Shown one piece after another: positions 1-64,000 of a DNA stretch of 64,000 bases; the first letter of the stretch is position 1, and every line of letters begins with the position of its first letter. The DNA comes from a virus. Location: positions 1 through 64,000 of IMG/VR virus record IMGVR_UViG_3300046171_000227, one strand, 5' to 3'. The notes under the pieces were generated by a model. That model made no database searches. It worked only from the letters and a program-made list of their open reading frames with translations, and was not told where the DNA came from. Made by a program: the position numbers and the translations under genes.

Positions 1-1
1 A

Positions 2-427
2 CTACTTTTAAGTGCCCCAAACTTAAGATCATTTCAATTCTCATTCAAAATGAGTGCCAGAAGTAGAACTGAGGCAACACAAATCAAAAAAATTATTAGA
101 TTTTTCAAGCAAGGAATGTCCGTAAAGAGATCTCCAACCTCTCTCTTTATCGTCTCTCCGAATATGTTTAGGATTAAATATTTGACTGATGAAGGAATAC
201 AACATCCATCAATAGGAAGAATTAAAGATTGTGCCTTAACTGCACTAAATACACAATATACTCCTGATGGAACATATATGACTTTTGATGATTTAGGAAG
301 AACCATGACTTCTTATCAAATCGATATGACATTTACTGAACTTGAACCACTGACTGAAAATGATTATGTAACAGGGCCCATAGAAGATGATCCAATATTC
401 TCTAATGACAATCAGATAGGATACTGA
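2..427 (+). CDS. 48: Baseplate tail-tube cap gp48, C-terminal part (partial)
   Basis: The open frame enters from the left edge of the window, so only about the last 140 residues are present; an internal ATG at 50 is not the real start. The fragment has the tail-tube-like end of T4 gp48, with a RSFQFSFKMSARS stretch, IIRFFKQGM and a final beta strand DMTFTELEPL. In T4, gp48 caps the baseplate hub and starts tail-tube polymerisation. The stop TGA at 425-427 shares its last base with the ATG of gp53, so the two baseplate genes are translationally coupled. Assignment rests on recalled family resemblance and the gp48-gp53 order seen in cyanomyoviruses. Confidence 0.8.
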   Translation, partial: LLLSAPNLRSFQFSFKMSARSRTEATQIKKIIRFFKQGMSVKRSPTSLFIVSPNMFRIKYLTDEGIQHPSIGRIKDCALTALNTQYTPDGTYMTFDDLGRTMTSYQIDMTFTELEPLTENDYVTGPIEDDPIFSNDNQIGY

Positions 428-1095
428 TGGCAAGTTATTTCAGACAAGTTCCAGATTTCGATTATGTCAACAGAGATTCTGATGGCAAAAATATTGGTGA
501 CTATCAAGTAGTAAAAAACTTATTTAAAAGAGTAAAGATTCGTCAAGATATTCTTGAAAATATTGCATACTTTACTCAATATCAGATTGTTGGTGATGAT
601 CGTCCTGACAATGTTGCTTTTGAAATCTATGGAGACGAAACATTTGATTGGTTAGTTCTTCTCTCTAATAATATCGTCAATATCCAGAATGAGTGGCCTA
701 TGAACCAGTCATCATTTGATGAATTCTTAATTAAAAAGTATGGAAGTATTGAGAAGACACAAAATATTCATCACTATGAAACCAGAGAACTAAAGAATGA
801 TTCTGGACAGATTGTAACACCTAAAGGTTTAAATGTACCCAAGAATTATAAAGTTGAATATTTTGATGTTGAAAGGGGACAATATGTTATTAGAACGAAT
901 GAAGTAGATGCAGTTACGAACTATGTTTATGAAATTCGTAAAGAAGAAGCAAAAAGAAACATCTACTTACTGAAACCAGATTATATCGAACTTGTCCTTG
1001 AAGATACGCAAAGATTGATGCAATATAGAAAAGGTTCTACTCAATATGTGAGCAGAACCTTGAAGAGAGGAGAAGATATTAGATTGTTTAATTAA
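427..1095 (+). CDS. 53: Baseplate wedge subunit gp53
   Basis: A 222-residue protein resembling T4 gp53, the baseplate wedge component that joins neighbouring wedges. The N-terminal part has the family pattern YFxxVPDFDYVNR and a central DETFDWLVLLSNNIVNIQNEWP segment typical of gp53. It follows gp48 directly with a one-base overlap. Its stop TAA (1093-1095) overlaps the stop of the convergent gp32 gene within a palindromic ttaa; there is no room for a terminator between them. Confidence 0.88.
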   Translation: MASYFRQVPDFDYVNRDSDGKNIGDYQVVKNLFKRVKIRQDILENIAYFTQYQIVGDDRPDNVAFEIYGDETFDWLVLLSNNIVNIQNEWPMNQSSFDEFLIKKYGSIEKTQNIHHYETRELKNDSGQIVTPKGLNVPKNYKVEYFDVERGQYVIRTNEVDAVTNYVYEIRKEEAKRNIYLLKPDYIELVLEDTQRLMQYRKGSTQYVSRTLKRGEDIRLFN

Positions 1096-2036
1096 CTCTC
1101 TGCCAGTTTTTGGAAGTAGGAGAGTGCATCATCTTCGTCTTCGTCTTTTGATACAACTGGTGTAGATGCAGTGATATCAGGAGAATTGAAGTCAGGTTTG
1201 GAGCGTGTCAGTGATTCTTGAATCTGACGCTCTGCAGACTCTTTTGCTGCATAACCATCATACTCAGTCTCTTCATCTGCAGGAGAAGGAGTGCGGGACT
1301 TCTGTCCCAGTACATACTTCAGACGACGCTCAAGATCTTCATAGGACTTGAACTGATCTTCAGCAGTCAGTCCGGCGAGAGAATACTGCTTCTTCCAGAT
1401 TGCTTCCATGGCATCATCATCGGAGAGGAGGGGAGAAGCTGCTTCAAACTCAGACTTGTCATAATTCCAGTAACCGTCTTTCTTGACAATCTTCAGTTTG
1501 AAGTTTGCACCCTGCCAGAAGTCAAAGGGATTGATGGGAGTTTCGTCTTCAAACTCGGGTTGCATTGCTTCCATGATCTTATCAAAGATCTTCTTACCGA
1601 ACTTATAGAGGAAGACACCACCTTCATTGTGAGGATTAGTAGGATCCTTCACAACATAAACATTTGCATAGTAAGACAGTTTACGCTTCTGCTTACGAAC
1701 AATTTCTTTGTTAGAGTCAATACCGCTGTTCCACAGTTCGCGGTTGTGCTCTGATACGGGATCTTTTTGTCCCAGAGTTGTGAGAGAGTTCTCAATGTAC
1801 CAACCACCAGTGCCTTGGAAGGCATGAGAGTACATCTTTGCCCAAGGGAGATCTTCTCCATCAGGGGCAGGCAGGAAACGAAGAACGGCAAACCCGTTAC
1901 CAACTTTATCTACTTCGGGTTTCCAGAGGCGATCATCACCTCCACCACCACTATTATTCATCTTCTCTACTTCTTTGACGAGTTTGGAAGTCAGAGAACC
2001 AATAGAGGATTGCTTTTTAAGATCAGAAAAGGACAT
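1092..2036 (-). CDS. 32: Single-stranded DNA-binding protein gp32
   Basis: A 314-residue homologue of T4 gp32, which coats ssDNA during replication, recombination and repair. Visible features are the N-terminal basic self-association region (SLTSKLVKEVEKM), the DNA-binding core beginning around residue 38 (LWKPEVDKVGNGFAVLRFLP) and an acidic C-terminal tail (KDEDEDDALSYF) that in T4 contacts partner proteins. The core zinc ligands of T4 are not obvious here, as usual for cyanophages. A strong host-type promoter lies 40-70 bp upstream, giving gp32 its own transcription start at the end of the 59 operon. Confidence 0.95.
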   Translation of the reverse strand: MSFSDLKKQSSIGSLTSKLVKEVEKMNNSGGGGDDRLWKPEVDKVGNGFAVLRFLPAPDGEDLPWAKMYSHAFQGTGGWYIENSLTTLGQKDPVSEHNRELWNSGIDSNKEIVRKQKRKLSYYANVYVVKDPTNPHNEGGVFLYKFGKKIFDKIMEAMQPEFEDETPINPFDFWQGANFKLKIVKKDGYWNYDKSEFEAASPLLSDDDAMEAIWKKQYSLAGLTAEDQFKSYEDLERRLKYVLGQKSRTPSPADEETEYDGYAAKESAERQIQESLTRSKPDFNSPDITASTPVVSKDEDEDDALSYFQKLAES

Positions 2037-2074
2037 TTTTGTATTTGTGAGATTTGGCTTTTGAGTACTTCGTT

Positions 2075-2103
2075 ATTCTACACGTCGAAACCCTGTGTGT
2101 CAA
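2075..2103 (-). promoter_or_regulatory. Sigma70-type promoter of gene 32
   Basis: On the minus strand TTGACA (2098-2103) and TAGAAT (2075-2080) are separated by exactly 17 bp. The element lies inside the 3' end of the upstream ORF: the stop codon TAG of that ORF forms the first three bases of the -10 box. The gp32 ATG is 38 bp downstream of the -10 box. Confidence 0.75.
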
Positions 2104-2422
2104 TCTGCTTCTTCATAGCGTCGAGCATCTTTCCCATATTAGAGAAGATGACACTAATGTCAACATCTTTCGGAAGTCCCATCATTGTAGCAGATTCTAC
2201 AATACGGGTTTTCATCATCTTTGCTTCGGGATCATCGGATAAACTCAGTCTCGTATAGAGAACCTTTTGTTTATCCAGTAGTCTTTCTAGAAGAGACACA
2301 TGAAACTTTTTCTCCTCTGTATTCATAGAGGGGAACTTAAAAACACTACTATAAACTTCTTCTTGAAGTTCCTGAATTTCCGTCATTTCTGCGCGGACTA
2401 CATCAGAATCAAAAAAACTCAT
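2078..2422 (-). CDS. Conserved protein, DUF1825-like
   Basis: A 114-residue protein between gp59 and gp32. It begins MSFFDSDVVRAEM and continues with an acidic-basic helical pattern, resembling the cyanobacterial DUF1825 family (start MxFFxSxIVQxE), whose role is unknown. The chosen ATG at 2422 overlaps the gp59 stop (ATGA, 2419-2422) and has a GGAG ribosome site; a longer frame upstream lies inside gp59. Not T4 gp33, which is encoded further on (3719-3976). Position between replication genes suggests a replication or transcription accessory role, but that is inference. Confidence 0.7.
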   Translation of the reverse strand: MSFFDSDVVRAEMTEIQELQEEVYSSVFKFPSMNTEEKKFHVSLLERLLDKQKVLYTRLSLSDDPEAKMMKTRIVESATMMGLPKDVDISVIFSNMGKMLDAMKKQIDTQGFDV

Positions 2423-3015
2423 GCTTCTCCTAAAACTACTTCTTTCAATATTTTTTTGTAACGAAATACATCTATATTTAGGAAAGGTGTGTACTTTCTC
2501 AGTTTTAAACTTACTGATGTCCATACAGGATCAGTCAGTTGTTTATCCCAGTTTGTTTTATAACCAAGGATAAGATTCAATATTACCATAGTTTCGATAG
2601 AAACATTACCCCTAAGATACTCTTTAAGAATAAGAGGATGTTTTGATCCATCTAAGGCAAACATTGAATCTATATTATTATCAATGAATACTTTACTAGT
2701 TTCTTCCTTAAAAAGATAAGAAAGAGACTGAGTGCGTTTCTTCCATGACATGTATCTACCTTCACCTTCTCGGATCATTTCGCCAATCCAAAGTTTTGCG
2801 GGATCTGTACAATCAATGAAGTTAGACACAAAAAATTCGATTACTTCTTTGTCCGATTTGTTACGTGCTAATTTTTCAAACCAGAATCTATCTTTGCGTT
2901 TATAAAAAGACTTTACTGTGGCACGACTTTTACCACAATACTTATGATAATCATATTTCTCTTTAGTAAAATGATTCTTTAAAGAAAGATACGATTTATA
3001 GGCATCAAACGGCAT
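2419..3015 (-). CDS. 59: Helicase loader gp59
   Basis: About 198 residues matching the T4 gp59 pattern: an N-terminal MPFDAYKSYLSLKNHF helix, a YHKYCGKSRATVKSFYKRKDRFWFEKL block and a C-terminal all-helical domain ending near NIDVFRYKKILKEVV. gp59 loads the gp41 helicase onto gp32-coated DNA at forks. The start is taken at 3015 because the longer frame (ATG at 3081) overlaps the oxygenase gene and lacks family similarity. Adjacent to gp32, as in T4. Confidence 0.9.
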   Translation of the reverse strand: MPFDAYKSYLSLKNHFTKEKYDYHKYCGKSRATVKSFYKRKDRFWFEKLARNKSDKEVIEFFVSNFIDCTDPAKLWIGEMIREGEGRYMSWKKRTQSLSYLFKEETSKVFIDNNIDSMFALDGSKHPLILKEYLRGNVSIETMVILNLILGYKTNWDKQLTDPVWTSVSLKLRKYTPFLNIDVFRYKKILKEVVLGEA

Positions 3016-3019
3016 CACT

Positions 3020-3640
3020 TTATTGATATTGTAAATTAGGGATATTATCACTCTTAGTATTTTTAAGAAAAAAGTCCCCAATCATATTGAATGCAATTGT
3101 AATTCTTTCTTCATCTCGCAGTTGCTCTTTTACGTGATGTCGAACATGACTTGGAAATAAAACCATTGTACCATCATATCCATCATATTTAATATCATAA
3201 TCATCAAAATAAGTAGGATGATCGTGATTTTTATAATATATTACACCCGATAAATCTCCTCTATGAATATGAGTAGGATTGTCATCACCTTTATATGAAA
3301 AATTAGTCCATAAATCGTAAAAATCGTAATGTCCAACACTACTCAGCAATTGAAAATTTTTACTTTCAAAAATTTTATTTGCTAATCTGATAATCCATGG
3401 CAACCAAAAAGATTGTTGAATTAAATTATATGGAACTGATGTCTGGTAAGAATTATGTTTAATGCCAGCAGCAGCAGCAACATATCCTGCATTTTCGACT
3501 GCTTTAAGTTCAGCAAGAGGATGATCTTTAATTTTTTTTGATTCATCAACCCAGACATCAATTTCTTTCATAATCAAATCGGGTATTTTAGCAATCATGA
3601 CAGGACAATCTTCCTGCAATTTTTTAATTTCAAATTTCAT
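3020..3640 (-). CDS. 2OG-Fe(II) oxygenase family protein
   Basis: A 206-residue protein with the double-stranded beta-helix iron site: HIHRGDLSGVIYY (first His and Asp), then a second His in FPSHVRHHV and the 2-oxoglutarate Arg in DEERITIAFNM. Such oxygenases hydroxylate proteins or small molecules; this one sits between genes 33 and 59 in many cyanophages and its substrate is unknown. It is one of four oxygenase-type genes in the window. ATG at 3640; 78 bp of AT-rich DNA separate it from gene 33. Confidence 0.85.
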   Translation of the reverse strand: MKFEIKKLQEDCPVMIAKIPDLIMKEIDVWVDESKKIKDHPLAELKAVENAGYVAAAAGIKHNSYQTSVPYNLIQQSFWLPWIIRLANKIFESKNFQLLSSVGHYDFYDLWTNFSYKGDDNPTHIHRGDLSGVIYYKNHDHPTYFDDYDIKYDGYDGTMVLFPSHVRHHVKEQLRDEERITIAFNMIGDFFLKNTKSDNIPNLQYQ

Positions 3641-3718
3641 TATTTAAAAAAAACCTACAGACGAAAATTTTGCCGGAAATTTTTTTGCCCCTTTTTTGAA
3701 ATTAAAAGTTAATTTTGG

Positions 3719-3976
3719 TTAGAGGGGCAACTTGGCACGAGATGTTCTCTTGAGAAAGTTAAGTTCCATTGCTTCGTACTTTAACTTCTCTTTCAGAGGT
3801 TTAGATATAAGTTTGGGGACGGACTCCACATCAATTGAATTCAGATCACAGAAGTGAACGATGGCATCGATATAACTCATGTCTTGATTTTCAAGAACAA
3901 GTTTCTCTATATCCTGCGCGAATTTTGACGGGCAGAAGAATTTCTTTTCTAGTGCTTTTTCTAGTTCATTCTCCAT
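3719..3976 (-). CDS. 33: Late transcription coactivator gp33
   Basis: An 85-residue protein aligning well with T4 gp33: QDMSYIDAIVHFCDLNSID corresponds to the T4 segment FGMSYLEATTAFLEENSIP, followed by a PKLISKPLKEKLKYEAMELN block. gp33 binds host RNA polymerase and the sliding clamp to activate late promoters. ATG at 3976 overlaps the exonuclease stop by 11 bp; a longer frame from 4003 has no similarity. Its presence agrees with the TATAAATA/CTAAATA late boxes seen throughout the window. Confidence 0.85.
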   Translation of the reverse strand: MENELEKALEKKFFCPSKFAQDIEKLVLENQDMSYIDAIVHFCDLNSIDVESVPKLISKPLKEKLKYEAMELNFLKRTSRAKLPL

Positions 3977-4649
3977 TCTCTGTCCTAGTATTGTGATGTA
4001 CAAATTCTTTAATGTAACGAACTAGAAGTTTAATATAGTCGTCTTTGTTTCTTTTGTCAAATACTTCTACTTCACCACTGGGAGTTACCATGAGAGTGAT
4101 TAGTTTTTTAACCGGAATACCAGTCATCTCATAGTATGCACACGCATAAAACGTTTCTTGAACGAAGTAGTTTTCCAACCATTTCTCAGGTTTGATTTTT
4201 TCAGATGTTTTAAAGTCAATGACTGCAAGTTCTCCTTCGTACTCGCCGATGCAGTCAACCCTACCAGCCAATCCAAGATATTCTGAATACAGAGTTCTTT
4301 CAATAGCATGTACGTTATTTATCTTGTCAAGATATGGTTTGGCATGATGAAACATAAACTGAGTCATGGGACGGAAGTCATCCCAGTTCAGTTGCAAATT
4401 CATCAAATATGCTTGAGCTGCTTCATGAAAATCAGTTCCCCGTGCAGTGGCTTTCTTGGTAATACGATTTGCTTCTTCAATACCGACTCGCTTTCGCCAC
4501 TTTACGAAGATTTCTCTATTATAGAAGGAAGTCACAGAAGTGATAGAGGGAACCCACTGTCCATCTGGAAGATTATAGAGGCGAATTCCCTGTGTTTCTT
4601 TCTTGTTTAGTTCAATGTCACCGAGATAATTATGATGAATGAAGTTCAT
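3966..4649 (-). CDS. PD-(D/E)XK exonuclease
   Basis: A 227-residue nuclease of the PD-(D/E)XK/RecB-MGME1-like type common in cyanomyoviruses. Motifs: GTDFHEAAQAYL (first acidic helix), GLAGRVDCIGEYEGELAVIDFKTS with the catalytic Asp...Asp-x-Lys signature, and a QETFYACAYYEMTG helix after it. Probably acts in host DNA degradation or recombination end-processing; the exact role is inferred. Overlaps the phoH stop by 4 bp (ATGA) and gene 33 by 11 bp. Confidence 0.82.
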   Translation of the reverse strand: MNFIHHNYLGDIELNKKETQGIRLYNLPDGQWVPSITSVTSFYNREIFVKWRKRVGIEEANRITKKATARGTDFHEAAQAYLMNLQLNWDDFRPMTQFMFHHAKPYLDKINNVHAIERTLYSEYLGLAGRVDCIGEYEGELAVIDFKTSEKIKPEKWLENYFVQETFYACAYYEMTGIPVKKLITLMVTPSGEVEVFDKRNKDDYIKLLVRYIKEFVHHNTRTENGE

Positions 4650-5398
4650 AGTTTAAGTTCGTCTTTCGCAAGCAAGTATTCTTTACATAGTCCAGAACGG
4701 ACGATATCTTCAACACCAAATTCAATGATATCAACGGAAGGCATAACTCTAAGAATATTCATAAAGTCATGAATACCATTCCTTTCATTCTGTTTAACCA
4801 AGTCAGTCTGAGTTGCGTCACCACAGAACATGATCTTAGTATCTTCACCAACTCTAGTAATAATACTATCAAGTTCGTGAAAGTTCAAGTTCTGATATTC
4901 ATCAACAATAATAATCGCTCTATCTAAAGTAGTGCCTCGGATAAAAGATGTGCTCCAGAAACTAATTGTTCCTTGAGTCTTCAGATTACCGTAAAGCATT
5001 TCAAAATCTGTCTCTGAGGGGAGAGAGAACATATACTTTACCATATTCTTGTAAGGAATCTGATAGATATCAGATTTATCCTCATGATCACCAGGTAAAA
5101 ATCCAATCTCTCTAGTTGCTACAAGAGATCTAACAATATAGATTTTATCGTATGGAGATCTTTCATCAAGAACTTCTCTCAGTGCATTGTAGAGAGTAAT
5201 GAATGTTTTACCCGTACCTGCTGCACCGTATGCAACTAAGTTTTTATTATCAGAGTAAGCGTCAAATAGTTTTTGCTGATTATCAGTAAGAGGATCAATG
5301 CTCCTCATCAACTCAGTGTTAATTGGTTTGCGGCGTTTCATTTGCTTTGCAGTTAAACCAACACCAATTGGTTGATCTCTTTTTCTTTTTGCAGGCAT
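4646..5398 (-). CDS. phoH: PhoH-like ATPase
   Basis: A 250-residue PhoH family P-loop ATPase. Walker A is GAAGTGKT (around residue 58), Walker B is IIIVDEYQNL, and a later FCGDATQTDL motif is typical of the family. PhoH belongs to the Pho regulon in bacteria; in phages the function is unresolved, with RNA metabolism suggested. The N-terminus is rich in Lys/Arg. No Pho box was identified upstream; the gene is embedded in the replication operon rather than in its own unit. Confidence 0.93.
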   Translation of the reverse strand: MPAKRKRDQPIGVGLTAKQMKRRKPINTELMRSIDPLTDNQQKLFDAYSDNKNLVAYGAAGTGKTFITLYNALREVLDERSPYDKIYIVRSLVATREIGFLPGDHEDKSDIYQIPYKNMVKYMFSLPSETDFEMLYGNLKTQGTISFWSTSFIRGTTLDRAIIIVDEYQNLNFHELDSIITRVGEDTKIMFCGDATQTDLVKQNERNGIHDFMNILRVMPSVDIIEFGVEDIVRSGLCKEYLLAKDELKL

Positions 5399-5401
5399 AG
5401 A

Positions 5402-5650
5402 TTAGACAGGTTTGACAGTAGAACCGGGGTACTTAGATGCACGATGTAAAACATCATTCCATCCAGGATGTGACTTTTTAAGTTTATCGTAGACTTCTCC
5501 AAGTTCACCGCATCCGGGTGCAGTGCTTGGATCACTCCAATCTCTTTGCCATTGAGGATTATCCTCTAGCCACTGAGTCCATTCATGTACACTAAGTTTA
5601 ACATCCTTTTGTTCACCAGTTTCCTTATTAATAACAGGATATGTAGCCAT
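5402..5650 (-). CDS. Conserved cyanophage protein, 82 aa
   Basis: Starts MATYPVINKETGEQKDV and has a Trp-rich middle (HEWTQWLEDNPQWQRDWSDP). It resembles small FmdB-related proteins of cyanophages but the paired zinc-binding cysteines are absent (only one Cys). ATG at 5650 with an AT-rich upstream region carrying a GAATAAATA late-like box. Three bases separate it from phoH. Function unknown. Confidence 0.7.
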   Translation of the reverse strand: MATYPVINKETGEQKDVKLSVHEWTQWLEDNPQWQRDWSDPSTAPGCGELGEVYDKLKKSHPGWNDVLHRASKYPGSTVKPV

Positions 5651-5678
5651 AGAAATTAACTCACGATATTATATTTAT

Positions 5679-6314
5679 TCACCATTCCAATGCTTCCGCA
5701 ATAGAAGGGAACTGTTCTTTAAAGATGCGCTTAGCATCATTAGCAATGTCCATGTGCTCCTTCTGTGTGCCGTTTGCAGAGCGCAAATCAATGTAATGGA
5801 TCCATGAGCGGATAGAACCCGTCATGTAGAGTCTGGTGGGCACAGCGAGTGGAAGGACGAAGCGAGCACACTCCTTTGCGATTCCTTCACGAAGAAGTTC
5901 GTTGTAAAGATCCATACCCTCATTGAAATAATTTTCAATGCGTTGATTCAAGAACTTGATTTGTTTTGGATCGATATCATCAATAGAGTTCTGACGATTC
6001 TTTTCATCCTGACGACGAAGTTCAGGAATAGGAATACCAGCATCCAACCAGTTCACATCAGCATACCTTTGCGAAAATTCCTGATATGTGAAACTTCTAT
6101 GCCGAAGCACCTGAGCCGCGATTCCACGACTGGTGTTCAGTTCCAGAGTCATGAATGCCTGTTCAAAAATACTCCAGTGCTGATGTTTGATACAATATTT
6201 CAACAATCCAGAGAACTTTTCATTCTCTTGATTTTGAGGATTACTTACGCGAGCACAATATGCAATGTGTTTCTCCGCATCAGGAGTTACACTGATCAGT
6301 TTTACGTCGTTCAC
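5679..6314 (-). CDS. thyX: FAD-dependent thymidylate synthase ThyX
   Basis: A 211-residue ThyX, making dTMP from dUMP with FAD, NADPH and methylene-tetrahydrofolate. The diagnostic RHRxxSxxxxSxR motif reads RHRSFTYQEFSQRY, and the C-terminal substrate region SIRSWIHYIDLRSANGTQKEH is intact. The start is GTG at 6314 (VKLISVTPDAEKH follows); it overlaps the preceding 52-aa ORF by 35 bp. Supports phage dNTP synthesis with NrdAB and MazG. Confidence 0.95.
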   Translation of the reverse strand: MNDVKLISVTPDAEKHIAYCARVSNPQNQENEKFSGLLKYCIKHQHWSIFEQAFMTLELNTSRGIAAQVLRHRSFTYQEFSQRYADVNWLDAGIPIPELRRQDEKNRQNSIDDIDPKQIKFLNQRIENYFNEGMDLYNELLREGIAKECARFVLPLAVPTRLYMTGSIRSWIHYIDLRSANGTQKEHMDIANDAKRIFKEQFPSIAEALEW

Positions 6315-6438
6315 TTTTTTTCAGTACCTTCTTCACTAGTTTAGCATACATTACATCTTCTTGGGTATACCAGTCTGGATGTTTCTTTGCACTTTTGATT
6401 ATTTTTTTAGCTGCTTTTTTTGCGGATTTTTCTTCCAT
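6280..6438 (-). CDS. Small conserved basic protein, 52 aa
   Basis: Starts MEEKSAKKAAKKIIKSAKK and continues with HPDWYTQEDVMYAKLVKK; strongly basic and helical, possibly nucleic-acid binding (inference). It overlaps the 5' end of thyX by 35 bp. Similar tiny proteins occur next to thyX in related phages, as far as I recall. Function unknown. Confidence 0.6.
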   Translation of the reverse strand: MEEKSAKKAAKKIIKSAKKHPDWYTQEDVMYAKLVKKVLKKSERRKTDQCNS

Positions 6439-6443
6439 AGAAG

Positions 6444-6617
6444 TTAATCGGGATAACCGTCATCGTCATCAAAGATCTCATCATAATCAGTTATAACTGC
6501 ACTACCTTCACTATTATATTTAGATACGTCAGAATATACCTCAGACTCCAGTGCCTCTACTAGAGACTTAAGATTGCGAACAATAAGTTTCAATCTCTCT
6601 TGCTGTTCTGCTTCCAT
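6444..6617 (-). CDS. Small acidic protein, 57 aa
   Basis: Starts MEAEQQERLKLIVRNLKSLV, with an N-terminal helix and an acidic tail DYDEIFDDDDGYPD. The ATG comes one base after the U-run of an intrinsic terminator, so the gene seems to be transcribed from the promoter at 6641-6668 that abuts that terminator. No function known. Confidence 0.65.
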   Translation of the reverse strand: MEAEQQERLKLIVRNLKSLVEALESEVYSDVSKYNSEGSAVITDYDEIFDDDDGYPD

Positions 6618-6618
6618 T

Positions 6619-6640
6619 AAAAAAGGGGGCGAGTGCCCCC
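6619..6640 (-). terminator. Intrinsic terminator
   Basis: On the minus strand a perfect GGGGGC/GCCCCC stem with an ACTC loop (6625-6640) is followed by six T (6619-6624). It would end transcripts arriving from the small ORFs at 6.7-7.4 kb. The next start codon follows one base after the T run. Confidence 0.85.
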
Positions 6641-6668
6641 ATTATAACATATTAAGATTGCAAGTCAA
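6641..6668 (-). promoter_or_regulatory. Sigma70-type promoter abutting terminator
   Basis: TTGACT (6663-6668), 16 bp spacer, TATAAT (6641-6646) with an upstream TG giving an extended -10. The -10 directly touches the terminator stem, so initiation would occur inside the stem and the new RNA could not fold it. The TGA stop of the upstream ORF is part of the -35 box. Confidence 0.75.
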
Positions 6669-6823
6669 TCAAATACTTTCCATTTTGGTGTGCCTAGAGA
6701 TTTTAGAAAAACCCACTTAGCATATGTAACACCACGATATGTCAAAAGTCTAAAGACTTTATCTGGATCATGTACCTCTGGATTGTATTCTGGAAGATCA
6801 TATTCTAATTTGATCTTCAGCAT
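6665..6823 (-). CDS. Small conserved protein, 52 aa
   Basis: Starts MLKIKLEYDLPEYNPEVHD and ends KSLGTPKWKVFD. Preceded by a strong GAGGAGG ribosome site. Its stop codon lies within the -35 box of the next promoter. Found among the short conserved ORFs typical of cyanomyoviruses; function unknown. Confidence 0.65.
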   Translation of the reverse strand: MLKIKLEYDLPEYNPEVHDPDKVFRLLTYRGVTYAKWVFLKSLGTPKWKVFD

Positions 6824-6834
6824 TTAATTCCTCC

Positions 6835-6930
6835 TCAAGAGTGTTGAAGAAGAACGATTTCGCCATAAAGTAGAGCCATAGTTGCAACACATGCCAAGGT
6901 AATTACGCCTGTGATTTGTAGTGCTTCCAT
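6835..6930 (-). CDS. Single-pass membrane peptide, 31 aa
   Basis: A very short frame starting MEALQITGVITLACVATMAL; nearly all of it is one hydrophobic helix followed by a short polar end. Resembles the small subunits of photosynthetic complexes in size and topology, but I cannot match it to a named one. Sits between two other conserved tiny ORFs with 7-11 bp gaps. Confidence 0.5.
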   Translation of the reverse strand: MEALQITGVITLACVATMALLYGEIVLLQHS

Positions 6931-6937
6931 AAGTGCC

Positions 6938-7102
6938 TCACTTAGTATAAGTGCGTCCACGATAGCAAAATGTGCCATGTGGTGCTTTACCTGACTTACG
7001 AACTTCACATTCTACACCACGATATTTGGTGAGAGTAATTTGTGAATCATGAAGAGCAGCTTGCTTGCTGATTTGCTCTTTGATAAGTTGAAGGGTGTTC
7101 AT
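6938..7102 (-). CDS. DUF4278-like short protein under riboswitch control
   Basis: A 54-aa protein with two YRG motifs (TKYRGVECEV and CYRGRTYTK), the hallmark of the cyanobacterial DUF4278 family, whose role is unknown. Ribosome site CAGGAG lies 8 bp before the ATG. It is the first ORF after the glutamine-type riboswitch at 7163-7203, matching the short peptide after which the Downstream-peptide motif is named. It probably responds to host glutamine status (inference). Confidence 0.7.
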   Translation of the reverse strand: MNTLQLIKEQISKQAALHDSQITLTKYRGVECEVRKSGKAPHGTFCYRGRTYTK

Positions 7103-7138
7103 TTGTTTTCTCCTGAAGTGGGTGATTTTGCTCCTTTA

Positions 7139-7203
7139 ACCCCGTAGGGTGATCCGAGTTCCCGTTCCTTCAGTCGTTTGCGTCCGTCAAAGACGGATGA
7201 ACG
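7139..7203 (-). promoter_or_regulatory. Glutamine riboswitch (Downstream-peptide/glnA type) plus UNCG hairpin
   Basis: Reading the minus strand: outer stem CGTTC (7199-7203) pairs with GAACG (7163-7167); inner stem CCGTC pairs with GACGG around a TTT loop; the conserved CTGAAG precedes the closing strand. This is the architecture of glnA and Downstream-peptide RNAs, which bind L-glutamine. Further down, ACCC-TACG-GGGT (7139-7150) forms a C(UACG)G tetraloop hairpin before the ribosome site of the DUF4278-like ORF. The pairings are visible; ligand specificity follows from the family. Confidence 0.75.
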
Positions 7204-7228
7204 CTCCGTTCCGCGACTTACTTGCGTC

Positions 7229-7429
7229 TCATGTGTATGCTCCCTTACATTCCCCCGCAACTTTCGATCTAAGATAACCTATAAGATTATACTTAGATTG
7301 GCGATCGAGATTGGAATCCATTTGAATTTCAACTGATCGTTGTAGAAACCTTTCACAAGACATATGCCAATCGTAAGGATTAGCGTCATTATGATGGGCA
7401 AGGGTTAATGCCAGTAAGATACTGAGCAT
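7229..7429 (-). CDS. Small exported or membrane-anchored protein, 66 aa
   Basis: Starts MLSILLALTLAHHNDANPYD, a short hydrophobic leader, then MSCERFLQRSVEIQMD and LRSKVAGECKGAYT with two Cys that could pair. Common in cyanophages as an uncharacterised ORF. It is followed directly by the riboswitch region, so both could share one transcript from the promoter at 7448-7476. Confidence 0.65.
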   Translation of the reverse strand: MLSILLALTLAHHNDANPYDWHMSCERFLQRSVEIQMDSNLDRQSKYNLIGYLRSKVAGECKGAYT

Positions 7430-7447
7430 GAGATGAACGACAAGTGT

Positions 7448-7476
7448 ATACTACACTATCAATTCTATTTAGTCAA
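7448..7476 (-). promoter_or_regulatory. Probable dual promoter (sigma70 with late box in spacer)
   Basis: TTGACT (7471-7476), 17 bp, TAGTAT (7448-7453). The spacer contains CTAAATA (7466-7472), the late-promoter motif of cyanomyoviruses. The ATG of the 66-aa ORF is 19 bp beyond the -10. Weaker -10 match than at the other sites. Confidence 0.5.
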
Positions 7477-7487
7477 ATGTGTTGGTA

Positions 7488-7736
7488 TCAACACGAACAT
7501 TTATAGTTGATCTTGTTTAGATAATTCAGTGTCTCTTTAAGGCTTCCACGATGATTCACTCCGATAGCAATCTGTGGGTACTCTGCACCTTCTCCAAACT
7601 CTGCTCTGAATTGTTCTTCAGTAAAATCTACATCTAAAAGATATTCATGGAAATCATTATGAATACTTTTAAGAAGCATAGCAGCTCTTTCACATTCTTG
7701 ATTTCCGTTGCTGTAGATCCATGCTCGGATATTCAT
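7488..7736 (-). CDS. Glutaredoxin-like protein lacking the CxxC pair
   Basis: An 82-residue thioredoxin-fold protein starting MNIRAWIYSNGNQECERAAM. The position of the redox motif reads NQEC, so only the second cysteine remains; the YPQIAIG cis-proline turn and HRGSLKETLNYL C-terminal helix are kept. A second, intact glutaredoxin is at 10500-10739 and this may be a divergent paralogue with a binding or monothiol role (inference). Overlaps the preceding ORF by ATGA. Confidence 0.65.
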   Translation of the reverse strand: MNIRAWIYSNGNQECERAAMLLKSIHNDFHEYLLDVDFTEEQFRAEFGEGAEYPQIAIGVNHRGSLKETLNYLNKINYKCSC

Positions 7737-7885
7737 TTCTTTCTGCAGTTATACTCGATTACAATTTTTTCGTGTTCGGTAGTTTTATCACAGCAAATAA
7801 AATGCTTCGCTTCCCCACCCAAGATTTTACACACATTATCTAGTTGAGTTTTAACAGCAAATTTTTTAAAGTCGTCGTCAATCAC
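7733..7885 (-). CDS. Small conserved protein, 50 aa
   Basis: GTG start at 7885 with a GGAGG ribosome site 4 bp before it; reads (M)IDDDFKKFAVKTQLDNVCK, then GGEAKHFICCDKTTEHEK. An in-frame ATG 15 bp upstream is possible but lies across the ribosome site. Overlaps both neighbours by a few bases. Function unknown. Confidence 0.5.
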   Translation of the reverse strand: MIDDDFKKFAVKTQLDNVCKILGGEAKHFICCDKTTEHEKIVIEYNCRKK

Positions 7886-8192
7886 GTTGCCTCCAATCAT
7901 CAGGTTTATCTTGCTTAAACCAATCTACAATTTCATCTGCACTATCGAATCCCGTTTTATAATTGGATGGATCGGGATCACCTAGTCCCATCCTATTCAT
8001 AAAATCATCAACAGTTCCCTCTTCAATATCATGAGCGGCTTGACGACGTGCTTTATTCAACCAATCTCTAGCAAGGGTGTGTGCCTTGGCAAGTTTTTCT
8101 GCCCAAATCATATCCTCTAGTGGAACATCTTCTTTGTTGGCGATGCAACGACAGATAGACTCCAGACGAAGGCGGTATGCGGTAGAAAGCAT
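7878..8192 (-). CDS. Conserved cyanophage protein, 104 aa
   Basis: Starts MLSTAYRLRLESICRCIANK; mostly helical, with a KAHTLARDWLNKARRQAAHD helix and an acidic, Trp-containing C-terminus (DSADEIVDWFKQD). No recognised domain. Its stop overlaps the next ORF and supplies that ORF's ribosome site. Function unknown. Confidence 0.7.
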   Translation of the reverse strand: MLSTAYRLRLESICRCIANKEDVPLEDMIWAEKLAKAHTLARDWLNKARRQAAHDIEEGTVDDFMNRMGLGDPDPSNYKTGFDSADEIVDWFKQDKPDDWRQRD

Positions 8193-8193
8193 G

Positions 8194-8391
8194 TTAGTTC
8201 GTTTTGAGTTTGTCTTTTAGATCTAAAACCTTATTGACTTCATCAATAGCAACAGACATCCTTGTACCAAGGATATCCATGATATCACTGTAGATTATTT
8301 CATTATCCACGTAGTCATCGAAATAAGTGTCTATCGCTTCTTTGAGATATCTTTTTCGATGCCACTCAGGACTGTAAGGTTTGTAAGTCAT
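8194..8391 (-). CDS. Conserved cyanophage protein, 65 aa
   Basis: Starts MTYKPYSPEWHRKRYLKEAI followed by an acidic middle (YFDDYVDNEIIYSDIMD) and a helical end. A CTAAATA late box lies 20 bp upstream (8411-8417), so it probably heads a late transcript. Function unknown. Confidence 0.7.
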   Translation of the reverse strand: MTYKPYSPEWHRKRYLKEAIDTYFDDYVDNEIIYSDIMDILGTRMSVAIDEVNKVLDLKDKLKTN

Positions 8392-8410
8392 AATTAAGGT
8401 ATCATGTGGA

Positions 8411-8417
8411 TATTTAG
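8411..8417 (-). promoter_or_regulatory. Late promoter box CTAAATA
   Basis: CTAAATA on the minus strand in the gap between speD and the 65-aa ORF, 20 bp before the ATG at 8391. Matches the late motif reported for T4-like cyanophages. Confidence 0.55.
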
Positions 8418-8424
8418 TTATTGA

Positions 8425-8751
8425 TCAACGCTCAATGTAACTAAGGTTATGGTTCTCCGATTTTAACTGATAAATGATAATATCGCAACCTATCTTAGGT
8501 TCAGCGTTACCACATGTAAATATATCCACTGCTGCTTCTCCTTTTTCAGGCCAAGAATGAATACTGATATGACTCTCAGAGAGAAGACAAACAGCAGTTA
8601 CGCCATGCGGTTCAAACTTTTTTGAAATAGTCTGAATAACAGTTGCACCACTTGCCTCAGCAGCGATCTCCAACAATTCTCTTAGATATGTTTCATTGTT
8701 AAGATAGTCAAAATCACATCCATAAAGATTAAGGAGATAATGCTTTCCCAT
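8425..8751 (-). CDS. speD: S-adenosylmethionine decarboxylase SpeD
   Basis: A 108-residue prokaryotic-type AdoMet decarboxylase proenzyme, providing decarboxylated SAM for spermidine synthesis. The self-cleavage site is in LLSESHISIHSWPE, where Glu-Ser cleavage leaves a pyruvoyl group on the new N-terminus. FTCG supplies the conserved active-site Cys. Length is at the short end for the family, as in other cyanophages. One-base overlap with the upstream ORF. Confidence 0.93.
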   Translation of the reverse strand: MGKHYLLNLYGCDFDYLNNETYLRELLEIAAEASGATVIQTISKKFEPHGVTAVCLLSESHISIHSWPEKGEAAVDIFTCGNAEPKIGCDIIIYQLKSENHNLSYIER

Positions 8752-8969
8752 TATTCTATTGCTTCTGAGTCGATACCATATTCGTTAACCAAGCGATCAA
8801 CTTCTGTTTCGATTCCAGAAAGTTTAGATAATTCAGCGATATTTGATTTTTGAAATTTCTTTAGTTTTTTGTATTTCTTGATGAGTTTTCCAACTTCATC
8901 AGTGTCTATTTCAAACCTAACGTTTCCATTTTTATCAGAGCCGTTAGTAAATCCTTTGAACCCTGTCAT
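8751..8969 (-). CDS. Conserved protein, 72 aa
   Basis: Starts MTGFKGFTNGSDKNGNVRFEID and then forms a basic helical segment KLIKKYKKLKKFQKSN and an acidic tail. ATG at 8969 shares a base with the upstream stop (TAATG); the longer frame to 9008 lies inside that upstream gene. Its stop overlaps speD. Function unknown. Confidence 0.6.
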   Translation of the reverse strand: MTGFKGFTNGSDKNGNVRFEIDTDEVGKLIKKYKKLKKFQKSNIAELSKLSGIETEVDRLVNEYGIDSEAIE

Positions 8970-9238
8970 TATTTTTTCTTCTTTTCTTTTGGAGGAGGAT
9001 TGCCCCAAAGTTTTGGATTAGCTCTTCCCTCAGATTGCACCATGGTTACAAAATTTTCTCTATACTTATCATAATAAGCATCAAAGATTTTTGATTGTTT
9101 TGCTCCAACAACTAAATCGTAGTGCTCTACATCATCTACTTTATATGTGACAAGGTAGCAACTATTAGGAAGATCTGTCTTGTTGTCCACATTAGGATCA
9201 CAATCCTCTTTAATAATTTTCAACTGCGTCCACCCCAT
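8969..9238 (-). CDS. Conserved protein with basic tail, 89 aa
   Basis: Starts MGWTQLKIIKEDCDPNVDNK; a YLVTYKVDDVEHYDLVVG beta-rich middle and a C-terminal PPPKEKKKK. Sequence-conserved among cyanomyoviruses but without recognised domain. Overlaps the following gene by 19 bp at its start. Confidence 0.65.
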   Translation of the reverse strand: MGWTQLKIIKEDCDPNVDNKTDLPNSCYLVTYKVDDVEHYDLVVGAKQSKIFDAYYDKYRENFVTMVQSEGRANPKLWGNPPPKEKKKK

Positions 9239-9774
9239 TGAATGTCAGGATATGCCTGTTTCACTACATCATAAGTGATTTTGTATTTCTCTGCAAGTTT
9301 TTTGTCCTTTACCAGACAAAGAACTTCAGCTTCCCGTGGATGCAAACCACGAAGAAGATTGATAAACATCATCTCTCTGCGAATATTACTGAGAGAATCA
9401 TTGCCACCTTTCACAAAATTGTAAAGGTTTTTATATTCTCTACGTAGTGAAGTCTTACCTCTACCGTCCAGATCTTGTCCTGTCGCAGACTCTCCACCCT
9501 TTGCTTCCCGTGCCAGATTTTCAGATAAGGTTCCAGAGTAAACAGATTGATCATTACCATCTGCATATGGAACCTCACCCTCAGGAACAAGACTAATAAC
9601 AGTTTCATCAAAGTTCCAAATGAAGATGCTTTTTAGTGCATCATTTTGATATTCCTGAAGAACCTCAACTTTCTTTGCTTTTGCTCTTTGCTTGCTTGCA
9701 AGTTCAAGAATTTCAAAGAGAAAAGGGTTGGGTGGTAACTCAACCTTCGTCTTCGTCTTCGTCGTTGTCGCCAT
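9220..9774 (-). CDS. DUF6433-like conserved protein, 184 aa
   Basis: Starts MATTTKTKTKVELPPNPFLF. The middle holds a Gly/Ser-rich acidic loop and the C-terminal half has FINLLRGLHPREAEVLCLVKDKKL, a pattern I associate with DUF6433-type phage proteins. It is not the late sigma factor gp55: no sigma region 2 motif is present. ATG at 9774 is preferred over a longer start at 9786; either overlaps the upstream membrane protein gene. Confidence 0.65.
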   Translation of the reverse strand: MATTTKTKTKVELPPNPFLFEILELASKQRAKAKKVEVLQEYQNDALKSIFIWNFDETVISLVPEGEVPYADGNDQSVYSGTLSENLAREAKGGESATGQDLDGRGKTSLRREYKNLYNFVKGGNDSLSNIRREMMFINLLRGLHPREAEVLCLVKDKKLAEKYKITYDVVKQAYPDIQWGGRS

Positions 9775-9964
9775 AATCGTTTTCAAATCGTACTGCTACT
9801 ATTTCATCGGGAAGAATATTCCCATTTTCATCAAACATTTCGGGATGTATATACACTGGTTGTGTAGCATAGACATGTTCTTTTGCCAACCATCCTACCA
9901 TACCTCCAACAAAAAAGAACATTATTGATACCAATGTTCCAATCGTTAATGTTACTGCTAACAT
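9740..9964 (-). CDS. Membrane protein, 74 aa
   Basis: Starts MLAVTLTIGTLVSIMFFFVG, a single transmembrane helix, then a conserved WLAKEHVYATQPVYIHPEMFDE and an acidic tail. GGAGG lies 8 bp before the ATG at 9964, which excludes the longer frame to 10060. A common cyanophage ORF of unknown role; the bulk is likely cytoplasmic. Confidence 0.7.
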   Translation of the reverse strand: MLAVTLTIGTLVSIMFFFVGGMVGWLAKEHVYATQPVYIHPEMFDENGNILPDEIVAVRFENDYGDNDEDEDEG

Positions 9965-10146
9965 TTTTCCATCCTCCGAGAGTCTATCTTTTCCGAATAT
10001 CCAAATAAAAATTGAAGTGGAAAACAATATCTCTCTTGAAGAGAGAAACCATGTTTCCAAACCTTACCTGGAAAGTTTTGGGCGGTTCTGCTCTCCTCCT
10101 ATTTCTGAGTAATAACTCTACCCCACGATTAAGTTGGGTATCTGAT
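9965..10146. other. Intergenic leader, no gene seen
   Basis: 182 bp without a convincing gene. It holds a TCTCTC/GAGAGA inverted repeat near 10030-10047 that could form a hairpin but lacks a T run. A plus-strand frame through here has no family resemblance. Confidence 0.5.
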
Positions 10147-10500
10147 TTATTTAGAGCGTTTAGTTTTCCGTCCTGGCCTTCTATCATAACTATACCTTTC
10201 AGCGTCTTCAAGGATACCTTCTAAAAATTGTTTGATTTTTCTTGCTTGTGGTTTGGGAATGTGTCCATAAGCTTCACGAAGTTGCTTATGTTCATTATCC
10301 TGTCCACCTTTTAAATATTCGTCCAATTCAAGGATCATATCTTTGATTTCTTTAAAAGTACTGCTTGCAATAAATTCATCAGCATCCTTTCTCTTTGCAT
10401 CAATAACCCTAAGATAATCATAGAATTTCAACTGAAATTTTTGTTGCTCAAAAGCAACATCAATTGATTGTTCGACGACTTCGTAGACTTCTCGATCCAT
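10147..10500 (-). CDS. Conserved helical protein, 117 aa
   Basis: Starts MDREVYEVVEQSIDVAFEQQ; highly charged and helical with a basic C-terminus RRPGRKTKRSK. ATG at 10500 overlaps the glutaredoxin stop (TAATG). Its own stop TAA is part of a CTAAATAA late box. Function unknown. Confidence 0.65.
   Translation of the reverse strand: MDREVYEVVEQSIDVAFEQQKFQLKFYDYLRVIDAKRKDADEFIASSTFKEIKDMILELDEYLKGGQDNEHKQLREAYGHIPKPQARKIKQFLEGILEDAERYSYDRRPGRKTKRSK
10148..10154 (-). promoter_or_regulatory. Late promoter box CTAAATA over a stop codon
   Basis: CTAAATA on the minus strand, overlapping the TAA of the 117-aa ORF. It would drive the membrane protein at 9740-9964 with a leader of about 180 nt, long for this genome, so use is uncertain. 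Confidence 0.4.
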
Positions 10501-10739
10501 TAAACCAGATTGTTTTCTCTTAAGTACTTGACTGTTTCTTGACATCCACCAATTAAATCATCATTAAGTACAACACGAGGAAAGGTAGATCCTTTTCCAA
10601 ACTGTTCATAAAACTCTGCTCTAGTAAAGTCCCTACCCAATTTATACTCTACAAATTGCTGTTCTGCAAGTCCGAGAGCAGCGATTACTTTAGTGCAATA
10701 GGGACAACCAATCTTTGTGTAAACTAGAAAACTTCTCAT
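10500..10739 (-). CDS. grx: Glutaredoxin
   Basis: A 79-residue glutaredoxin with the active site CPYC in YTKIGCPYCTKVIAAL, the TFPRVV cis-Pro turn and the GGCQETVKYL C-terminal helix. It could reduce ribonucleotide reductase or other targets using glutathione. The ATG overlaps the true (frame-restored) stop of talC by ATGA, which supports both the start and the talC reconstruction. Confidence 0.9.
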   Translation of the reverse strand: MRSFLVYTKIGCPYCTKVIAALGLAEQQFVEYKLGRDFTRAEFYEQFGKGSTFPRVVLNDDLIGGCQETVKYLRENNLV

Positions 10740-11382
10740 TTTTTAACGGACTCCCAATCTTTATCAAAAATTTCTAAACCTTTGTCAGGTGAGAATGTGA
10801 TCATACATTTGATCAAATACCTTTGGGGGCATTGTGCAAATCTCAGCACCATTATACCATGAACGGATTGCTCTTTGCACACTACGGATAGAAGCAGATA
10901 GAACCTGAGTTTTCATTCCATGAATGCGATACAACTCAGAAATAGAGCGCACAACTTCAAGTCCTGCCACTGACTGATCGTCCAGTCGTCCTACAAATGG
11001 AGAGACATAAGTAGCACCCGCTTTGGCAGATAGAACCGCCTGTGAGGCGCAGAAAATCAAAGTGACGTTAACCTTGATACCCTTGCTCCGAAAGACGCTT
11101 ACAGACGATTAGGCCCTCTCTGGTGCAAGGAACTTTGATAGTAGCGACATCACCAAACTTCTCAGCAAGTCGAATCCCCTCATCATACATTTCTAGATCA
11201 GAACCAACGACTTCCATGCTGATGTCTTTGACACCCATGTCTTTGATTTCTTGGTAAACATCCTCTGGATTTTTACCACTCTTCATAATGAGAGTTGGAT
11301 TAGTAGTTACGCCGTCTACTAACCCTGTAGAAAAATACTTTGCGATCACATCTGTGTCCGCAGTATCAAGAAAAATTTTCAT
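10736..11382 (-). CDS. talC: Transaldolase TalC, interrupted by two +1 indels
   Basis: Fragments in three frames join into one 214-aa TalC/fructose-6-phosphate-aldolase-type transaldolase of normal phage length. The first frame (11382 to about 11073) holds LDTADTD and the Schiff-base Lys83 in TIKVPCT; the second holds FCASQAVLSAKAGATYVSPFVGR; the last gives the DKGLEIFDKDW end. Removing one base at 11072-11073 (GG on the minus strand) and one at 10788-10789 (CC) restores the frame. Transaldolase belongs to the non-oxidative pentose-phosphate pathway and is a standard cyanophage gene. The indels are probably sequencing errors; a genuine pseudogene is the alternative. Confidence 0.88.
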
Positions 11383-11573
11383 TTAGACAGATACTCCTTC
11401 TCTGATTTATACAAGAATGATTTTTCCTTGTCAAAAAACATTGTAATACCAACACGAAGTTCTGGCAATAACCATTCATGAACAGGCAAACAATATTGCC
11501 AATTTGCAGGTTGAATGCAATTCATAACAACCACTGTCCAGAATGCTGAAACATGATTGATAATTGTAAGCAT
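11379..11573 (-). CDS. Conserved protein, 64 aa
   Basis: Starts MLTIINHVSAFWTVVVMNCI, with the conserved NWQYCLPVHEWLLPELRVGIT. The ATG directly follows the T run of a terminator, so no leader or clear ribosome site exists. ATGA overlap with talC suggests coupled translation. Function unknown. Confidence 0.65.
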   Translation of the reverse strand: MLTIINHVSAFWTVVVMNCIQPANWQYCLPVHEWLLPELRVGITMFFDKEKSFLYKSEKEYLSK

Positions 11574-11596
11574 AAAAAAGAGGGGTTATCCCCTCT
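11574..11596 (-). terminator. Intrinsic terminator
   Basis: Minus-strand stem AGAGGGG/CCCCTCT with an ATAA loop (11579-11596) followed by six T (11574-11579). The T run ends exactly at the ATG of the next gene. Confidence 0.85.
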
Positions 11597-11624
11597 AGTA
11601 TATCATATAAAAAAATAAATTCAA
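11597..11624 (-). promoter_or_regulatory. Sigma70-type promoter abutting terminator
   Basis: TTGAAT (11619-11624), 16 bp, TATACT (11597-11602) ending at the first base of the terminator stem. Same arrangement as at 6641, 25281 and 26839. Would drive the 64-aa ORF, talC and glutaredoxin. Confidence 0.6.
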
Positions 11625-11630
11625 TAATTT

Positions 11631-11843
11631 TTACTCGTCTTCATATAATTTTTCCAGTCTTTCTCTAGATAGATCTACATACAAAACCTCATCTCCTTCT
11701 TTTGGTGCTTCTGGATGTTTTGGTATAGGAGGTTCATCCATCATCATATTAATGGATTGGATGTTACTCCACATCATCGCAAAAGCACCACCAGCGATGA
11801 TAGCAAAGCAAAGAAAGTAGAAGAAGACTTCAAAGTTATTCAT
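11631..11843 (-). CDS. Membrane protein, 70 aa
   Basis: Starts MNNFEVFFYFLCFAIIAGGA, one transmembrane helix, then the conserved DEPPIPKHPEAPKEGDEVLY and LSRERLEKLYEDE. Regularly found next to psbA/psbD in cyanophages as I recall. One-base overlap with the upstream gene. Function unknown; likely membrane anchored with a cytoplasmic tail. Confidence 0.7.
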   Translation of the reverse strand: MNNFEVFFYFLCFAIIAGGAFAMMWSNIQSINMMMDEPPIPKHPEAPKEGDEVLYVDLSRERLEKLYEDE

Positions 11844-12094
11844 TATGCGTCCTGAAGCGATTGAACTGTGCTGTGAAGTTCTCCAATGTCAAGGAGTCCT
11901 TCAGCACTAAACCAAGGTGCATTTGCCCAACTAAATCCTTCACCCATGGTGCTATCTGGTGCTGTAATATACCAGTGACATTGTACATCGGGTACATCAA
12001 CAGCACACTTACTCCAGTCATCGCTCCATTGAGGGACTTGAACCCACATCACCGTAGCAAACATAAAAGTGAATAATGCTTTAAGGAAATTCAT
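11843..12094 (-). CDS. Exported cyanophage protein, 83 aa
   Basis: Starts [20 protein letters not shown], a signal-like hydrophobic stretch, then a Trp-rich domain (QWSDDWSK, CHWYITAPDSTMG) with two Cys. It reads as an in-frame C-terminal fusion to the DoxX protein only because of an extra base at 12107-12110; a GGAGG ribosome site 6 bp before the ATG at 12094 marks it as a separate gene. Function unknown. Confidence 0.7.
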   Translation of the reverse strand: MNFLKALFTFMFATVMWVQVPQWSDDWSKCAVDVPDVQCHWYITAPDSTMGEGFSWANAPWFSAEGLLDIGELHSTVQSLQDA

Positions 12095-12484
12095 GTAAGT
12101 CCTCCGTTTTATAAGGTGATCTAGTGAGAAGTTGCCCCCACCATTAAGAACAATACACGCTGTGCCTCCCCAGTAAAGGACTAAGAGTTCCAACAAGTAG
12201 ATATTAAATCCAGATGTAATTACAGCATGATAAATCGCAAATGATATTGTACCCAGAATTGCCAGGGCACCCAGACGAGTACCGAGCCCAAAGATAATCA
12301 ACCAACTTCCAACAATCTCAGAGAATGCTGCAAAATATGAGGAGAAGATTGGGAACGGAAGATGCATAGGACGGACAAATGCATCAGCAAAGTTTTCAAT
12401 ATTTTCTAGTTTCTCATATCCATGATGGATAAGCATAGTACCTACCGCCAAGCGAAGTAATAAGAATCCTAGAGATTGAATCAT
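12091..12484 (-). CDS. DoxX family membrane protein (one +1 indel)
   Basis: About 130 residues, four predicted transmembrane hel​ices: [20 protein letters not shown], then [12 protein letters not shown], a [13 protein letters not shown] segment and [14 protein letters not shown]. DoxX/DoxD proteins are linked to quinol or sulfur redox chemistry; in phages the function is unknown. Deleting one A from the AAAA run (minus strand, 12107-12110) yields an ending NGGLT whose TGA overlaps the next ATG, restoring the normal family length and two separate genes. Confidence 0.75.
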
Positions 12485-13536
12485 AATGCATTACCTCTTG
12501 GCAATACTTCCTCAGGGAACACGAAGTTCTCATGTGGTTGATCTACTGGTGCCAACCATGCGCGGAGTCCCTCATTAAGAAGAATGTTCTTAGTGTAGAA
12601 CGTTTCAAACTCCGGATCTTCTGATGCCCTTATTTCTTGTGAAACAAAGTCATAAGCGCGAAGGTTGAGAGCAAGGCCAATAATACCGATGGAACTTGTC
12701 CACAAACCCATAACAGGAACAAACAGCATAAAGAAATGCAACCACCTCTTATTACTAAACGCAATACCGAAGATCTGACTCCAGAAGCGGTTTGCTGTAA
12801 CCATTGAATAAGTTTCTTCTTCTTGAGTACTATCAAATGCTTTGAATGTATTTGCCTGTTCACCATCTTCATACAGAGTGTTCTCAACCGTTACGCCGTG
12901 AATAGCACTCAGTAGTGCTCCACCAAGTATACCAGCAACTCCCATCATGTGGAAGGGATTGAGCGTCCAGTTATGAAAGCCCTGGAGGAAGAGAAGGAAG
13001 CGGAAAATCGCCGCGACACCGAAACTCGGCGCAAAGAACCAACTAGACTGTCCGAGTGGATAGATGAGGAAAACAGAGACAAAAACAGCAATAGGCCCAG
13101 AGAACGCAATAGCATTGTACGGACGGATTCCTATAAGACGTGCAAGTTCAAACTGTCGAAGCATGAAACCAATGAGGGCAAATGCACCGTGGAGAGCAAC
13201 AAAGGCCCAAAGCCCTCCAAGTTGGCACCACCGGACAAAGTCTCCTTGAGCCTCAGGGCCCCAAAGTAGAAGAAGAGAATGGCCCATAGCATCAGCAGGC
13301 GTTGACACAGCCGCTGTAAGGAAATTAGCACCCTCAAGATAACTACTTGCAAGTCCGTGAGTGTACCAAGACGTGACAAACGTAGTACCAGTAAGCCAGC
13401 CACCAATTGCGAGATAAGCAGTGGGAAAAAGAAGTAGTCCACTCCAACCCACAAAGACAAAGCGATCGCGTTTAATCCAGTCATCCAGGACATCGAACCA
13501 CCCCCTCGTTGGTTGTTGTAGAGTTGATGTTACCAT
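12481..13536 (-). CDS. psbD: Photosystem II reaction-centre protein D2
   Basis: A complete 351-residue D2, the partner of D1 holding P680, pheophytin and QA. Five transmembrane helices are evident; the [17 protein letters not shown] segment carries the chlorophyll and iron-binding histidines, and [14 protein letters not shown] carries the second iron ligand. Phage D2 keeps photosynthesis running while host synthesis declines. ATGA overlap with doxX downstream. Confidence 0.98.
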
Positions 13537-13608
13537 TTTTATTTACCTTTTGTAACTTTACAATAGTATCACAACCAGTAGTGGTATCACTAGAGTTGAA
13601 ATACCTAT

Positions 13609-13638
13609 AAAAAACCCCCCCACGAATGTGAGGGGGTT
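13609..13638 (-). terminator. Intrinsic terminator of psbA
   Basis: Minus-strand AACCCCCTCAC/GTGGGGGGGTT stem with an ATTC loop and one mismatch, then six T (13609-13614). It separates psbA and psbD transcripts. Confidence 0.85.
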
Positions 13639-13657
13639 GAAACTAGCAGGTTGCATA

Positions 13658-14734
13658 TCAACCGATAGAAGGAGCAGTCAGAGCAACAGGAGTTGACTCA
13701 GCAGCAGCAAGATCAAGGGGGAAGTTGTGAGCGTTGCGCTCGTGCATTACTTCCATTCCAAGTCCAGCGCGGTTGAGCACATCTGCCCAGGTGTTCAGAA
13801 CTCGTCCTTGTCCATCAATAATGGACTGGTTAAAGTTGAAACCGTTCAGGTTGAATGCCATGGTACTAACACCAAGAGCGGTGAACCAGATACCAACAAC
13901 AGGCCATGCTGCCAAGAAGAAGTGCAGTGAACGGGAGTTGTTGAATGAAGCATATTGGAAGATCAAGCGTCCAAAGTAACCGTGAGCGGCGACGATGTTG
14001 TAAGTCTCTTCCTCTTGTCCGAACTTGTAACCATAGTTCTGAGACTCAGTTTCAGTGGTTTCACGTACAAGACTGGAAGTAACCAGACTTCCGTGCATAG
14101 CAGAGAAAAGAGATCCACCGAATACCCCAGCAACACCGAGCATGTGGAACGGGTGCATAAGGATATTGTGTTCTGCTTGGAATACAAGCATATAGTTAAA
14201 AGTACCAGAGATACCAAGAGGCATAGCATCGGAGAAACTACCTTGTCCGAAAGGATAAACGAGGAAGACTGCAGATGCAGCAGCGACAGGTGCGCTGTAG
14301 GCAACGCAGATCCAGGGGCGCATACCCAAGCGGTAAGAAAGTTCCCACTCACGTCCCATGTAGGCATAGATGCCGATCAGGAAGTGGAATACTACGAGTT
14401 GGAAAGGGCCACCATTATACAGCCACTCATCGAGAGAGGCGGCTTCCCAGATGGGATAGAAGTGGAGTCCAATTGCGTTGGAAGAGGGAACAACAGCACC
14501 AGAGATGATGTTGTTACCATACATGAGTGAACCAGCGACGGGTTCACGGATGCCATCGATGTCCACAGGGGGAGCAGCGACGAATGCTACGACGAAGCAG
14601 ATGGTTGCTGCCAACAGAGTTGGGATCATCAGAACGCCGAACCAACCGACATACAGACGGTTGTTAGTTGAAGTAACCCACTCGCAGAAAGATTCCCACG
14701 AAGAGGTTTGTTGTCTTGAAAGAGTTGTAGCCAT
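13658..14734 (-). CDS. psbA: Photosystem II reaction-centre protein D1
   Basis: A complete 358-residue D1. The [17 protein letters not shown] helix D holds the P680 and iron ligands, and the C-terminus NFPLDLA followed by [15 protein letters not shown] is the CtpA-cleaved extension whose removal exposes the Mn-cluster ligand. The position equivalent to residue 130 is Glu (GREWELS), the high-light D1 type. D1 turns over fast in light, which is why phages carry it. It has its own strong promoter, a structured leader and a terminator. Confidence 0.99.
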
Positions 14735-14782
14735 TTTGAAAAAGGGTTAGTTATGAGTGCGGGGAACACTAGGTAAAATATT

Positions 14783-14839
14783 CCAACTCTACCCTCCAGA
14801 GTTGGTATTAGAGGCGTTTTTATACTCCCTAGAGGCCTC
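14783..14839 (-). promoter_or_regulatory. Structured psbA 5' leader
   Basis: In the psbA leader the minus strand forms CCAACTCT/AGAGTTGG around a GGAGGGT loop (14783-14805) and GAGGC/GCCTC around a 19-nt loop (14811-14839). The loop exposes a ribosome-site-like GGAGG far from the ATG. PhotoRC-type RNA motifs occur before cyanophage photosystem genes, but I cannot confirm a match from memory. Confidence 0.45.
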
Positions 14840-14893
14840 GGTTTGTAGAGAGTGATACAACTTTACAGAAATTAACATTCTGTGTCGTTGATG

Positions 14894-14927
14894 TATTTAT
14901 AATATACCAGATCTGGGGTGCTGTCAA
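14894..14927 (-). promoter_or_regulatory. psbA promoter: sigma70 and late box overlapping
   Basis: TTGACA (14922-14927), 17 bp, TATTAT (14899-14904) on the minus strand. The T4-late box TATAAATA (14894-14901) overlaps the -10, so the same 34 bp could serve host polymerase early and phage-modified polymerase late. Leader of about 150 nt to the psbA ATG. Confidence 0.8.
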
Positions 14928-14930
14928 CAC

Positions 14931-14959
14931 TTGACGCCACTTATAAAACTGGTTAGACT
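14931..14959 (+). promoter_or_regulatory. Possible divergent sigma70-type promoter
   Basis: TTGACG (14931-14936), 17 bp, TAGACT (14954-14959) on the plus strand, three bases from the psbA -35 and facing away. The -10 is a weak match; the plus-strand genes also have a late box. Confidence 0.4.
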
Positions 14960-15010
14960 TGGTTTGTTGTTCTTGAAGATACATTAATACTCTCTAGACA
15001 ATATTGAGAT

Positions 15011-15017
15011 CTAAATA
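15011..15017 (+). promoter_or_regulatory. Late promoter box CTAAATA
   Basis: CTAAATA followed by AATATAC, 24 bp before the ATG at 15041. Correct spacing for a short late leader of the plus-strand exported or structural genes. Confidence 0.6.
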
Positions 15018-15040
15018 AATATACACTTCGTCTGATAGAT

Positions 15041-15539
15041 ATGAAAAAAGCATTATTAGCTTTTGGAATGTTATTATTGACAGCAAGTTCTGTAAATGCA
15101 GGAGGACTTGTTTCAAAGCACGCATCTAGTGTTCAATTAACTGTTGATGCAGCAAGAGCAACATCTTCTAGAATTGGATCTTCATACAGTATTTCTGGAT
15201 CAAATATAGATACAACTGACGGTTCAACTGCTAATACAGTTTCTGCTGGTACTATTACTACCGGAGTATACAATCCTGGCACTATTGCTGCTACTCAAGA
15301 TACTCCTGGTGCAGCGTTTAGTTTTAGTCAGTCTTATACACAAGCTGATGCAGTTCCAACTGGTGCGGTTACTTTAGGATCAGCACCTAACTTCTCTAGC
15401 GTTACTTCTTATGCTGCTGGTGTTAACACTGATTTAGCAGGTACTGTAACTTCTGCTGGTGTCCTTACGGTGACTGCTGGTGGGAGCTGGTTCTACTGCT
15501 ATCGGCCAATTCGTCAGTGAGATCACTGTTATCGATTGA
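15041..15539 (+). CDS. Exported cyanophage protein, 165 aa (one +1 indel)
   Basis: Starts MKKALLAFGMLLLTASSVNA, a clean signal peptide with cleavage after NA. The mature part is Ser/Thr/Gly/Ala-rich with beta-strand periodicity (SGSNIDTTDGSTANTVS), as in fibre-like or surface proteins. An extra G in GGG at 15482-15484 shifts the frame near the end; without it the protein ends GQFVSEITVID with stop at 15537-15539. Function unknown; a virion or envelope-targeted protein is plausible. Confidence 0.65.
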
Positions 15540-15550
15540 GGTTAAATATT

Positions 15551-16021
15551 ATGACTAGATTACAAGAGGCAATCAGTTTAGGGTTGGTTCTTGGAATCAT
15601 TCATGGTTTGATTCAACCAGCACACTCCGTACCAGTCGTTCCAAATTTCACTCAGGGCTCAATGACGAGTCATACTGAGACTACATCGAAAGTGACTGAA
15701 ACTATTAATTCAATTGATTATAATACAGGATGGCAATACTCAGTAACTGGAAGCAACGTGTCCAACAACGGACAATCTTTACTACCATCAACGACAAACA
15801 ACAATATAATAGTGAATCCTCTGGGTGGAGCGGAAGGACAGATAACAAGTCCATCTGCTGGACTAGATTTTACCAATTCAAATTTCACGATAACAAACCC
15901 GGGAGAAGCATTTCAGTTTACTCAAACCTACGACGGGCCTGGGGTTTCAAACCAAACAGTGATTCAAAGAGTTACCGAAGTAACAAGCGTAACAGACACA
16001 ACAAGTATCTTTACCCAATAG
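15551..16021 (+). CDS. Exported cyanophage protein, 156 aa
   Basis: Starts MTRLQEAISLGLVLGIIHGL, with a hydrophobic leader ending near QPAHSVP. The rest is Thr/Ser/Asn-rich with repeats of a TGWQYSVTGSN type like its upstream neighbour, with which it shares composition. ATG at 15551 is 11 bp after the reconstructed stop of that gene. Probably part of a three-gene late unit. Function unknown. Confidence 0.65.
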   Translation: MTRLQEAISLGLVLGIIHGLIQPAHSVPVVPNFTQGSMTSHTETTSKVTETINSIDYNTGWQYSVTGSNVSNNGQSLLPSTTNNNIIVNPLGGAEGQITSPSAGLDFTNSNFTITNPGEAFQFTQTYDGPGVSNQTVIQRVTEVTSVTDTTSIFTQ

Positions 16022-17037
16022 CATTATGTCTAACCAATCTTGCGATTGCCCCTGCCACACTGGCGGCAGATGTCGGGGGTGTAAGTGCAACAGCAAATCC
16101 GATAGCTAATTCATCGGGCTCAGTTACCAACCAAGCAATTCAGGTTTTACAGGGCCCATATATTACTAATACTTATGGGGGTGGTATCAGTTGCCAAGGG
16201 CCAACTGCAAACTTCACTCCTTATATTACTCATGCAAGAAACGATAAAGATCCATTTGAAAGATATTATCTAGAACCTCAGTATGATGCTAGAGATTTCA
16301 AAGGAAGAAAAGTAGAAGTTCAAAAGAATGTAAAGAACTGGCCCTGGGAAGACTGGTATAATACTCAAACATATATTAATGAAGAAGGTGAAGAGGTAAG
16401 AGCCTATGAAGATGGGCAGGATATGACTATCACAACCATGGAGGTGCAGGGAGATGGTATTCCTGATAAGCCTGGACAAGTTTTATGGAACAAACCAGTA
16501 AGAACTGGTATGGCAAGAAACTTCAGCACCAGCATTGGTTTATCAGCAACTCTTTCTTTACCTCTTGATGGTGGATTACAAGAGCGTTGTAAGCAAGCAG
16601 CAGAAACACAAATCGCATTACAATCTCAATTACTCGCTAATAAGAGACTTGATTTTGAATTAGCCCGACTCAAGAATTGTGGAGAGTTGATGAAGGCTGG
16701 AATTCGTTTTCATCCACGAAGTCAATATGGTAAAATCTGTGCAGATGTCTTAGTACAAAATGTGAATGTAATCGCACCACATAGACATTCTATTCCTCGT
16801 CCTACTTCTTCTTCGGCGCTACAGAACGAAGCATCTTCAGCGCGTGGTTCCTCTGTCTCTGCTCAGCCCGCCGTTCCCCGGCAGACAATTCCCGGATCTT
16901 CTTACCCCGTAAGGCAGCAACCTTCTTCAATACCTTCTTCACAGTCGGTTTCACCACTTTTAACAAAAGATCAGCAAGAGGTTTTGCGAGCAGTGCCGAA
17001 GTCGTGGCAACCACTGCAATCGACGCCGTTGCCGTGA
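15976..17037 (+). CDS. Exported cyanophage protein; start unresolved
   Basis: The reading frame has a convincing signal peptide (YLYPIALCLTNLAIAPATLA, cut before ADVGG) and a soluble domain with LQGPYITNTYGGGISCQGP and a C-terminal helix LKNCGELMKAGIRFHPRSQYGKICADV. No ATG, GTG or TTG exists in frame near the leader; the given start is approximate and an indel is likely. The last 235 bases (16802-17037) are low-complexity Ser/Pro and run antisense to a well-formed minus-strand gene, so the true end may be near 16800. Confidence 0.5.
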   Translation, partial: RSNKRNRHNKYLYPIALCLTNLAIAPATLAADVGGVSATANPIANSSGSVTNQAIQVLQGPYITNTYGGGISCQGPTANFTPYITHARNDKDPFERYYLEPQYDARDFKGRKVEVQKNVKNWPWEDWYNTQTYINEEGEEVRAYEDGQDMTITTMEVQGDGIPDKPGQVLWNKPVRTGMARNFSTSIGLSATLSLPLDGGLQERCKQAAETQIALQSQLLANKRLDFELARLKNCGELMKAGIRFHPRSQYGKICADVLVQNVNVIAPHRHSIPRPTSSSALQNEASSARGSSVSAQPAVPRQTIPGSSYPVRQQPSSIPSSQSVSPLLTKDQQEVLRAVPKSWQPLQSTPLP

Positions 17038-17600
17038 CGGCACCAGGCACTAGGAATATTCTCTAATACTTGAGTAGGTATATCAATATCTCTCTTCACA
17101 GTAATGCAAACCCAGTTGTTCCTTGCATTACTAATCGGTGTTCTACTACTACCTGATCACCAATAACTTTACCAATAGGTTCTGTCAATGCCTGAATGTC
17201 CTGAAGGACAATCAGGTTTTTTTGTCTTAGGAATGTTTGGTGTCTTTGCTTTAGGAACTGCAGGTGGTTTAGGTTCTGGTGCTTTATATGCTGGTGGTTT
17301 GGGTTTTTCTTGTTTTATTTCAATTCTTGATGCGTCATAATCTATGGGATAAAAATTCGGTGCTCCAGCATCACAATAAGTTACCAATCCGTCATCATCA
17401 TCTGCAGTTAGTGTTTGATTTTCACTACTATCTTTATGAGCTTCAACACAACCAGGCAAGTTGACAACCGGAACACCGATTTGCGTTGTAACTGGTGGAT
17501 ATATTGGTAGTGCAGAAGGTGGATTTGTTATGTAATTTGGGATGGATATGTCTGGAATTTTTCTGATTCCATTATTCACATCAGGAATGACTGGTATCAT
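16802..17600 (-). CDS. Putative virion structural protein, 265 aa (three indels)
   Basis: Two open pieces join into one protein: an N-terminal Pro-rich part (MIPVIPDVNNGIRKIPDISI, PNYITNPPSALPIYPPVTTQ), a middle reading ALTEPIGKVIGDQVVVEHRL then VKRDIDIPTQVLENIPS, and a hydrophobic-plus-basic end (TSALLAKPLADLLLKVVKP, ending APKKK). Frame is restored by removing a T at 17204-17205, adding an A near 17119-17122 and removing a C at 17046-17047. It resembles a cyanophage protein often listed as structural. ATG at 17600 overlaps the upstream oxygenase stop. Confidence 0.6.
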
Positions 17601-18104
17601 CAAAGTAAACAATATTTAATGCAATTCTCTAATGACATCAGTACATGTTGTACTGAATGTCTATATTGCAGGAAATATACACATCTATTCGCATCTGATT
17701 CTACTTTTGTTCCATTTCAAAACAAGTAAATCCGTTATTAGTGTTCAAATATAAAATAGGTTTTCATTCCATCTCAGTACTCTTCAATAAAACAAATATC
17801 TGATGAAATCCATGAATTATATTTTTCCCCTAAAATAGAATTAACCTTTACTCTCATAAGAGTCTTGCTTCTAATTTGTCCAAACGGGCCTTACAAATTC
17901 AAAATATTGCTGACGGTTCTTCCTCTAGTAAACAGTATGAATATATTGATGATTATAATTTTTATCGCAAATTTGATCAATAAATTCATCATCATAAGAT
18001 TGAACAATACCGAATCTCCAGGGAATATTACCTTCATTAACAGATAGTAATTTTTCAAATAGTTCTTTATCGCAAAAATTGTCAACTATTTTAATTTCAT
18101 TCAT
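17588..18104 (-). pseudogene. 2OG-Fe(II) oxygenase remnant, many frameshifts
   Basis: Begins intact (MNEIKIVDNFCDKELFEKLL, NEGNIPWRFGIVQSYDDEF), then changes frame repeatedly; pieces such as LMRVKVNSILGEKYNSW, YLNTNNGFTCFE, GTKVESDANRCVYF and the end RIALNIVYFDDTSHS are recognisable as a Tpa1-like oxygenase of about 172 aa. At least six indels within 500 bp are needed to repair it, far denser than elsewhere in the window. Either a real pseudogene or a low-quality patch. ATGA overlap with the SNase gene supports the start. Confidence 0.6.
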
Positions 18105-18511
18105 ACTAATGTACCATGTTCTCTACGAATTTCTCTTAATTCTTCAAAGTTTTTTTGTTTTGTTCCACCATCATATGCCCATGCATATCCTTCTTCAATC
18201 ATCTGCTCATTCAACGATGTTTCTCCATCTCCAATATATAACCAACCAAGAAGCCTACCATACTTACCCATACCACCAACCAATTCAGTTCTAATGATGA
18301 GATCGTCGTCTCCAGAAATAGCACCATCTAGTTTCTCCTTCATCCAGTTGGTAGCATCGATACCCAATTTCTTCTCATCAAGATCTCGGGTTCTCTTCTC
18401 CGGTGTGTCTACTCCCGCTATCCTCACTCTCTCCTTCTTGTAAAGATCGAACCCCAGATCGATCGTCACATCTATCGTGTCCCCGTCCACTACTCTGTTG
18501 ATCTCTATCAC
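18101..18511 (-). CDS. nuc: Thermonuclease-like (SNase) nuclease
   Basis: A 136-residue staphylococcal-nuclease fold protein: VVDGDTIDVTIDLGFDL (first Asp pair), ERVRIAGVDTPEKR (Arg and Asp-Thr-Pro-Glu) and KYGRLLGWLYI with the second catalytic Arg. No signal peptide is present, so it acts in the infected cell, probably degrading host DNA. Overlaps both neighbours by ATGA. Confidence 0.9.
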   Translation of the reverse strand: MIEINRVVDGDTIDVTIDLGFDLYKKERVRIAGVDTPEKRTRDLDEKKLGIDATNWMKEKLDGAISGDDDLIIRTELVGGMGKYGRLLGWLYIGDGETSLNEQMIEEGYAWAYDGGTKQKNFEELREIRREHGTLV

Positions 18512-18693
18512 TCGGAAGTTGTAGCAACTCTTCCGACTCGGGAGGTGTCATCGCTCCCATAGGATTCACTTTCATCAATTCCTAGTATATAGACGATTAT
18601 ATAAAAAACACCTACTAAAAGTATGATAATTGAGATAATCACACTCCAAACAGGATCATTAGGATTTTCAAGTGGACGTAATACTAAATTCAT
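18508..18693 (-). CDS. Small membrane protein, 61 aa
   Basis: Starts MNLVLRPLENPNDPVWSVII followed by one long hydrophobic helix and a polar Ser/Asp-rich tail (DESESYGSDDTSR). Overlaps the SNase start by 4 bp. Function unknown. Confidence 0.6.
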   Translation of the reverse strand: MNLVLRPLENPNDPVWSVIISIIILLVGVFYIIVYILGIDESESYGSDDTSRVGRVATTSE

Positions 18694-18920
18694 GGATTTC
18701 TCCTATCAATACCCATACTATCAAGATATTCTAACCACCAATCTTGATCCTTTATGTATCTCCAGTTTGGAACTGGAAGATCATTTTCTACGACATAATA
18801 TTGATATAATGCTTCATCAATAATAGCAGAAATTTTAATACTCTTCTGCCTCTCTGTCAACATCTTCATATGCTTTTTCCAAATAAGGGCCGTGTTCTCG
18901 TCTGGATTCTGATTCGACAT
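18690..18920 (-). CDS. Conserved cyanophage protein, 76 aa
   Basis: Starts MSNQNPDENTALIWKKHMKM; conserved core IIDEALYQYYVVENDLPVPN and end WWLEYLDSMGIDRRNP. It overlaps the frame-restored 61-aa membrane gene by 86 bp; a later ATG at 18869 would shorten this. Function unknown. Confidence 0.6.
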   Translation of the reverse strand: MSNQNPDENTALIWKKHMKMLTERQKSIKISAIIDEALYQYYVVENDLPVPNWRYIKDQDWWLEYLDSMGIDRRNP

Positions 18921-19019
18921 ACTTTTCCTCGGTATAAATTCCGGATAACCATACCGCCAGTTTCATAACAAGAAGACAATTACTAGTGGTATAAAACAGG
19001 CAAGTAATACTAAGTTCAT
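18835..19019 (-). CDS. Small membrane protein, 61 aa (one missing base)
   Basis: An 18-codon start (MNLVLLACFIPLVIVFLL) stops at once, and the next frame continues MKLAVWLSGIYTEEKYVES with an end YEDVDREAEEY. Adding one base near 18967 joins them into a 61-aa protein with one transmembrane helix. The ATG overlaps the upstream stop by ATGA. The reconstruction is inferred. Confidence 0.45.
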
Positions 19020-19177
19020 TTATGTTTCTTTGTGAATGGTTCCCAATGTTCCCATCCGTACTTATGCACTGCCCACATCCCAATGATAGGAACAAACACA
19101 AGGCACCATGATAAGATGCCAACAGTGTATGAGTTATTTAACACCCAAGCGGCAAAGCGTCCTGCAGAATGTATCAT
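19016..19177 (-). CDS. Small membrane protein, 53 aa
   Basis: Starts MIHSAGRFAAWVLNNSYTVG, with a hydrophobic LSWCLVFVPIIGMWAV helix and a basic end WEPFTKKHK. ATGA overlaps on both sides. One of a run of tiny membrane proteins between SNase and zwf. Confidence 0.6.
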   Translation of the reverse strand: MIHSAGRFAAWVLNNSYTVGILSWCLVFVPIIGMWAVHKYGWEHWEPFTKKHK

Positions 19178-19356
19178 CCTTTCACCTCATTTTGAAAGTA
19201 TTCTGGTAAAGGACATCCCTTAAAGTCTTGGATCTCATCCACGGCGAGGACAAACATAGTTACAAATCCTAAGCAGAATGCAAAAAGCATCTGAGGAAAG
19301 TTATAGTTGCCATCATGTGCTGTCGGATCAGGTTCATCGTCATGAGGATGAATCAT
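19174..19356 (-). CDS. Small membrane protein, 60 aa
   Basis: Starts MIHPHDDEPDPTAHDGNYNF, then one transmembrane helix (MLFAFCLGFVTMFVLAV) and FKGCPLPEYFQNEVKG. An AGAGG ribosome site favours the ATG at 19356 over an in-frame ATG at 19446, which would overlap the next ORF by about 100 bp. Confidence 0.6.
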   Translation of the reverse strand: MIHPHDDEPDPTAHDGNYNFPQMLFAFCLGFVTMFVLAVDEIQDFKGCPLPEYFQNEVKG

Positions 19357-19552
19357 CTTTGCGATTTCCTCTGATCGCTTTTTCGATTTGTCTTCTGACT
19401 CTGTCCCTTGCTTCGGGATCTTCGGTTTCTTTTCTGGAGTATCCATATTTTTGATGGTAAATGAAGTGTCCTTGACAAATCATAGTGAGTCCAAACAAAA
19501 ATGCAAGGACTACACCTATCCATTCTAAGATTTCAGTATTAAAATCATTCAC
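19340..19552 (-). CDS. Small membrane protein, 70 aa
   Basis: Probable GTG start at 19552 giving MNDFNTEILEWIGVVLAFLF, a transmembrane helix, then YGYSRKETEDPEARDRVRRQ and a basic tail. Overlaps neighbours by 8-17 bp. Function unknown. Confidence 0.55.
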   Translation of the reverse strand: MNDFNTEILEWIGVVLAFLFGLTMICQGHFIYHQKYGYSRKETEDPEARDRVRRQIEKAIRGNRKDDSSS

Positions 19553-19637
19553 GTTTCTTTTTCTTAACTGGCCATGTAAGTTCCATGGCAACTGTAAGTC
19601 CGATTGAGAATAAGATTACTACTATTGCTGCACTCAT
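19545..19637 (-). CDS. Single-pass membrane peptide, 30 aa
   Basis: Reads MSAAIVVILFSIGLTVAMEL then TWPVKKKKRE: one hydrophobic helix with a basic cytoplasmic end. The ATG overlaps the zwf stop by ATGA, which argues for translation. Function unknown. Confidence 0.5.
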   Translation of the reverse strand: MSAAIVVILFSIGLTVAMELTWPVKKKKRE

Positions 19638-20989
19638 TCTGGATAGTCCCAATTGGTAATTGAATCTGTCTCATTACGAGGGCCCCATGATCCCACTTCA
19701 TGTATATACGGAGTGGTTCTAATTGGACAGGAGTCGCCAGTACAAAGGAGATCATCAACAATCCTCCATGATTCTATCACTTCTTCAGAATGAACAAAGT
19801 GTGATTGATCACTTTCTATAGCATCATATAGAAGTTTTTCATAACCATCAACTCCCAACCAATCAGGATAACGATGAGTAAGAGTAGCTAACTCTACACT
19901 CTCTCCTAATCCTGGAGATTTTACATCAATTTGAATATCTAGGTGAGCATGAGGTTGTAAACGCATAACAATTCTACCAGGAGTCTCCCCTCAAATAAAC
20001 CTAAGGGTGGCGCTTTAAGTTTTACAATAACCTCCACACATTGATAAGGCATTTTTTTGCCTGTCATAAAGCGAAAAGGAACTCCCTTCCAACGCCAGTT
20101 ATCGATGAATAAAGTACCAGCAACATAGGTAGGAGTGTTACTGTCAGGATCAACGCCCTCTTCATCGCGATAAGTTTCATATTGTCCAAGGATCATGTCC
20201 TCCCCTAGATGAGTAGCAGATAAAACTTTGACTTTTTCTCTTCTAATTTCTTTTGCGTCCATTCTACAAGGTGCTTCCATTGCAACTAGTGCAAGAATTT
20301 GAAGCATATGATTCTGCAGCATATCTCTTACAACACCTGCACCATCGTAATATTGAGATCTTCCTTCACAACCAATAGTTTCAGTCGCAAAAATTTGAAT
20401 CTCCTCTATGTACTCTCTGTTCCAAAGTGGTTCAAGAAGAACATTACCAAAGCGGGTGGCAAGGATATTATTAACAGTATCTTTACCAAGATAATGATCA
20501 ATGCGATATACTTGTTTTTCGCGTAGATGTCGCTCCACCACAGACTGTAGATGATTAGCAGATTGATAATCGTACCCAAAGGGTTTTTCAATAACAACAC
20601 GGGATTTTTCTGGATCATCTAAAAGTCCTCCTTGCTTGAGGTTGATGATTGCCCATTCATATCTTTCGGGTGGGACAGATAAGAAATAAGTTGTATCATC
20701 AGGTTTTGGGAAGTGTATTTAAACTTTCCTGACAGGATAAGTCACATGAAACATAATCTAATTGATGTAGAAATTCCTCTGGATATTCTCCAAGAGATTT
20801 TTTCCAAGCATCAACTCCAACATCTCTTCTAGCAGCACCAGTAATTAAAAATCCCCTTGGAAGAAGATCTTTCTCCCAAAGTTTATGAAGTGCTGGAATA
20901 AGTTTTCTTTTGCACAGATCTCCAGTGGCACCAAAGATTACTATACCTCTAGTGAGCAGTTCCGTTTCCATTGTATTTGTCTGTTTCAT
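19634..20989 (-). CDS. zwf: Glucose-6-phosphate dehydrogenase Zwf (two indels)
   Basis: About 451 residues over three frames. N-terminal NADP site GIVIFGATGDLCKRKLIPAL; middle fragment with RIDHYLGK, the catalytic substrate motif, and FRFMTGKKM; C-terminal SWRIVDDLL. Removing an A from the run at 20704-20707 and adding a G to the run at 19987-19990 yields a continuous protein of normal phage length. Zwf oxidises glucose-6-phosphate, making NADPH at the entry of the oxidative pentose-phosphate pathway. ATG at 20989 or 20971 are both possible. Indels are likely technical. Confidence 0.9.
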
Positions 20990-21077
20990 AATAGTTATTT
21001 TCACCCTTTTTCATTCCAAAAAGTACAGTAGTCAATACAAAAGGTATCGAAATTATCATAAGGAAATTACCTAACAT
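20949..21077 (-). CDS. Small membrane protein between gnd and zwf, 42 aa
   Basis: Starts MLGNFLMIISIPFVLTTVLF, one transmembrane helix, then GMKKGENNYYETDKYNGNG. It overlaps the gnd stop by 11 bp and the first part of zwf by 41 bp. Looks like a genuine small cyanophage ORF, but its size limits certainty. Confidence 0.5.
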   Translation of the reverse strand: MLGNFLMIISIPFVLTTVLFGMKKGENNYYETDKYNGNGTAH

Positions 21078-22088
21078 GATGTCCTCCAAACATGTACCGC
21101 ATTCCATTAAGAACTTTATTTGCAAATGCTCCTAACTTTCTTGATCCGAATCGTTCAAATAGTGCGGTTGATATAACAGGTGCGGGAACACCAAGATCCA
21201 CAGCAGCGTGGACAGTCCAACGCCCCTCACCACTATCGCTAACTCCCCCACCGAACTTGCTAAGCTCTCTATCGCCGCGTAGAACATCAGCGGTAAGATC
21301 AAGCAACCAACTGCCAACCACGCTACCACGACGCCATAACTCAGCCACCTCAGCACAGTCAATATCATACTGATAATCTTCTGGATTCTCCATCGGAGCA
21401 ACCTCAGCATCGCCTTCCTTAACATATTTTGCCCCAGCATTAGCTTCATGCAGGATATTAAAGCCTTCGGCGTAGGCTTGCATGATTCCATACTCTACTC
21501 CATTATGAACCATTTTTACAAAGTGTCCTGCACCTGGAGGGCCGCAATGCAACCAACCATACTCAGCACTTGTTGCTCTACTCATAGGATCAGTTCTGGG
21601 AGATGAAGCGATGCCTGGTGCCAGTGCCCTAAAGATAGGAGCGCAGACGGATACTGCGCTATCTGTACCACCAACCATAAGACAGTATCCACGCTCCAAA
21701 CCGTAAACACCGCCGCTAGTGCCACAGTCAATATATTGGATGCCCAACTTAGAAAGACGCTCTGCCCTCCTCCTACTATCCTTAAAATTACTATTGCCAT
21801 GATCAATAATAATATCTCCCTCATCACAAAACTGTAGTAACTCATTTAAGGTGTCCTCCACTGTTTCTGCTGGTACAACCATCATGAAAATTCCAGGAGC
21901 ATTTGCTCTTTACAGCACTACAAAGTGATTGAATATCAACAGTTACACCATCAATACCACCATTTCTCCAAAAGTTCTTGCGCCTTTTCATAATTTCTAC
22001 GATATCCCCATACTTCGATACCGTCTTTCATCATGCGGCGAGACATACCCTCGCCCATTCTTCCTAGTCCAATAATTCCTACTTTCAT
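21067..22088 (-). CDS. gnd: 6-phosphogluconate dehydrogenase Gnd (two +1 indels)
   Basis: About 339 residues, the short Gnd type. The first frame starts MKVGIIGLGRMGEGMSRRMM with the Rossmann GxGxMG motif; the main frame has DHGNSNFKDS, DCGTSGG, PPGAGHFVKMVHNGVEYGIM with the catalytic Lys, then the helical C-terminal half. Removing a base at 21970-21973 and one at 21902-21904 joins them. Gnd converts 6-phosphogluconate to ribulose-5-phosphate, CO2 and NADPH. ATGA overlap with PTOX. Confidence 0.92.
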
Positions 22089-22687
22089 TTTTGTTCTTCT
22101 GTTGATACTAATGTTACTGAACTCAAATCACTTAAATCTGGTGGAAATGGTTCACGATCTTTTTCTCTTACAGTTAGACGATCAGGATCAATCATTCTAA
22201 TTGCTTCCGCTAGTTCTTGAAAGTGTTGAATTTCATCATTCATAATCTCACAGATTTTCTTATCATCTGGAAAGCGAGTTAGATATTCAGCATACGTTTC
22301 AGCAGCGTGCATCTCTATCTCATAGGAGAGGTGGTAAGCAGAGCGAGGAGCCAACCAATAATAAACCACGTTGATCCAATAGTAGATAAGGACAAGGTGT
22401 CTGGCGACAAAGCGATCCACCCAATAAGCACTACCGCCCCTGCTCTCCATATATTCAAGATGTTCTGTTTCGTTAAGAGTTTGAGCAAAATGTTCCTCCA
22501 TTAGATATATGTGCCACTGTCCACGTAATCCTAGTGATTCTCTTAAATGAAGAACACTTAAGAAAGCAAAGTATGGTGCCCGAGCAATCTCCTCAAGCAC
22601 CCAAAAACGTGGAAAATCTCTTCCTTTATAAAGAAAATCAATAATTGCTACAGTGAAATTTAAAACCCATATGTTAATAGTTTTCAT
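22085..22687 (-). CDS. ptox: Plastoquinol terminal oxidase (PTOX/alternative oxidase family)
   Basis: A 200-residue di-iron oxidase. Motifs EEIARAPYFAFLSVLHLRES, NETEHLEYM (ExxH ligand pair) and NDEIQHFQEL (second ExxH) match the alternative-oxidase family. It oxidises plastoquinol with O2, acting as a safety valve downstream of photosystem II while NADPH and ATP demand changes in infection. The hydrophobic DRFVARHLVLIYYWINVVYY stretch is a membrane-associated helix. Intact, unlike its neighbours gnd and zwf. Confidence 0.93.
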   Translation of the reverse strand: MKTINIWVLNFTVAIIDFLYKGRDFPRFWVLEEIARAPYFAFLSVLHLRESLGLRGQWHIYLMEEHFAQTLNETEHLEYMESRGGSAYWVDRFVARHLVLIYYWINVVYYWLAPRSAYHLSYEIEMHAAETYAEYLTRFPDDKKICEIMNDEIQHFQELAEAIRMIDPDRLTVREKDREPFPPDLSDLSSVTLVSTEEQK

Positions 22688-22692
22688 AGTAG

Positions 22693-22878
22693 TTAAACAT
22701 AAATTTTAGGTTCCCCATCCTCATCATCGTCATAATCATAAATCATACGACAGTCAGACAAATCATCCCACTCTGGTTCATAGAGTGGACATGGTTCCTC
22801 AAATAAATGACTCATTCTTAATTGTTGAATCCTTTCTCTGAGAGATTTGTAAAACTCTCGTTTTTCGTCTTTGTTCAT
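22693..22878 (-). CDS. Conserved cyanophage protein, 61 aa
   Basis: Starts MNKDEKREFYKSLRERIQQL and ends with an acidic DYDDDEDGEPKIYV; CPLYEPEWDDLSDCRMIYD in between. ATGA overlap with the plastocyanin gene. Function unknown. Confidence 0.65.
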   Translation of the reverse strand: MNKDEKREFYKSLRERIQQLRMSHLFEEPCPLYEPEWDDLSDCRMIYDYDDDEDGEPKIYV

Positions 22879-23198
22879 TCTACGTGTACTGTACCGATCA
22901 TTCCTGCTCCTTTATGTGGCCCACACCAGTAAGTATAGTCACCTTTATCTGAAAATACAACGTCTTGGGATTCTCCCGGATTAAACATGAGCGATTCTCT
23001 AGAGAGATCAGGGCGATCTTCGACAATTATATTATGCGGAGGTAACATATTATTTTCAAAATGAACAGTGTCACCCGCACTTATTGTAACTTCAGCAGGA
23101 TCAAATACTAAGTTGCCATTAGAACCCATCTGCACATCTACAGCCCAAGCAGGTGCAGCAAGAAATAATGTAGCAAGAAGTCCGAATAAAAACTTCAT
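22875..23198 (-). CDS. petE: Plastocyanin
   Basis: A 107-residue blue-copper protein with a signal peptide (MKFLFGLLATLFLAAPAWA, cut before VDVQ), so it enters the thylakoid lumen. Copper ligands: His in PPHNIIV, and Cys, His, Met in YWCGPHKGAGMIG. It carries electrons from cytochrome b6f to photosystem I. An alternative ATG two codons earlier (23204) cannot be excluded. Confidence 0.95.
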   Translation of the reverse strand: MKFLFGLLATLFLAAPAWAVDVQMGSNGNLVFDPAEVTISAGDTVHFENNMLPPHNIIVEDRPDLSRESLMFNPGESQDVVFSDKGDYTYWCGPHKGAGMIGTVHVE

Positions 23199-23221
23199 AA
23201 ACATTTTTATAACTACACTAT

Positions 23222-23428
23222 CTATTTCAGATTCAATCCCCTATAACGAGGGTTTGTTTTGACTTCCTGACTTATCATTTTACTGTGTTCGTTCACACAA
23301 TTACACCATTTTTTTCTTAATTCTTTTGCTTTTTCTTTATCTTTTATTTCATACTGAAAGTGCCACCATTCATTCCAAATGGCGGCACACTCGTCACTCT
23401 TTTTTTGAAGTTGTGGTTCGTGATACAA
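23222..23428 (-). CDS. Conserved cyanophage protein, 68 aa
   Basis: Probable TTG start right after the upstream stop; reads YHEPQLQKKSDECAAIWNEW with paired Cys-rich helices (WCNCVNEHSK). Mostly charged and helical. Function unknown; the start codon is uncertain. Confidence 0.55.
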   Translation of the reverse strand: MYHEPQLQKKSDECAAIWNEWWHFQYEIKDKEKAKELRKKWCNCVNEHSKMISQEVKTNPRYRGLNLK

Positions 23429-23737
23429 TTACTTTTTAGGTTCTATTGCTGACTGAACTGGTGGTTGCTCTTTCTTTTTAGAATGTCCATTACCATTACC
23501 ATTACCTGCTTTAGCGGGACTGAGTCCAAAAGCAGCCAGTGATCCAGAGAACACTGAGGCAATGAATGTAGGATCAAAATCTAAAATCTTTTGTCCGTTT
23601 GGAAGTCTAACATAGGAGAATGTGAGAAGGGATGCACTCCAAATAAGGACTACAACTTTCACCAAATTACCAAGAACTTCACTTTTGTCTTCATCATTTT
23701 GCTTCTCTTCTACCTCTGCTTTGGATTTACCGAGCAT
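23429..23737 (-). CDS. Membrane protein with Gly-Asn linker, 102 aa
   Basis: Starts MLGKSKAEVEEKQNDEDKSE, a charged cytoplasmic stretch, then a hydrophobic segment (VKVVVLIWSASLLTF), a second one near FIASVFSGSLAAFGL and a GNGNGNGH linker with a basic end. A CTAAATA box lies 23 bp upstream. Common in cyanophages; function unknown. Confidence 0.65.
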   Translation of the reverse strand: MLGKSKAEVEEKQNDEDKSEVLGNLVKVVVLIWSASLLTFSYVRLPNGQKILDFDPTFIASVFSGSLAAFGLSPAKAGNGNGNGHSKKKEQPPVQSAIEPKK

Positions 23738-23758
23738 TAGTATAGAAGTAAGGCATCT

Positions 23759-24414
23759 TTATTTAGAGATATACCCCTGTTCCATCAACCATTTTTCGGT
23801 AAGAGGTGTTGGTTTATAAACTTCCCACATCCTTTTAGGGCCTGCACAAACTTTAAGAGCATCTCTAGTCATAGGTATCAGAGAATGCTGCAAACATTGC
23901 TTCCGATTCATATGGAGATGCTGAGGGTGGATATGTTCTTTTTGCACCATCTTTAATCCAATCAGGAATTTCATCGGGATGAATGATTATAGCAGTAAAT
24001 GTATTATCAAGAGTTCCTGCCATGCAGTCTTGAGCGGTATGCCAACCCTCATGACGGAGAACTTTAATGAGCATAGTAGGAGAAGAAATATATTTCTCAT
24101 TAAAGAACATATCATTTCCCTTTACATAATAAAGTCCGCGTGTCAAGGAATAAAAATATTTGTTGTCACCAATATAAACATTTACTCCAATTTGGTTAAG
24201 ACTGGTGAGGATATCAGTGATCTCATCTTTGTTTACTTCATGTTGCTCACCAAAACTCATCCAAGTTTTCACCTTGTCTTACATCTTTAGTGCATTCACG
24301 AAGCATCATACAACCCATAGAGTCATAAGAATTCCAGCTTTTAACTTTTGATTCATCGGCAAGGGCAGGTGTAGTCAATGCTGCTGCCATCAACATCATA
24401 AAAAATTTTTTCAT
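23759..24414 (-). CDS. Exported protein with HExxH metallopeptidase-like motif (two +1 indels)
   Basis: About 217 residues. A signal peptide (MKKFFMMLMAAALTTPALA) starts at 24414; removing one G at 24272-24273 and one C at 23874-23875 (minus strand) gives a single frame. The middle holds LRHEGWHTAQDCMAGTLDN, where HEGWH fits the zinc HExxH signature, with acidic residues later (SPYESEAMFA). It could be a secreted or periplasmic metallopeptidase, but no family is recognised and catalysis is unproven. Two Cys in the N-terminal part may form a disulfide. Confidence 0.6.
23760..23766 (-). promoter_or_regulatory. Late promoter box over a stop codon
   Basis: CTAAATA on the minus strand whose TAA is the stop codon of the HExxH protein; 23 bp before the ATG at 23737. 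Confidence 0.55.
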
Positions 24415-24417
24415 ATC

Positions 24418-24645
24418 TTAAAAAGGTAATGCACCACCAGTTGTTTGTGGAAGTGCCTCTGGGAGTTCTGCATCTAATGCAACAGGAAGAGCATCTGTAA
24501 TTGCTTCTCCGATCGCCTCAGTCATTCGTGACTTGACATTCGCAATAATGTTATCCTTATTGAGATAAACATAACCTCCTCCTGCAATTATAGCAGAAGT
24601 TCCTACGAATGAAAGTAGTGCTAATACATTAATTACTTTTTGCAT
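24418..24645 (-). CDS. Membrane-anchored protein, 75 aa
   Basis: Starts MQKVINVLALLSFVGTSAII, an N-terminal anchor, then KDNIIANVKSRMTEAIGEAI and an Ala/Pro-rich end TTGGALPF. Overlaps the upstream ORF by 17 bp. Frequent in cyanophages; function unknown. Confidence 0.65.
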   Translation of the reverse strand: MQKVINVLALLSFVGTSAIIAGGGYVYLNKDNIIANVKSRMTEAIGEAITDALPVALDAELPEALPQTTGGALPF

Positions 24646-24850
24646 AATATGCCTTGTAGTATTGAACTATGCCAGCTGTATGCATGTTGCCTTGAGATAC
24701 CCAATCGTTGGCACATTCATAGATGGACTGACTCGAATATTTAGGAACAACACCATCCATTTGTCCTCCATATTTTGTAAGCAATATCTTAAGTGCCTGC
24801 TCACGCACCTTCATTTTGTGATCGTTGTAGCGCCAATCATCGATGGACAT
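24629..24850 (-). CDS. Conserved protein, 73 aa
   Basis: Starts MSIDDWRYNDHKMKVREQAL, then KILLTKYGGQMDGVVPKYSS and an amphipathic C-terminus. ATG at 24850 overlaps the upstream stop by 14 bp; a frame extending to 24886 lies inside the upstream gene. Function unknown. Confidence 0.6.
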   Translation of the reverse strand: MSIDDWRYNDHKMKVREQALKILLTKYGGQMDGVVPKYSSQSIYECANDWVSQGNMHTAGIVQYYKAYYAKSN

Positions 24851-25256
24851 TTTCGGAACCGCCTTGAAAGTTTTCTGAACCACCAATAGGATTTAGTTGC
24901 AGAGTAGTTTTACCACTTCTAGTAGACATTTCATACATTAATTGATGCATCCCATCATCCCCAACAGACTTTTTAAACTCATCAACTGCAGTATAAGGGG
25001 CATACAAAGGCCCTTCATAGTTTCCAGCAAATTCTACTTCTTTCTCTTTCATAGGATTTGGAAACCAATCATCATGAGATAATTCTTTTGGGGCAGGAAT
25101 ACCAGTGAAGTAATTTTTTGCATCATCTTTAAATGCTTGTCCTTCATTATAGTCGTCTTGTAGTTCACTACAATCAACAATATTATCGTCTACCTCGCAT
25201 TTAATCTTATCTGTTGCTTGTTCTCTCTTGAAGAGTGCTTTAATTTTTTCGATCAT
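24837..25256 (-). CDS. Conserved cyanophage protein, 139 aa
   Basis: Starts MIEKIKALFKREQATDKIKC; contains AKNYFTGIPAPKELSHDDWF and a Gly/Asn-rich end. The ATG follows immediately after the T run of an intrinsic terminator, with the promoter just beyond it. No recognised domain. Confidence 0.65.
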   Translation of the reverse strand: MIEKIKALFKREQATDKIKCEVDDNIVDCSELQDDYNEGQAFKDDAKNYFTGIPAPKELSHDDWFPNPMKEKEVEFAGNYEGPLYAPYTAVDEFKKSVGDDGMHQLMYEMSTRSGKTTLQLNPIGGSENFQGGSENVHR

Positions 25257-25279
25257 AAAAAAGGAGCAACCTGTGCTCC
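25257..25279 (-). terminator. Intrinsic terminator
   Basis: Minus-strand GGAGCA/TGCTCC stem with a CAGGT loop (25263-25279) and six T (25257-25262) that run straight into the ATG at 25256. Confidence 0.8.
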
Positions 25280-25280
25280 A

Positions 25281-25309
25281 ATGATAGTAAATTTATTTAG
25301 TTTTGTCAA
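25281..25309 (-). promoter_or_regulatory. Sigma70-type promoter abutting terminator, with late box
   Basis: TTGACA (25304-25309), 17 bp, TATCAT (25281-25286), one base before the terminator stem. The spacer contains CTAAATA (25294-25300). The TGA stop of the upstream ORF is inside the -35 box. Confidence 0.7.
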
Positions 25310-25437
25310 GGAGAGGGAACCGATGCTGGTATCATCATTCCTCCACTCATGTCGTCATCATCATCAATGTCTCTTCCCAAGAATGATCCAACTATAAATC
25401 CTGCGAACAAAGACATTGCTAAGACTAACATCACCAT
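25306..25437 (-). CDS. Small membrane protein, 43 aa
   Basis: Reads MVMLVLAMSLFAGFIVGSFL then GRDIDDDDDMSGGMM: one transmembrane helix with an acidic loop after it. Overlaps the Hli stop. Its own stop is embedded in the next promoter. Function unknown. Confidence 0.55.
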   Translation of the reverse strand: MVMLVLAMSLFAGFIVGSFLGRDIDDDDDMSGGMMIPASVPSP

Positions 25438-25538
25438 ACTCCTGGGATGATCTGCCCTGTAAGTGCATATGCACCTAGAGCGGCAACAATGCCGATCATG
25501 GCTGCGAGTCCATTAATTCTTTCTGCTGTTTCGTTCAT
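25431..25538 (-). CDS. hli: High-light-inducible-type protein (short), 35 aa
   Basis: Starts MNETAERINGLAAMIGIVAA and ends TGQIIPGVW. The ERINGLAAMIG segment is the single chlorophyll-binding helix of Hli proteins (consensus ExxNGRxAMIG), here with Leu in place of Arg. Hli proteins bind chlorophyll and protect newly made photosystem II. It is just the membrane helix with almost no N-terminal domain. A second, longer hli is at 26328-26546. Confidence 0.7.
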   Translation of the reverse strand: MNETAERINGLAAMIGIVAALGAYALTGQIIPGVW

Positions 25539-25756
25539 GATTCTAAGGTAAGGTAAAATTTAGTTTGATCGGATGGTGAATTTTCATAAATGGAGGAATC
25601 ACCATACTCCTTGTGATCTTTGTATCCAACCATGCGTCCCTTCGTATTTTGAAGGGCAGACATGAATACGATAAAAAAGAATACTCCTGGGGCACCAATC
25701 AAAAGAGCACCACCAATAACATAGTAAGTAAGAATTTCAAGAAGGGAGTTTTCCAT
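25535..25756 (-). CDS. Membrane protein, 73 aa
   Basis: Starts MENSLLEILTYYVIGGALLI followed by a second hydrophobic stretch (PGVFFFIVFMSAL) and a polar YKDHKEYGDSSIYENSP tail. ATGA overlap with the short hli gene and one-base overlap upstream. Function unknown. Confidence 0.65.
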   Translation of the reverse strand: MENSLLEILTYYVIGGALLIGAPGVFFFIVFMSALQNTKGRMVGYKDHKEYGDSSIYENSPSDQTKFYLTLES

Positions 25757-25977
25757 TAGGGATGATCAGTAAAGTGTTTTTGAATAACTTCTAAGCGTTC
25801 TTCCTCGTGTGCAATGATATCGAGTTGATCTTGGATTGCAGCGAGGATATCTGGGTGTTCGCCAATACCTACAGGTTGATGTAGGTAAACTTCTACATTT
25901 GCTTTTGCTTTAGCAATATTACCTTGAGCATCAGCACTTAGTGCTTCGATAATTTTAGCGCGGAGATTGCAAGACAT
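25756..25977 (-). CDS. Conserved cyanophage protein, 73 aa
   Basis: Starts [20 protein letters not shown]; Ala/Lys-rich helices with KANVEVYLHQPVGIGEHPD in the middle. Shares one base with the ferredoxin stop, so it is probably translated with petF. Function unknown. Confidence 0.65.
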   Translation of the reverse strand: MSCNLRAKIIEALSADAQGNIAKAKANVEVYLHQPVGIGEHPDILAAIQDQLDIIAHEEERLEVIQKHFTDHP

Positions 25978-26267
25978 CAGTACAGTTCTTCCTCTTTTTC
26001 AGTTTCAATTACACAATCACTTTCAGGATATGCAACACAAAGCAATGCAAATCCTGCTTCAAGTTGATCATCATCTAAAAATGATTGTTCTTCTTGATTT
26101 AGTGAACCTTCAATAACCTTTCCTGCGCATGATGAACAAGCACCTGCACGGCAGGAATAAGGGAGATCCAAACCTGCTTCATCAGCAGCATCTAAAATAT
26201 ATTGATCTTCTTCACATTGAATAGTATTTTCACCTTCGGGGGTTTTGAGAGTAATAGTGAAAGACAT
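25977..26267 (-). CDS. petF: Plant-type [2Fe-2S] ferredoxin
   Basis: A 96-residue ferredoxin; cluster ligands are in [12 protein letters not shown] and a distal LLCVAYP, spaced as in PetF. It accepts electrons from photosystem I and can feed nitrogen, bilin or redox enzymes. A strong promoter is 25-50 bp upstream. Intact and of normal length. Confidence 0.95.
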
Positions 26268-26288
26268 TTAATACAATCGGATGTAAAG

Positions 26289-26317
26289 ATTATATAGATT
26301 CTTTGATACCAAGTCAA
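26289..26317 (-). promoter_or_regulatory. Sigma70-type promoter of petF
   Basis: TTGACT (26312-26317), 17 bp, TATAAT (26289-26294). The ATG of petF is 22 bp past the -10 box. Confidence 0.8.
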
Positions 26318-26327
26318 GTATCAATTA

Positions 26328-26546
26328 TCAGAATCCGAAGACACCAAAGAAAAATACACTACCAGTAGTAGCATAAGAGATGATAGCAGAAACAAATCCA
26401 AGCATAGCAGTACGTCCATTTAATTTTTCCGCACGCTCTGCATACGTTTCATATCCATAACGCTCAGCGTCAGTCTTAGAGACGTACATCTGTGGCTCCT
26501 TAGCAAACAGATTCTGCTGTCCAAACTCATTCGTTGTTACAGTCAT
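26328..26546 (-). CDS. hli: High-light-inducible protein
   Basis: A 72-residue Hli with a soluble N-terminus (MTVTTNEFGQQNLFAKEPQM) and the chlorophyll-binding helix AERAEKLNGRTAMLGFVSAI, then a short GSVFFFGVFGF end. Hli proteins protect photosystem II and bind chlorophyll during repair. Its own promoter begins in the loop of the upstream terminator. Confidence 0.93.
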   Translation of the reverse strand: MTVTTNEFGQQNLFAKEPQMYVSKTDAERYGYETYAERAEKLNGRTAMLGFVSAIISYATTGSVFFFGVFGF

Positions 26547-26572
26547 TAACTTATTGTTATGAAACTTTACAT

Positions 26573-26608
26573 AGTATATAGTAAAAAAGGAACGCTGTCA
26601 AGCGTTCC
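26573..26608 (-). promoter_or_regulatory. hli promoter overlapping upstream terminator
   Basis: Terminator: stem GGAACGCT/AGCGTTCC (26589-26608) with a TGAC loop, then six T (26583-26588). Promoter: TTGACA (26596-26601) spans that loop, 17 bp spacer contains the T run, TATACT (26573-26578). One 36-bp segment ends one transcript and starts the next. Confidence 0.75.
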
Positions 26609-26624
26609 CTGTAGTGATTTATAC

Positions 26625-26813
26625 TCAGTAGTCGTCTCCTTCAAGGATATCCTGACATTTCTCAGGATTCTTCTCACAAAATTTTCTGACATAACCATGA
26701 ACATCTTCATCCATATGATAATGGTAGATGTTGTGCATCACACCGACAATAATCAAAGTTCCCACAATCAAAATATTGAGTTGGGTAACAGGAGAAAGTA
26801 GAATCCTCTTCAT
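26625..26813 (-). CDS. Small membrane protein, 62 aa
   Basis: Starts MKRILLSPVTQLNILIVGTL, one transmembrane helix, then HNIYHYHMDEDVHGYVRKFC with a His-rich patch and two Cys (KFCEKNPEKC). The ATG follows directly after a terminator T run. Function unknown. Confidence 0.6.
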   Translation of the reverse strand: MKRILLSPVTQLNILIVGTLIIVGVMHNIYHYHMDEDVHGYVRKFCEKNPEKCQDILEGDDY

Positions 26814-26838
26814 AAAAAAAGGGGTGCCGTCGCACCCC
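26814..26838 (-). terminator. Intrinsic terminator of the beta-barrel gene
   Basis: Minus-strand GGGGTGC/GCACCCC with a GACG loop (26821-26838), then seven T (26814-26820) that end at the ATG at 26813. Confidence 0.85.
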
Positions 26839-26867
26839 AGTATATCATCTAGATGTATTATTGTCTA
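26839..26867 (-). promoter_or_regulatory. Sigma70-type promoter abutting terminator
   Basis: TAGACA (26862-26867), 17 bp, TATACT (26839-26844), the -10 touching the terminator stem. Fourth example of this layout in the window. Confidence 0.65.
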
Positions 26868-26872
26868 TCGTA

Positions 26873-27247
26873 TCAGAAGTTGTACTTCACACCCAATTTA
26901 CCACCGACGCTAAGATCATCCATTTCAAACTCATCGGTAGCGGTAATCGCAGAGAGTTCGCCGTAGACGCCAAGTGCATCAGTCACGGGGACGCCAACAC
27001 CAACCTTACCGGAGATACGGGTTTCGTTCTCTTCACCATCGATAGCAACGATAGCAGGGCCACCCTGAACATAAACGGAAGCAGCACCGACTTGGCCTTC
27101 AACGCCTACGTGGATGTCGGTAGTTGCCCCGACATAATCATCGCCCGCCCAACCTGCATTGGTTTCTACGTTGACATAAGGGCCTGCAAGGGCAGCGCCT
27201 GCGGAAGTGAACAGAGCAGCAGTTGCTGCGAATACAGTTTTAAACAT
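26873..27247 (-). CDS. Outer-membrane-type beta-barrel-like protein, 124 aa
   Basis: Starts MFKTVFAATAALFTSAGAAL with cleavage near ALA-GPY. The mature part alternates polar and hydrophobic residues in short strands (PYVNVETNAGW, VGVEGQVGAASVYVQGG, GVYGELSAIT) and ends in Phe (LGVKYNF), the usual terminal signature of outer-membrane barrels. Higher GC than its neighbours. Common in Synechococcus cyanophages; role unknown, perhaps host-envelope modification. Has its own promoter and terminator. Confidence 0.75.
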   Translation of the reverse strand: MFKTVFAATAALFTSAGAALAGPYVNVETNAGWAGDDYVGATTDIHVGVEGQVGAASVYVQGGPAIVAIDGEENETRISGKVGVGVPVTDALGVYGELSAITATDEFEMDDLSVGGKLGVKYNF

Positions 27248-27318
27248 TTTTGTGTACCTTTATTTACTTGCGGAATGGTTACCCGCAGATGGAAAGAACC
27301 TCGACTTGGTTCTGTGTA

Positions 27319-27347
27319 ATTATACCTAATGCAAAGCAAAAGGTTAA
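27319..27347 (-). promoter_or_regulatory. Promoter of the beta-barrel gene
   Basis: TATAAT (27319-27324) with a weak TTAACC (27342-27347) 17 bp upstream. The leader carries two small inverted repeats (TGCGG/CCGCA and AACC/GGTT). Position and single-gene unit support it. Confidence 0.6.
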
Positions 27348-27368
27348 GTATTTATGATAACAGTTTCT

Positions 27369-27998
27369 TCAGATTCTGTCAACTTGAGAGTTTCCTACGT
27401 AAAGTGGAGCTTGAGATGGATGAATTCCAGCAAAATAAATCCACCCGGTAAGAATATACTTATTACCACTTACCACCATACCACCTCTATGAGTATGTGT
27501 AAACCCAGTTGGCCATATTAACAATGTTCCTTTTTTAGGTTTAACTCTTTTTGATAGGTAGTTAAATTCAGTTTCTCCACCCTCATAATCATCATTAAGA
27601 TAAACCATCCATGCTAACAATCTATCTTTATCATAATCGTTTATAAAATGTGGTTGTTCACAGTGCCAATTATGAAATCCACCCCCAGAGATAGTTTTTT
27701 GAAGTTTTAATCCTGGATTATAAACAGAACAATCTTTTAAAATTGGATAATTATCTATGTAATGATGAAAACTATCAAAGATTAAATCATTGCAACGAAC
27801 AGTAATTTTATGTCCAGGCATAAAACACTGCAAATTAAAAGAACAATCACTTCTGTATACTGTATTATTTCTTCTAATATCAATTGATTGCTCATTTTCT
27901 ACCTGTGAAAATACATCAATTAATGCATTGCATAATTTGTCAGGGAATTGATTTTCATAAAATCCAATAAAGTCCTCATAATAAACATCTTTAGACAT
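27369..27998 (-). CDS. 2OG-Fe(II) oxygenase (prolyl-hydroxylase-like)
   Basis: A 209-residue oxygenase. The WHCEQPHF segment and LLAWMVYLNDDYEGGETEFN give the beta-helix core; KKGTLLIWPTGFTHTHRGG holds the distal His and GNKYILTGW the co-substrate-binding strand with Lys rather than Arg. It lies at the downstream end of the glycan island, so the substrate may be a sugar or glycoprotein, but this is inference. Overlaps the GT25 gene by 8 bp. Confidence 0.82.
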   Translation of the reverse strand: MSKDVYYEDFIGFYENQFPDKLCNALIDVFSQVENEQSIDIRRNNTVYRSDCSFNLQCFMPGHKITVRCNDLIFDSFHHYIDNYPILKDCSVYNPGLKLQKTISGGGFHNWHCEQPHFINDYDKDRLLAWMVYLNDDYEGGETEFNYLSKRVKPKKGTLLIWPTGFTHTHRGGMVVSGNKYILTGWIYFAGIHPSQAPLYVGNSQVDRI

Positions 27999-28827
27999 TA
28001 TTATTATCCTTTTCTTTTGCAGCTGCTACAGCAGCAGAGTTCTCAGTGATTCTACCCAAATATGGATCATAATTCATTTGATCCTGGATACTCATTTGAG
28101 CACCATTTGTAATCCAGTAATTAGATTGTGCTTTATAGTTGCCTATATGAAAAGCATCAATATGTTCTGGATGAATACTAGAACCCAAATCAGTCTTATA
28201 AAGAAGAAGTGGAATGGAGTATGTGTTACCTGAATTGTAGATTAAATCATCTGCAACAGGACGCGGTTTCACTCCGTTATCTAGTTTGTATTTGTTACCG
28301 CGTACATGAAAGTCTAACAGTTTTTGTGCATGGCGTCTAGTAATCATGTAGCAAGCGGTAGAGAAGTCATTTACAAACCGCTTGTGAATCTTGACATGAA
28401 TATCGCCTGTGCAGATAATTGCGAGTTGAATTACATCATAGTCATAAGGAGTGTATGCAATAAAATCATCCCATGTAAAGTTCCAACATTGAACTGTTTC
28501 AAGACTACAATCATCTTCCATGATGATTGCATAAGAACTATCAGATGTCTCTAACCAGTGTTTAATTGCTTTTAGATGAGAAGTGGTACAACCAATCTCA
28601 CCAGAAGACATTAGATCTGGATATCTTCCCTTAATAATATGTCCAAGATCATCATCTCTACCATCATAAGCAGAGATACGTTCATAGTTTTCTACTCCCC
28701 AGTATTCAAACTGATCTTCCATGAACTGACGCCGTTCTGGTTGATCATCTAGGTTTAGATAATAAACAGGGCCAAAATTACGGAGTTTATGTTTTGATTT
28801 GTTCTTTTCGGCATTAGTAAAAGTCAT
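27991..28827 (-). CDS. Glycosyltransferase family 25-like
   Basis: A 278-residue protein with the LPS glycosyltransferase (GT25) pattern: VYYLNLDDQPERRQFMEDQF, SSGEIGCTTSHLKAIKHWLE, and IIMEDDCSL carrying the ED(D) nucleotide-sugar/metal site. Likely transfers a hexose to a phage- or host-derived glycan. The C-terminal 30 residues are polar, Ala-rich. One-base overlap with the dehydrogenase upstream. Confidence 0.85.
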   Translation of the reverse strand: MTFTNAEKNKSKHKLRNFGPVYYLNLDDQPERRQFMEDQFEYWGVENYERISAYDGRDDDLGHIIKGRYPDLMSSGEIGCTTSHLKAIKHWLETSDSSYAIIMEDDCSLETVQCWNFTWDDFIAYTPYDYDVIQLAIICTGDIHVKIHKRFVNDFSTACYMITRRHAQKLLDFHVRGNKYKLDNGVKPRPVADDLIYNSGNTYSIPLLLYKTDLGSSIHPEHIDAFHIGNYKAQSNYWITNGAQMSIQDQMNYDPYLGRITENSAAVAAAKEKDNNNV

Positions 28828-29963
28828 TAGATATCTACTTTAAATACTTCTTCGTTAGGTTCTCCAAACTTTACTCTATCATAATATTGATCATATAGAG
28901 TATCTTTTACACGATTCAGAATAGTTTCGTTATCATTGATGTAAACAGTATATCCTTGATTAAGTAATTCCTTACAAAGTTTAAACTGCTGACTCTCCGT
29001 TAGAATATCTGTTCCTTTCTTATATGAAACGTAGTCAAAGTAGAAAGGAAGACTCTTATGATTCTTACAAATCATGTAATCAAGAAGAAACTTATTATGT
29101 ACTTCATTGAAGTTATCAGTCGTAGCACCTAGGTTATATTCAACCCCAAGACTCTTGGCATAGGCAGCAAAAGCACGATTGTCTCTAGGAAGACAAGGGC
29201 CACCAAAACCATAACCAAACTTCAGATACTTCTTACCGACTCGACTGTCAGCACCAATAGCATCGAGTACGGTATCAATCTCGTCCTCCATGCCGTCTAG
29301 AGTGAGAACCTGTCCCATCATGTTGGCATAACTGATCTTTGTCGTAAGAAAGCAGTTAGTGGCGATTTTAACAACCTCTGAGGCAGTTCTAGACATCAGA
29401 CTAATCTGAGGTTTCGTAACTTGAATCTTATGATAAAGTTCAGATAACTTATCAAATGTTTTACCCCACTTACCACCAATCAGAACCATATCAGCGTTCT
29501 GAAGATCTTTAACAATAGATCCTTGTGCGATAAATTCTGGATTATAGAAAGTTTCCCAACCAACTTCATCTAGTCTATCTTGGAACATCTCACAATCACC
29601 AGGATTAGTAGTGCATCCAACGATAAAAGATTTATCTTTTACACCAGACTCGATGATATCATCAACAACTCTCCACACAGCACTGACATCATAGTCACCA
29701 CTGGGAAGAGAAGGAGTTGCAACAAGTGTGTAAATGATATCACACTCTTCAATTACTTTTTGATTGCTAGTTGTGGCTGAGAAATTATTAGATTGACTAA
29801 GCAAGTCTTGAACATCAGGTTCATTAGTCTTGATCTTCTTTTCCATAAGATCAGCGACGTAATCTTCGCGAATATCAGAGACTAATACATCATACCCTGC
29901 CTGTTCACAAAGAAGTGCGAAGCAAATACCAAGTCGCCCCGCACCAATTACACCAATTTTCAT
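28827..29963 (-). CDS. UDP-glucose/GDP-mannose dehydrogenase family
   Basis: A 378-residue nucleotide-sugar dehydrogenase. N-terminal NAD site GVIGAGRLGICFALLCEQAG; ATPSLPSGDYDVSAV; YNPEFIAQGS; and the catalytic Cys in FGYGFGGPCLPRDNRAFAA. Oxidises the sugar C6 alcohol to a uronate in two NAD-dependent steps. Demand for NAD here is interesting because nadE is the next gene upstream, overlapping by 4 bp. Confidence 0.9.
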   Translation of the reverse strand: MKIGVIGAGRLGICFALLCEQAGYDVLVSDIREDYVADLMEKKIKTNEPDVQDLLSQSNNFSATTSNQKVIEECDIIYTLVATPSLPSGDYDVSAVWRVVDDIIESGVKDKSFIVGCTTNPGDCEMFQDRLDEVGWETFYNPEFIAQGSIVKDLQNADMVLIGGKWGKTFDKLSELYHKIQVTKPQISLMSRTASEVVKIATNCFLTTKISYANMMGQVLTLDGMEDEIDTVLDAIGADSRVGKKYLKFGYGFGGPCLPRDNRAFAAYAKSLGVEYNLGATTDNFNEVHNKFLLDYMICKNHKSLPFYFDYVSYKKGTDILTESQQFKLCKELLNQGYTVYINDNETILNRVKDTLYDQYYDRVKFGEPNEEVFKVDI

Positions 29964-30799
29964 AGTTTGAATGTTGGAATAGAGATCATTTTATGCTTGT
30001 TCTGGCGGTGAAACTTACCATACTGTTTGATTGCAGACTTTTGATTTTCGGTTAGTTCTTTACCCATCCACATGGTAGCAGACTCTGGATGTTTTTCATG
30101 AATGAAAATTCCAGATTCCATAACCCATTCTAGATCTTCATAGGAAGCACCAACCTGTGCTTCATCAGTCCTGCTATCTTCCCACAGTCCATCTGTAGGA
30201 GCAGCAGCGATAATACGCGGATCGACACCAAGGTGTCTACCAAGTTCCCATACTTCTGTTTTGTACAAGTCCGCGATAGGTGCGATATCAACACCGCCAT
30301 CACCATATTTAGTGTAGAATCCGATACCGTAATCTTCAACTTTATTACCAGTACCGACAACCATACCACCAACTGTTCCTGCAATCTGATACAGAGTCAC
30401 CATACGAAGACGTGACTTTGTATTTGCATTTGCAAGTTGATTGGATGTGTATGTTCCTTTCTCTCCGCCATGCGCATCAGTCCACCAGTCAATAGAACTG
30501 AGTAATTTTTCATATGTAGAAGAAAGATCTACATTTTGCATCATGACATTTTCATACTGCTCTCTCAGTTCAGTCGCATGTGCGACAGATAGAATAGTAT
30601 TATCCATCTTTGAATTGAGAGACATCGTCAGGACATAAGTAGGCAGTCCTGTACGAGCACAAAGAGTTGACACAACAGCAGAGTCAATGCCACCAGACAC
30701 ACCACAAACAAGTGCTCTGATGTTATTGTTATCAGCGTATTCTCTAAGCCAGAGAACGATTCTTTCTTCTAATTCAGCGTAGTCTTTAATTCTGTTCAT
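29960..30799 (-). CDS. nadE: NH3-dependent NAD synthetase
   Basis: A 279-residue NadE. The PP-loop is CGVSGGIDSAVVSTL; NANTKSRLRMVTLYQIA, VVGTGNKVEDYGIGFYTKYG, GGVDIAPIADLYKTEVWELG and TDGLWEDSRTDE match the family. It amidates deamido-NAD, the last step of NAD synthesis. No glutaminase domain, so it uses ammonia. ATG at 30799 overlaps the upstream stop by ATGA; an in-frame ATG at 30811 lies inside that gene. Unusual among nucleotide-sugar genes. Confidence 0.9.
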   Translation of the reverse strand: MNRIKDYAELEERIVLWLREYADNNNIRALVCGVSGGIDSAVVSTLCARTGLPTYVLTMSLNSKMDNTILSVAHATELREQYENVMMQNVDLSSTYEKLLSSIDWWTDAHGGEKGTYTSNQLANANTKSRLRMVTLYQIAGTVGGMVVGTGNKVEDYGIGFYTKYGDGGVDIAPIADLYKTEVWELGRHLGVDPRIIAAAPTDGLWEDSRTDEAQVGASYEDLEWVMESGIFIHEKHPESATMWMGKELTENQKSAIKQYGKFHRQNKHKMISIPTFKL

Positions 30800-31650
30800 A
30801 GGATAATCCAATCAGGGCAATAGAGATCTGTAGTGTCTTTATCTGCATAAGCAGGCCCGAACCAGTTCTTCGGAGCAATAACTTTTTTGTTGGAGTTTGC
30901 TTGTAACCAGGCTCCCCACCAACTCATACTACTGTTAGCAATAATAGCATGAGAGCATAGAGACATCAAGCACAAGTCAGCATATGGAGTAAAAGATCCG
31001 TCTGCATATTTATCAACTGGTTCAGAAATTAAGAATCTATCTCCGGAGAAGAACTCCTGTTCCTTCACCCAATCAACAGAATCAGAGAATACAAAGACGG
31101 GTTGATTGTCATTAAATTCTGCAAGAGCACTTTCATAATATTCAATAGTTTGAGGTGGATGTTGTGATGAACACTGAGTATATGCCCACTTAAATCCCCG
31201 AGGATCTGTTAGGTTGGGATCACCTCGTCGAACATGAAGCATGATAGGTTCTTGATCCTTAAACTCATCCATGATTTGTTTGCAAGGTTCGAGATGCTCA
31301 TCATGAAATGTATACTCCCTCCTAATGATATCTTCTACGTTCTTGAAGTATCTTTCAGACTGAAAGAATCCATGAAGACTGACATTATCAGGACAACTCT
31401 CTACAAGAGATTCATCATAATTGAAGAATCTTTCTTGTACATATCCACCATTTCTTTGTTGGAGATTTTCTTCTTTTACATCCTCCATCTTGAAACAATA
31501 GTGCAAACTATAGTTTTCAATACTTTGTGCATTATATGGAGGAATACACCAGTCATATCCATGCTTAGCAGCAATACCACGAAGTGCAGCATACTCAAAC
31601 ATTTGATTACCTAGTCTTCCTAGATTGCCGAGTTGATTAAATGCTAGCAT
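30796..31650 (-). CDS. Glycosyltransferase family 11-like (alpha-1,2-fucosyltransferase)
   Basis: A 284-residue protein with GT11 features: GRLGNQMFEYAALRGIAAKH at the N-terminus, MLHVRRGDPNLTDPRGF (donor-binding HxRRGD), and AIIANSSMSWWGAWLQAN. Probably adds a GDP-linked deoxy-sugar. Two related genes follow upstream (33185 and 34686), suggesting successive steps on one glycan. Confidence 0.88.
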   Translation of the reverse strand: MLAFNQLGNLGRLGNQMFEYAALRGIAAKHGYDWCIPPYNAQSIENYSLHYCFKMEDVKEENLQQRNGGYVQERFFNYDESLVESCPDNVSLHGFFQSERYFKNVEDIIRREYTFHDEHLEPCKQIMDEFKDQEPIMLHVRRGDPNLTDPRGFKWAYTQCSSQHPPQTIEYYESALAEFNDNQPVFVFSDSVDWVKEQEFFSGDRFLISEPVDKYADGSFTPYADLCLMSLCSHAIIANSSMSWWGAWLQANSNKKVIAPKNWFGPAYADKDTTDLYCPDWIIL

Positions 31651-32449
31651 ATTTCTCCAGATATTCTTGGTTAGAATAATAATCCATTAATTGTTTTTTG
31701 TCCATTCCACTTATCATTTCCCATTCTTGCAGGTTAGATTCCATATGTGGGTTAGAGAACCATGAATTTTCTCCTCTGGCATGTTCTAAGTGATAAACTA
31801 CATTATTAATTCTACCAACTTTATATCCTAATGTAGTAAATCTGAAATACCTTTCTTTATCTTCAGGAGCATATGCTCGGAAGTTTTCATTCTCCATGCC
31901 ACCTTCAATATAAACACTGCGTCTGAAGAACTGAGCCCATCCAAAATCAGATGTATGCTCATTAGAAACAGCATCTAAGACTGAATAGTCATTACCATCA
32001 AGGAAAGCAGATACAATTTTATCTTCTGCATTTACTTGTCGTTGATACATCCCATCACCGTATGGGTATACAACATCAAAAACTTTTTCTTTAATCCCCA
32101 TGTATGCAGTCACATATGATTCAAGGGGGAGAATCACATCACAATCATAATTAACTACTATTTCTGTGTCTGCCTCTACAATCATTTCATTAAGAACTCT
32201 CTGACGATGAAACAGAGGTTGATCACTCTCTTCAAAAATGTGCTTTACCTTGACATCTCCAAAAAAACTTTCTAGTTGTGGAAGTGCTCTTTCATTGAAT
32301 ACAGAGGTTTTATCAACTTCTTTAACAATAATGTTTGTATTAAAGTTGTTTAAAAGAAATGCTACTGAAGTAATAACATTTCTAAGTCTATCTTCCGATT
32401 CGATACGAATAGGGATGATAAAGGTTGCGTCGGTTAAATCAATTCTCAT
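31637..32449 (-). CDS. Glycosyltransferase (GT2/galactosyltransferase-like)
   Basis: A 270-residue protein: TFIIPIRIESEDRLRNVITS, then VVNYDCDVILPLESY with a DxD site, and FGWAQFFRRSVYIEGGMENE near the acceptor region. Fits GT-A transferases of the GT2/GT27-like group. Overlaps the upstream gene by 11 bp. Confidence 0.78.
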   Translation of the reverse strand: MRIDLTDATFIIPIRIESEDRLRNVITSVAFLLNNFNTNIIVKEVDKTSVFNERALPQLESFFGDVKVKHIFEESDQPLFHRQRVLNEMIVEADTEIVVNYDCDVILPLESYVTAYMGIKEKVFDVVYPYGDGMYQRQVNAEDKIVSAFLDGNDYSVLDAVSNEHTSDFGWAQFFRRSVYIEGGMENENFRAYAPEDKERYFRFTTLGYKVGRINNVVYHLEHARGENSWFSNPHMESNLQEWEMISGMDKKQLMDYYSNQEYLEKYASI

Positions 32450-33198
32450 CAGGATACTTTCTCGTCACAAAAAATTCTGAATGCTTTTGATAGATATGAT
32501 CTATTTCTTCTTTATTTACCAACCAAGTTCTAGATGAGTCAGAAATAGTAGCGTTATAATCAATCCCACCGGAACTCGTTCTATTATCATGCTCACGGTT
32601 TGCTGTTAATACCTCGTCAATTATTGCTGGCATACCATGCTTGACTCTCATTCGATGATACAATTCAGTATCAATTAAGAGATTAAGTTTTTCATCCATA
32701 CCATCATAAGTGCCATTAAGAAATGCAGTACCTGATGGATTACCTAATAAGTTGTCACCTTCAAGCATTCTTGCAGTCCATTTTGGAAAACAATCTCTAT
32801 GAGTTTCCTACACCATCTGTAGTGTGAGTAAACCCATGAATTAACCATTTAGCACCATTTTGAAATACTTCATATATTTTTTGAAGGGCATCATTACTAA
32901 TAAAAATATCATCCTGATAAATTAATTTTAATATTTTACCCTCAGCATTTTCAATAGCACAATTAGTATTTGCTGCTAAACTCCCTCGCCCATTTGGATT
33001 TTTAATATATGTAATATCAAAATCATAGTCACAATTACGACACCATTCCTGAATCACATCATCCTTACTATGATCAGAAATAACAATATCAAAGTCTTTG
33101 AAAGATTGATTTGCAATTGTATCAAATAACTTTTCAAGATAAAAAACTCCATCACCTCGATATTCGTAGGTGGGAATGCATACACTAATTTCTGACAT
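32439..33198 (-). CDS. Glycosyltransferase family 2 (one +1 indel)
   Basis: About 252 residues when one A is removed from the run at 32804-32806. N-terminal part: MSEISVCIPTYEYRGDGVFY and LKLIYQDDIFISNDAL (GT2 fold with the QDD site); C-terminal part begins MLEGDNLLGNPSGTAFLNGT. Without repair the gene splits into two open frames. ATG at 33198 is chosen from the GT2 start pattern; it overlaps the upstream fucosyltransferase by 14 bp. Confidence 0.82.
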
Positions 33199-33991
33199 CA
33201 AGATACTCCCATCGATCGATGTAAATGTCTGTAGGATCTTCTCCATCAGGGCCAAACCACAGTCTGGGTGCAATCACATTTGTATGTCCTGAGAGCCATG
33301 CTCCCCACCAGGAGAAGGTAGAGTTTGCGATGATGTTGTATTGTGACATTGACATGAGGCACATATCGTGAATGTTGTCACTCTCAGAGATAAAGAAACG
33401 ATCTGATTCAAAGAATTCGTGTCCGAACGCCCACGATGGATCATCCGTGAGTACAACCACAGGGATATCCTTAGGCAGTCTTCCAAGTGCTTCTTCATAA
33501 TAACTGATAGGCAAGACTGGGTGGAATGTTGGTTTGATTAGATGATCTGTGCGACGAACATGAAGGGTGATGAAATCATTATCACCTACTGCTTGATCCA
33601 GAAAATTATGACAATTCTCCTCTACTTCATCTCTAAAAGTAAAGTCTTCGCGAATTTCGTCTTCAATATGCTTGAAGTATTTTTCTGATTGAAAGTACCC
33701 ATACAGATTTACATCATCAGGACACTCATCAACAATATTTTGATCATACCGAAAAGATGCCTCTTTGCGATATCCCGCTTCTAGTAAACCAATATTCTTA
33801 GCACCTGCCATATCAAATGCCATGAAGAGTTTATGTTGTTCCTCTTCATCATGAAACTCTTCATCTGTTTTAGGCCCATCGGGGATGATGAATTCATATC
33901 CCCTCGCTGCTGCAATACCTCTAGTAGCAGCATATTGGAACATTTGATTACCAAATCTTCCATTCCTACCAATGTGGTTATGTCCAATCAT
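33185..33991 (-). CDS. Glycosyltransferase family 11-like, second copy
   Basis: A 268-residue GT11 protein: IGRNGRFGNQMFQYAATRGI, FITLHVRRTDHLIKP and YNIIANSTFSWWGAWLSGHT. It has the same plan as the gene at 30796-31650 but differs through most of its length, so the copies are old. Intact. Confidence 0.88.
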   Translation of the reverse strand: MIGHNHIGRNGRFGNQMFQYAATRGIAAARGYEFIIPDGPKTDEEFHDEEEQHKLFMAFDMAGAKNIGLLEAGYRKEASFRYDQNIVDECPDDVNLYGYFQSEKYFKHIEDEIREDFTFRDEVEENCHNFLDQAVGDNDFITLHVRRTDHLIKPTFHPVLPISYYEEALGRLPKDIPVVVLTDDPSWAFGHEFFESDRFFISESDNIHDMCLMSMSQYNIIANSTFSWWGAWLSGHTNVIAPRLWFGPDGEDPTDIYIDRWEYLDVRN

Positions 33992-34689
33992 GAAAGTTCA
34001 ACTCCTGGGGGCAATCTATAATGGAAACCAAAAGGTGTTACACCTTCCGCTTCAGGTACTCTGGTTTCCTGTGAGAACCTTACTGCAACGTCAACGGGGG
34101 CATATTTCATGCCCTCTTTCTGAAAGATATGTCTGTTGTGGACACAGACATTTCCATCTTCGTGATAGTTTACCACACCCTCAGGCATCCAGTAAAAGTC
34201 ACTATTGTTTGTTTCCCAAGGGACTTCTACTTTCGTCGGAACTTCAAGAAACCTTTTACTACGCATGGAGAATCCACCATTACCAACACGCCAGTGTCTA
34301 CCAAAAGGATCAATGTAAGCGTCCTTTACAATCGCCCAGGGTGCTCCAATATAATCATATTCAAGCCATGTATCATCCCACTTATCAGGAAACAATACGA
34401 ACCCATCAGGTTGAACAAGAAGGCAATGTGATGTGTCTACATGTTCATGAAGATGATACACCACATAGTAATTGTAATCATCGTAGTTTTTGATATCACG
34501 TACAGGAGTCTGCATCGTGATACCATCTTCTACAAGTTTAGGATTGTTGTCAATCTGCTCCTGTGTCGTGATAAGTTTGACATCACCGAAATTGATGCCA
34601 GACATACTAGTATAAACACCATTAAGTGTCCCTGATAAATCATCAGTGGTATCAACAGATATCAATGTGACATCTGGCAAATTAATCAT
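33988..34689 (-). CDS. DUF5672-like glycosyltransferase
   Basis: A 233-residue protein with EYDYIGAPWAIVKDAY and WRVGNGGFSMRSKRFLEVP, typical of DUF5672 proteins and related capsule glycosyltransferases. VYHLHEHVDTSHCLLVQPDG may hold the nucleotide-sugar site. ATGA overlap both sides. Confidence 0.78.
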   Translation of the reverse strand: MINLPDVTLISVDTTDDLSGTLNGVYTSMSGINFGDVKLITTQEQIDNNPKLVEDGITMQTPVRDIKNYDDYNYYVVYHLHEHVDTSHCLLVQPDGFVLFPDKWDDTWLEYDYIGAPWAIVKDAYIDPFGRHWRVGNGGFSMRSKRFLEVPTKVEVPWETNNSDFYWMPEGVVNYHEDGNVCVHNRHIFQKEGMKYAPVDVAVRFSQETRVPEAEGVTPFGFHYRLPPGVELS

Positions 34690-35575
34690 AAGTCTCCATC
34701 GTAAATGTTTGAAGTCTTTTTATACTCTTCCCATTCTACTCTACATTCGTCTGGTGTAAAGAGTTTACCATCTCTATCCATATAATATGTTGGATAACTA
34801 TAGATACTGCAACCAAGACTCCACCAACCCTGAGAAAGGTTATGGTGAAACCAATACTTAGGTGCAATACACATCTCTAGATTTTTTGATGTCCAGAGAG
34901 GAAGCAGGAGAAAGTAGAGGTGGTACAGATAACGTTCCTTGCATTCTTGACAGCGACATAATCCCATGCAACGTCAACATGGTATGCAGGAATATCAGGA
35001 AGCATCCTGTTAGCAGATTTAACATCATCGGTTACAATGCAATACTCCATTTTTGGATTATACTGAGACATATGCTCCATTGCGTTTTCCCAATATGTTC
35101 TGGGGACAAATGCACCAGCATTGCCCACCATATCTCCACCACGAAAGTTAAGAACACAGATGTTCTTTCCGTTTGTGTCATCATGTTCGTACATTATACG
35201 AACTTTTAACCACTCTTTTACAAGATTGATTTCATTATAAAAATAATCTTCAGATTGAAATATACCATGAAGAAGATGATTATCCGGTATAGAAAGTAGA
35301 TTTCTATCAGTCAACCGAATATCAGTACGTAAATATTCATCAGTGTGAAAGGCATGTCGATATTCAAAATATGTTTCAAGATCATCAGGAACTTTTTTCC
35401 CATAATCAAGGTTCATAAAATAAAAACCTTTCTTATTAACTCTGGAATCTCCAGCGTTTTGAAGTCCTTTAATACCAAAGTCGTAACCCAATCTACGGGC
35501 TAAGACTCTAGTTGTTACATATGCGAATAATTGATTTCCAAGTCCTTGTCCATGCAAAAATTCAGTCGCTAACAT
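34686..35575 (-). CDS. Glycosyltransferase family 11-like, third copy (one deleted base)
   Basis: About 296 residues when a G is added at about 34905. N-terminal HGQGLGNQLFAYVTTRVLAR, middle ICVLNFRGGDMVGNAGAF, and after the break IAPKYWFHHNLSQGWWSLGC. The donor motif is FRGGD rather than HxRRGD, so specificity may differ. ATG at 35575 overlaps the upstream gene by 14 bp. Confidence 0.8.
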
Positions 35576-36858
35576 ATTCAGATGATACCTTACTAATATA
35601 ATCAATCATCTCATCGGTGATTGTAGGCGAACACCCAAGGAAAAATACAAGATCTAACACTTGGTTCGCGTTTGGATATTTATTCGCGTCATCAAGGTGT
35701 GAGTATCCAGGGTGAAGAAGAATATTTCCAGCAAAGTAATTTCTAGTTTGAATCTTATTCTTCTCAAAGTGACGAACTAGAGAGTGCTTCAGTTTTTTAT
35801 TTTCACATAAAATGGGAACACCAAACCAACTTGTTTCGGCGTTAGGCATCTCATTCATTACACGAATACCAGGAATGCTTTCAACAATTTGTTGAATCTT
35901 CCACTTGTTACGACGACGTTTATCATGAATTTCTTCATACTTGAGTAGTTGAACAGAACCTACAGCACCCTGCAAATCAAGAGGCTTAAGATTGTAACCC
36001 ATATTAGAAAAGACATACTTATGATCAACAATGTCATCATACTTGTCTAACCACTTGTCGAAACGCTTTCCGCATACTCCATTAGGAAGAAGGTTTTGCT
36101 GTCCCACACAATAGCAACCTCGGCCCCACCATGCAAAACTACGTGCGAGATCCACAACACCTTTGAGGTTAGAAGGACACCATACCGCCCTCAATCGTAC
36201 ATAGATGATGTGCGGGATAGAATGAGCATGATGCTGCTACAGCACGATCGGTAAGATACTTGCCATCATACTTACTACCAAGACTATCACAATTATCAGC
36301 GATCAGTTCAAGTTGATGTCTATCAAGAATATCATACAGACAATCCATATCATAAGGATTGCCAAGAACTGGTGAAGAAAATACTGCTCTTGTCCTGTCC
36401 GTAATTTTAGATTCTACTTGTTCAAGATTCCAGTTAAGATCATCCCAGACAATATCTACAAATACTGGTTTTAAACCTGCCTGAACAATAGGTGCTACTG
36501 TTGTGGCAAAACCACAAGCACATACGATAATCTCATCACCATCTCGCCAATTGAAGTACTTCTTCAATGCAGCAATCATAACAAGATTGGCAGAACTACC
36601 AGAGTTCACCATAACAGAGTGCTCAAATCCAAACTTACTTGAGAACTCACGCTCAAACTTATTAACTTTCTCACCAGAAGACAACCACTTACCTTTCATG
36701 ATTGAATAAACAAGTTCCCTCGCTTCATGATCATCCCAATAAGGGCCTGAATAATACACAGGTTTACCCTCTTTCCAATCTTTATTTGCCATGAAAGGAA
36801 AGATGTCATCATCCATCTCCTTTGCATCATTAATAAAGTTTTCAATCAGTTGATACAT
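35562..36858 (-). CDS. rfbH: RfbH-type 3-dehydrase/aminotransferase-fold enzyme (one +1 indel)
   Basis: About 431 residues after removing one C at 36175-36176 (minus strand), the length of RfbH/E1. The PLP-fold part has VNSGSSANLVMIAAL and SFYPAHHLCTIEGG, where His replaces the usual PLP-binding Lys, the E1 signature. Then WGRGCYC and NGVCGKRF supply cysteines for an iron-sulfur cluster. E1 with a reductase removes the 3-hydroxyl of CDP-4-keto-6-deoxyglucose, giving 3,6-dideoxyhexoses. No partner reductase was seen; phage ferredoxin could serve (speculative). Confidence 0.82.
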
Positions 36859-37640
36859 AATTCTCTGATGATGTCTGTTTGCGATATTTGTGGTTTAAAA
36901 CCAAGTGCTCTTAGTTTACAGGAGTCAAGATACATGTCTTGAGTATCTGCTTTCTTTGTCAGAATTTTTGAATCTGATTTTAAGAAGTGTTTCGCCGTCC
37001 TAATTATATCACCTAGAGTTGTCCGCTGTCCACTGCCAATATTGTATATGGTATCAAATTCTCCACGGTTAACAACTGTGTTAATTGCTCTGCATACATC
37101 ATCTACATGCATTATATCTTTGATTATATCTCCATCATTATAGAGGGTAATATCATTACCCTTCTTAAGTTCACCAATTAGATAATGAATAGCGTTCTTC
37201 TTTGGGGAAGCTTTTGGATCATAACCACCTACAACATTAGGCATCCTCAATATTCTATACTTTACTTTATAGGTTCTGCAGAAATCAATGAGTAGATCTT
37301 CTGCACACTTCTTTGTAATGGAATAGAAACCTCTTGGATTACATGGAGAATCTTCTTTAGCAGGAAGTTCACAATCTCCATAAACGAACCAAGAAGAAAT
37401 AAAATTGAAAACGCGATCAGCACTCCTGCAATGATCCAACACTTCACAAAGAATACTGAGATTTGTCTTGACATCTAAAGTAATATCTGTATGAATATTG
37501 CTGTTATCAATCGTTGAAATGAAGTATAAAATTTCCTGTGTTTCAGGATTTCTCTGTTCTCTGGGAATAATCAGTGTTTCATTGGTATACATTTCACAGT
37601 ATCTACCACCAATATACCCAGCACCATATACACTCAGCAT
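36846..37640 (-). CDS. NAD-dependent epimerase/dehydratase (extended SDR)
   Basis: A 264-residue sugar-nucleotide SDR with a shortened Rossmann start (MLSVYGAGYIGGRYCEMYTN), the catalytic YSITKK (YxxxK) and SSWFVYG Ser region, and KDIMHVDDVCRAINTVV. Probably an epimerase, reductase or dehydratase on the same deoxy-sugar path as the RfbH-like enzyme, which it overlaps by 13 bp. Confidence 0.82.
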   Translation of the reverse strand: MLSVYGAGYIGGRYCEMYTNETLIIPREQRNPETQEILYFISTIDNSNIHTDITLDVKTNLSILCEVLDHCRSADRVFNFISSWFVYGDCELPAKEDSPCNPRGFYSITKKCAEDLLIDFCRTYKVKYRILRMPNVVGGYDPKASPKKNAIHYLIGELKKGNDITLYNDGDIIKDIMHVDDVCRAINTVVNRGEFDTIYNIGSGQRTTLGDIIRTAKHFLKSDSKILTKKADTQDMYLDSCKLRALGFKPQISQTDIIRELCIN

Positions 37641-38257
37641 TCTGAAGTTCTCAAAATAAAAAATCCATTTCCATGTGGATGCGGGTTAATCCACTTTTCT
37701 TTAATTGATCCTAGTGAATATGAAAATTTCACAAGTTCCATACCCTGCGATTCAAACATCTTGATCCACCACTCCTCATCTTTCTTAGTGACGTGAGTAA
37801 CATCTACTTCATACTCTCTGATTCTAAATCTATCATTATCTCCAAGAGGAATTACAAAGAAAAACTGATTTGATTTCTTCTTGAAATTTTTGAGAACAGA
37901 AGGAATATCCTCAACCTCAACATGCTCAAGAACATCTTTACAAATAAGTAAATCGTAAAATTTGTCATTTGGTAAGGATACATAATCTCTTACATTAAGA
38001 TGACAATTCTGAACAGCATACTCACTTATATCTTCTCCCCAAGCGTCACATCCAATAATACGAAGAGCATTTACAAGAAACCCCTTCGCACATCCATAAT
38101 CAACACAAGTCTTAAATTCAAAATTGTTTTGAATATCAAGTGCTTCAGGAATTGAACGAGTGGGCATCCACTTATAGTCTTCATACCCAGAAATATGTTT
38201 TCTTACACCATCCTCATAATAGTCTTTGGTGAATTGATGCATATCATGCGAAATCAT
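37634..38257 (-). CDS. SAM-dependent methyltransferase
   Basis: A 207-residue class I methyltransferase: CVDYGCAKGFLVNALRIIG (motif I, SAM binding), LLICKDVLEHVEVEDI (motif post-II) and FFFVIPLGDNDRF. Probably C- or O-methylates a sugar or nucleotide-sugar (context). ATG at 38257 overlaps the radical SAM gene by 14 bp; ATG at 38242 is an alternative. Confidence 0.8.
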   Translation of the reverse strand: MISHDMHQFTKDYYEDGVRKHISGYEDYKWMPTRSIPEALDIQNNFEFKTCVDYGCAKGFLVNALRIIGCDAWGEDISEYAVQNCHLNVRDYVSLPNDKFYDLLICKDVLEHVEVEDIPSVLKNFKKKSNQFFFVIPLGDNDRFRIREYEVDVTHVTKKDEEWWIKMFESQGMELVKFSYSLGSIKEKWINPHPHGNGFFILRTSEC

Positions 38258-39377
38258 TGTGAATAGTATCAGTAAGAATATCGTCAACTAGTTCATTTTG
38301 CATAGCATACTTGCAATAATGGCAAGCATGATGTCTCAAAGTTGGCCCTTGATTGTAAAAATCTTCGATACCATCAATGTCACATACAGCAAATTGAGAT
38401 TCGGGAACATAGTTGTAGTTGTTCTCAATAGACAACTCTGCAGACGGACAAGCGTAGATATATCCGTCAGTGAACAAGAAAGGTTTCACCATATGCATAT
38501 AGCAATGATCATTTCTACGTTCACCTTGGAAGTTAAAGTCAGACAAAAATGCAGACTTTAGTTTTCTGCCACGATCTTCTTCATATGCCTCGATGATACC
38601 ACGGATAGTTTCAATATCCTTCTCGGTTTCTTTAACGTCTTTGATGGCATTGAATGCGATGCGGCAAGGAATTTTATTTTCCTCAACCCAATCTAACATA
38701 CGAATGAAGTTTTCGGTAGTCTGAAATTTCTTGGAGAGAACACGCTTATTCTTTACATCGCTCCATTCACCAGTAATGTTTGGGTTCTTAGAAGTCTCAA
38801 GGTTTTCATCCCAAACATATGCAGCGGAGGGTTTACAGTTAGTTCCTTCAAAGACACTTAAGTCATAATCATAACCCTCATAGAAACCATACATTCCCAG
38901 GCGAACCCAGTCAAACAGTTCTACAATGTCCTTTTTAATAGGACGATCTGCACCAAAACGGGCTCCATTAGTACAGATACCAAGACTAAATCCTAAGTCT
39001 TTGGCATACTGAACAATCTCTTTAAAATGTGGGTGAATACTTGGTTCACCGCCACCAGTGAATTCTACTCCAGTTACTCCAATCGCTTTAAAACTTTCAA
39101 GTGCCTGGAATACCTTTTCGGTAGGCATCTTTTCTGAAATATCTCTATTCGCGAAACAGCAGAAAGAACAAGTCAGGTTACAAGCATTTGTAAGAGAAAT
39201 GTGTGCCATTACAGGAGATGCTTTTTTGCCTTCCTGAAGGTTCTGCAATTTTGGTAATTGCTTAAGAAGTTTAGTTAAATTACTACTATAACTTCTACCC
39301 TGAACTTTATCATCTTCTTTTCTGAATGTCCCGTCTTCATTAAAGATTGGAGTTCCCTTATAAGGTACTGTAGTCAT
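38244..39377 (-). CDS. Radical SAM protein
   Basis: A 377-residue radical SAM enzyme with the [4Fe-4S] motif CNLTCSFCCF (CxxxCxxC), EFTGGGEPSIHPHF and a C-terminal CHYCKYAMQNELVDDIL that may bind a second cluster (SPASM-like). A Tyr/Cys region HCYMHMVKPFLF precedes it. Located with sugar genes, it might carry out a radical sugar or lipid modification; substrate unknown. An ATAATAAATA late-like box lies about 35 bp upstream. Confidence 0.88.
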   Translation of the reverse strand: MTTVPYKGTPIFNEDGTFRKEDDKVQGRSYSSNLTKLLKQLPKLQNLQEGKKASPVMAHISLTNACNLTCSFCCFANRDISEKMPTEKVFQALESFKAIGVTGVEFTGGGEPSIHPHFKEIVQYAKDLGFSLGICTNGARFGADRPIKKDIVELFDWVRLGMYGFYEGYDYDLSVFEGTNCKPSAAYVWDENLETSKNPNITGEWSDVKNKRVLSKKFQTTENFIRMLDWVEENKIPCRIAFNAIKDVKETEKDIETIRGIIEAYEEDRGRKLKSAFLSDFNFQGERRNDHCYMHMVKPFLFTDGYIYACPSAELSIENNYNYVPESQFAVCDIDGIEDFYNQGPTLRHHACHYCKYAMQNELVDDILTDTIHNDFA

Positions 39378-39410
39378 TTTAAAATGCTCATGATGATTTT
39401 TTGCCTGTGT

Positions 39411-39419
39411 TATTTATTA
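39411..39419 (-). promoter_or_regulatory. Late-like promoter box TAATAAATA
   Basis: TAATAAATA on the minus strand in the short gap before the radical SAM gene. One base off the TATAAATA consensus and at a late-leader distance from the ATG at 39377. Confidence 0.45.
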
Positions 39420-39423
39420 TACC

Positions 39424-40150
39424 CTAGTCATCTCTTTCTACTAAATCTTCATTCCAAATCAAATAAAACATCCTTTCAATAACATGAGCCTCTGCACAAG
39501 TTGGATCATACCCAGACTCTGGTTCATAGTATAGAGCACTTACCATTTTTTCGTATACATCTTTAGAATACTTTAAGATTACTTCTTTAGGTACTGCAAA
39601 ATTAGAAGCAGGTATAAATTCAATAGTGTTAGTTTTTGGTGGATCAACAAAACACCAGTCAAGTAATTCATGATGATTAGAAAAAGTGTCTATCTTCTAA
39701 GTCATTATTACGAGAATAATCACACCATACAACTGGTTGAATTAATCTACCATCGTTAAGTGTCTCAAGAGGAGTATAGTCAGTATGTCTCAAGTCTCCA
39801 ACTAATACATTTTTATCAACCCAGATACTAAAAAATTCTGTAGCGTTTAAAGACTGCAGAAATCTTTCTTCTGTTGTGTAATAGTTTTCTCCCCTAGAAA
39901 AAAGATTTCCCTTGATAAAGACACTCATGTCTGGGAGATCTTCATAGTTTTCAATGATGAATCTAAGTATGTCAAATTGATTAGCTCCGACATTGGGAGA
40001 TTTTATCACCTCACCAAGATGAGATAAGTCTTTACTAACATCACTTTTATCGTAAATGACTGTATTATCTGGAGAGAATCCATGATCATACGTCATCTTC
40101 AACCATTCAAGATCCCAATTATAATTTGATACTACTAGAGTTTTTTCCAT
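39424..40150 (-). CDS. DUF3431-like protein (one +1 indel)
   Basis: About 241 residues after removing one T from the run at 39681-39685. Starts MEKTLVVSNYNWDLEWLKMT; after the break it reads HELLDWCFVDPPKTN and VSALYYEPESGYDPTCAEAH, ending HVIERMFYLIWNEDLVERDD. The pattern resembles DUF3431, which is seen among capsule glycosyltransferases. Overlaps the upstream gene by 16 bp. Confidence 0.7.
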
Positions 40151-41060
40151 TTTTCAAAAAAGTTATTAAGATCAAGTTGAGATAAATCTTGCGTTTGAGC
40201 GTCTAGAAACATCTGATTATTATCTAGAAGCAGTTGTTCAGTCACTTCAGAATAGTCGTCAACAAAAAGAACCTGATAGTCTTTATACAATTCTTCTAGA
40301 AACGGAGTTCGTTTCATTACGGGAACACGCCGCATGTAGATTGTCTCCCAGTTTCTATGGCAATCAATAGCATTTCCTCTAGGACATAAAACAAACTTAC
40401 ACCTTCTCATGTGTTCTAAGTAAGTTTCAAAATCAACTCTTCCACTCTCCACGGTTGCCCAAGATTCATCTATAAACTTTGTAGACAAACCCTTACGCTC
40501 TTCATGTGAGTTTTCATTTATGCCAACATAGAGTAATCTAAATGATCTAGGATCTCTCTCATTCATGAAGTGATTGAGAATTTCAATTCGATCATCGTTT
40601 GGATTCATGCGTCTCTGCATACCATATGGCGCAGGAATCACTTTCCCACCAAAGGTGACGGCATTCACAGCAACAATGCGAACTACATTATCAGGAATAA
40701 ACTCATAAATGTAATCATCAATCGGAGTATCTTCAAGATTAGGTGAAGATAATAAACTTCATGTCCTTGAAGTTTCTGCAGAGATTAAGAAGATTACTCT
40801 TTTGCATCATTGCCCTGACAGCAGGCCAATCTTCATCTTTAACATCCTGCAATCTTTCTATGATATAAACGAATGTTATCAATGAACAGAGTCATATAAT
40901 TTCTACTTCTTTCAATCTCAAAAACTTTACTGACGAACTCAAAGTTCATCAGATTAGCTTCTTTCATGAAATGCGTATATATCCCACTCCATTGTCCCGA
41001 TTGATCGCCAAACGAATAGTCACAAAGTTGTGATAGTGCTACACCTTCAATTAATTCCAT
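40135..41060 (-). CDS. Exostosin-like glycosyltransferase (two +1 indels)
   Basis: About 307 residues from three frames. Starts MELIEGVALSQLCDYSFGDQ; the middle (VYIIERLQDVKDEDWPAVRA) follows an extra base near 40870-40900; the last part begins after an extra C at 40742-40743 and holds EYLEHMRRCKFVLCPRGNAID-type motifs typical of exostosin-family transferases. The first indel cannot be placed exactly. Overlaps the GT17-like gene by 10 bp. Confidence 0.7.
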
Positions 41061-41905
41061 GGTTTAATAAATTCTGCATACTTCTCCTGATTATTCTGAA
41101 TATACTCTGGATAACTTTCATCAATTGGAACTGGATGATACGATATTCCTCTACCTAAAGGATCAGATTTATTAGTCACTCTTGAAGAAGATTCAATTTC
41201 TGTAAGTTGTTGACTATCAGCACCTGCAGTCATTTTTTGCCTGTACCTTTCAACCCCTCCAAAGTAACTCCAGTGCCACCCACCATCTAGAAGACGATGT
41301 GATTCCTCCCACATACTATCACGTAATTTGTCAACTGACAAATCTTTCATTTTACCCCAGGTACATACCCTAGATCCTCTCCAATCATTCTGGTAATGAG
41401 TATTAAGATCATAGTAAAATGCTCTCTGCATAGCAGCATATAAGTTATTAGGATCAAACCAATCAGTATTTTCAAGTATCAACGGATTAATTATTTCATC
41501 AGCATCACTAGTGATCACCATGTCATCATCTTCAACCCCAGACTTTTCCAATGAGAACGCAGTGTAATTTCTTGCGTACATATCTCTTTGGTATCTATTA
41601 GGAATATCGATATATCGCATACCGCAATTGGGATCAATATCTTTGTATGCAGTGTGATATTTTTGTTTTTCATAATATGCAGTGAAATCACTGGGAATAT
41701 CTTCCATTACATTATGAATAACCTTATCATTAAATTTAGAAAAACGATCTCTATTCTCCCAATAATAAAGTGGTTTACTATCACCCATGGTTGTATATGG
41801 TGATTCTGTGATTACAAAGTAATCAACAACATCATAAAGAATATTGAATCTAATTTCAAGAATTTCTAGTTCATTAAAGAATCTAAAGGAATCGAATATT
41901 TTCAT
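41051..41905 (-). CDS. Glycosyltransferase family 17-like
   Basis: A 284-residue protein with the GT17 start KIFDSFRFFNELEILEIRFN, VVDYFVITESPYTTMGDSKP and a DMVITSDADEIINPLIL segment with the DAD/E metal site. The family adds N-acetylglucosamine-type sugars. ATG at 41905 shares one base with the upstream stop (TGATG); the longer frame has four extra codons inside the upstream gene. Confidence 0.83.
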   Translation of the reverse strand: MKIFDSFRFFNELEILEIRFNILYDVVDYFVITESPYTTMGDSKPLYYWENRDRFSKFNDKVIHNVMEDIPSDFTAYYEKQKYHTAYKDIDPNCGMRYIDIPNRYQRDMYARNYTAFSLEKSGVEDDDMVITSDADEIINPLILENTDWFDPNNLYAAMQRAFYYDLNTHYQNDWRGSRVCTWGKMKDLSVDKLRDSMWEESHRLLDGGWHWSYFGGVERYRQKMTAGADSQQLTEIESSSRVTNKSDPLGRGISYHPVPIDESYPEYIQNNQEKYAEFIKPWN

Positions 41906-42897
41906 CAATTTTTCCAATAATCATAAATGTCTTTCGTCACTTCATAATCCATATCTTTAACTTTTCTATTAGGTTGCTTCATAGCCCAAACAAACATACT
42001 CTCAATCAATTCATTAAGGTTTGTATTATCCTCGAAGTTGAGAATAGTTTTTGCTTTAGTATGATCACAATAAGCATGTTTTACTTCATGACGTGGTTCA
42101 CCATGCTCAATGTTTACCTGATAACCATACTTTGCAGCAATAGTCTGAACTGAAATAGCAACTTCATTCAGTGAGAAATGTTTATCAGCACCAATATTAA
42201 ATGTCTCACCATCATGATCCGTTAAGAGTTTATCAAACGGTTCCATATAATATTTGATATCAGAGAATGCTCTTGTTTGTTCTCCATCACCGTAGACAAG
42301 AATAGGTTGTCCATTCAACGCCTTACGGATGAAGATACCAATCACATTACGATATCTGTCCCAGATATTCTGATAAACTCCGAGAACATTGTGAGGACGA
42401 ACAATATTGTATCGTAATCCGAATTGTTCATACGCTAATTTCAAATCACATTCTACTGCATATTTTGCAATACCATATGGATCAATAGGTTGTGGACGCT
42501 TATCTTCGGTAAATGGTGGAGTTTGATCTCCATAGACTGCCATACTAGAAGTGAAGATGACTTTCGTTTCATAAGTGATGCACTCGTTGATCAGATTAGC
42601 GGAAACGATAAGATTATTACGATAATTGTAATTACGAATAAAAGGAGAAAGTCCTTCAGCCGCATACGCCGCGAAATGAACGAGGACATCAGGTTGATGC
42701 TCTTTAAAAAGTTCAGCAACTTTTTTCCTCCTTTCTAGATTTAATTTCACAAACGTAAATTTCTCCCCTTTAGGTACAAAGGCTTTGTACCCTCCAGAGA
42801 GATCATCAATACCTACTACATCATGCCCTGCAGCAAGAAGATGTCGTGAATAATTTGAACCAAGCAAACCAGCACAACCCGTTACGAAGATTTTCAT
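41905..42897 (-). CDS. NAD-dependent epimerase (GalE-like)
   Basis: A 330-residue extended SDR: VTGCAGLLGSNYSRHLLAAG (GxxGxxG), VHFAAYAAEG, FTSSMAVYG and DPYGIAKYAVECDL (YxxxK), plus the late RPHNVLGVYQ and YGDGEQTRAFSDI motifs of UDP-sugar epimerases. Probably a 4-epimerase acting on a nucleotide sugar. ATGA overlap with the next gene. Confidence 0.88.
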   Translation of the reverse strand: MKIFVTGCAGLLGSNYSRHLLAAGHDVVGIDDLSGGYKAFVPKGEKFTFVKLNLERRKKVAELFKEHQPDVLVHFAAYAAEGLSPFIRNYNYRNNLIVSANLINECITYETKVIFTSSMAVYGDQTPPFTEDKRPQPIDPYGIAKYAVECDLKLAYEQFGLRYNIVRPHNVLGVYQNIWDRYRNVIGIFIRKALNGQPILVYGDGEQTRAFSDIKYYMEPFDKLLTDHDGETFNIGADKHFSLNEVAISVQTIAAKYGYQVNIEHGEPRHEVKHAYCDHTKAKTILNFEDNTNLNELIESMFVWAMKQPNRKVKDMDYEVTKDIYDYWKN

Positions 42898-43751
42898 TCG
42901 TATCCATACTCCTTTTTCATTTCGTCGAATATTTTTCTGATACCCACATCAATTGTGGTTTGAGGAATCCACCAGTCAAGGATGTAAGTATCTGGTGCGT
43001 TTCTCTTATCAAGTTGAACGCTATCTTTAGCAAGTCCAGACTTGATATTAATATCATGCCTCCCAATCAATCCAAAACATCCCTGGATGATATTAGCAAC
43101 CTCTCTAATAGTGTTAGAGCGGAATGAGGTGATGTGAAGAGGATCTTCAGGTTTGAAGTCAGTATAAGACTCCATGATAGTCTCCAATGCCTCACAGCAG
43201 TCTTCAGCATAGAGGAACTGACGCTCTTCTGTGCCATCTGTCAGCATCTCAAACTCCTTCTCTTCAAATCCTTTACGGATAAAGTCAGTGATGACATGTG
43301 CTTTGTCCATGTCTTTCTCAATGCCGTAGACATTCCAGAACTTGACAATCAGTCCTTTTAGAGTGCTGGTATAAAGTTCACCAACACGTTTCAGCACACC
43401 ATAGGGAGAGTAACTCATGTTACTCATCTGAGATGATGCAAAGACAAAACGCTTCTTATACTTGCCAAGCAAATCAAAAATGTTTGCCATCATACGAGTG
43501 TTGTTATTAACAAAGTCAAACGTATGTTGATACTTCTTCAGATATCTAGAACCACCTACATCAAAGGCAAGAACAAATACAAAGTCCGCATTCTTGATTG
43601 CACGATCGAGATTATGATTCGGAATCTGAGTCAAATCTTCACCATGATGTCGAGCGATGTCGAATGGCGTGACATCATGCCCCTTAGCAGAAAGGTGCTC
43701 AACGAGATAAGCACCAATCTGTCCACTTGAACCCAATACTGTAACTTTCAT
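42894..43751 (-). CDS. NAD-dependent epimerase/reductase
   Basis: A 285-residue SDR: VLGSSGQIGAYLVEHLSAKG, FASSQMSNMSYSPYGVLKRV (Ser and YxxxK, with Val between), and NVYGIEKDMDKAHV. The nearest known role is nucleotide-sugar epimerase or dehydratase; the exact product is not readable. Overlaps both neighbours by ATGA. Confidence 0.83.
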   Translation of the reverse strand: MKVTVLGSSGQIGAYLVEHLSAKGHDVTPFDIARHHGEDLTQIPNHNLDRAIKNADFVFVLAFDVGGSRYLKKYQHTFDFVNNNTRMMANIFDLLGKYKKRFVFASSQMSNMSYSPYGVLKRVGELYTSTLKGLIVKFWNVYGIEKDMDKAHVITDFIRKGFEEKEFEMLTDGTEERQFLYAEDCCEALETIMESYTDFKPEDPLHITSFRSNTIREVANIIQGCFGLIGRHDINIKSGLAKDSVQLDKRNAPDTYILDWWIPQTTIDVGIRKIFDEMKKEYGYE

Positions 43752-44797
43752 CGATTAGCAACCTGAATAGCAATCCAATTATATGTCTTTCTAATTCCTT
43801 CTTCAAGTGTCTGAGAATAATCCCAATCAAGTTTCTCACGAATGAGATCATTATTAGAATTACGTCCACGAACACCAAGAGGTGCGTCAAGTTTGTGACG
43901 CTTCTGAACAACCTTTCCAGAGACTCTAGCAGCAGTCTCTACAAGTTCATTGATGGTTACCATCTCTTCAGAACCAATATTGACAGGGCCAATAAAGTCA
44001 CTATCCATCAACCTTCTAGTTGCTTCAATGCATTCATCAATGAACAGGAAGGAACGAGTCTGTAAGCCATCTCCCCACACCTCGATGGATCCACCGAGCG
44101 GCGCGAGATCTGCGACTTTACGGCAGATTGCAGCTGGCGCTTTCTCTCTTCCACCCTCCCAGGTTCCTTCAGGCCCGAAGATATTATGATATCGAGCAAC
44201 CCGAACAGGGATATCGTGATTACGATGATAAGCAAAGTAAAGTCGTTCAGAAAATAGTTTTTCCCATCCGTATTCCGAGTCTGGATTGGCGGGGTATGCG
44301 GATTCTTCACGGCAATCTGGATTATCAGGATCAAGTTGATTATGCTCTGGATACATGCAGGCAGATCCAGAATAGAAAATCTTTGTCTTATTTACTTCTG
44401 TCCTTTCGTTAAGTTTACGTTGCTCTTCAAGGACATTCAGATTAATCGATACTGAATTATGCATGATGTCTGCGTCGTTCTCGCCAGTGAAAACGAAACC
44501 TGCACCACCCATATCGGCAGCAAACTGATAGATCTCATCAAAAGATTCAATCAGTCTTTCTGGAACATTTTTAAAAAAGTTTCCATTATATCCTTTAAAT
44601 TCAAGAACTCTTTTCACGAATGAAACATCCCTGAGATCACCAAGGATAAATTCGTTTGCTCTAGTAGAAGAGAACTCAGGATTCTTTAGATCTACTCCGC
44701 GAACCCAGTAACCTTCTTCGCGGAGTCTTTTAACCATATGACTTCCAATAAAGCCACCTGCACCAAGTACCAGTGCAGTCTTATTATATTCAGACAT
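43748..44797 (-). CDS. GDP-mannose 3,5-epimerase-like
   Basis: A 349-residue SDR closely following GDP-mannose 3,5-epimerase: VLGAGGFIGSHMVKRLREEG, YSGSACMYPEHNQ with a catalytic Cys, SEYGWEKLFSERLYFAYHR, GTWEGGREKAPAAICRK and GVRGRNSNNDLI. Product would be GDP-L-galactose or GDP-L-gulose, a fitting donor for GT11-type transferases downstream. A CTAAATA box lies 21 bp before the ATG, so it heads the glycan operon. Confidence 0.87.
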   Translation of the reverse strand: MSEYNKTALVLGAGGFIGSHMVKRLREEGYWVRGVDLKNPEFSSTRANEFILGDLRDVSFVKRVLEFKGYNGNFFKNVPERLIESFDEIYQFAADMGGAGFVFTGENDADIMHNSVSINLNVLEEQRKLNERTEVNKTKIFYSGSACMYPEHNQLDPDNPDCREESAYPANPDSEYGWEKLFSERLYFAYHRNHDIPVRVARYHNIFGPEGTWEGGREKAPAAICRKVADLAPLGGSIEVWGDGLQTRSFLFIDECIEATRRLMDSDFIGPVNIGSEEMVTINELVETAARVSGKVVQKRHKLDAPLGVRGRNSNNDLIREKLDWDYSQTLEEGIRKTYNWIAIQVANR

Positions 44798-44816
44798 GAT
44801 GAAGACTTATACGTGT

Positions 44817-45050
44817 CTATTTAGATACTGTATCTTTGATGTAACAGGGAACACCTTCAGGATCCAACCACTTTGTATACTCAAAGTCATCCATAGCAGT
44901 AATCAGTTGCATTTTGTTGTCAAGCAAATACATGTCACTGTATCGCTTAGTGTAATAATGTGCTTTTTGAATACGATAGTCAGGATGTCCGTTCTCTAGG
45001 ACGCCAGACTCAACGTAACGATAGGGGAAGCGTTCGAGAAGAACTTTCAT
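44817..45050 (-). CDS. Conserved cyanophage protein, 77 aa
   Basis: Starts MKVLLERFPYRYVESGVLEN; aromatic and basic, with KAHYYTKRYSDMYLLDNKMQ and a short KDTVSK end. ATGA overlap with the upstream gene. Function unknown. Confidence 0.65.
   Translation of the reverse strand: MKVLLERFPYRYVESGVLENGHPDYRIQKAHYYTKRYSDMYLLDNKMQLITAMDDFEYTKWLDPEGVPCYIKDTVSK
44818..44824 (-). promoter_or_regulatory. Late promoter box over a stop codon
   Basis: CTAAATA (minus) overlaps the TAG stop of the 77-aa ORF (AAA TAG) and is 21 bp before the first gene of the glycan operon. Confidence 0.55.
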
Positions 45051-45262
45051 TGGACTTCGATAGTTTCAAGATCATTATAGACATATTCCATCAGGATGTC
45101 ATAGTCATCCATGGGATCACCGGAAAAAACCACACCGCTGTTCTCATAATACTTGCGGACTTTCTTGAAAAGTTTTGGGTTCTTCACATCGAGAAAGAAT
45201 TCTCCATTTGCTGCACTTCGGAGAGTCTGTACGTCCTTCTTGAATTTTGTAGTCAGTGTCAT
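45047..45262 (-). CDS. Conserved cyanophage protein, 71 aa
   Basis: Starts MTLTTKFKKDVQTLRSAANG; VKNPKLFKKVRKYYENSGVV and an acidic DYDILMEYVYND end. ATG at 45262 is preferred because the promoter at 45285-45313 would otherwise lie inside the gene. Function unknown. Confidence 0.6.
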   Translation of the reverse strand: MTLTTKFKKDVQTLRSAANGEFFLDVKNPKLFKKVRKYYENSGVVFSGDPMDDYDILMEYVYNDLETIEVQ

Positions 45263-45284
45263 TTTGCTGGGTGTTGACGAGTCA

Positions 45285-45313
45285 AGTATAACTGACTTAT
45301 GTATCCTTGTCAA
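45285..45313 (-). promoter_or_regulatory. Sigma70-type promoter beside tRNA-Met
   Basis: TTGACA (45308-45313), 17 bp, TATACT (45285-45290). The -35 begins one base after the 3' end of tRNA-Met; the ATG of the 71-aa ORF is 23 bp past the -10. Confidence 0.75.
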
Positions 45314-45386
45314 TAGGGGTTGCGAGGATCGAACTCGCCTTAGGCAAATTATGAGTTTGCTGCATTCACCAGATTGCTAAACCCCT
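45314..45386 (-). tRNA. tRNA-Met (CAT)
   Basis: Full cloverleaf on the minus strand: acceptor AGGGGTT/AACCCCT, anticodon stem GCAAA/TTTGC with loop CTCATAA, T arm GGCGAGTTCGATCCTCG. CCA is not encoded. CAT could also be an Ile-CAT tRNA if lysidine-modified. Confidence 0.9.
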
Positions 45387-45389
45387 TGG

Positions 45390-45461
45390 TAGGACTGCTG
45401 AGAATTGAACTCAGTTCACACCGTTATAAGCAGTGGGCCTTAACCAATAGGCGACAGTCCC
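45390..45461 (-). tRNA. tRNA-Ile (TAT)
   Basis: Cloverleaf with acceptor GGGACTG/CAGTCCT, anticodon loop CTTATAA (TAT, reads AUA) and T arm ACTGAGTTCAATTCTCAG. AUA is rare in many cyanobacteria but common in AT-richer phage genes. Confidence 0.9.
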
Positions 45462-45466
45462 TCAAT

Positions 45467-45637
45467 TCAAGAACCTTCTTCGTGTTCTGTATACATTTTT
45501 AGGAGTTCATCATTCGCTGGTATAAAGACAGCTGCTGTACCGTCTTCTTTGACAACGCCAAGTCTCTCTCCATTCTCAACTCGTGCGAAGAGTTCGTCGA
45601 AATTTTCTTCCCATTCTTTTAAAGAAAAGATTTCCAT
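45467..45637 (-). CDS. Phd/YefM antitoxin-like small protein, 56 aa
   Basis: Starts MEIFSLKEWEENFDELFARV, then ENGERLGVVKEDGTAAVFIP, the fold and hydrophobic spacing of Phd/YefM antitoxin N-terminal domains. No toxin ORF lies next to it, so it may act as an orphan repressor or as an anti-toxin against a host system (inference). Located between tRNA genes. Confidence 0.6.
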   Translation of the reverse strand: MEIFSLKEWEENFDELFARVENGERLGVVKEDGTAAVFIPANDELLKMYTEHEEGS

Positions 45638-45813
45638 TTGTTAACTATAGTGAAAAGTCCATGAGAGTAGAATCCCAGGACTATCGATCCCAGAATCGCA
45701 CTTATAATTGTAGCAGTTTTATTGTGTTTGTCAATTGCCTTATCAATCATTTCTTGGCACTGTTTTTCCGTAACATAGTGCTCTGGTTTGATTTCATCCA
45801 TCCGATGACTCAT
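45619..45813 (-). CDS. Membrane protein, 64 aa
   Basis: Starts MSHRMDEIKPEHYVTEKQCQ, charged, then one transmembrane helix (TIISAILGSIVLGFYSHGLF) and a basic tail. Overlaps both neighbours by about 19 bp. Function unknown. Confidence 0.6.
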   Translation of the reverse strand: MSHRMDEIKPEHYVTEKQCQEMIDKAIDKHNKTATIISAILGSIVLGFYSHGLFTIVNKWKSFL

Positions 45814-46027
45814 CTTCTAGTCGCCCCAAAGTAACCATTCTCTCTTCCCATGTTACTCCACCTTCCATTCCAGTACAAGGATTTATGCAGGTTTCATCAC
45901 CGTGATTGTTACATACTAGTCCAGCAAGATCTAATTCGTTCCCTTTCTTGCCAGTATACCAGTAGTGTTGGCCACCTATCCAGGTTGCCTGACACTTTGG
46001 ACACTCTTTAGTATCAAGTGATGTCAT
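45794..46027 (-). CDS. Zinc-ribbon-like protein, 77 aa
   Basis: Starts MTSLDTKECPKCQATWIGGQ with a CPKC knuckle and further Cys (VCNNHGDETCINPC) that could complete a zinc site; acidic end. Possibly nucleic-acid or protein binding. Overlaps both neighbours. Confidence 0.6.
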   Translation of the reverse strand: MTSLDTKECPKCQATWIGGQHYWYTGKKGNELDLAGLVCNNHGDETCINPCTGMEGGVTWEERMVTLGRLEDESSDG

Positions 46028-46229
46028 TCTTTGTATGCTCCTTGAGTAATTGTTTTCTGTCTTTCACAAGTTGAGATCTAAGTTTCCTCATCAAGAAGTA
46101 TGATCTCAATTTAATAAAAGAATACCTGACATTAAGATCAATGTATGCTACAAGTCGCATGGTGGCATTATAACCACCTATTAAAATTAATGCAACAAAT
46201 ATCAGGACAAGAAGATAAAAGAGAACCAA
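46014..46229 (-). CDS. Small membrane protein, about 71 aa, start uncertain
   Basis: The frame has a strong hydrophobic segment (LVLFYLLVLIFVALILIGGY) and a basic helical tail LRSYFLMRKLRSQLVKDRKQ. A TTG at 46229 would include the membrane helix; the next in-frame ATG (46160) would start at MRLVAYIDLNV and lose it. The far-upstream ATG lies in the tRNA gene region. Confidence 0.45.
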   Translation of the reverse strand: MVLFYLLVLIFVALILIGGYNATMRLVAYIDLNVRYSFIKLRSYFLMRKLRSQLVKDRKQLLKEHTKNDIT

Positions 46230-46304
46230 TATTTTTATGCAGGTATAATTGTATATAGAAACAAAATATTTTCTAACAAGTGTAACATCTTGATACAAAC
46301 ACAA

Positions 46305-46378
46305 TCGGGATGATAGGATTTGAACCTACGGCCACTCGCTCCCAAAGCGAGTGCTCTACCAAACTGAGCTACATCCCG
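46305..46378 (-). tRNA. tRNA-Pro (TGG)
   Basis: Cloverleaf with acceptor CGGGATG/CATCCCG, anticodon stem CTCGC/GCGAG and loop TTTGGGA (TGG), T arm CGTAGGTTCAAATCCTA. CCA not encoded. Confidence 0.93.
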
Positions 46379-46380
46379 GA

Positions 46381-46464
46381 CGGAGAGAACAGGAATCGAA
46401 CCTGCGAAGGTGTTACCCTCAGCCGCTTTCAAGGCGGTGTCCTCGGCCAACCGGACTCTCTCCA
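46381..46464 (-). tRNA. tRNA-Ser (TGA)
   Basis: Class II tRNA with a long variable arm (GAGGGTAACACCTTC region); acceptor GGAGAGA/TCTCTCC, anticodon loop CTTGAAA (TGA). T arm GCAGGTTCGATTCCTG. Confidence 0.92.
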
Positions 46465-46480
46465 GGCACATAATAGTTAT

Positions 46481-46963
46481 CTATTCAAAAAAATCAATTG
46501 CTAAACTGTATCTTGGCATAGTTACATTTGGAGGAACAGTATGTTTTATTTTACAGGGCAACAACATCAAAGAGTTGGTTGGACATTCTGTCTTGTAAAT
46601 TTCATTTTCGATATTTAGCCATGATCCAATACCTTCAGGATTATCAATCATATAGACGCAAGTTACATTATAATAACCCGGATAATCATGATCATGCCAC
46701 ACTTCATATGCCAAATCTTTATCAGTATAATTTACCCAAGAGGTTTTAACTGTTCTCGGTATATTAGATTTTTCTGCTATTTTTTTAATTATGGGTGAAA
46801 TAACTTCACATTTCATATGCAAATTATTCAGTGTTTGCAATCCAGGACAACCTTGAACTTTTTCTAAAAAACGTTTTGAACGAATGAATAAATTTACTCT
46901 TTCTTCTTCCGTAAGAATATTATCAATAATTTTTATTGAGTCTAATATATTATCTTTCCTCAT
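46481..46963 (-). CDS. 2OG-Fe(II) oxygenase-like protein
   Basis: A 160-residue protein with a beta-helix iron site: YEVWHDHDYPGYYNVTCVYM (HxD), then MLLPCKIKHTVPPN (distal His) and MPRYSLAIDF (co-substrate Arg). Short but has the full core; substrate unknown. Lies among the tRNA genes, 17 bp from tRNA-Ser. Confidence 0.75.
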   Translation of the reverse strand: MRKDNILDSIKIIDNILTEEERVNLFIRSKRFLEKVQGCPGLQTLNNLHMKCEVISPIIKKIAEKSNIPRTVKTSWVNYTDKDLAYEVWHDHDYPGYYNVTCVYMIDNPEGIGSWLNIENEIYKTECPTNSLMLLPCKIKHTVPPNVTMPRYSLAIDFFE

Positions 46964-47195
46964 AATTTATTTTACGTACTTTACGTTTTTTTCTTGCCTC
47001 TTGAAAAGCAAGATCCTGAGCAGAAAGTTTATTTGAAATTTTACTTTCTGATGATTTTATCATGACAATTTGACTTAAATCAACTGCTGATACTTTATCA
47101 TTAGTGACTATCATCATGTTAGGACAACCACAGACTTGAGTCTTAGTATTACTACAAATTTCTGTGTTGCATTCTTTGCAACGTACAATAATCAT
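46950..47195 (-). CDS. Zinc-ribbon protein, 81 aa
   Basis: Starts MIIVRCKECNTEICSNTKTQ with paired CxxC-type motifs (CKEC, VCGCPN) and a basic helical end RKKRKVRKINYEER. Likely zinc and nucleic-acid binding. Conserved in cyanophages; role unknown. Confidence 0.65.
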   Translation of the reverse strand: MIIVRCKECNTEICSNTKTQVCGCPNMMIVTNDKVSAVDLSQIVMIKSSESKISNKLSAQDLAFQEARKKRKVRKINYEER

Positions 47196-47219
47196 TTTTC
47201 ATAACCCTCCTAATGGGAA

Positions 47220-47291
47220 TGCTTGATGACGGGATCGAACCGCCGACACCCAGAATGTAACTCTGGTGTTCTACCTCTGAACTAATCAAGC
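47220..47291 (-). tRNA. tRNA-Val (TAC)
   Basis: Cloverleaf with acceptor GCTTGAT/ATCAAGC, anticodon stem CCAGA/TCTGG and loop GTTACAT (TAC), T arm GGCGGTTCGATCCCGTC. Confidence 0.92.
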
Positions 47292-47295
47292 AAAG

Positions 47296-47367
47296 CTCCC
47301 CCACTTGGACTCGAACCAAGAACCGCTCGATTAACAGTCGAGAGCTCTACCATTGAGCTATAGAGGA
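47296..47367 (-). tRNA. tRNA-Asn (GTT)
   Basis: Cloverleaf with a G-T-rich acceptor TCCTCTA/TGGGGGA, anticodon stem CTCGA/TCGAG and loop CTGTTAA (GTT), T arm TCTTGGTTCGAGTCCAAG. The wobble-rich acceptor is unusual. Confidence 0.9.
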
Positions 47368-47525
47368 TTGTTTTTTTGTTCCTTCTTTAGTTTGAAATAC
47401 AGTTTATGATAATTATCACACATTTTTCTGAGAACATCTCTGTCTTCGTCAAAACCAAGTTTCTTAGTGTGTTGATAAGAACCTTCTAACTCGGATATAA
47501 GTAGAAGAATTTCAACTGGTTTCAT
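47358..47525 (-). CDS. Small helical protein, 55 aa, ending inside tRNA-Asn
   Basis: Starts MKPVEILLLISELEGSYQHT; KKLGFDEDRDVLRKMCDNYH and a basic KLKKEQKNNPL end. Its stop codon TAG lies within the first ten bases of tRNA-Asn, so processing of the tRNA would cut the mRNA just at the gene end. Confidence 0.55.
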   Translation of the reverse strand: MKPVEILLLISELEGSYQHTKKLGFDEDRDVLRKMCDNYHKLYFKLKKEQKNNPL

Positions 47526-47541
47526 GTTCCTAAAAAAGGAA

Positions 47542-47613
47542 AGCGGAGTATCGGAATCGAACCGACGACATCTAACTTGGAAGGATAGCGTTCTACCGCT
47601 GAACTAACTCCGC
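47542..47613 (-). tRNA. tRNA-Gly (TCC)
   Basis: Cloverleaf with acceptor GCGGAGT/ACTCCGC, anticodon loop CTTCCAA (TCC) and T arm GTCGGTTCGATTCCGAT. One mismatch in the anticodon stem. Confidence 0.9.
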
Positions 47614-47617
47614 GAGG

Positions 47618-47691
47618 CGTCTCAGGTAGGACTCGAACCTACGGCCGACTGCTTAGAAGGCAGTTGCTCTAATCCACTGAGCTACTGAGAC
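47618..47691 (-). tRNA. tRNA-Arg (TCT)
   Basis: Cloverleaf with acceptor GTCTCAG/CTGAGAC, anticodon stem CTGC/GCAG and loop CTTCTAA (TCT, reads AGA), T arm CGTAGGTTCGAGTCCTA. AGA is favoured in AT-richer phage genes. Confidence 0.93.
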
Positions 47692-47703
47692 AAAAGAGAA
47701 GAC

Positions 47704-47889
47704 TCAAATCTCTGATTCAGAACCCCGAGTTGTGTCTTCAAGTACAATGTAGTCCATTCCATCCATTTTGTCAAGATCGAACCACTCGTACCATTCATCC
47801 ATCATTGCAAGTCTATCATAAATTTGATCAACAGATTCATTTTGTGCCATTTCTTCAATATGAGTAATAGCCCAGTTACGAGCCTGCAT
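47704..47889 (-). CDS. Conserved acidic protein, 61 aa
   Basis: Starts MQARNWAITHIEEMAQNESV, then YDRLAMMDEWYEWFDLDKMD and an acidic tail. An in-frame ATG 7 codons earlier (47910) is possible. The frame remains open much further upstream, but that part is antisense-like within the endonuclease gene. Function unknown. Confidence 0.55.
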   Translation of the reverse strand: MQARNWAITHIEEMAQNESVDQIYDRLAMMDEWYEWFDLDKMDGMDYIVLEDTTRGSESEI

Positions 47890-48328
47890 TACTACGTCCG
47901 TCGTTTCCATAGTAGTCTTTTCGGAAGTATCGGCTGAGGATGTTACTATTGTAGAACTTTGGAACTCCGTTGTCAAGGGATTCTGTAAGGACTCCGTTGA
48001 CGAAGAGTTGTCTGGTTTCTTCAAAATTAGTTTTGCCCTTCGTGTTATGAACGCTGATAATAGTTCTGCTAAAATTTTGCTTACCGAATTTGTCAATGTC
48101 TTCTTTAAGTTCCGGACAAGAACCATAATATTTTTTCCAGTCAGATTCAGATTTTACTTTTCGTTTTTTACCTCTTGGAGTTCTAAACTGCCAGAAGTAT
48201 TTTCTACCGATGTACTGTCGATTATTTTGTAAATTTGTAATGAGGTAGACAAAACCGAACTTATCGCCAATATTTTCAGATAAAAAAGGTTGTCCTTCAA
48301 AAATCCAGGGATTTTCATAATCAACCAT
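47876..48328 (-). CDS. GIY-YIG-type endonuclease-like protein
   Basis: A 150-residue protein with FGFVYLITNLQNNRQYIGRKY, fitting the GIY-YIG nuclease start (VYLI...YIGRK), followed by a basic KKRKVKSESDWKKYYGSC region and a Glu in FEETRQLF. Resembles Seg/Mob-like homing endonucleases without a clear DNA-binding tail. Driven by a TATAAATA box that overlaps the end of glgP. Confidence 0.7.
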   Translation of the reverse strand: MVDYENPWIFEGQPFLSENIGDKFGFVYLITNLQNNRQYIGRKYFWQFRTPRGKKRKVKSESDWKKYYGSCPELKEDIDKFGKQNFSRTIISVHNTKGKTNFEETRQLFVNGVLTESLDNGVPKFYNSNILSRYFRKDYYGNDGRSNAGS

Positions 48329-48351
48329 TACAAATTTATTTCAATTTCGAT

Positions 48352-48359
48352 TATTTATA
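48352..48359 (-). promoter_or_regulatory. Late promoter TATAAATA over the glgP stop
   Basis: A perfect TATAAATA on the minus strand; its TAA is the glgP stop codon. The endonuclease ATG is 24 bp downstream, the normal late-leader distance. Confidence 0.7.
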
Positions 48360-50760
48360 TCTTCCAAATAAGATCACAATAATCTTGAATTGATCGATCT
48401 GATGAGAAGAATCCAGATCTAGCGATATTTATCAATGACTTACGACTCCATTCTTCACGATTGCCCCAGGTAGTATCAACTACACTTTGGGCACGATTAT
48501 AATCCTCAAAGTCGGCACATACGCAGAATGGATCACTATTGAGAATATTATCAATTAGTGGTTTAAATACTTCTCTATCCCCGCCACTAAAGTGTCCAGA
48601 TTTTACAAGTTGAATCGCTTCAAATAATTTGGGACTCATGAAATGTTTTGGATTGTATCCATTACTCCATAGTTCACCAATCTGCTCCTCAGTATTACCG
48701 AAGAGGAAAAAGTTCTCTTCACCTACCAAATCACGAATCTCAACGTTTGCACCATCAAGTGTACCAATAGTCAAAGCACCATTCATCTGGAACTTCATAT
48801 TACCAGTGCCAGATGCTTCTTTACCTGCTGTAGAAATCTGTTCCGACAAATCCGCAGCAGGATATACCTTCTCTCCAAGTTTAACACTATAGTTTGGAAG
48901 GAAAATAACTTTCAGTTTCCCATCCATATCAGGATCACTATTGATAGTTTCAGCAATAGAGCAGATAAATCTGATAATAAGTTTTGCCATCCAGTAACCT
49001 GGAGCAGCTTTACCGCCAAATATTACTGTGCGAGGTACAACGTAATCGTCTTTGTGATTTTTGATATACACATACCTAGAAACCACCCATAAAGCAAGGA
49101 GATGCTGGCGTTTATATTCATGAATCCTCTTTACTTGAACGTCAAACATACTTGACGGATCAACAGAAACACCAAGAGTCTTCTGTATATATCGAGACAG
49201 TTTATGTTTTCCTAAAGTTTTGGTGTTTGCAATCTGTTCGAGTAAGTTAGAATCATCAAGTCCATCTTCAAGTACTTGAAGTTTACTCATATCAGATATC
49301 CAATCAGAACCAATGTAATCAGTAATAACTTGACTTAATGCAGTGTTAGAACTTGCCAACCACCTTCTGGGGGTTACACCATTGGTAACATTAGTAAACT
49401 TATGAGGCCAAAGTTCATAGAACTCTGGCATTAGATTTTTAGTGATAAGATCTGAGTGAAGCGCAGCGACACCATTTACATGATGAGATCCAACCGTTGC
49501 AAGGTTTGCCATACGAATAGATCTGTTTCCATCCTCATCAATGATAGAAAGTTTCCTGAGGATTTTGTCATCACCAGGATACTTCATCCTAACAACCTGT
49601 AAGAACCTATGGTTGATATCATAGATGATCTCAAGGTGTCTAGGAAGTAAATCCCCAAACATCTCCAGATCCCACTTCTCAAGTGCTTCTGGAAGGAGAG
49701 TATGATTAGTGTATGCGATTGACTTGGTTGTAATATCCCATGCAAGATCCCAGTCAAGTCTATTATCATCAACGAGAAGTCTCATCAACTCAGCAACAGC
49801 TACTGCTGGATGAGTGTCATTTAATTGAACTTGATAGTGTTTATGAAAATCTTCTAAAGAAATATTATTTTCTTTAAGTGTTCTAATCATATCCTGAAGT
49901 GAGGCACTAACAAAGAAAAACTGTTGCTTTAATCTCAGTCTCTTTCCTTGACAGGTTCCATCATTTGGATAAAGAACTTTAGAAATAGTCTCAGTAAAGA
50001 CACACTTCTCTACCGAACCCAGGTAGTCTCCTTGGTTAAATGCATCGAAATCAAATACATCGCAAGCATCCGCTCTCCAGAGTCTTAATTTGTTGCACCC
50101 CTCAACATTATATCCAACCTGAAGAACATCATAAGGAACCGCAAAGACGTACTCCTCAGGCACCCAGCGTACTCTCTTAATATTATCCCCATTGTTTGAG
50201 GTATAGTGTTCAACTTTACCACCAAAACCAACCTTTACGGATTGATCTGGATAACTAACTTCCCAAGGCCAATCACCGTGCAACCAGTTATCAGTAACTT
50301 CTACCTGTTGATTGTTGTGTATACTCTGCTTGAAAATACCAAACTTGTATCTAATACCATATCCCGTTGCAGGAACCTTCAGAGTGGAAAGAGACTCCAT
50401 ATAACAAGCAGCGAGTCTACCCAATCCACCATTACCCAATCCAGGTTCTTCTGCTTGTTCTAAAATCTCATCAAGAGAATATCCATACTCTTTTACAGAC
50501 TCTGCCGCAACCTCTTTCAATCCAAGATTGAGTAAATTATTTGCTAGTTGTGGCCCTATCAAAAACTCTGCTGATAGATATGCGACTGTTTTATTTGGTT
50601 TAGGATTATTATGATAAGATGTCATCATCCTATCCCTAATGGCATAACACAATGCCATATACACATCATGAACCGTTTCGGTTTTTGGTTTCTTACCTAA
50701 GGTGAATGTAAGATGATCACCAATTGCCGAACTAATATCAACAGTACTAATTTTATGCAT
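48355..50760 (-). CDS. glgP: Glycogen phosphorylase
   Basis: A complete 801-residue glycogen/starch phosphorylase, which releases glucose-1-phosphate from alpha-1,4-glucans using phosphate and PLP. Visible motifs: VAYLSAEFLIGPQLANNLLN, EEPGLGNGGLGRLAACYMES, QLNDTHPAVAVAELMRLL, TNVTNGVTPRRWL, QVKRIHEYKRQHLLAL and the PLP-lysine segment EASGTGNMKFQMNGALTIG (Lys about 656). The YLSAEFLIGP form is the cyanobacterial one. Slightly short at the N-terminus, without a regulatory tail. The start lacks a clear ribosome site and lies in a palindrome (50757-50770). Very unusual in a phage; it would feed the pentose-phosphate genes in this window. Confidence 0.97.
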   Translation of the reverse strand: MHKISTVDISSAIGDHLTFTLGKKPKTETVHDVYMALCYAIRDRMMTSYHNNPKPNKTVAYLSAEFLIGPQLANNLLNLGLKEVAAESVKEYGYSLDEILEQAEEPGLGNGGLGRLAACYMESLSTLKVPATGYGIRYKFGIFKQSIHNNQQVEVTDNWLHGDWPWEVSYPDQSVKVGFGGKVEHYTSNNGDNIKRVRWVPEEYVFAVPYDVLQVGYNVEGCNKLRLWRADACDVFDFDAFNQGDYLGSVEKCVFTETISKVLYPNDGTCQGKRLRLKQQFFFVSASLQDMIRTLKENNISLEDFHKHYQVQLNDTHPAVAVAELMRLLVDDNRLDWDLAWDITTKSIAYTNHTLLPEALEKWDLEMFGDLLPRHLEIIYDINHRFLQVVRMKYPGDDKILRKLSIIDEDGNRSIRMANLATVGSHHVNGVAALHSDLITKNLMPEFYELWPHKFTNVTNGVTPRRWLASSNTALSQVITDYIGSDWISDMSKLQVLEDGLDDSNLLEQIANTKTLGKHKLSRYIQKTLGVSVDPSSMFDVQVKRIHEYKRQHLLALWVVSRYVYIKNHKDDYVVPRTVIFGGKAAPGYWMAKLIIRFICSIAETINSDPDMDGKLKVIFLPNYSVKLGEKVYPAADLSEQISTAGKEASGTGNMKFQMNGALTIGTLDGANVEIRDLVGEENFFLFGNTEEQIGELWSNGYNPKHFMSPKLFEAIQLVKSGHFSGGDREVFKPLIDNILNSDPFCVCADFEDYNRAQSVVDTTWGNREEWSRKSLINIARSGFFSSDRSIQDYCDLIWKI

Positions 50761-50770
50761 AATATTATGC
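50757..50770. repeat. 14-bp palindrome over the glgP start codon
   Basis: GCATAATATTATGC is a perfect inverted repeat that includes the glgP ATG (50758-50760). It could fold the start codon into a small hairpin or bind a dimeric protein. A TTAAATA late-like box lies at 50782-50788. Confidence 0.5.
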
Positions 50771-50792
50771 GATGTGTTTACTATTTAAGCAC

Positions 50793-50826
50793 AAAAAAAG
50801 AGTCCGTCAACTAAGTTGAGGACTCT
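50793..50826 (-). terminator. Intrinsic terminator of nrdAB
   Basis: Long minus-strand hairpin AGAGTCC/GGACTCT enclosing TCAAC/GTTGA (50799-50826), then seven T (50793-50799). It ends the nrdA-nrdB transcript before glgP. Confidence 0.88.
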
Positions 50827-50842
50827 GTTTTGTTTTCCTAAC

Positions 50843-51973
50843 TCAAAGTTGGAATCCAGAAAAAGTATCTTTCTTGACATCCTGCTTGATACCGCCTACA
50901 ACATAAGACTCTACTTCTGTCTCTTGAGGAGCAACCTGAAGTCCTTTAGAAGAGATCCAATGTTGAGTCCATGGCAGAGGATTGTTCTTGGCAGCAATAT
51001 CATACTGAGGAGTCAGTCCTATTGCCTTCAGACGACGATTAGCAATCCACTCAACATACTGCTGAAGAAGTTTGTCATTCAGTCCGATCATTGAACCATC
51101 TTTGAACAAATAGTCTGCCCAACGCTTCTCTTCGTTAACAGCACGATCAAACATCTTATAAGTCCACTCTTCTTCTTCCTTCATGATTTGCTTCATTTCA
51201 GGATCATCACCTTGTTTCCACTTATTAAGAATGTTTTGTGTGATTGCAAGATGCTGGTTCTCATCTCTGGCGATAAGCGAGATGATCTTAGCGGATCCTT
51301 CCATAAGTTTAAGTTCGCCAAATGCAAAGCTGCAAGCGAAACTAACATAGAATCGAATACCCTCTAGGATGTTGACGTTTGCAACTGCTCTATAAAGTTT
51401 ACGCTTGATGTCATTAATCTCCCATTGTGCTGTGGGAGAATCTCTGAACTCTTTACTCCACATATTACCAGTGCCCCAAGTTTGAGCACTATTAATAAAA
51501 TCATCATATGCTTCTGTAACGCTGCTAGCACGCTCTAGAATACGCTGATCAGTAACGATCTTATCGAATACCTCTGAAGGATCCGAATAAACGTTCTTGA
51601 TGATGTAAGTGTAAGAACGACTATGGATCATCTCCATGAATCCCCAGACTTCCATACATGCTTCCAATTCAGGAAGAGAGCAGTAAGGAATGAATGCCAT
51701 TCCAGGGCCTCTACCTTGAATAGAATCTAACATAATCTGATACTTCAGGTTAGAAGTATAGATATGTTTTTGTTCTGGACGAAGAGTTTGATAATCTCCA
51801 CGATCTTTTTGCAGAGATACTTCTTCGGGACGCCAAAAGTATCCAAGTTGTTGAGTAGTCAGTTTATCGAAAACTGGATACTTATAAGAGTCATACCTCT
51901 GGACTCCCAGGGGTTTTCCAAAAAACATGGGTTGCTTTTTGGTATCTACTTGTTCTGTATTGAAAACAGTCAT
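50843..51973 (-). CDS. nrdB: Ribonucleotide reductase small subunit NrdB
   Basis: A 376-residue class I NrdB, housing the di-iron tyrosyl radical. Ligand motifs: LPELEACMEVWGFMEMIHSR (Glu...ExxH), and EGSAKIISLIARDENQHLAI (Glu...ExxH). ATG at 51973 (MTVFNTEQVDTKKQPMF) is the T4-like start; a GTG frame to 52033 overlaps nrdA. Works with NrdA to make dNTPs from ribonucleotides. Confidence 0.95.
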   Translation of the reverse strand: MTVFNTEQVDTKKQPMFFGKPLGVQRYDSYKYPVFDKLTTQQLGYFWRPEEVSLQKDRGDYQTLRPEQKHIYTSNLKYQIMLDSIQGRGPGMAFIPYCSLPELEACMEVWGFMEMIHSRSYTYIIKNVYSDPSEVFDKIVTDQRILERASSVTEAYDDFINSAQTWGTGNMWSKEFRDSPTAQWEINDIKRKLYRAVANVNILEGIRFYVSFACSFAFGELKLMEGSAKIISLIARDENQHLAITQNILNKWKQGDDPEMKQIMKEEEEWTYKMFDRAVNEEKRWADYLFKDGSMIGLNDKLLQQYVEWIANRRLKAIGLTPQYDIAAKNNPLPWTQHWISSKGLQVAPQETEVESYVVGGIKQDVKKDTFSGFQL

Positions 51974-52013
51974 CCCTTTGACTTCTGTTTTCTTATCTTC
52001 TATTGATGAAACC

Positions 52014-54311
52014 TTAAACTGCACAGGATTCACACTCTCCCTCCTCGGCTTGTTCTAATTCTTCTAACAGGTTATTCAGTTTTTCTTTGTCTTCCTCTAC
52101 TTCATCAGACTTTAGATCATTTGTGTTCTGGTAATAAGAGGTTTTCCAACCGTACTTATATGTAGTTAAAAAGTCTTGTGCCATGATGGACACTGGGACT
52201 TCATTATCATCATAATGCTCCGGATTGTAACTCCAGTTACCAGAAATTGCCTGATCAAAGAACTTTTGCATTACTGCGACAACATTAATATAACCTTTGT
52301 TGTTAGGCATGTCCCACAAGAGAGTATAATTATTCTTCAAAGAATTGTATTGAGGAACAATCTGCTTAAGAGGCCCTTTCTTTGATTTTTTAACGGACAA
52401 GTAGTCGCGAGGTGGTTCGATTCCATTGGTGGCATTTGACACAACGGAACTGCTCTCCGATGGCATCTGTGCGGACAACGTACTGTGCCGTAATCCAAAT
52501 TCGTTGATAGATGCCCTAAGAGATTCCCAATCATGCTGGAGTTGTTGAGAAGAAATTTCGTCTACGTCCTTCTTGTATGTATCAATAGGAAGAATTCCAT
52601 CGGCGTACTTAGTGCGTCCAAAGTATTCGCAGTGTCCCTTTTCCTTAGCAATTTGATTAGAAGACTTCAGAAGGTAATACTGGAAGGACTCAGAGAGTCC
52701 ATGAACAGCATCCCATGCCTCTTGATCACCATACTTATATCCAAGTTTTGCCAGATAATGTGCTAAACCGATGAAACCAATGCCAAGCGATCTACGTGCC
52801 CTTGTAGCGATTTCTGCTGCCCTTACAGGATACTTCTGATAGTCAATGAGTTCTTCTAGTCCGCGTACAGAAAGATCACAAAGGTTTTCAAGTTCTTCAT
52901 CAGACTTGACTTTACCAACATTGATAGCGGAAAGAATACAAAGTGCAATCTCACCATACTCATCATCAATATGATTCAGAGGATATGTCGGAAGAGTAAT
53001 CTCTTGACACAAGTTGGACATCTCAACCTTGTCTTTGAAGGATGAGTGAGAGTTACAATGATCGATGTTCATAATATAAACACGTCCAGTCTCTGCACGC
53101 TCTTTCAGCAGATCAAGAATCAGTTTCTGAGCACCGATAGTCTTTCTTGGAATAGACTGATCTGATTCATAGTCCACATAGCGAGCGTCAAATGAATCAG
53201 TACCAAAAGCATCATACAAACCTGGTACGTCATGCGGTGAGAATAAGCTAATTTCTCCATCCTGGATGAAACGCTCATAGAAAAGTTTTGAAATCTGGAT
53301 CGAGTAGTCAAGTTTCCTTACGCGATTGTCCTCTGTACCCTTGTTGTTCTTAAGGACAATTATGTCTTCGATTTCTTGGTGCCAGATTGGGAAGTGGACA
53401 GTCGCTGAGCCACCTCGTATTCCATTCTGTGTACAACACCGGACAGTCGATTCAAACTTTTTAAGGAATGGTACAACACCTGTGTGTTGAACTTCTCCGC
53501 CTCGGATCTTACTGTTGATGCCACGGATTCGGCCTGCGTTGATACCGATGCCCGCCCTTTGTGCAACATATCTGCCGATAGCCATATCAGAAGTAAAGAT
53601 GCTATCGAGGGTGTCATCAACATCAACAAGAACACAGCTAGCAAATTGTCGAAGTGGAGTTCGCACTCCTGCCATGATAGGTGTGGGAATGTTGATTTTG
53701 TGTTTGCTGATTGCGTCGTAGTATCGTTTGACATAAGTCATCCTGGTTTCTTTGGGATACTCTGCAAAAATAGTCAGAGCAATCATGATATACATGAACT
53801 GAGGAGTCTCGTACACTCCACCAGTGCTGCGATCTTGAACCAGATACTTATCTGCTACTTGACGCAACCCAGCATAAGTGAAGAGAAAGTCACGATGATG
53901 ATCGATGTAGGAATTTGCTTTCGCAATCTCCTCCTTAGAGTATTTAAGGAAAATTTCTTTGTCATACACCTCAATATTTGTGCAACTCATGATATGAGTT
54001 TCCAAATCAGGAAGTTCACGCATCTTTCCATATAATTGCTTCCTGAGTGAGAATAGAAGCAGTCTAGCAGCGACGAATTGATAGTTAGGATGTTCTAGAT
54101 CAATCAGATCGCTTGCCGCCTTAATCAGAATTTCTTGAATCTCTGCTGTTGTGATGCCATCATAAAACTGAATACCAGACTTCATCTCAACTTGACTAGC
54201 GGAAACACCTGCAAGTCCTGTGGTTGCTTCATCAACCATCAGATGCATTTTATCTAAATCAAGAGACTCGATTCTACCGTCTCGCTTTTTAACCTTGATA
54301 CCGTTACTCAT
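52014..54311 (-). CDS. nrdA: Ribonucleotide reductase large subunit NrdA
   Basis: A 765-residue class I NrdA. N-terminal ATP-cone (KVKKRDGRIESLDLDKMHLM); ASCVLVDVDDTLDSIF with the first active-site Cys; CNSHSSFKDKVEMSNLCQEI with the N-x-C-x-E-like radical centre; and the C-terminal CESCAV, the redox pair that glutaredoxin or thioredoxin re-reduces. No intein or split is seen. ATGA overlap with the primase gene. Confidence 0.97.
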   Translation of the reverse strand: MSNGIKVKKRDGRIESLDLDKMHLMVDEATTGLAGVSASQVEMKSGIQFYDGITTAEIQEILIKAASDLIDLEHPNYQFVAARLLLFSLRKQLYGKMRELPDLETHIMSCTNIEVYDKEIFLKYSKEEIAKANSYIDHHRDFLFTYAGLRQVADKYLVQDRSTGGVYETPQFMYIMIALTIFAEYPKETRMTYVKRYYDAISKHKINIPTPIMAGVRTPLRQFASCVLVDVDDTLDSIFTSDMAIGRYVAQRAGIGINAGRIRGINSKIRGGEVQHTGVVPFLKKFESTVRCCTQNGIRGGSATVHFPIWHQEIEDIIVLKNNKGTEDNRVRKLDYSIQISKLFYERFIQDGEISLFSPHDVPGLYDAFGTDSFDARYVDYESDQSIPRKTIGAQKLILDLLKERAETGRVYIMNIDHCNSHSSFKDKVEMSNLCQEITLPTYPLNHIDDEYGEIALCILSAINVGKVKSDEELENLCDLSVRGLEELIDYQKYPVRAAEIATRARRSLGIGFIGLAHYLAKLGYKYGDQEAWDAVHGLSESFQYYLLKSSNQIAKEKGHCEYFGRTKYADGILPIDTYKKDVDEISSQQLQHDWESLRASINEFGLRHSTLSAQMPSESSSVVSNATNGIEPPRDYLSVKKSKKGPLKQIVPQYNSLKNNYTLLWDMPNNKGYINVVAVMQKFFDQAISGNWSYNPEHYDDNEVPVSIMAQDFLTTYKYGWKTSYYQNTNDLKSDEVEEDKEKLNNLLEELEQAEEGECESCAV

Positions 54312-55276
54312 ACTTTCTTCCAGGTGTTAAATTTAAGTTTTGCTTCCAAACCACTGTATGTGTTACATTCTACAATCTTCTGAACATCATGTCCAGCGAT
54401 CACCATATCATTAATGTCCTTTTCATCTATAGATGATGGAAAGATAACTACCCTTCCACCGTTGTTGATTGTACGCTCGATTCTGGATACAATCTCTCTG
54501 TTGCGTGGTTCGTTATCATAGATCCAAACAGGATTGCCAATCCCCCAACGATCAACATCAGCATCAGCTCCGCACATAGCAATCGCGTTGCGAATGAACG
54601 TTGAATCAAAGGGGCCTTCAGTGACGTAAACTGACTCAGATTTTTCAACATCATCAAGTCCATAAATTTTTGGCGCATTGTCATCAAACATCACGGTGAT
54701 ATATTTAACAGGGTTAGGATCTATAGATCTACCCTGCAATCCGATCAGATTTTTCTCATAGTAGATCGGAATGATTATTCTCTCTTCATCATAGCGGGTA
54801 TCATCAAAGGTTGGTTTGATCGTGTTAACAAACTTCTTGAACTTCTTTGCATAATAAAACTTTGATGGATCTAATTTCCTTGCAGTCAGATATCCATCAG
54901 ATCGAGGATTCTCAAAAGCTTTAGGAATACTCAAACTCTTCTTGAACTTAGGTGCTTCAAACTTAAAGTCTGGTTCTTCAACAACAAAGTTTCTACCAGT
55001 ATGTCCTTCTTTGAATTTCTCTAATGAGTATTGCTTATGAGTCGGAGCATCCACATGCTTCAGAAAGTTACTGAAGGACATTGAAGCACCACAGTTATGA
55101 CACTTAAAGTTTGTATTAGTCTTTACAGAGTAAATATAACCCCGTGTTTTATTCTTGTTTTTCTTCGAGTCGCCACAAATGGGACAACGAAAGTTGTAGA
55201 GATTTGATTTAACTCTCTTAAATTTTCCTAAGCGTGGTGAAATAATCCCAATGTACTTAGAATCAATGTGATCCAT
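54308..55276 (-). CDS. 61: DNA primase gp61
   Basis: A 322-residue T4-type primase. Zinc finger CPICGDSKKNKNKTR...CHNCGA near residues 31-62, followed by the TOPRIM-like part (SVYVTEGPFDSTFIRNAIA and PVWIYDNEPRNREI). gp61 makes RNA primers with the gp41 helicase at the fork. The overlap with nrdA is ATGA. Confidence 0.92.
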   Translation of the reverse strand: MDHIDSKYIGIISPRLGKFKRVKSNLYNFRCPICGDSKKNKNKTRGYIYSVKTNTNFKCHNCGASMSFSNFLKHVDAPTHKQYSLEKFKEGHTGRNFVVEEPDFKFEAPKFKKSLSIPKAFENPRSDGYLTARKLDPSKFYYAKKFKKFVNTIKPTFDDTRYDEERIIIPIYYEKNLIGLQGRSIDPNPVKYITVMFDDNAPKIYGLDDVEKSESVYVTEGPFDSTFIRNAIAMCGADADVDRWGIGNPVWIYDNEPRNREIVSRIERTINNGGRVVIFPSSIDEKDINDMVIAGHDVQKIVECNTYSGLEAKLKFNTWKKV

Positions 55277-55664
55277 TCACGAAAGCGACTACTGGTGCTA
55301 CTATAGCACTTTCAGTAGAGGATATCAAGGGTTTAACAAGTTTTAATGCTTGGGGATTGGTGGCTGTGATTATTAATCCCAATACTCCGATACCAACCCA
55401 GAGTTTTCTTTCCAATAAGGATAATCTTTGACTAACATTGTCATGATCGCTGTCCATTTTATCACGGAGTTTGTCAATTTTATCAAAGAGTACTGAGTCA
55501 ATTTGTTCTTGTTTTGATATTCTTTCTTCATGGACGGCAAGCATCCTAGACACATTATTATTTACCTCTGCAATTTTTTCAATAGCAGAATCCAACTTCG
55601 TGACAACTGCCTCAAAGTTTTGAAGTTTTTCTTCTAGAACTGCAACCTTAATTTGCTCAGCCAT
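55263..55664 (-). CDS. Coiled-coil protein with C-terminal hydrophobic segment, 133 aa
   Basis: A long heptad-rich helix (KLQNFEAVVTKLDSAIEKIA through KIDKLRDKMDSDHDNVSQRL) leads to a hydrophobic LWVGIGVLGLIITA stretch. Resembles phage proteins anchored in a membrane with an extended coiled coil; function unknown. Overlaps primase by 14 bp. Confidence 0.65.
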   Translation of the reverse strand: MAEQIKVAVLEEKLQNFEAVVTKLDSAIEKIAEVNNNVSRMLAVHEERISKQEQIDSVLFDKIDKLRDKMDSDHDNVSQRLSLLERKLWVGIGVLGLIITATNPQALKLVKPLISSTESAIVAPVVAFVNGSH

Positions 55665-55869
55665 TTTGACGCCAAGTTCTGCGAGTGCCGTATCTACCTA
55701 CAGGTGTTGGTTTTCTTTTTTTCTTCTTAGTAAAGACTGGAGGATCTTCTCCAGGTGCTGCACCAGCGATCTTGCCATCACCAACATTATTAGTAGGAGC
55801 ACCAACAGCTCCCGCACCCATCATTTCTCTAAAGAGATGTAAAAAATTTTCTACTGATTTACTGCTCAT
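55657..55869 (-). CDS. Conserved cyanophage protein, 70 aa
   Basis: Starts MSSKSVENFLHLFREMMGAG, a Gly/Ala/Pro-rich middle and a basic end (KKKKRKPTPVGRYGTRRTWR). Could be a structural or nucleic-acid-binding minor protein; no domain recognised. Confidence 0.6.
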   Translation of the reverse strand: MSSKSVENFLHLFREMMGAGAVGAPTNNVGDGKIAGAAPGEDPPVFTKKKKRKPTPVGRYGTRRTWRQNG

Positions 55870-56245
55870 TGTGAAAAGAAATAAGTTCTCTTAGACAATT
55901 ATCATCCATTTCCAAATCATGAATATAAGTATGAGGAAACTCTGGTAACTTACCTAAAAACACTACAAATGTTTTTAAACAACTTCTAAGATCCTGCTCA
56001 TCTATTTTGTAAAATAACATCGGTGTTGTTGCTTCACCAAATATATTATATAAAACAATGAAATGATTAAGAAGAAGATGTACTTTCAATTCACCAGTTG
56101 ACTTATACCTTTTAAGTAACCGCTTGATATATTTAAAATGATTTAGATCCTTATCAAAGTCTTCTCTAGTTACTGCCTGAGGATTTTCATAATTCTTAAT
56201 GGCAAAGAGGAGAAAGTTCTCCGAATTCAATTCATGAAATAACAT
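55859..56245 (-). CDS. Conserved helical protein, 128 aa
   Basis: Starts MLFHELNSENFLLFAIKNYE; helical throughout with KHFKYI-type and LLLNHFIVLYNIFGEATTPM segments, and an acidic DLEMDDNCLRELISFHN end. Regular in T4-like cyanophages; no function known. Confidence 0.65.
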   Translation of the reverse strand: MLFHELNSENFLLFAIKNYENPQAVTREDFDKDLNHFKYIKRLLKRYKSTGELKVHLLLNHFIVLYNIFGEATTPMLFYKIDEQDLRSCLKTFVVFLGKLPEFPHTYIHDLEMDDNCLRELISFHNEQ

Positions 56246-56251
56246 CCCTTA

Positions 56252-56782
56252 TCAGTTCGCATTAACAATATTAGGATAACTAGGAGCATTACCAGTAGAA
56301 ATACCGGACATAGCACAAAGAATCTCTTTCTTGACTCTCAGATTACCAGCATTATCTGTATAAGTGGTAACACCAACCCAGCCTACACCAGTCTCATAAA
56401 CGGTTCCTGATGCATCTGCAGAACCTGCTGCAGCGACTCCATAGTTGATAGAGGAATATGCAGTGTTTCTCTCACTGTAGTGTCCGTCAACAGCAAACTT
56501 AGGAAGTTGAGAAGCAGTGTAAGAAGTGGCAGCAATGGCAGCACCACTAAGTCCTGCAGTTGATGCGATTGTTAGTTGAGATGTACTAGCAATACTTACA
56601 ACAACAGCATCACCGAAATATGTGCCGGGTTTCTCAAGTGATCCAAAACGAATCACATCACCTTCTTGAATTTTGCCACTTTCACCAAATCCAGAATTAC
56701 TACCCGTCACAACTCTGGTAGAGTAATTCAGGGAGACAGTTCCATGTGCAGTAATATTATCGTTATTGCCCCAGAGTGCCAT
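56252..56782 (-). CDS. Virion structural protein, 176 aa
   Basis: Starts MALWGNNDNITAHGTVSLNY; Thr/Ser/Gly/Ala-rich with repeated beta strands (VVVSIASTSQLTIAS, YGVAAAGSADASGTVY) and KKEILCAMSGISTGN near the end. This start and composition are typical of a small cyanophage structural protein. A perfect TATAAATA late box is 33 bp upstream. Confidence 0.75.
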   Translation of the reverse strand: MALWGNNDNITAHGTVSLNYSTRVVTGSNSGFGESGKIQEGDVIRFGSLEKPGTYFGDAVVVSIASTSQLTIASTAGLSGAAIAATSYTASQLPKFAVDGHYSERNTAYSSINYGVAAAGSADASGTVYETGVGWVGVTTYTDNAGNLRVKKEILCAMSGISTGNAPSYPNIVNAN

Positions 56783-56814
56783 GTCTTACGTCCGATAGTT
56801 TAATTGCTATAAGA

Positions 56815-56822
56815 TATTTATA
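56815..56822 (-). promoter_or_regulatory. Late promoter TATAAATA
   Basis: TATAAATA on the minus strand in the gap before the structural gene at 56252-56782, 33 bp from its ATG. Confidence 0.7.
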
Positions 56823-56825
56823 AAT

Positions 56826-57026
56826 TCACTCTTCTCTCGTTTTGATTGATTTGGTGACAACTTCAAGAAGTTTATCATCCATATCAGTCTTGGTTAACTT
56901 AACCGCTTTAGCAAGGATAACAAGACAGATCTCAACCAACTTCTCACCGAGTTCTTCATTTTCCGGAATCTTTGCGACTGCATCTGAAATAATTTTTGAT
57001 GCTAATGGGAGTAAAAATGCAAACAT
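56826..57026 (-). CDS. Small hydrophobic-helical protein, 66 aa
   Basis: Starts MFAFLLPLASKIISDAVAKI, then ELGEKLVEICLVILAKAVKL and a charged end KSIKTREE. Amphipathic rather than clearly membrane spanning. Four in-frame codons earlier there is another ATG. Function unknown. Confidence 0.6.
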   Translation of the reverse strand: MFAFLLPLASKIISDAVAKIPENEELGEKLVEICLVILAKAVKLTKTDMDDKLLEVVTKSIKTREE

Positions 57027-57054
57027 GATGAACCTCAATACTACATTCTATATA

Positions 57055-57843
57055 TCAATTATCGGGTGTGAAAGATCCTTTATTGAATGTTCCCATCTTG
57101 CCTTTATGATATCCACGCATTCCTGTTGATTTAGATCTTACTTTCTCTACATCCTGTACAAATTTACCAAACTTTTTACGCTTATCATCTTTGGCAAATT
57201 TCTTTTTCTCAGCATCATATCTCTTAATTTTTTCTGCCCTTCCAGAATCAGAACCACTATAGATTTCGTTTACCTTTTTCTTTTTTCCTTGACAATGTGC
57301 TTTTTGAGAGAATCCTTTGGGGTTATTGCAATTGATTGATTTCTTATACTTATCACTCCATCCTTCATTCATTTTTTTAGTTTTCTTTTTCATCGCATTG
57401 ATATACTTTCTGTAGACTGCTGCCTCAGAAGTCTTACCCATCTCTCTTGCTCTTTGCTCCATAGCAACTGCTGCTTGAATTTTGTGAGCATGAGATCTTG
57501 ATGACTTACGAATCTTAGAAACAGATGCTTTTGCAGTTGCAACATCCTTGAACCCTAAACCATGAATAGTTCCTTTGGGATTCTCATCAGTGTAAAGATC
57601 AGAGTGCTTCTTAGAATTAGCAGGTTGTCCTTTCTTTCTAGGAATACGAGGATTAGATTCCTCTTTAGCAACTACCTTCTCAGGAAGTTTCTTATGCTTT
57701 GTTGATGCAAAATCTTTTACATCTTTTTTCTTCATCTCAGCAGCTGCCTTTGCAGTCTCAGGAGTAGTAGGTGCCATCTCACCTTTCTGGATGGCACGAA
57801 CTATTCCAAAGAAACGCTGCTGCTTTTTAGATACTGCAGGCAT
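57055..57843 (-). CDS. Basic structural-type protein with DUF3008-like start, 262 aa
   Basis: The N-terminus MPAVSKKQQRFFGIVRAIQK resembles DUF3008; the middle AHKIQAAVAMEQRAREMGKT and the very Lys-rich rest suggest a packaged, DNA-associated or head protein. Lys content is over 20 percent. One-base overlap with the upstream gene. Assigned as structural by analogy with related phages. Confidence 0.65.
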   Translation of the reverse strand: MPAVSKKQQRFFGIVRAIQKGEMAPTTPETAKAAAEMKKKDVKDFASTKHKKLPEKVVAKEESNPRIPRKKGQPANSKKHSDLYTDENPKGTIHGLGFKDVATAKASVSKIRKSSRSHAHKIQAAVAMEQRAREMGKTSEAAVYRKYINAMKKKTKKMNEGWSDKYKKSINCNNPKGFSQKAHCQGKKKKVNEIYSGSDSGRAEKIKRYDAEKKKFAKDDKRKKFGKFVQDVEKVRSKSTGMRGYHKGKMGTFNKGSFTPDN

Positions 57844-59246
57844 CAGTCACTACTTCCCATTCTGGGTTTGCCGACTGCATCAGTCATTTTCTGAGCATCT
57901 GTTCTGGTGTCCTTTTTAGGAGCAACTTTTGGAACATTACCCATTGCTTTTTTGTTTGCTGCTTTCTTCTGCTCAGGACTCATTTTATTATACTTCTGAG
58001 AGATCTTCATCTGCTGATCAACAGATAATTCCTTCTCTTGAAGTTCATTTTGTTCTGTGACACCAGTCTCTTTATCTTGACGACGTTGAGTACCCGTTGC
58101 TTTCATTGTGCGAGATTTCAAACTCACACCTTTTTTATTCTCAGCTTTTTTTAGTTGGACGGGGAGACTGAGGTTTAGAAGGATCTGCTGCCATACTAAA
58201 CTTTTCATCAACAATCTCTTCACTCATGCGCTTTGCAACAGCGAGTGCTCCTTGCTTGATTCTATCTTTGATACTTTTCTTTGCAACTTTAGGAGCATCA
58301 GTTACTCTTTTCTTAGCAGTGGAGAGAGCAGACTTAACTTTGTCTTTTGCAGCAGAACCAGCAAATGCAACATCTGTTGCTGTATTCACCGCTTTCTTTT
58401 TCATATTGCTAGCGACTTCACCTGCCTTTCTCTTCATGAATCTAAGGCGTCCTTTCGCCTTCTTCATCATCTCTGCTCTTTTGATCTTACCAGCAGCTGC
58501 TTTAGATGACTTCACAGCAGAGTCATAGTAACTATCACTTACTTCGTTAAGTTGCTCAGTCAGAGCAAACTCAATCGCATCCTCAACATCTTCCTCAGAG
58601 TATCCCTCTTCAATCAGTTCGTCATATACACTCTGAACGATTTCATCAAATTCATGATCTTCGATCTCTTCGATCAAAGTGCCACCAATCTCTTCGATTG
58701 CTTCACCAAGTTTAGGGTTAATCTTAACCTTATTGTTTACCTTCTTCTCTTTGATGGGTTTATCTGCTTCAGTCTCATCCATCACTTCAATAAGTCCCTG
58801 CTCTTGAAGATCTGCTCTCCAATCAGAAAATTCTTCTTTTGCAGCGATTGCCTTACCAATCTTCTTACGACGGTTCATCAGATACTTATCAGTCTTATCT
58901 TTTTTGCCATCATTATTGATATCACCATCTTCTTTTCCTACAGGATCAAGTCCTTCTTTATAATTATCTCTTGCTTTCTCATCACCCATCTTAGCAAAAC
59001 GCTCTTTCTCTTTCTGACGGGAGATAGCAGACACAATCTTATTAGACTTATTCAATGCATCTTCTTTCTTCTTACCTTTAGAAGCAAGTCCTGTGCGAGC
59101 AAGGTTGCCTGCACGACGATACATTTTATTTTCTTTGGATCGATCAATCTCTTTGTAACCTTCCTCTGTTGTTTCTTGGAAGCTACTTTATCCAGATATA
59201 CCTTTGAAATGTCATTCAAAGGATTCTTACCGATTCCATCAGACAT
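57843..59246 (-). CDS. Large Lys/Glu-rich structural-type protein, 467 aa (two indels)
   Basis: Three frames join: MSDGIGKNPLNDISKVYLDK at the start; MYRRAGNLARTGLASKGKKK after a missing G near 59150; and SLKSRTMKATGTQRRQDKET after an extra A in the run at 58146-58152. The long charged middle contains an acidic helical block (EEIGGTLIEEIEDHEFDEIV) and basic helices. Likely a virion-associated protein; one protein, not three. Confidence 0.7.
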
Positions 59247-59256
59247 GGTAATACTA

Positions 59257-60484
59257 CTACTTCTTTACCTTGTACTTATTTATGAAATTCTTGATACTAG
59301 TAGTGCCTGTTGCTGCCATAGCATTCTTAAGGTATCCACCAGTTCCATCTAAAGTATTAGGTTTGCCAGGAGTTCTCATCCGACGCTCCATGGTTTTCTC
59401 ATCATACTCCATGACATCACGAATCCATGACTTGAACATATAATCTTCTTTTGTCAAACAGATAAGATGATTAGTTCCTCTACGGATGATCTTACCAATC
59501 AATCCAGTGTTCAGGTTCTCTACAATATCACCAATCCTATAAATCAATCCATTTACATATTGCTCACGAAGTCCCTTTGCATCAAACTTTGGAGCAATCT
59601 CCCACATCTCAGCAGTAACTTTCTCTTTCTTCTTAATCTTCATTCCATCAGCAACAGCATCAAACAATGATTTAGCTTGAGAATCTGTTACTAATTTAGG
59701 AAGTCCCTTCTTGAAGGAATCCATGTCACCATCTACAACTGCTTTCCTCATCTTGGAAGCAGACATTCCCTCAACACCCTCAGCGTCTGCATCTCTTGCA
59801 CCAGCAGAGATTACTTTTATTTCACTGAAAGTTGTAGAGTTCGCCATTATATTTCTGTGCAAGGTTTTCAAACTCTGCTTGACGATCTGAACCGACGATT
59901 ATATTAACCTTATCAAAATCTCTATCAGCACTCTGAAGAACATTAAATATAGATCTCATTTCATCATCGTTAATAATGTTCTCCTTAAAGTCAGGAAACA
60001 TTTTTCTCATGAAGTTAACCTTCTTATCAGGATCAAGAGGGTTCTTCTTCTTATCTTGAGTTCTCGAAGGGAATATCCTTAATGTACCATTAGCGGCAAC
60101 TTTCTTTGCCATCTTCAGTAACTTCTCATGTCCAACAGTGGGAGGATTGAATCTACCAAAAGCAAGAGTAAGTGTATCGCTACCAACTACTTTCTCTGCT
60201 TCCTCTCCACCTTTCTTCTTTTCTTTCTGTGGAGCTTTGTCCACAGACATTGTTTTAGTTTTGAGTTTAGGTTCTACCTTTTTTGTATTAGGAGTCTGAT
60301 CTGGATCTCTTCCAGGTTTTTGATTTTTATCAAAGAACTTTAATTTACCACCAACAGTTTTAGCGACAAACTCGCCGGATCGATCTAACCATCCGCCATG
60401 TCCATCGCCTTTCAAACCAAGTTTTCTCGCCTGTGACGCAGCTTCTGTTTCTGCTTCACTAAGGAACTGAAAGAAACTTTTCAT
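59257..60484 (-). CDS. Nucleotidyltransferase-fold protein, about 408 aa (one +1 indel)
   Basis: Frame restored by removing one T from the run at 59828-59830. Starts MKSFFQFLSEAETEAASQAR; about residue 110 has LAFGRFNPPTVGHEKLLKMA, the (H/N)xGH nucleotidyltransferase motif, then NIIVGSDRQAEFENLAQ. SMSASKMRKAVVDGDMDSF-type residues follow, fitting the ISxxxxR end motif of the superfamily. The second half is a separate domain ending NFINKYKVKK. May be a cytidylyl- or NMN-adenylyltransferase-like enzyme carried with structural genes; activity unproven. Confidence 0.72.
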
Positions 60485-60508
60485 CTATATGATTTTTTTC
60501 CTATATGT

Positions 60509-60518
60509 TATTTATTAG
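60509..60518 (-). promoter_or_regulatory. Late-like promoter box CTAATAAATA
   Basis: CTAATAAATA on the minus strand at the end of the 85-aa ORF, about 25 bp before the ATG at 60484. The TAA of that ORF lies within it. Confidence 0.5.
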
Positions 60519-60772
60519 AGTTTACCTCCAACAATAGAAGATCCAATCACACGACTATAATCATCAAGAGTTCCGTCAATCTCACACTTAAGATGCCACC
60601 TAGTCATTTCAATGACATCTTCTTTGTGTAAACCAGTAAGCATCTTTCTACCTTGAACTGTCATCGTACTATGAAGTCCATAGCGTGTTTCCCACACATA
60701 GAATGCTTCATCAATCAGTTCCGATCCTTCTGGAATTTTAATTTCTTGATCAGTCTGTGCTTGATTCGTCAT
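60515..60772 (-). CDS. Conserved cyanophage protein, 85 aa
   Basis: Starts MTNQAQTDQEIKIPEGSELI; conserved FYVWETRYGLHSTMTVQGRK and MTRWHLKCEIDG. GGAGG-AAA precedes the ATG at 60772, so the longer frame is excluded. Overlaps the upstream gene by 23 bp. Function unknown. Confidence 0.65.
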   Translation of the reverse strand: MTNQAQTDQEIKIPEGSELIDEAFYVWETRYGLHSTMTVQGRKMLTGLHKEDVIEMTRWHLKCEIDGTLDDYSRVIGSSIVGGKL

Positions 60773-60971
60773 TTTCCTCCTTTTTGTTGAATCCAAATGG
60801 GCCTTCTTTCTTTTCTAATGCAAGTTTCAATGCAACACCACCAACTGCTTCCATAACTCTCAAGATGTCTTCTGCCTTAGCATCTTCTCCAAGTTCCTTT
60901 GCTACATACCAATACTTAGGCCAAAATGTTTCTCCTGCTTTTTGATAATCTTCAAGTGTTAATAATTTCAT
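60750..60971 (-). CDS. Conserved cyanophage protein, 73 aa
   Basis: Starts MKLLTLEDYQKAGETFWPKY; KAEDILRVMEAVGGVALKLA and FGFNKKEENDESS at the end. A GAGGAG ribosome site precedes it. Function unknown. Confidence 0.65.
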   Translation of the reverse strand: MKLLTLEDYQKAGETFWPKYWYVAKELGEDAKAEDILRVMEAVGGVALKLALEKKEGPFGFNKKEENDESSTD

Positions 60972-61008
60972 TTGTTACTCTCCTCAAAGTCACGTTCAAT
61001 TTCTTTAT

Positions 61009-61140
61009 CTAACATGCTATTACTTCTCTAAGCAATACGACACGAGTGGAGGGAAAATCGTAAGAATCATCTTTAGTATGTAGGAACAAGGCATATCCTA
61101 AGGCATTTGCTTGCTCAGAAGTGAGTTCAAGACTAATCAT
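61009..61140 (-). CDS. Small conserved protein, 43 aa
   Basis: Starts MISLELTSEQANALGYALFL, then HTKDDSYDFPSTRVVLLREV. ATGA-type overlap with the 73-aa ORF upstream (61137). Looks genuine from composition and spacing; function unknown. Confidence 0.5.
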   Translation of the reverse strand: MISLELTSEQANALGYALFLHTKDDSYDFPSTRVVLLREVIAC

Positions 61141-61358
61141 ATCTCACCCTCCATTCTTTTAATTTGTTCTGTAAGATCGCGTAGAATTTTTTCTCTAGTA
61201 TAGGAACCACTCTTCTCTTTACGAAGATTCATTTCAGTTTCTACTTTTTCAGTGATGGAGGCATGACGACGAATCTCTCCACCCATAGACATTTGGTTTT
61301 TAGTTTGATCCATGCAAAACTTCAGTTGCATGAGTTCCATATCATCAAATTCAATCAC
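61137..61358 (-). CDS. Conserved protein, 73 aa
   Basis: Starts MIEFDDMELMQLKFCMDQTK; helical and charged to the end LRDLTEQIKRMEGEI. ATGA overlaps on both sides place it in one operon with mazG. Function unknown. Confidence 0.65.
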   Translation of the reverse strand: MIEFDDMELMQLKFCMDQTKNQMSMGGEIRRHASITEKVETEMNLRKEKSGSYTREKILRDLTEQIKRMEGEI

Positions 61359-61747
61359 AGATCACCCTCCTTACGGTTTTCAGAATAGTATGCATCAAAA
61401 GTGCCTTCAGGATATCGAGCACCAAGTTTCTCAACATTCATATCAAGAATCTCATCAAAGTTTGTATCAAGTGCCATAAATGCTTGAGCAAGATACCAGC
61501 AGATATCGCCAAGCTCACGCTTCATATGAAACACATTCTCTTCATTATAAGGTTTACCTTGAAAGAGAATCTTTTTTACAACTTCAGTAAACTCACCAGA
61601 CTCAGCAGTCAACCCAAGTGCAGCAGTGAGAAGTTGTGTAGTGTTGGTTCCTGTTACTTCAAGTTCTGCAAGACGAGATGCCATAGCACCATACTCCAGA
61701 CTGGGTTCACTGGTGGTTTGCTTAACAAAATCAACGTAGTTGTTCAT
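61355..61747 (-). CDS. mazG: MazG-like nucleotide pyrophosphohydrolase
   Basis: A 130-residue all-alpha NTP pyrophosphatase. Motifs: GLTAESGEFTEVVKKILFQG (ExxE) and MKRELGDICWYLAQAF (ExxD), which bind Mg and the nucleotide. Cyanophage MazG hydrolyses dGTP/dCTP or alarmone-like substrates and is thought to adjust nucleotide pools. Sits beside small ORFs and gp41. Confidence 0.92.
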   Translation of the reverse strand: MNNYVDFVKQTTSEPSLEYGAMASRLAELEVTGTNTTQLLTAALGLTAESGEFTEVVKKILFQGKPYNEENVFHMKRELGDICWYLAQAFMALDTNFDEILDMNVEKLGARYPEGTFDAYYSENRKEGDL

Positions 61748-61752
61748 AGTTT

Positions 61753-62076
61753 TTAGTCGTGAAAATCAGGAATAAATGGTTCTTGAGAATTTTCGGGAAG
61801 TGATATTTCTCTCCAACTACCACCAACACCACCATCCATATTGACAACAATATCAGTGGTAGGAAGTTGATACGAAGTGTTAACATCAATATCAGTAGCA
61901 GAAATTTGATATGAAGTGTTCACATCAATTATATCACCTGGGAGAGGATTAAATGTGTAGTAATGTCCGTCCCAAGTTTTGTTTCGACTATGAATAAGAA
62001 AGAGAGCATCTCTTTCAGATCCACAGTCAGCAATTTTTTTACTGTCGGGATTAAAGACGGAGTAGTAACCATTCAT
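61753..62076 (-). CDS. Conserved protein with internal tandem repeat, 107 aa
   Basis: Starts MNGYYSVFNPDSKKIADCGS; WDGHYYTFNPLPGDII; then DVNTSYQISATDI followed by DVNTSYQLPTTDI, a 13-residue repeat with matching DNA. The ATG shares a base with the gp41 stop. Function unknown; the repeat may vary between isolates. Confidence 0.65.
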   Translation of the reverse strand: MNGYYSVFNPDSKKIADCGSERDALFLIHSRNKTWDGHYYTFNPLPGDIIDVNTSYQISATDIDVNTSYQLPTTDIVVNMDGGVGGSWREISLPENSQEPFIPDFHD

Positions 62077-63449
62077 TAGAACTTAAATCCATCAAATGAT
62101 TTTTTAGGTTTGTCTTCGTAAGTATACTCCTCTTCCTGCCCACTGTCAACCATATCAGTCTGGGCAGTTTGCTCACAATCATAAAGACGCATCTTTGCAC
62201 GATCAATACCAACAATGAAACGCTTATACACAGTCGGATCATTGTAGCGATTCTTCAACTGCTTCACCATAATCTGCCCGAGTTCTTCAAGCTCATCAGT
62301 TGAAATAAGGGCAAACATAAAATCAGCAGTAGCAGGGAGGCCAAAGGACTCACTAGTATCAGTAAGCTCAACATCAGAGCTACCATAACCAGAACGGGTA
62401 GTCTGGGTGGCAGATACGATAGGTACGTTCGCTTCGACAGCGAGTCCTCTAAGTTCTTCAGCAATAGCCTTGATATAACTGTATGAATTGACAGAAAGGT
62501 TTCCGCGATACCTAGAGGAAGCACATATATTAAGGTAATCAATGAAAATAATGTCAGGACGAAATGATTTCTTAATAGCGAGTTCATTAAGCAAACCACG
62601 GAAATGTCCTGCATGTGCTGACGCAGTAGGGTATTCCTTAATAATTAGGGTGCCTTGAGTCTTTTCTGAGAGTTTTGTCACCTTACTCTCATATATCATC
62701 TTGGGAAGATCCGATATCTCCTGAATGGGTACATTAAGAAGGTTTGCATCAATTCGCTCTGCAATCTTTTCTTCAGCCATTTCAAGCGTGATGTATAGCA
62801 CGTTTTTTCCGTTAAGGAGTGCCGAAGCAGCGACATGGCACATAAACAAACTCTTACCGACGCCAGTGCCAGCGAGAGCAATATTAAGCGTCTTGTTAGG
62901 GATCCCGCCTTTCGTAATCTTGTTGAAATACTCCAAGTCGAATTCGGTTTTGTCTTCTTTCCTGTGGTAGGACTCATAACGTGCCTCATAGTCTTGAAGG
63001 TAATCATGTCCTACATGGGTGTCAAATGACACTGCAAGGGCATCAGAAAGAATAGTTGGAATAGCATCACGATTCTTCTTTTCGTCCTGTCCATCGGCAA
63101 TAGAGATGGACTCCATCAATGCCAAGTAGATAGCACGATCACGGCACCACTTCTCAGTCGTAGATACCAACCATTCAAACTCAGTAGGTGCTTCTTCTAA
63201 TAAAGAGATGAGTTGAGTTATTTCTTTATAGTCACCATCAGTAATGTCCTGACGCTTCTCCGTTTCAATACAGAGAATCTCTTTGGTAACTGGTTTGTTA
63301 TATTGTTCTACAAATTTAAGAATCTCTTCGTAAACAATCTTTTGACTACGATTATCAAAATAATCTGATTTGATAAATGGAATTACCTTACGGACATATT
63401 CCTCATTATAAAGTAGGTTTCTAAGAATTAGAAACTCAACATTGTCCAT
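62076..63449 (-). CDS. 41: Replicative DNA helicase gp41
   Basis: A 457-residue DnaB-type helicase. N-terminal primase-interacting domain to about residue 150, then Walker A LAGTGVGKSLFMCHVAA, Walker B IIFIDYLNICASSRY and a SATQTTRSGYGSSDVELTD arginine/Q-loop region. ATG at 63449 ([11 protein letters not shown]) overlaps the uvsX stop by 14 bp; a frame to 63470 is inside uvsX. Core fork helicase loaded by gp59. Confidence 0.95.
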   Translation of the reverse strand: MDNVEFLILRNLLYNEEYVRKVIPFIKSDYFDNRSQKIVYEEILKFVEQYNKPVTKEILCIETEKRQDITDGDYKEITQLISLLEEAPTEFEWLVSTTEKWCRDRAIYLALMESISIADGQDEKKNRDAIPTILSDALAVSFDTHVGHDYLQDYEARYESYHRKEDKTEFDLEYFNKITKGGIPNKTLNIALAGTGVGKSLFMCHVAASALLNGKNVLYITLEMAEEKIAERIDANLLNVPIQEISDLPKMIYESKVTKLSEKTQGTLIIKEYPTASAHAGHFRGLLNELAIKKSFRPDIIFIDYLNICASSRYRGNLSVNSYSYIKAIAEELRGLAVEANVPIVSATQTTRSGYGSSDVELTDTSESFGLPATADFMFALISTDELEELGQIMVKQLKNRYNDPTVYKRFIVGIDRAKMRLYDCEQTAQTDMVDSGQEEEYTYEDKPKKSFDGFKF

Positions 63450-64000
63450 AACTAAACTCCTGTTTTGCAATCTCGTCTAATTTTTCCATCACCTCTGGGG
63501 TGAAGTATTGTTCTGGATCTTTATAGATCGCCTTTGCATAGACTTTCTTACCGTCTATTTCATAGCGTCCAGCCACATTCTTCCAAAGTCCACCAAGTTC
63601 TCCCAATTCAAGCAAACCGTAGTAACGATCCAAACCACGATTATCATAGTAAAGGCGAACGGTAACATCTTTGTTCTCCTTGCTTAAACGCGACTTAGCA
63701 GTCTTTGCCTTGATAAGATTTCCAACGACTTCAGTTCCATCCTTTTTCTTTCTTCTTAGACAAGTAGATGATAGAAGAGGCAGCGTACTTGAGTCCAGAA
63801 CCTCCACCCATTTCTTTAGTTGGGACATAAGCGCCGATGACATCATAAGTGTGATTCGTAACAATCATTGGAATATTTGCTTGCCCCAGTTTAAGAGTCA
63901 ACATTCTAAATGCACCTTTCACAAGTTGTGATTTAGTCATATCACGGACTTGCTTGTCATTCAAAACGTCTGTAATCTCCTTCTCAGTGGAAAGCATCCC
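63436..64000 (-). CDS. uvsX: Recombinase UvsX, C-terminal part (partial; one +1 indel)
   Basis: The gene runs off the right edge; only about the C-terminal 188 codons are present. [40 protein letters not shown] and [20 protein letters not shown] are RecA-fold UvsX segments; after an extra G at 63741-63742 the frame continues [20 protein letters not shown] and [20 protein letters not shown]. UvsX is essential for T4-type recombination-dependent replication, so the frameshift is almost certainly a sequencing or assembly error. Confidence 0.93.

Follow-up and report, generated by a model that had tools for sequence, protein, structure and literature searches.

We found that a minus-strand RNA element at positions 7439–7163 of the window (the whole 64,000-nt stretch of viral DNA analysed here, positions 1 to 64,000 of IMG/VR record IMGVR_UViG_3300046171_000227) is probably a glnA (RF01739)-type glutamine riboswitch of a new architecture, which carries a nested gene and would set two genes in opposite directions; we give this reading a probability of about 0.6. 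The predicted fold consists of P1, P2, a loop E formed by AGUA and GAA, and P3, with a circularly permuted second half (P1′ and P2′) lying in the P3 loop. Riboswitches are usually treated as non-coding leaders, and this phage RNA would join coding and sensing, such that a start codon is part of the sensor. The RNA is widespread in marine cyanobacterial viruses and predicts a reciprocal two-gene switch that can be tested with reporters. By combining NtcA-type promoters with glutamine, it may offer cyanophages a route for reading host nitrogen status, the sensing of which the earlier note had suggested.

A probable composite aptamer on the minus strand

The earlier note had placed a glutamine-type riboswitch at 7203–7139, and the motifs it named are present on the minus strand: CGTTC (7203–7199), TCCGTC/GACGGA (7197–7183), CTGAAG (7173–7168) and GAACG (7167–7163). 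Read as RNA, CGUUC is followed by the UCCGUC/GACGGA hairpin, by CGCAAACGACUGAAGGAACGG and by a small hairpin with a UACG loop; a 54-amino-acid ORF comes next. The aptamer type was upheld, as was its place before a DUF4278-like gene in a T4-like cyanophage, but the assigned extent and P1 pairing were not. The 5′ end lies ~235 nt further upstream, at 7439; GAACG at 7167–7163 is partnered by CGTTC at 7439–7435 and not by the CGTTC at 7203, whose own most likely partner is GAACG at 7211–7207. The earlier note had missed the composite topology, the upstream half with a gene nested in its P2, and the promoter located at the 5′ end of the aptamer.

From its 5′ end, the composite comprises the outer P1 strand CGUUC (7439–7435), the 5′ strand of outer P2 (UCUCAUG, 7433–7427), which contains the start codon of a nested ORF, the P2 3′ strand (CAUGAGA, 7233–7227), which contains the stop codon UGA, the outer core CGCAAGUA (7226–7219) with the loop E strand AGUA (7222–7219), and the P3 5′ strand AGUCG (7218–7214). 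The permuted half follows as a P1′ hairpin, GAACG-GAG-CGUUC (7211–7199), which holds a GGAG, and the inner P2′ hairpin, UCCGUC-UUU-GACGGA (7197–7183), which is short in the window and ORF-bearing in most relatives. The P3 3′ strand CGACU (7176–7172) pairs with AGUCG, CUGAAG (7173–7168) supplies the loop E strand GAA (7171–7169) and is the alternative partner of a CUUCAG ahead of the Shine-Dalgarno sequence, and GAACG (7167–7163) closes outer P1. The upstream half reads CGUUCAUCUCAUG (7439–7427), a loop that is a 66-amino-acid ORF, and CAUGAGACGCAAGUAAGUCGCGGAACGG (7233–7206).

Scanning 601 bases against all Rfam families with cmscan, we recovered minus-strand matches to both families that the earlier note had named, although each scored under its curated cut-off: RF01739 with 30.1 bits (cut-off 35, E = 1.7 × 10−4) and RF01704 with 29.2 bits (cut-off 33, E = 3.3 × 10−5). 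We consider both matches real, given their small E-values; positions 7203–7159 fall below the cut-offs because they are just the inner and 3′ part of the composite at 7439–7163. Each of the full 23-nt cores had a single occurrence in the window, and none of 100 shuffles contained one. A candidate freshwater-2 RNA at 7152–7100 was rejected as a chance match (17 bits against a cut-off of 49.9).

When phages were searched by BLAST, two conserved query pieces were matched that lay ~200 nt apart in many cyanophages, and the cyanophage loci that we read contained two half-aptamers, each with CGUUCA, P2, CGCA, the core and GAACG. RNAalifold, applied to 38 ORF-free composites, chose unprompted the outer P1 (first CGUUC with last GAACG) together with P1′ (first GAACG with second CGUUC). 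Paired cells in the composite alignment amounted to 96%, two-sided changes numbered 74 compared to 15.5 in shuffles, P1 was invariant, and two-sided changes occurred at all four P2 pairs. Compensatory changes among homologues, on which the earlier note had staked its claim, were present in P2, P3, P2′ and P1′. Loop E was split between the halves, with AGUA in the first 3′ core and GAA in the second, and the strand following AGUA and the one preceding GAA were complementary and covarying, a pairing reached by 0 of 5000 permutations. P3 pair variants comprised AGUCG/CGACU, AUUCG/CGAAU, AGUCA/UGACU and GGACGG/CCGCCC, as well as AGCCGACU/AGCCGACU, AGCCGACA/UGCCGACU and AGCCAACU/AGCUGACU.

The ORF-free phage ACG-2014f matched RF01739 above the cut-off (41.1 bits against 35), its inner module being accommodated as an insert of 41 nt in P3. 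The same AGUA-AGAAG/CUUCU-GAA layout, minus the insert, was seen in a cyanobacterial glnA aptamer that precedes an IF7-like gene. The core was CGCAAGUA in 38 of 38 aligned composites compared to CGGAAGUA in glnA, one base off the Rfam consensus, and the inner half was without loop E; because of these two features, affinity or specificity may differ. In the window, the composite fold was predicted to be 7.5 kcal/mol worse than an alternative fold without ligand.

Genes nested in the P2 loops

The outer P2 loop of the window holds the nested 66-amino-acid ORF (7429–7229, minus strand; AUG 7429–7427, UGA 7231–7229), which belongs to phrog_6471 and has two invariant cysteines. In many phages, at least one of the two halves has in its P2 loop an ORF that starts directly after CGUUCAUCCN and whose end lies within the core or shortly ahead of it; in most sampled phages a small gene replaces one or both P2 loops, with its AUG in or at the P2 5′ strand and its stop codon in the P2 3′ strand or the core. 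Three pattern scans of IMG/VR, together with eight phage records, supplied 234 distinct halves with loops of 120–299 nt. Among the loci listed, an ATG-initiated ORF was found in 232 of the 234 distinct long-loop halves, with the ATG at offset +10 in 205, and the remaining two were mis-paired halves of CAACG/CGUUG variants and not real exceptions. At least one ORF was present in 184 of 229 half pairs among the loci listed, a class frequency that is not a population estimate, as up to 120 loci were drawn from each scan and one pattern required a short loop. Loop lengths were bimodal (short 11–47, long 138–234), 160 of 162 inner loops with a start at +10 had lengths that were multiples of 3, and inner ORFs stopped mostly at a TGA or TAA inside the core.

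Judged by their codons, the nested ORFs are under purifying selection (dN/dS 0.11–0.34), and we take them to be translated. The nested proteins tested fell into three PHROG families with no function assigned, phrog_6471 at the outer site and phrog_504 and phrog_13397 at the inner site. They have a hydrophobic N-terminus ahead of the two invariant cysteines, around which the outer and inner families align at 96.7% probability (hhalign), and by this profile comparison the families are homologous. Predicted folds were helical, and searches with the predicted structures returned no significant PDB match for either nested protein. The families have moved between outer and inner sites, and on the tree ORFs were gained or lost a minimum of 17 and 31 times. 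ACG-2014f encodes a paralogue of the nested two-cysteine protein as a separate gene away from the aptamer, preceded by an ordinary Shine-Dalgarno sequence (KJ019085, 176267–176398). In two further phages, the P1′ loop of the composite is interrupted, between GAACGGAG and CGTTC, by a homing endonuclease gene (S-H68, 1526–2115, GIY-YIG-like; Sf-CH5, 842–1414, annotated as such).

We also assessed whether P2 closes around the inserted gene. Among outer ORF copies, P2 positions 3 and 4 covaried (C-G, U-A, A-U, G-U) and 26 of 34 distinct cases had all of the AUG paired in register. Inner copies almost always kept the first four P2 pairs, with the A of the AUG paired in 96 of 110 and the whole AUG in just 28 of 110. 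Native ORFs closed P2 better than the mean of synonymous-codon shuffles (outer 52 of 55, inner 53 of 60; P about 1 × 10−8, a value that overstates independence since the sequences are related). P2 of the window was predicted to be closed with a probability of 0.97 even without ligand, such that glutamine may change expression of the nested gene little.

The GGAG in the P1′ loop was found in 84–100% of copies with an inner ORF and in 2–7% of those without, an association that on the tree reflected few independent changes (median P = 0.0625). In relatives, it is the Shine-Dalgarno-like site of the inner nested ORF. The window is one of the few copies with GGAG but without an inner ORF, which suggests that the inner ORF was lost recently and that this GGAG is probably a relic.

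Promoter, likely expression platform and proposed control

A sigma-70-type promoter, TTGACT-17-TAGTAT, lies at 7476–7448 on the minus strand, with its −10 element inside the palindrome GTGTAGTATACAC (7456–7444); a second palindrome, GTGTTGATACCAACAC (7494–7479), is located upstream of the −35 element, near the position of the NtcA-type box in relatives. Most relatives have TTGACA-17-TATAAT-type promoters ending 7–8 nt before CGTTC, which predicts that the mRNA starts at the aptamer and that the outer AUG is ~10 nt from the 5′ end. NtcA sites are known in cyanophages (PMC3037559, the source of our consensus), and an NtcA-type box, GTAN8TAC, was present upstream in 117 of 205 distinct relatives compared to 0.2% in control DNA. 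The window has the promoter and palindromes and no exact GTAN8TAC match upstream of the start site. The −10 element was within a palindrome in 178 of 205 copies compared to 32 of 205 shuffles; the sequence of this palindrome varies between phages (GGTCTATAATAGACC, GGGTATAATACCC, TATGGTATAATTACCATA).

The presumed regulated gene downstream encodes the 54-amino-acid protein (7102–6938, minus strand), which the earlier note had rightly described as DUF4278-like. It matched phrog_545 over its full length (E = 7.9 × 10−27) and DUF4278 (PF14105) at 21.2 bits, below the gathering cut-off of 25.3 (E = 3.9 × 10−4), and from these profile matches we regard it as a distant DUF4278 relative. A second small protein, assigned to phrog_6192 and with a weak match to the DUF4278 tail, is encoded after it at 6823–6665 on the same strand. 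Ahead of the 54-amino-acid gene, CUUCAGGAG (7118–7110) contains an anti-core CUUCAG (7118–7113) that overlaps the Shine-Dalgarno sequence AGGAG (7114–7110). Across copies, the core CU[G/A]AAG was complementary to a CUU[C/U]AG overlapping the AGGAG of the DUF4278 gene. At recognised CUUNAG-type sites, all 42 UAAAGG cores faced CUUUAG, and UGAAGG cores faced C or U. With core and anti-core treated as traits on the tree, 7.4 pairs agreed on average and 0 disagreed (median P = 0.016). In the window, the CUGAAG:CUUCAG helix had a predicted probability of 0.98 without ligand, and it must open for the composite to form. The earlier note had suggested that the UACG hairpin may act in the expression platform; this hairpin is present (ACCC-UACG-GGGU, 7150–7139), but it is an optional addition to the loop that the CUGAAG:CUUCAG helix encloses, most relatives are without it, and its role as the essential platform was not upheld; the helix itself is the likely platform. 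Pairing of the core with CUU[C/U]AG at the Shine-Dalgarno sequence implies an ON switch, a direction that would fit cyanobacterial glutamine riboswitches, which are ON switches with DUF4278 or GS-inactivating-factor genes downstream (PMC6316151).

We propose that glutamine, the presumed ligand, would stabilise P1, loop E and P3 and thereby keep CUGAAG from CUUCAG. With CUUCAG unpaired, the Shine-Dalgarno sequence of the DUF4278-like gene would be free and the downstream gene ON. The ligand-bound fold would also close P2, hiding the nested start codon and turning the nested gene OFF, and with little glutamine the nested gene would be translated and the aptamer open. A ribosome that starts on the nested gene before the P2 3′ strand has been made would translate it and keep the aptamer open. 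The net outcome would be a single RNA that controls two genes in opposite directions. The fullest form of this proposal, an aptamer that encloses its own genes within a double-headed RNA and places two phage proteins under reciprocal, ribosome-sensitive control by host glutamine, we advance tentatively, at somewhat short of an even chance; its double-headed part refers to two pseudo-symmetric three-way junctions that share P3 and possibly hold two ligand sites.

Several alternatives bear on the architecture and the ligand. Two independent tandem glutamine aptamers, in which each CGUUC pairs with the next GAACG and one carries a P2 ORF, would make the 65-nt element of the earlier note the second of the pair. 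Such an arrangement agrees with the sub-threshold Rfam match of each half alone and with reports of tandem glnA RNAs (PMC2864571), but the P3 strands covary between the halves, each half is without one loop E strand, RNAalifold favours the composite, and at three loci with CAACG-(GAG or GUUC)-CGUUG P1′ is kept and both P1 pairings of the tandem model are broken. We consider tandem aptamers quite unlikely, and rejected them as the main model on the basis of covariation in P3 and of the double changes that give CAACG/CGUUG. It is likewise improbable, though the core CGCA in place of CGGA and the lack of loop E in the inner half would be in its favour, that the aptamer scaffold has been kept to sense another ligand or none, as loop E, P1 and the GAAGGAACG segment are retained and a DUF4278-like gene downstream is the usual partner of glutamine riboswitches (PMC6316151).

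Other explanations accept the composite and concern the role of the nested genes. The nested ORF could act as a leader peptide, with ribosome position deciding whether P2 and the aptamer form, regulation being ribosome-coupled and the protein incidental. The fixed places of the stop codons, in P2 or the core, and a start codon just ~10 nt from the predicted 5′ end are in line with this, whereas purifying selection along the ORF, the invariant cysteine pair, the existence of several families and the stand-alone paralogue with its ordinary Shine-Dalgarno sequence argue for a functional protein, and we regard an incidental protein as rather unlikely. We also doubt that the ORFs are cassettes at a harmless insertion site in the P2 loop, around which the aptamer folds with no cross-regulation. 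Their repeated gain and loss on the tree, the movement of families between both sites and the homing endonucleases in the P1′ loop would all be expected of cassettes, but the start codon lies in register inside P2, synonymous sites show selection for P2 closure, and GGAG is tied to inner ORFs.

Relation to known RNAs and distribution

The composite shares with the glnA motif (RF01739) P1 CGUUC/GAACG, P2, loop E AGUA/GAA, P3 and GAAGGAACG, but its P3 carries the permuted second half, its P2 loops hold genes, and its core is CGCAAGUA and not CGGAAGUA. With the Downstream-peptide motif (RF01704, type 2) it has in common CGUUCA, CGCA, GGAACGGG, a downstream DUF4278 gene and an association with marine picocyanobacteria. 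In contrast to RF01704, loop E is glnA-like, and the 3′ hairpin with GGAACGG in its loop does not form in the composite, for which the alignments show non-standard pairs at several of its positions. An ORF in a peripheral loop that leaves the RNA core intact is also known from group I introns carrying homing endonuclease genes, but here the start codon belongs to one of the core helices of the aptamer, in a cis-regulatory RNA located at the mRNA 5′ end. Phage-borne glnA-type glutamine riboswitches have been reported in cyanophage S-CREM1 (PMC9964418) and methylophage Melnitz (PMC9004378), although neither report describes nested genes or the composite topology, and in the open-licence papers searched we found no account of a riboswitch aptamer with genes nested inside it.

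An origin of the composite in host genomes was rejected: the composite core (21 nt, up to 2 mismatches) was absent from 386 cyanobacterial genomes, and the nested proteins were not found in host genomes by a protein profile that recovers the phage copies. Our composite model gave only weak, short matches in cyanobacterial genomes, and the one examined was a plain glnA aptamer. A looser pattern, GGAACGG-N(1-5)-CGTTCAYCC, was discarded, as it returned mostly chance matches in unrelated genomes. RNA surveys overlook such elements because the ORF splits the covariance match. An Rfam-based survey of S-SCSM1 listed only PhotoRC-II and wcaG (PMC9602691), and we found an ORF-split composite glutamine RNA at 1460–1760 in this phage. 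The window itself contains a PhotoRC-II RNA at 14865–14770 on the minus strand (71.5 bits, above the Rfam cut-off).
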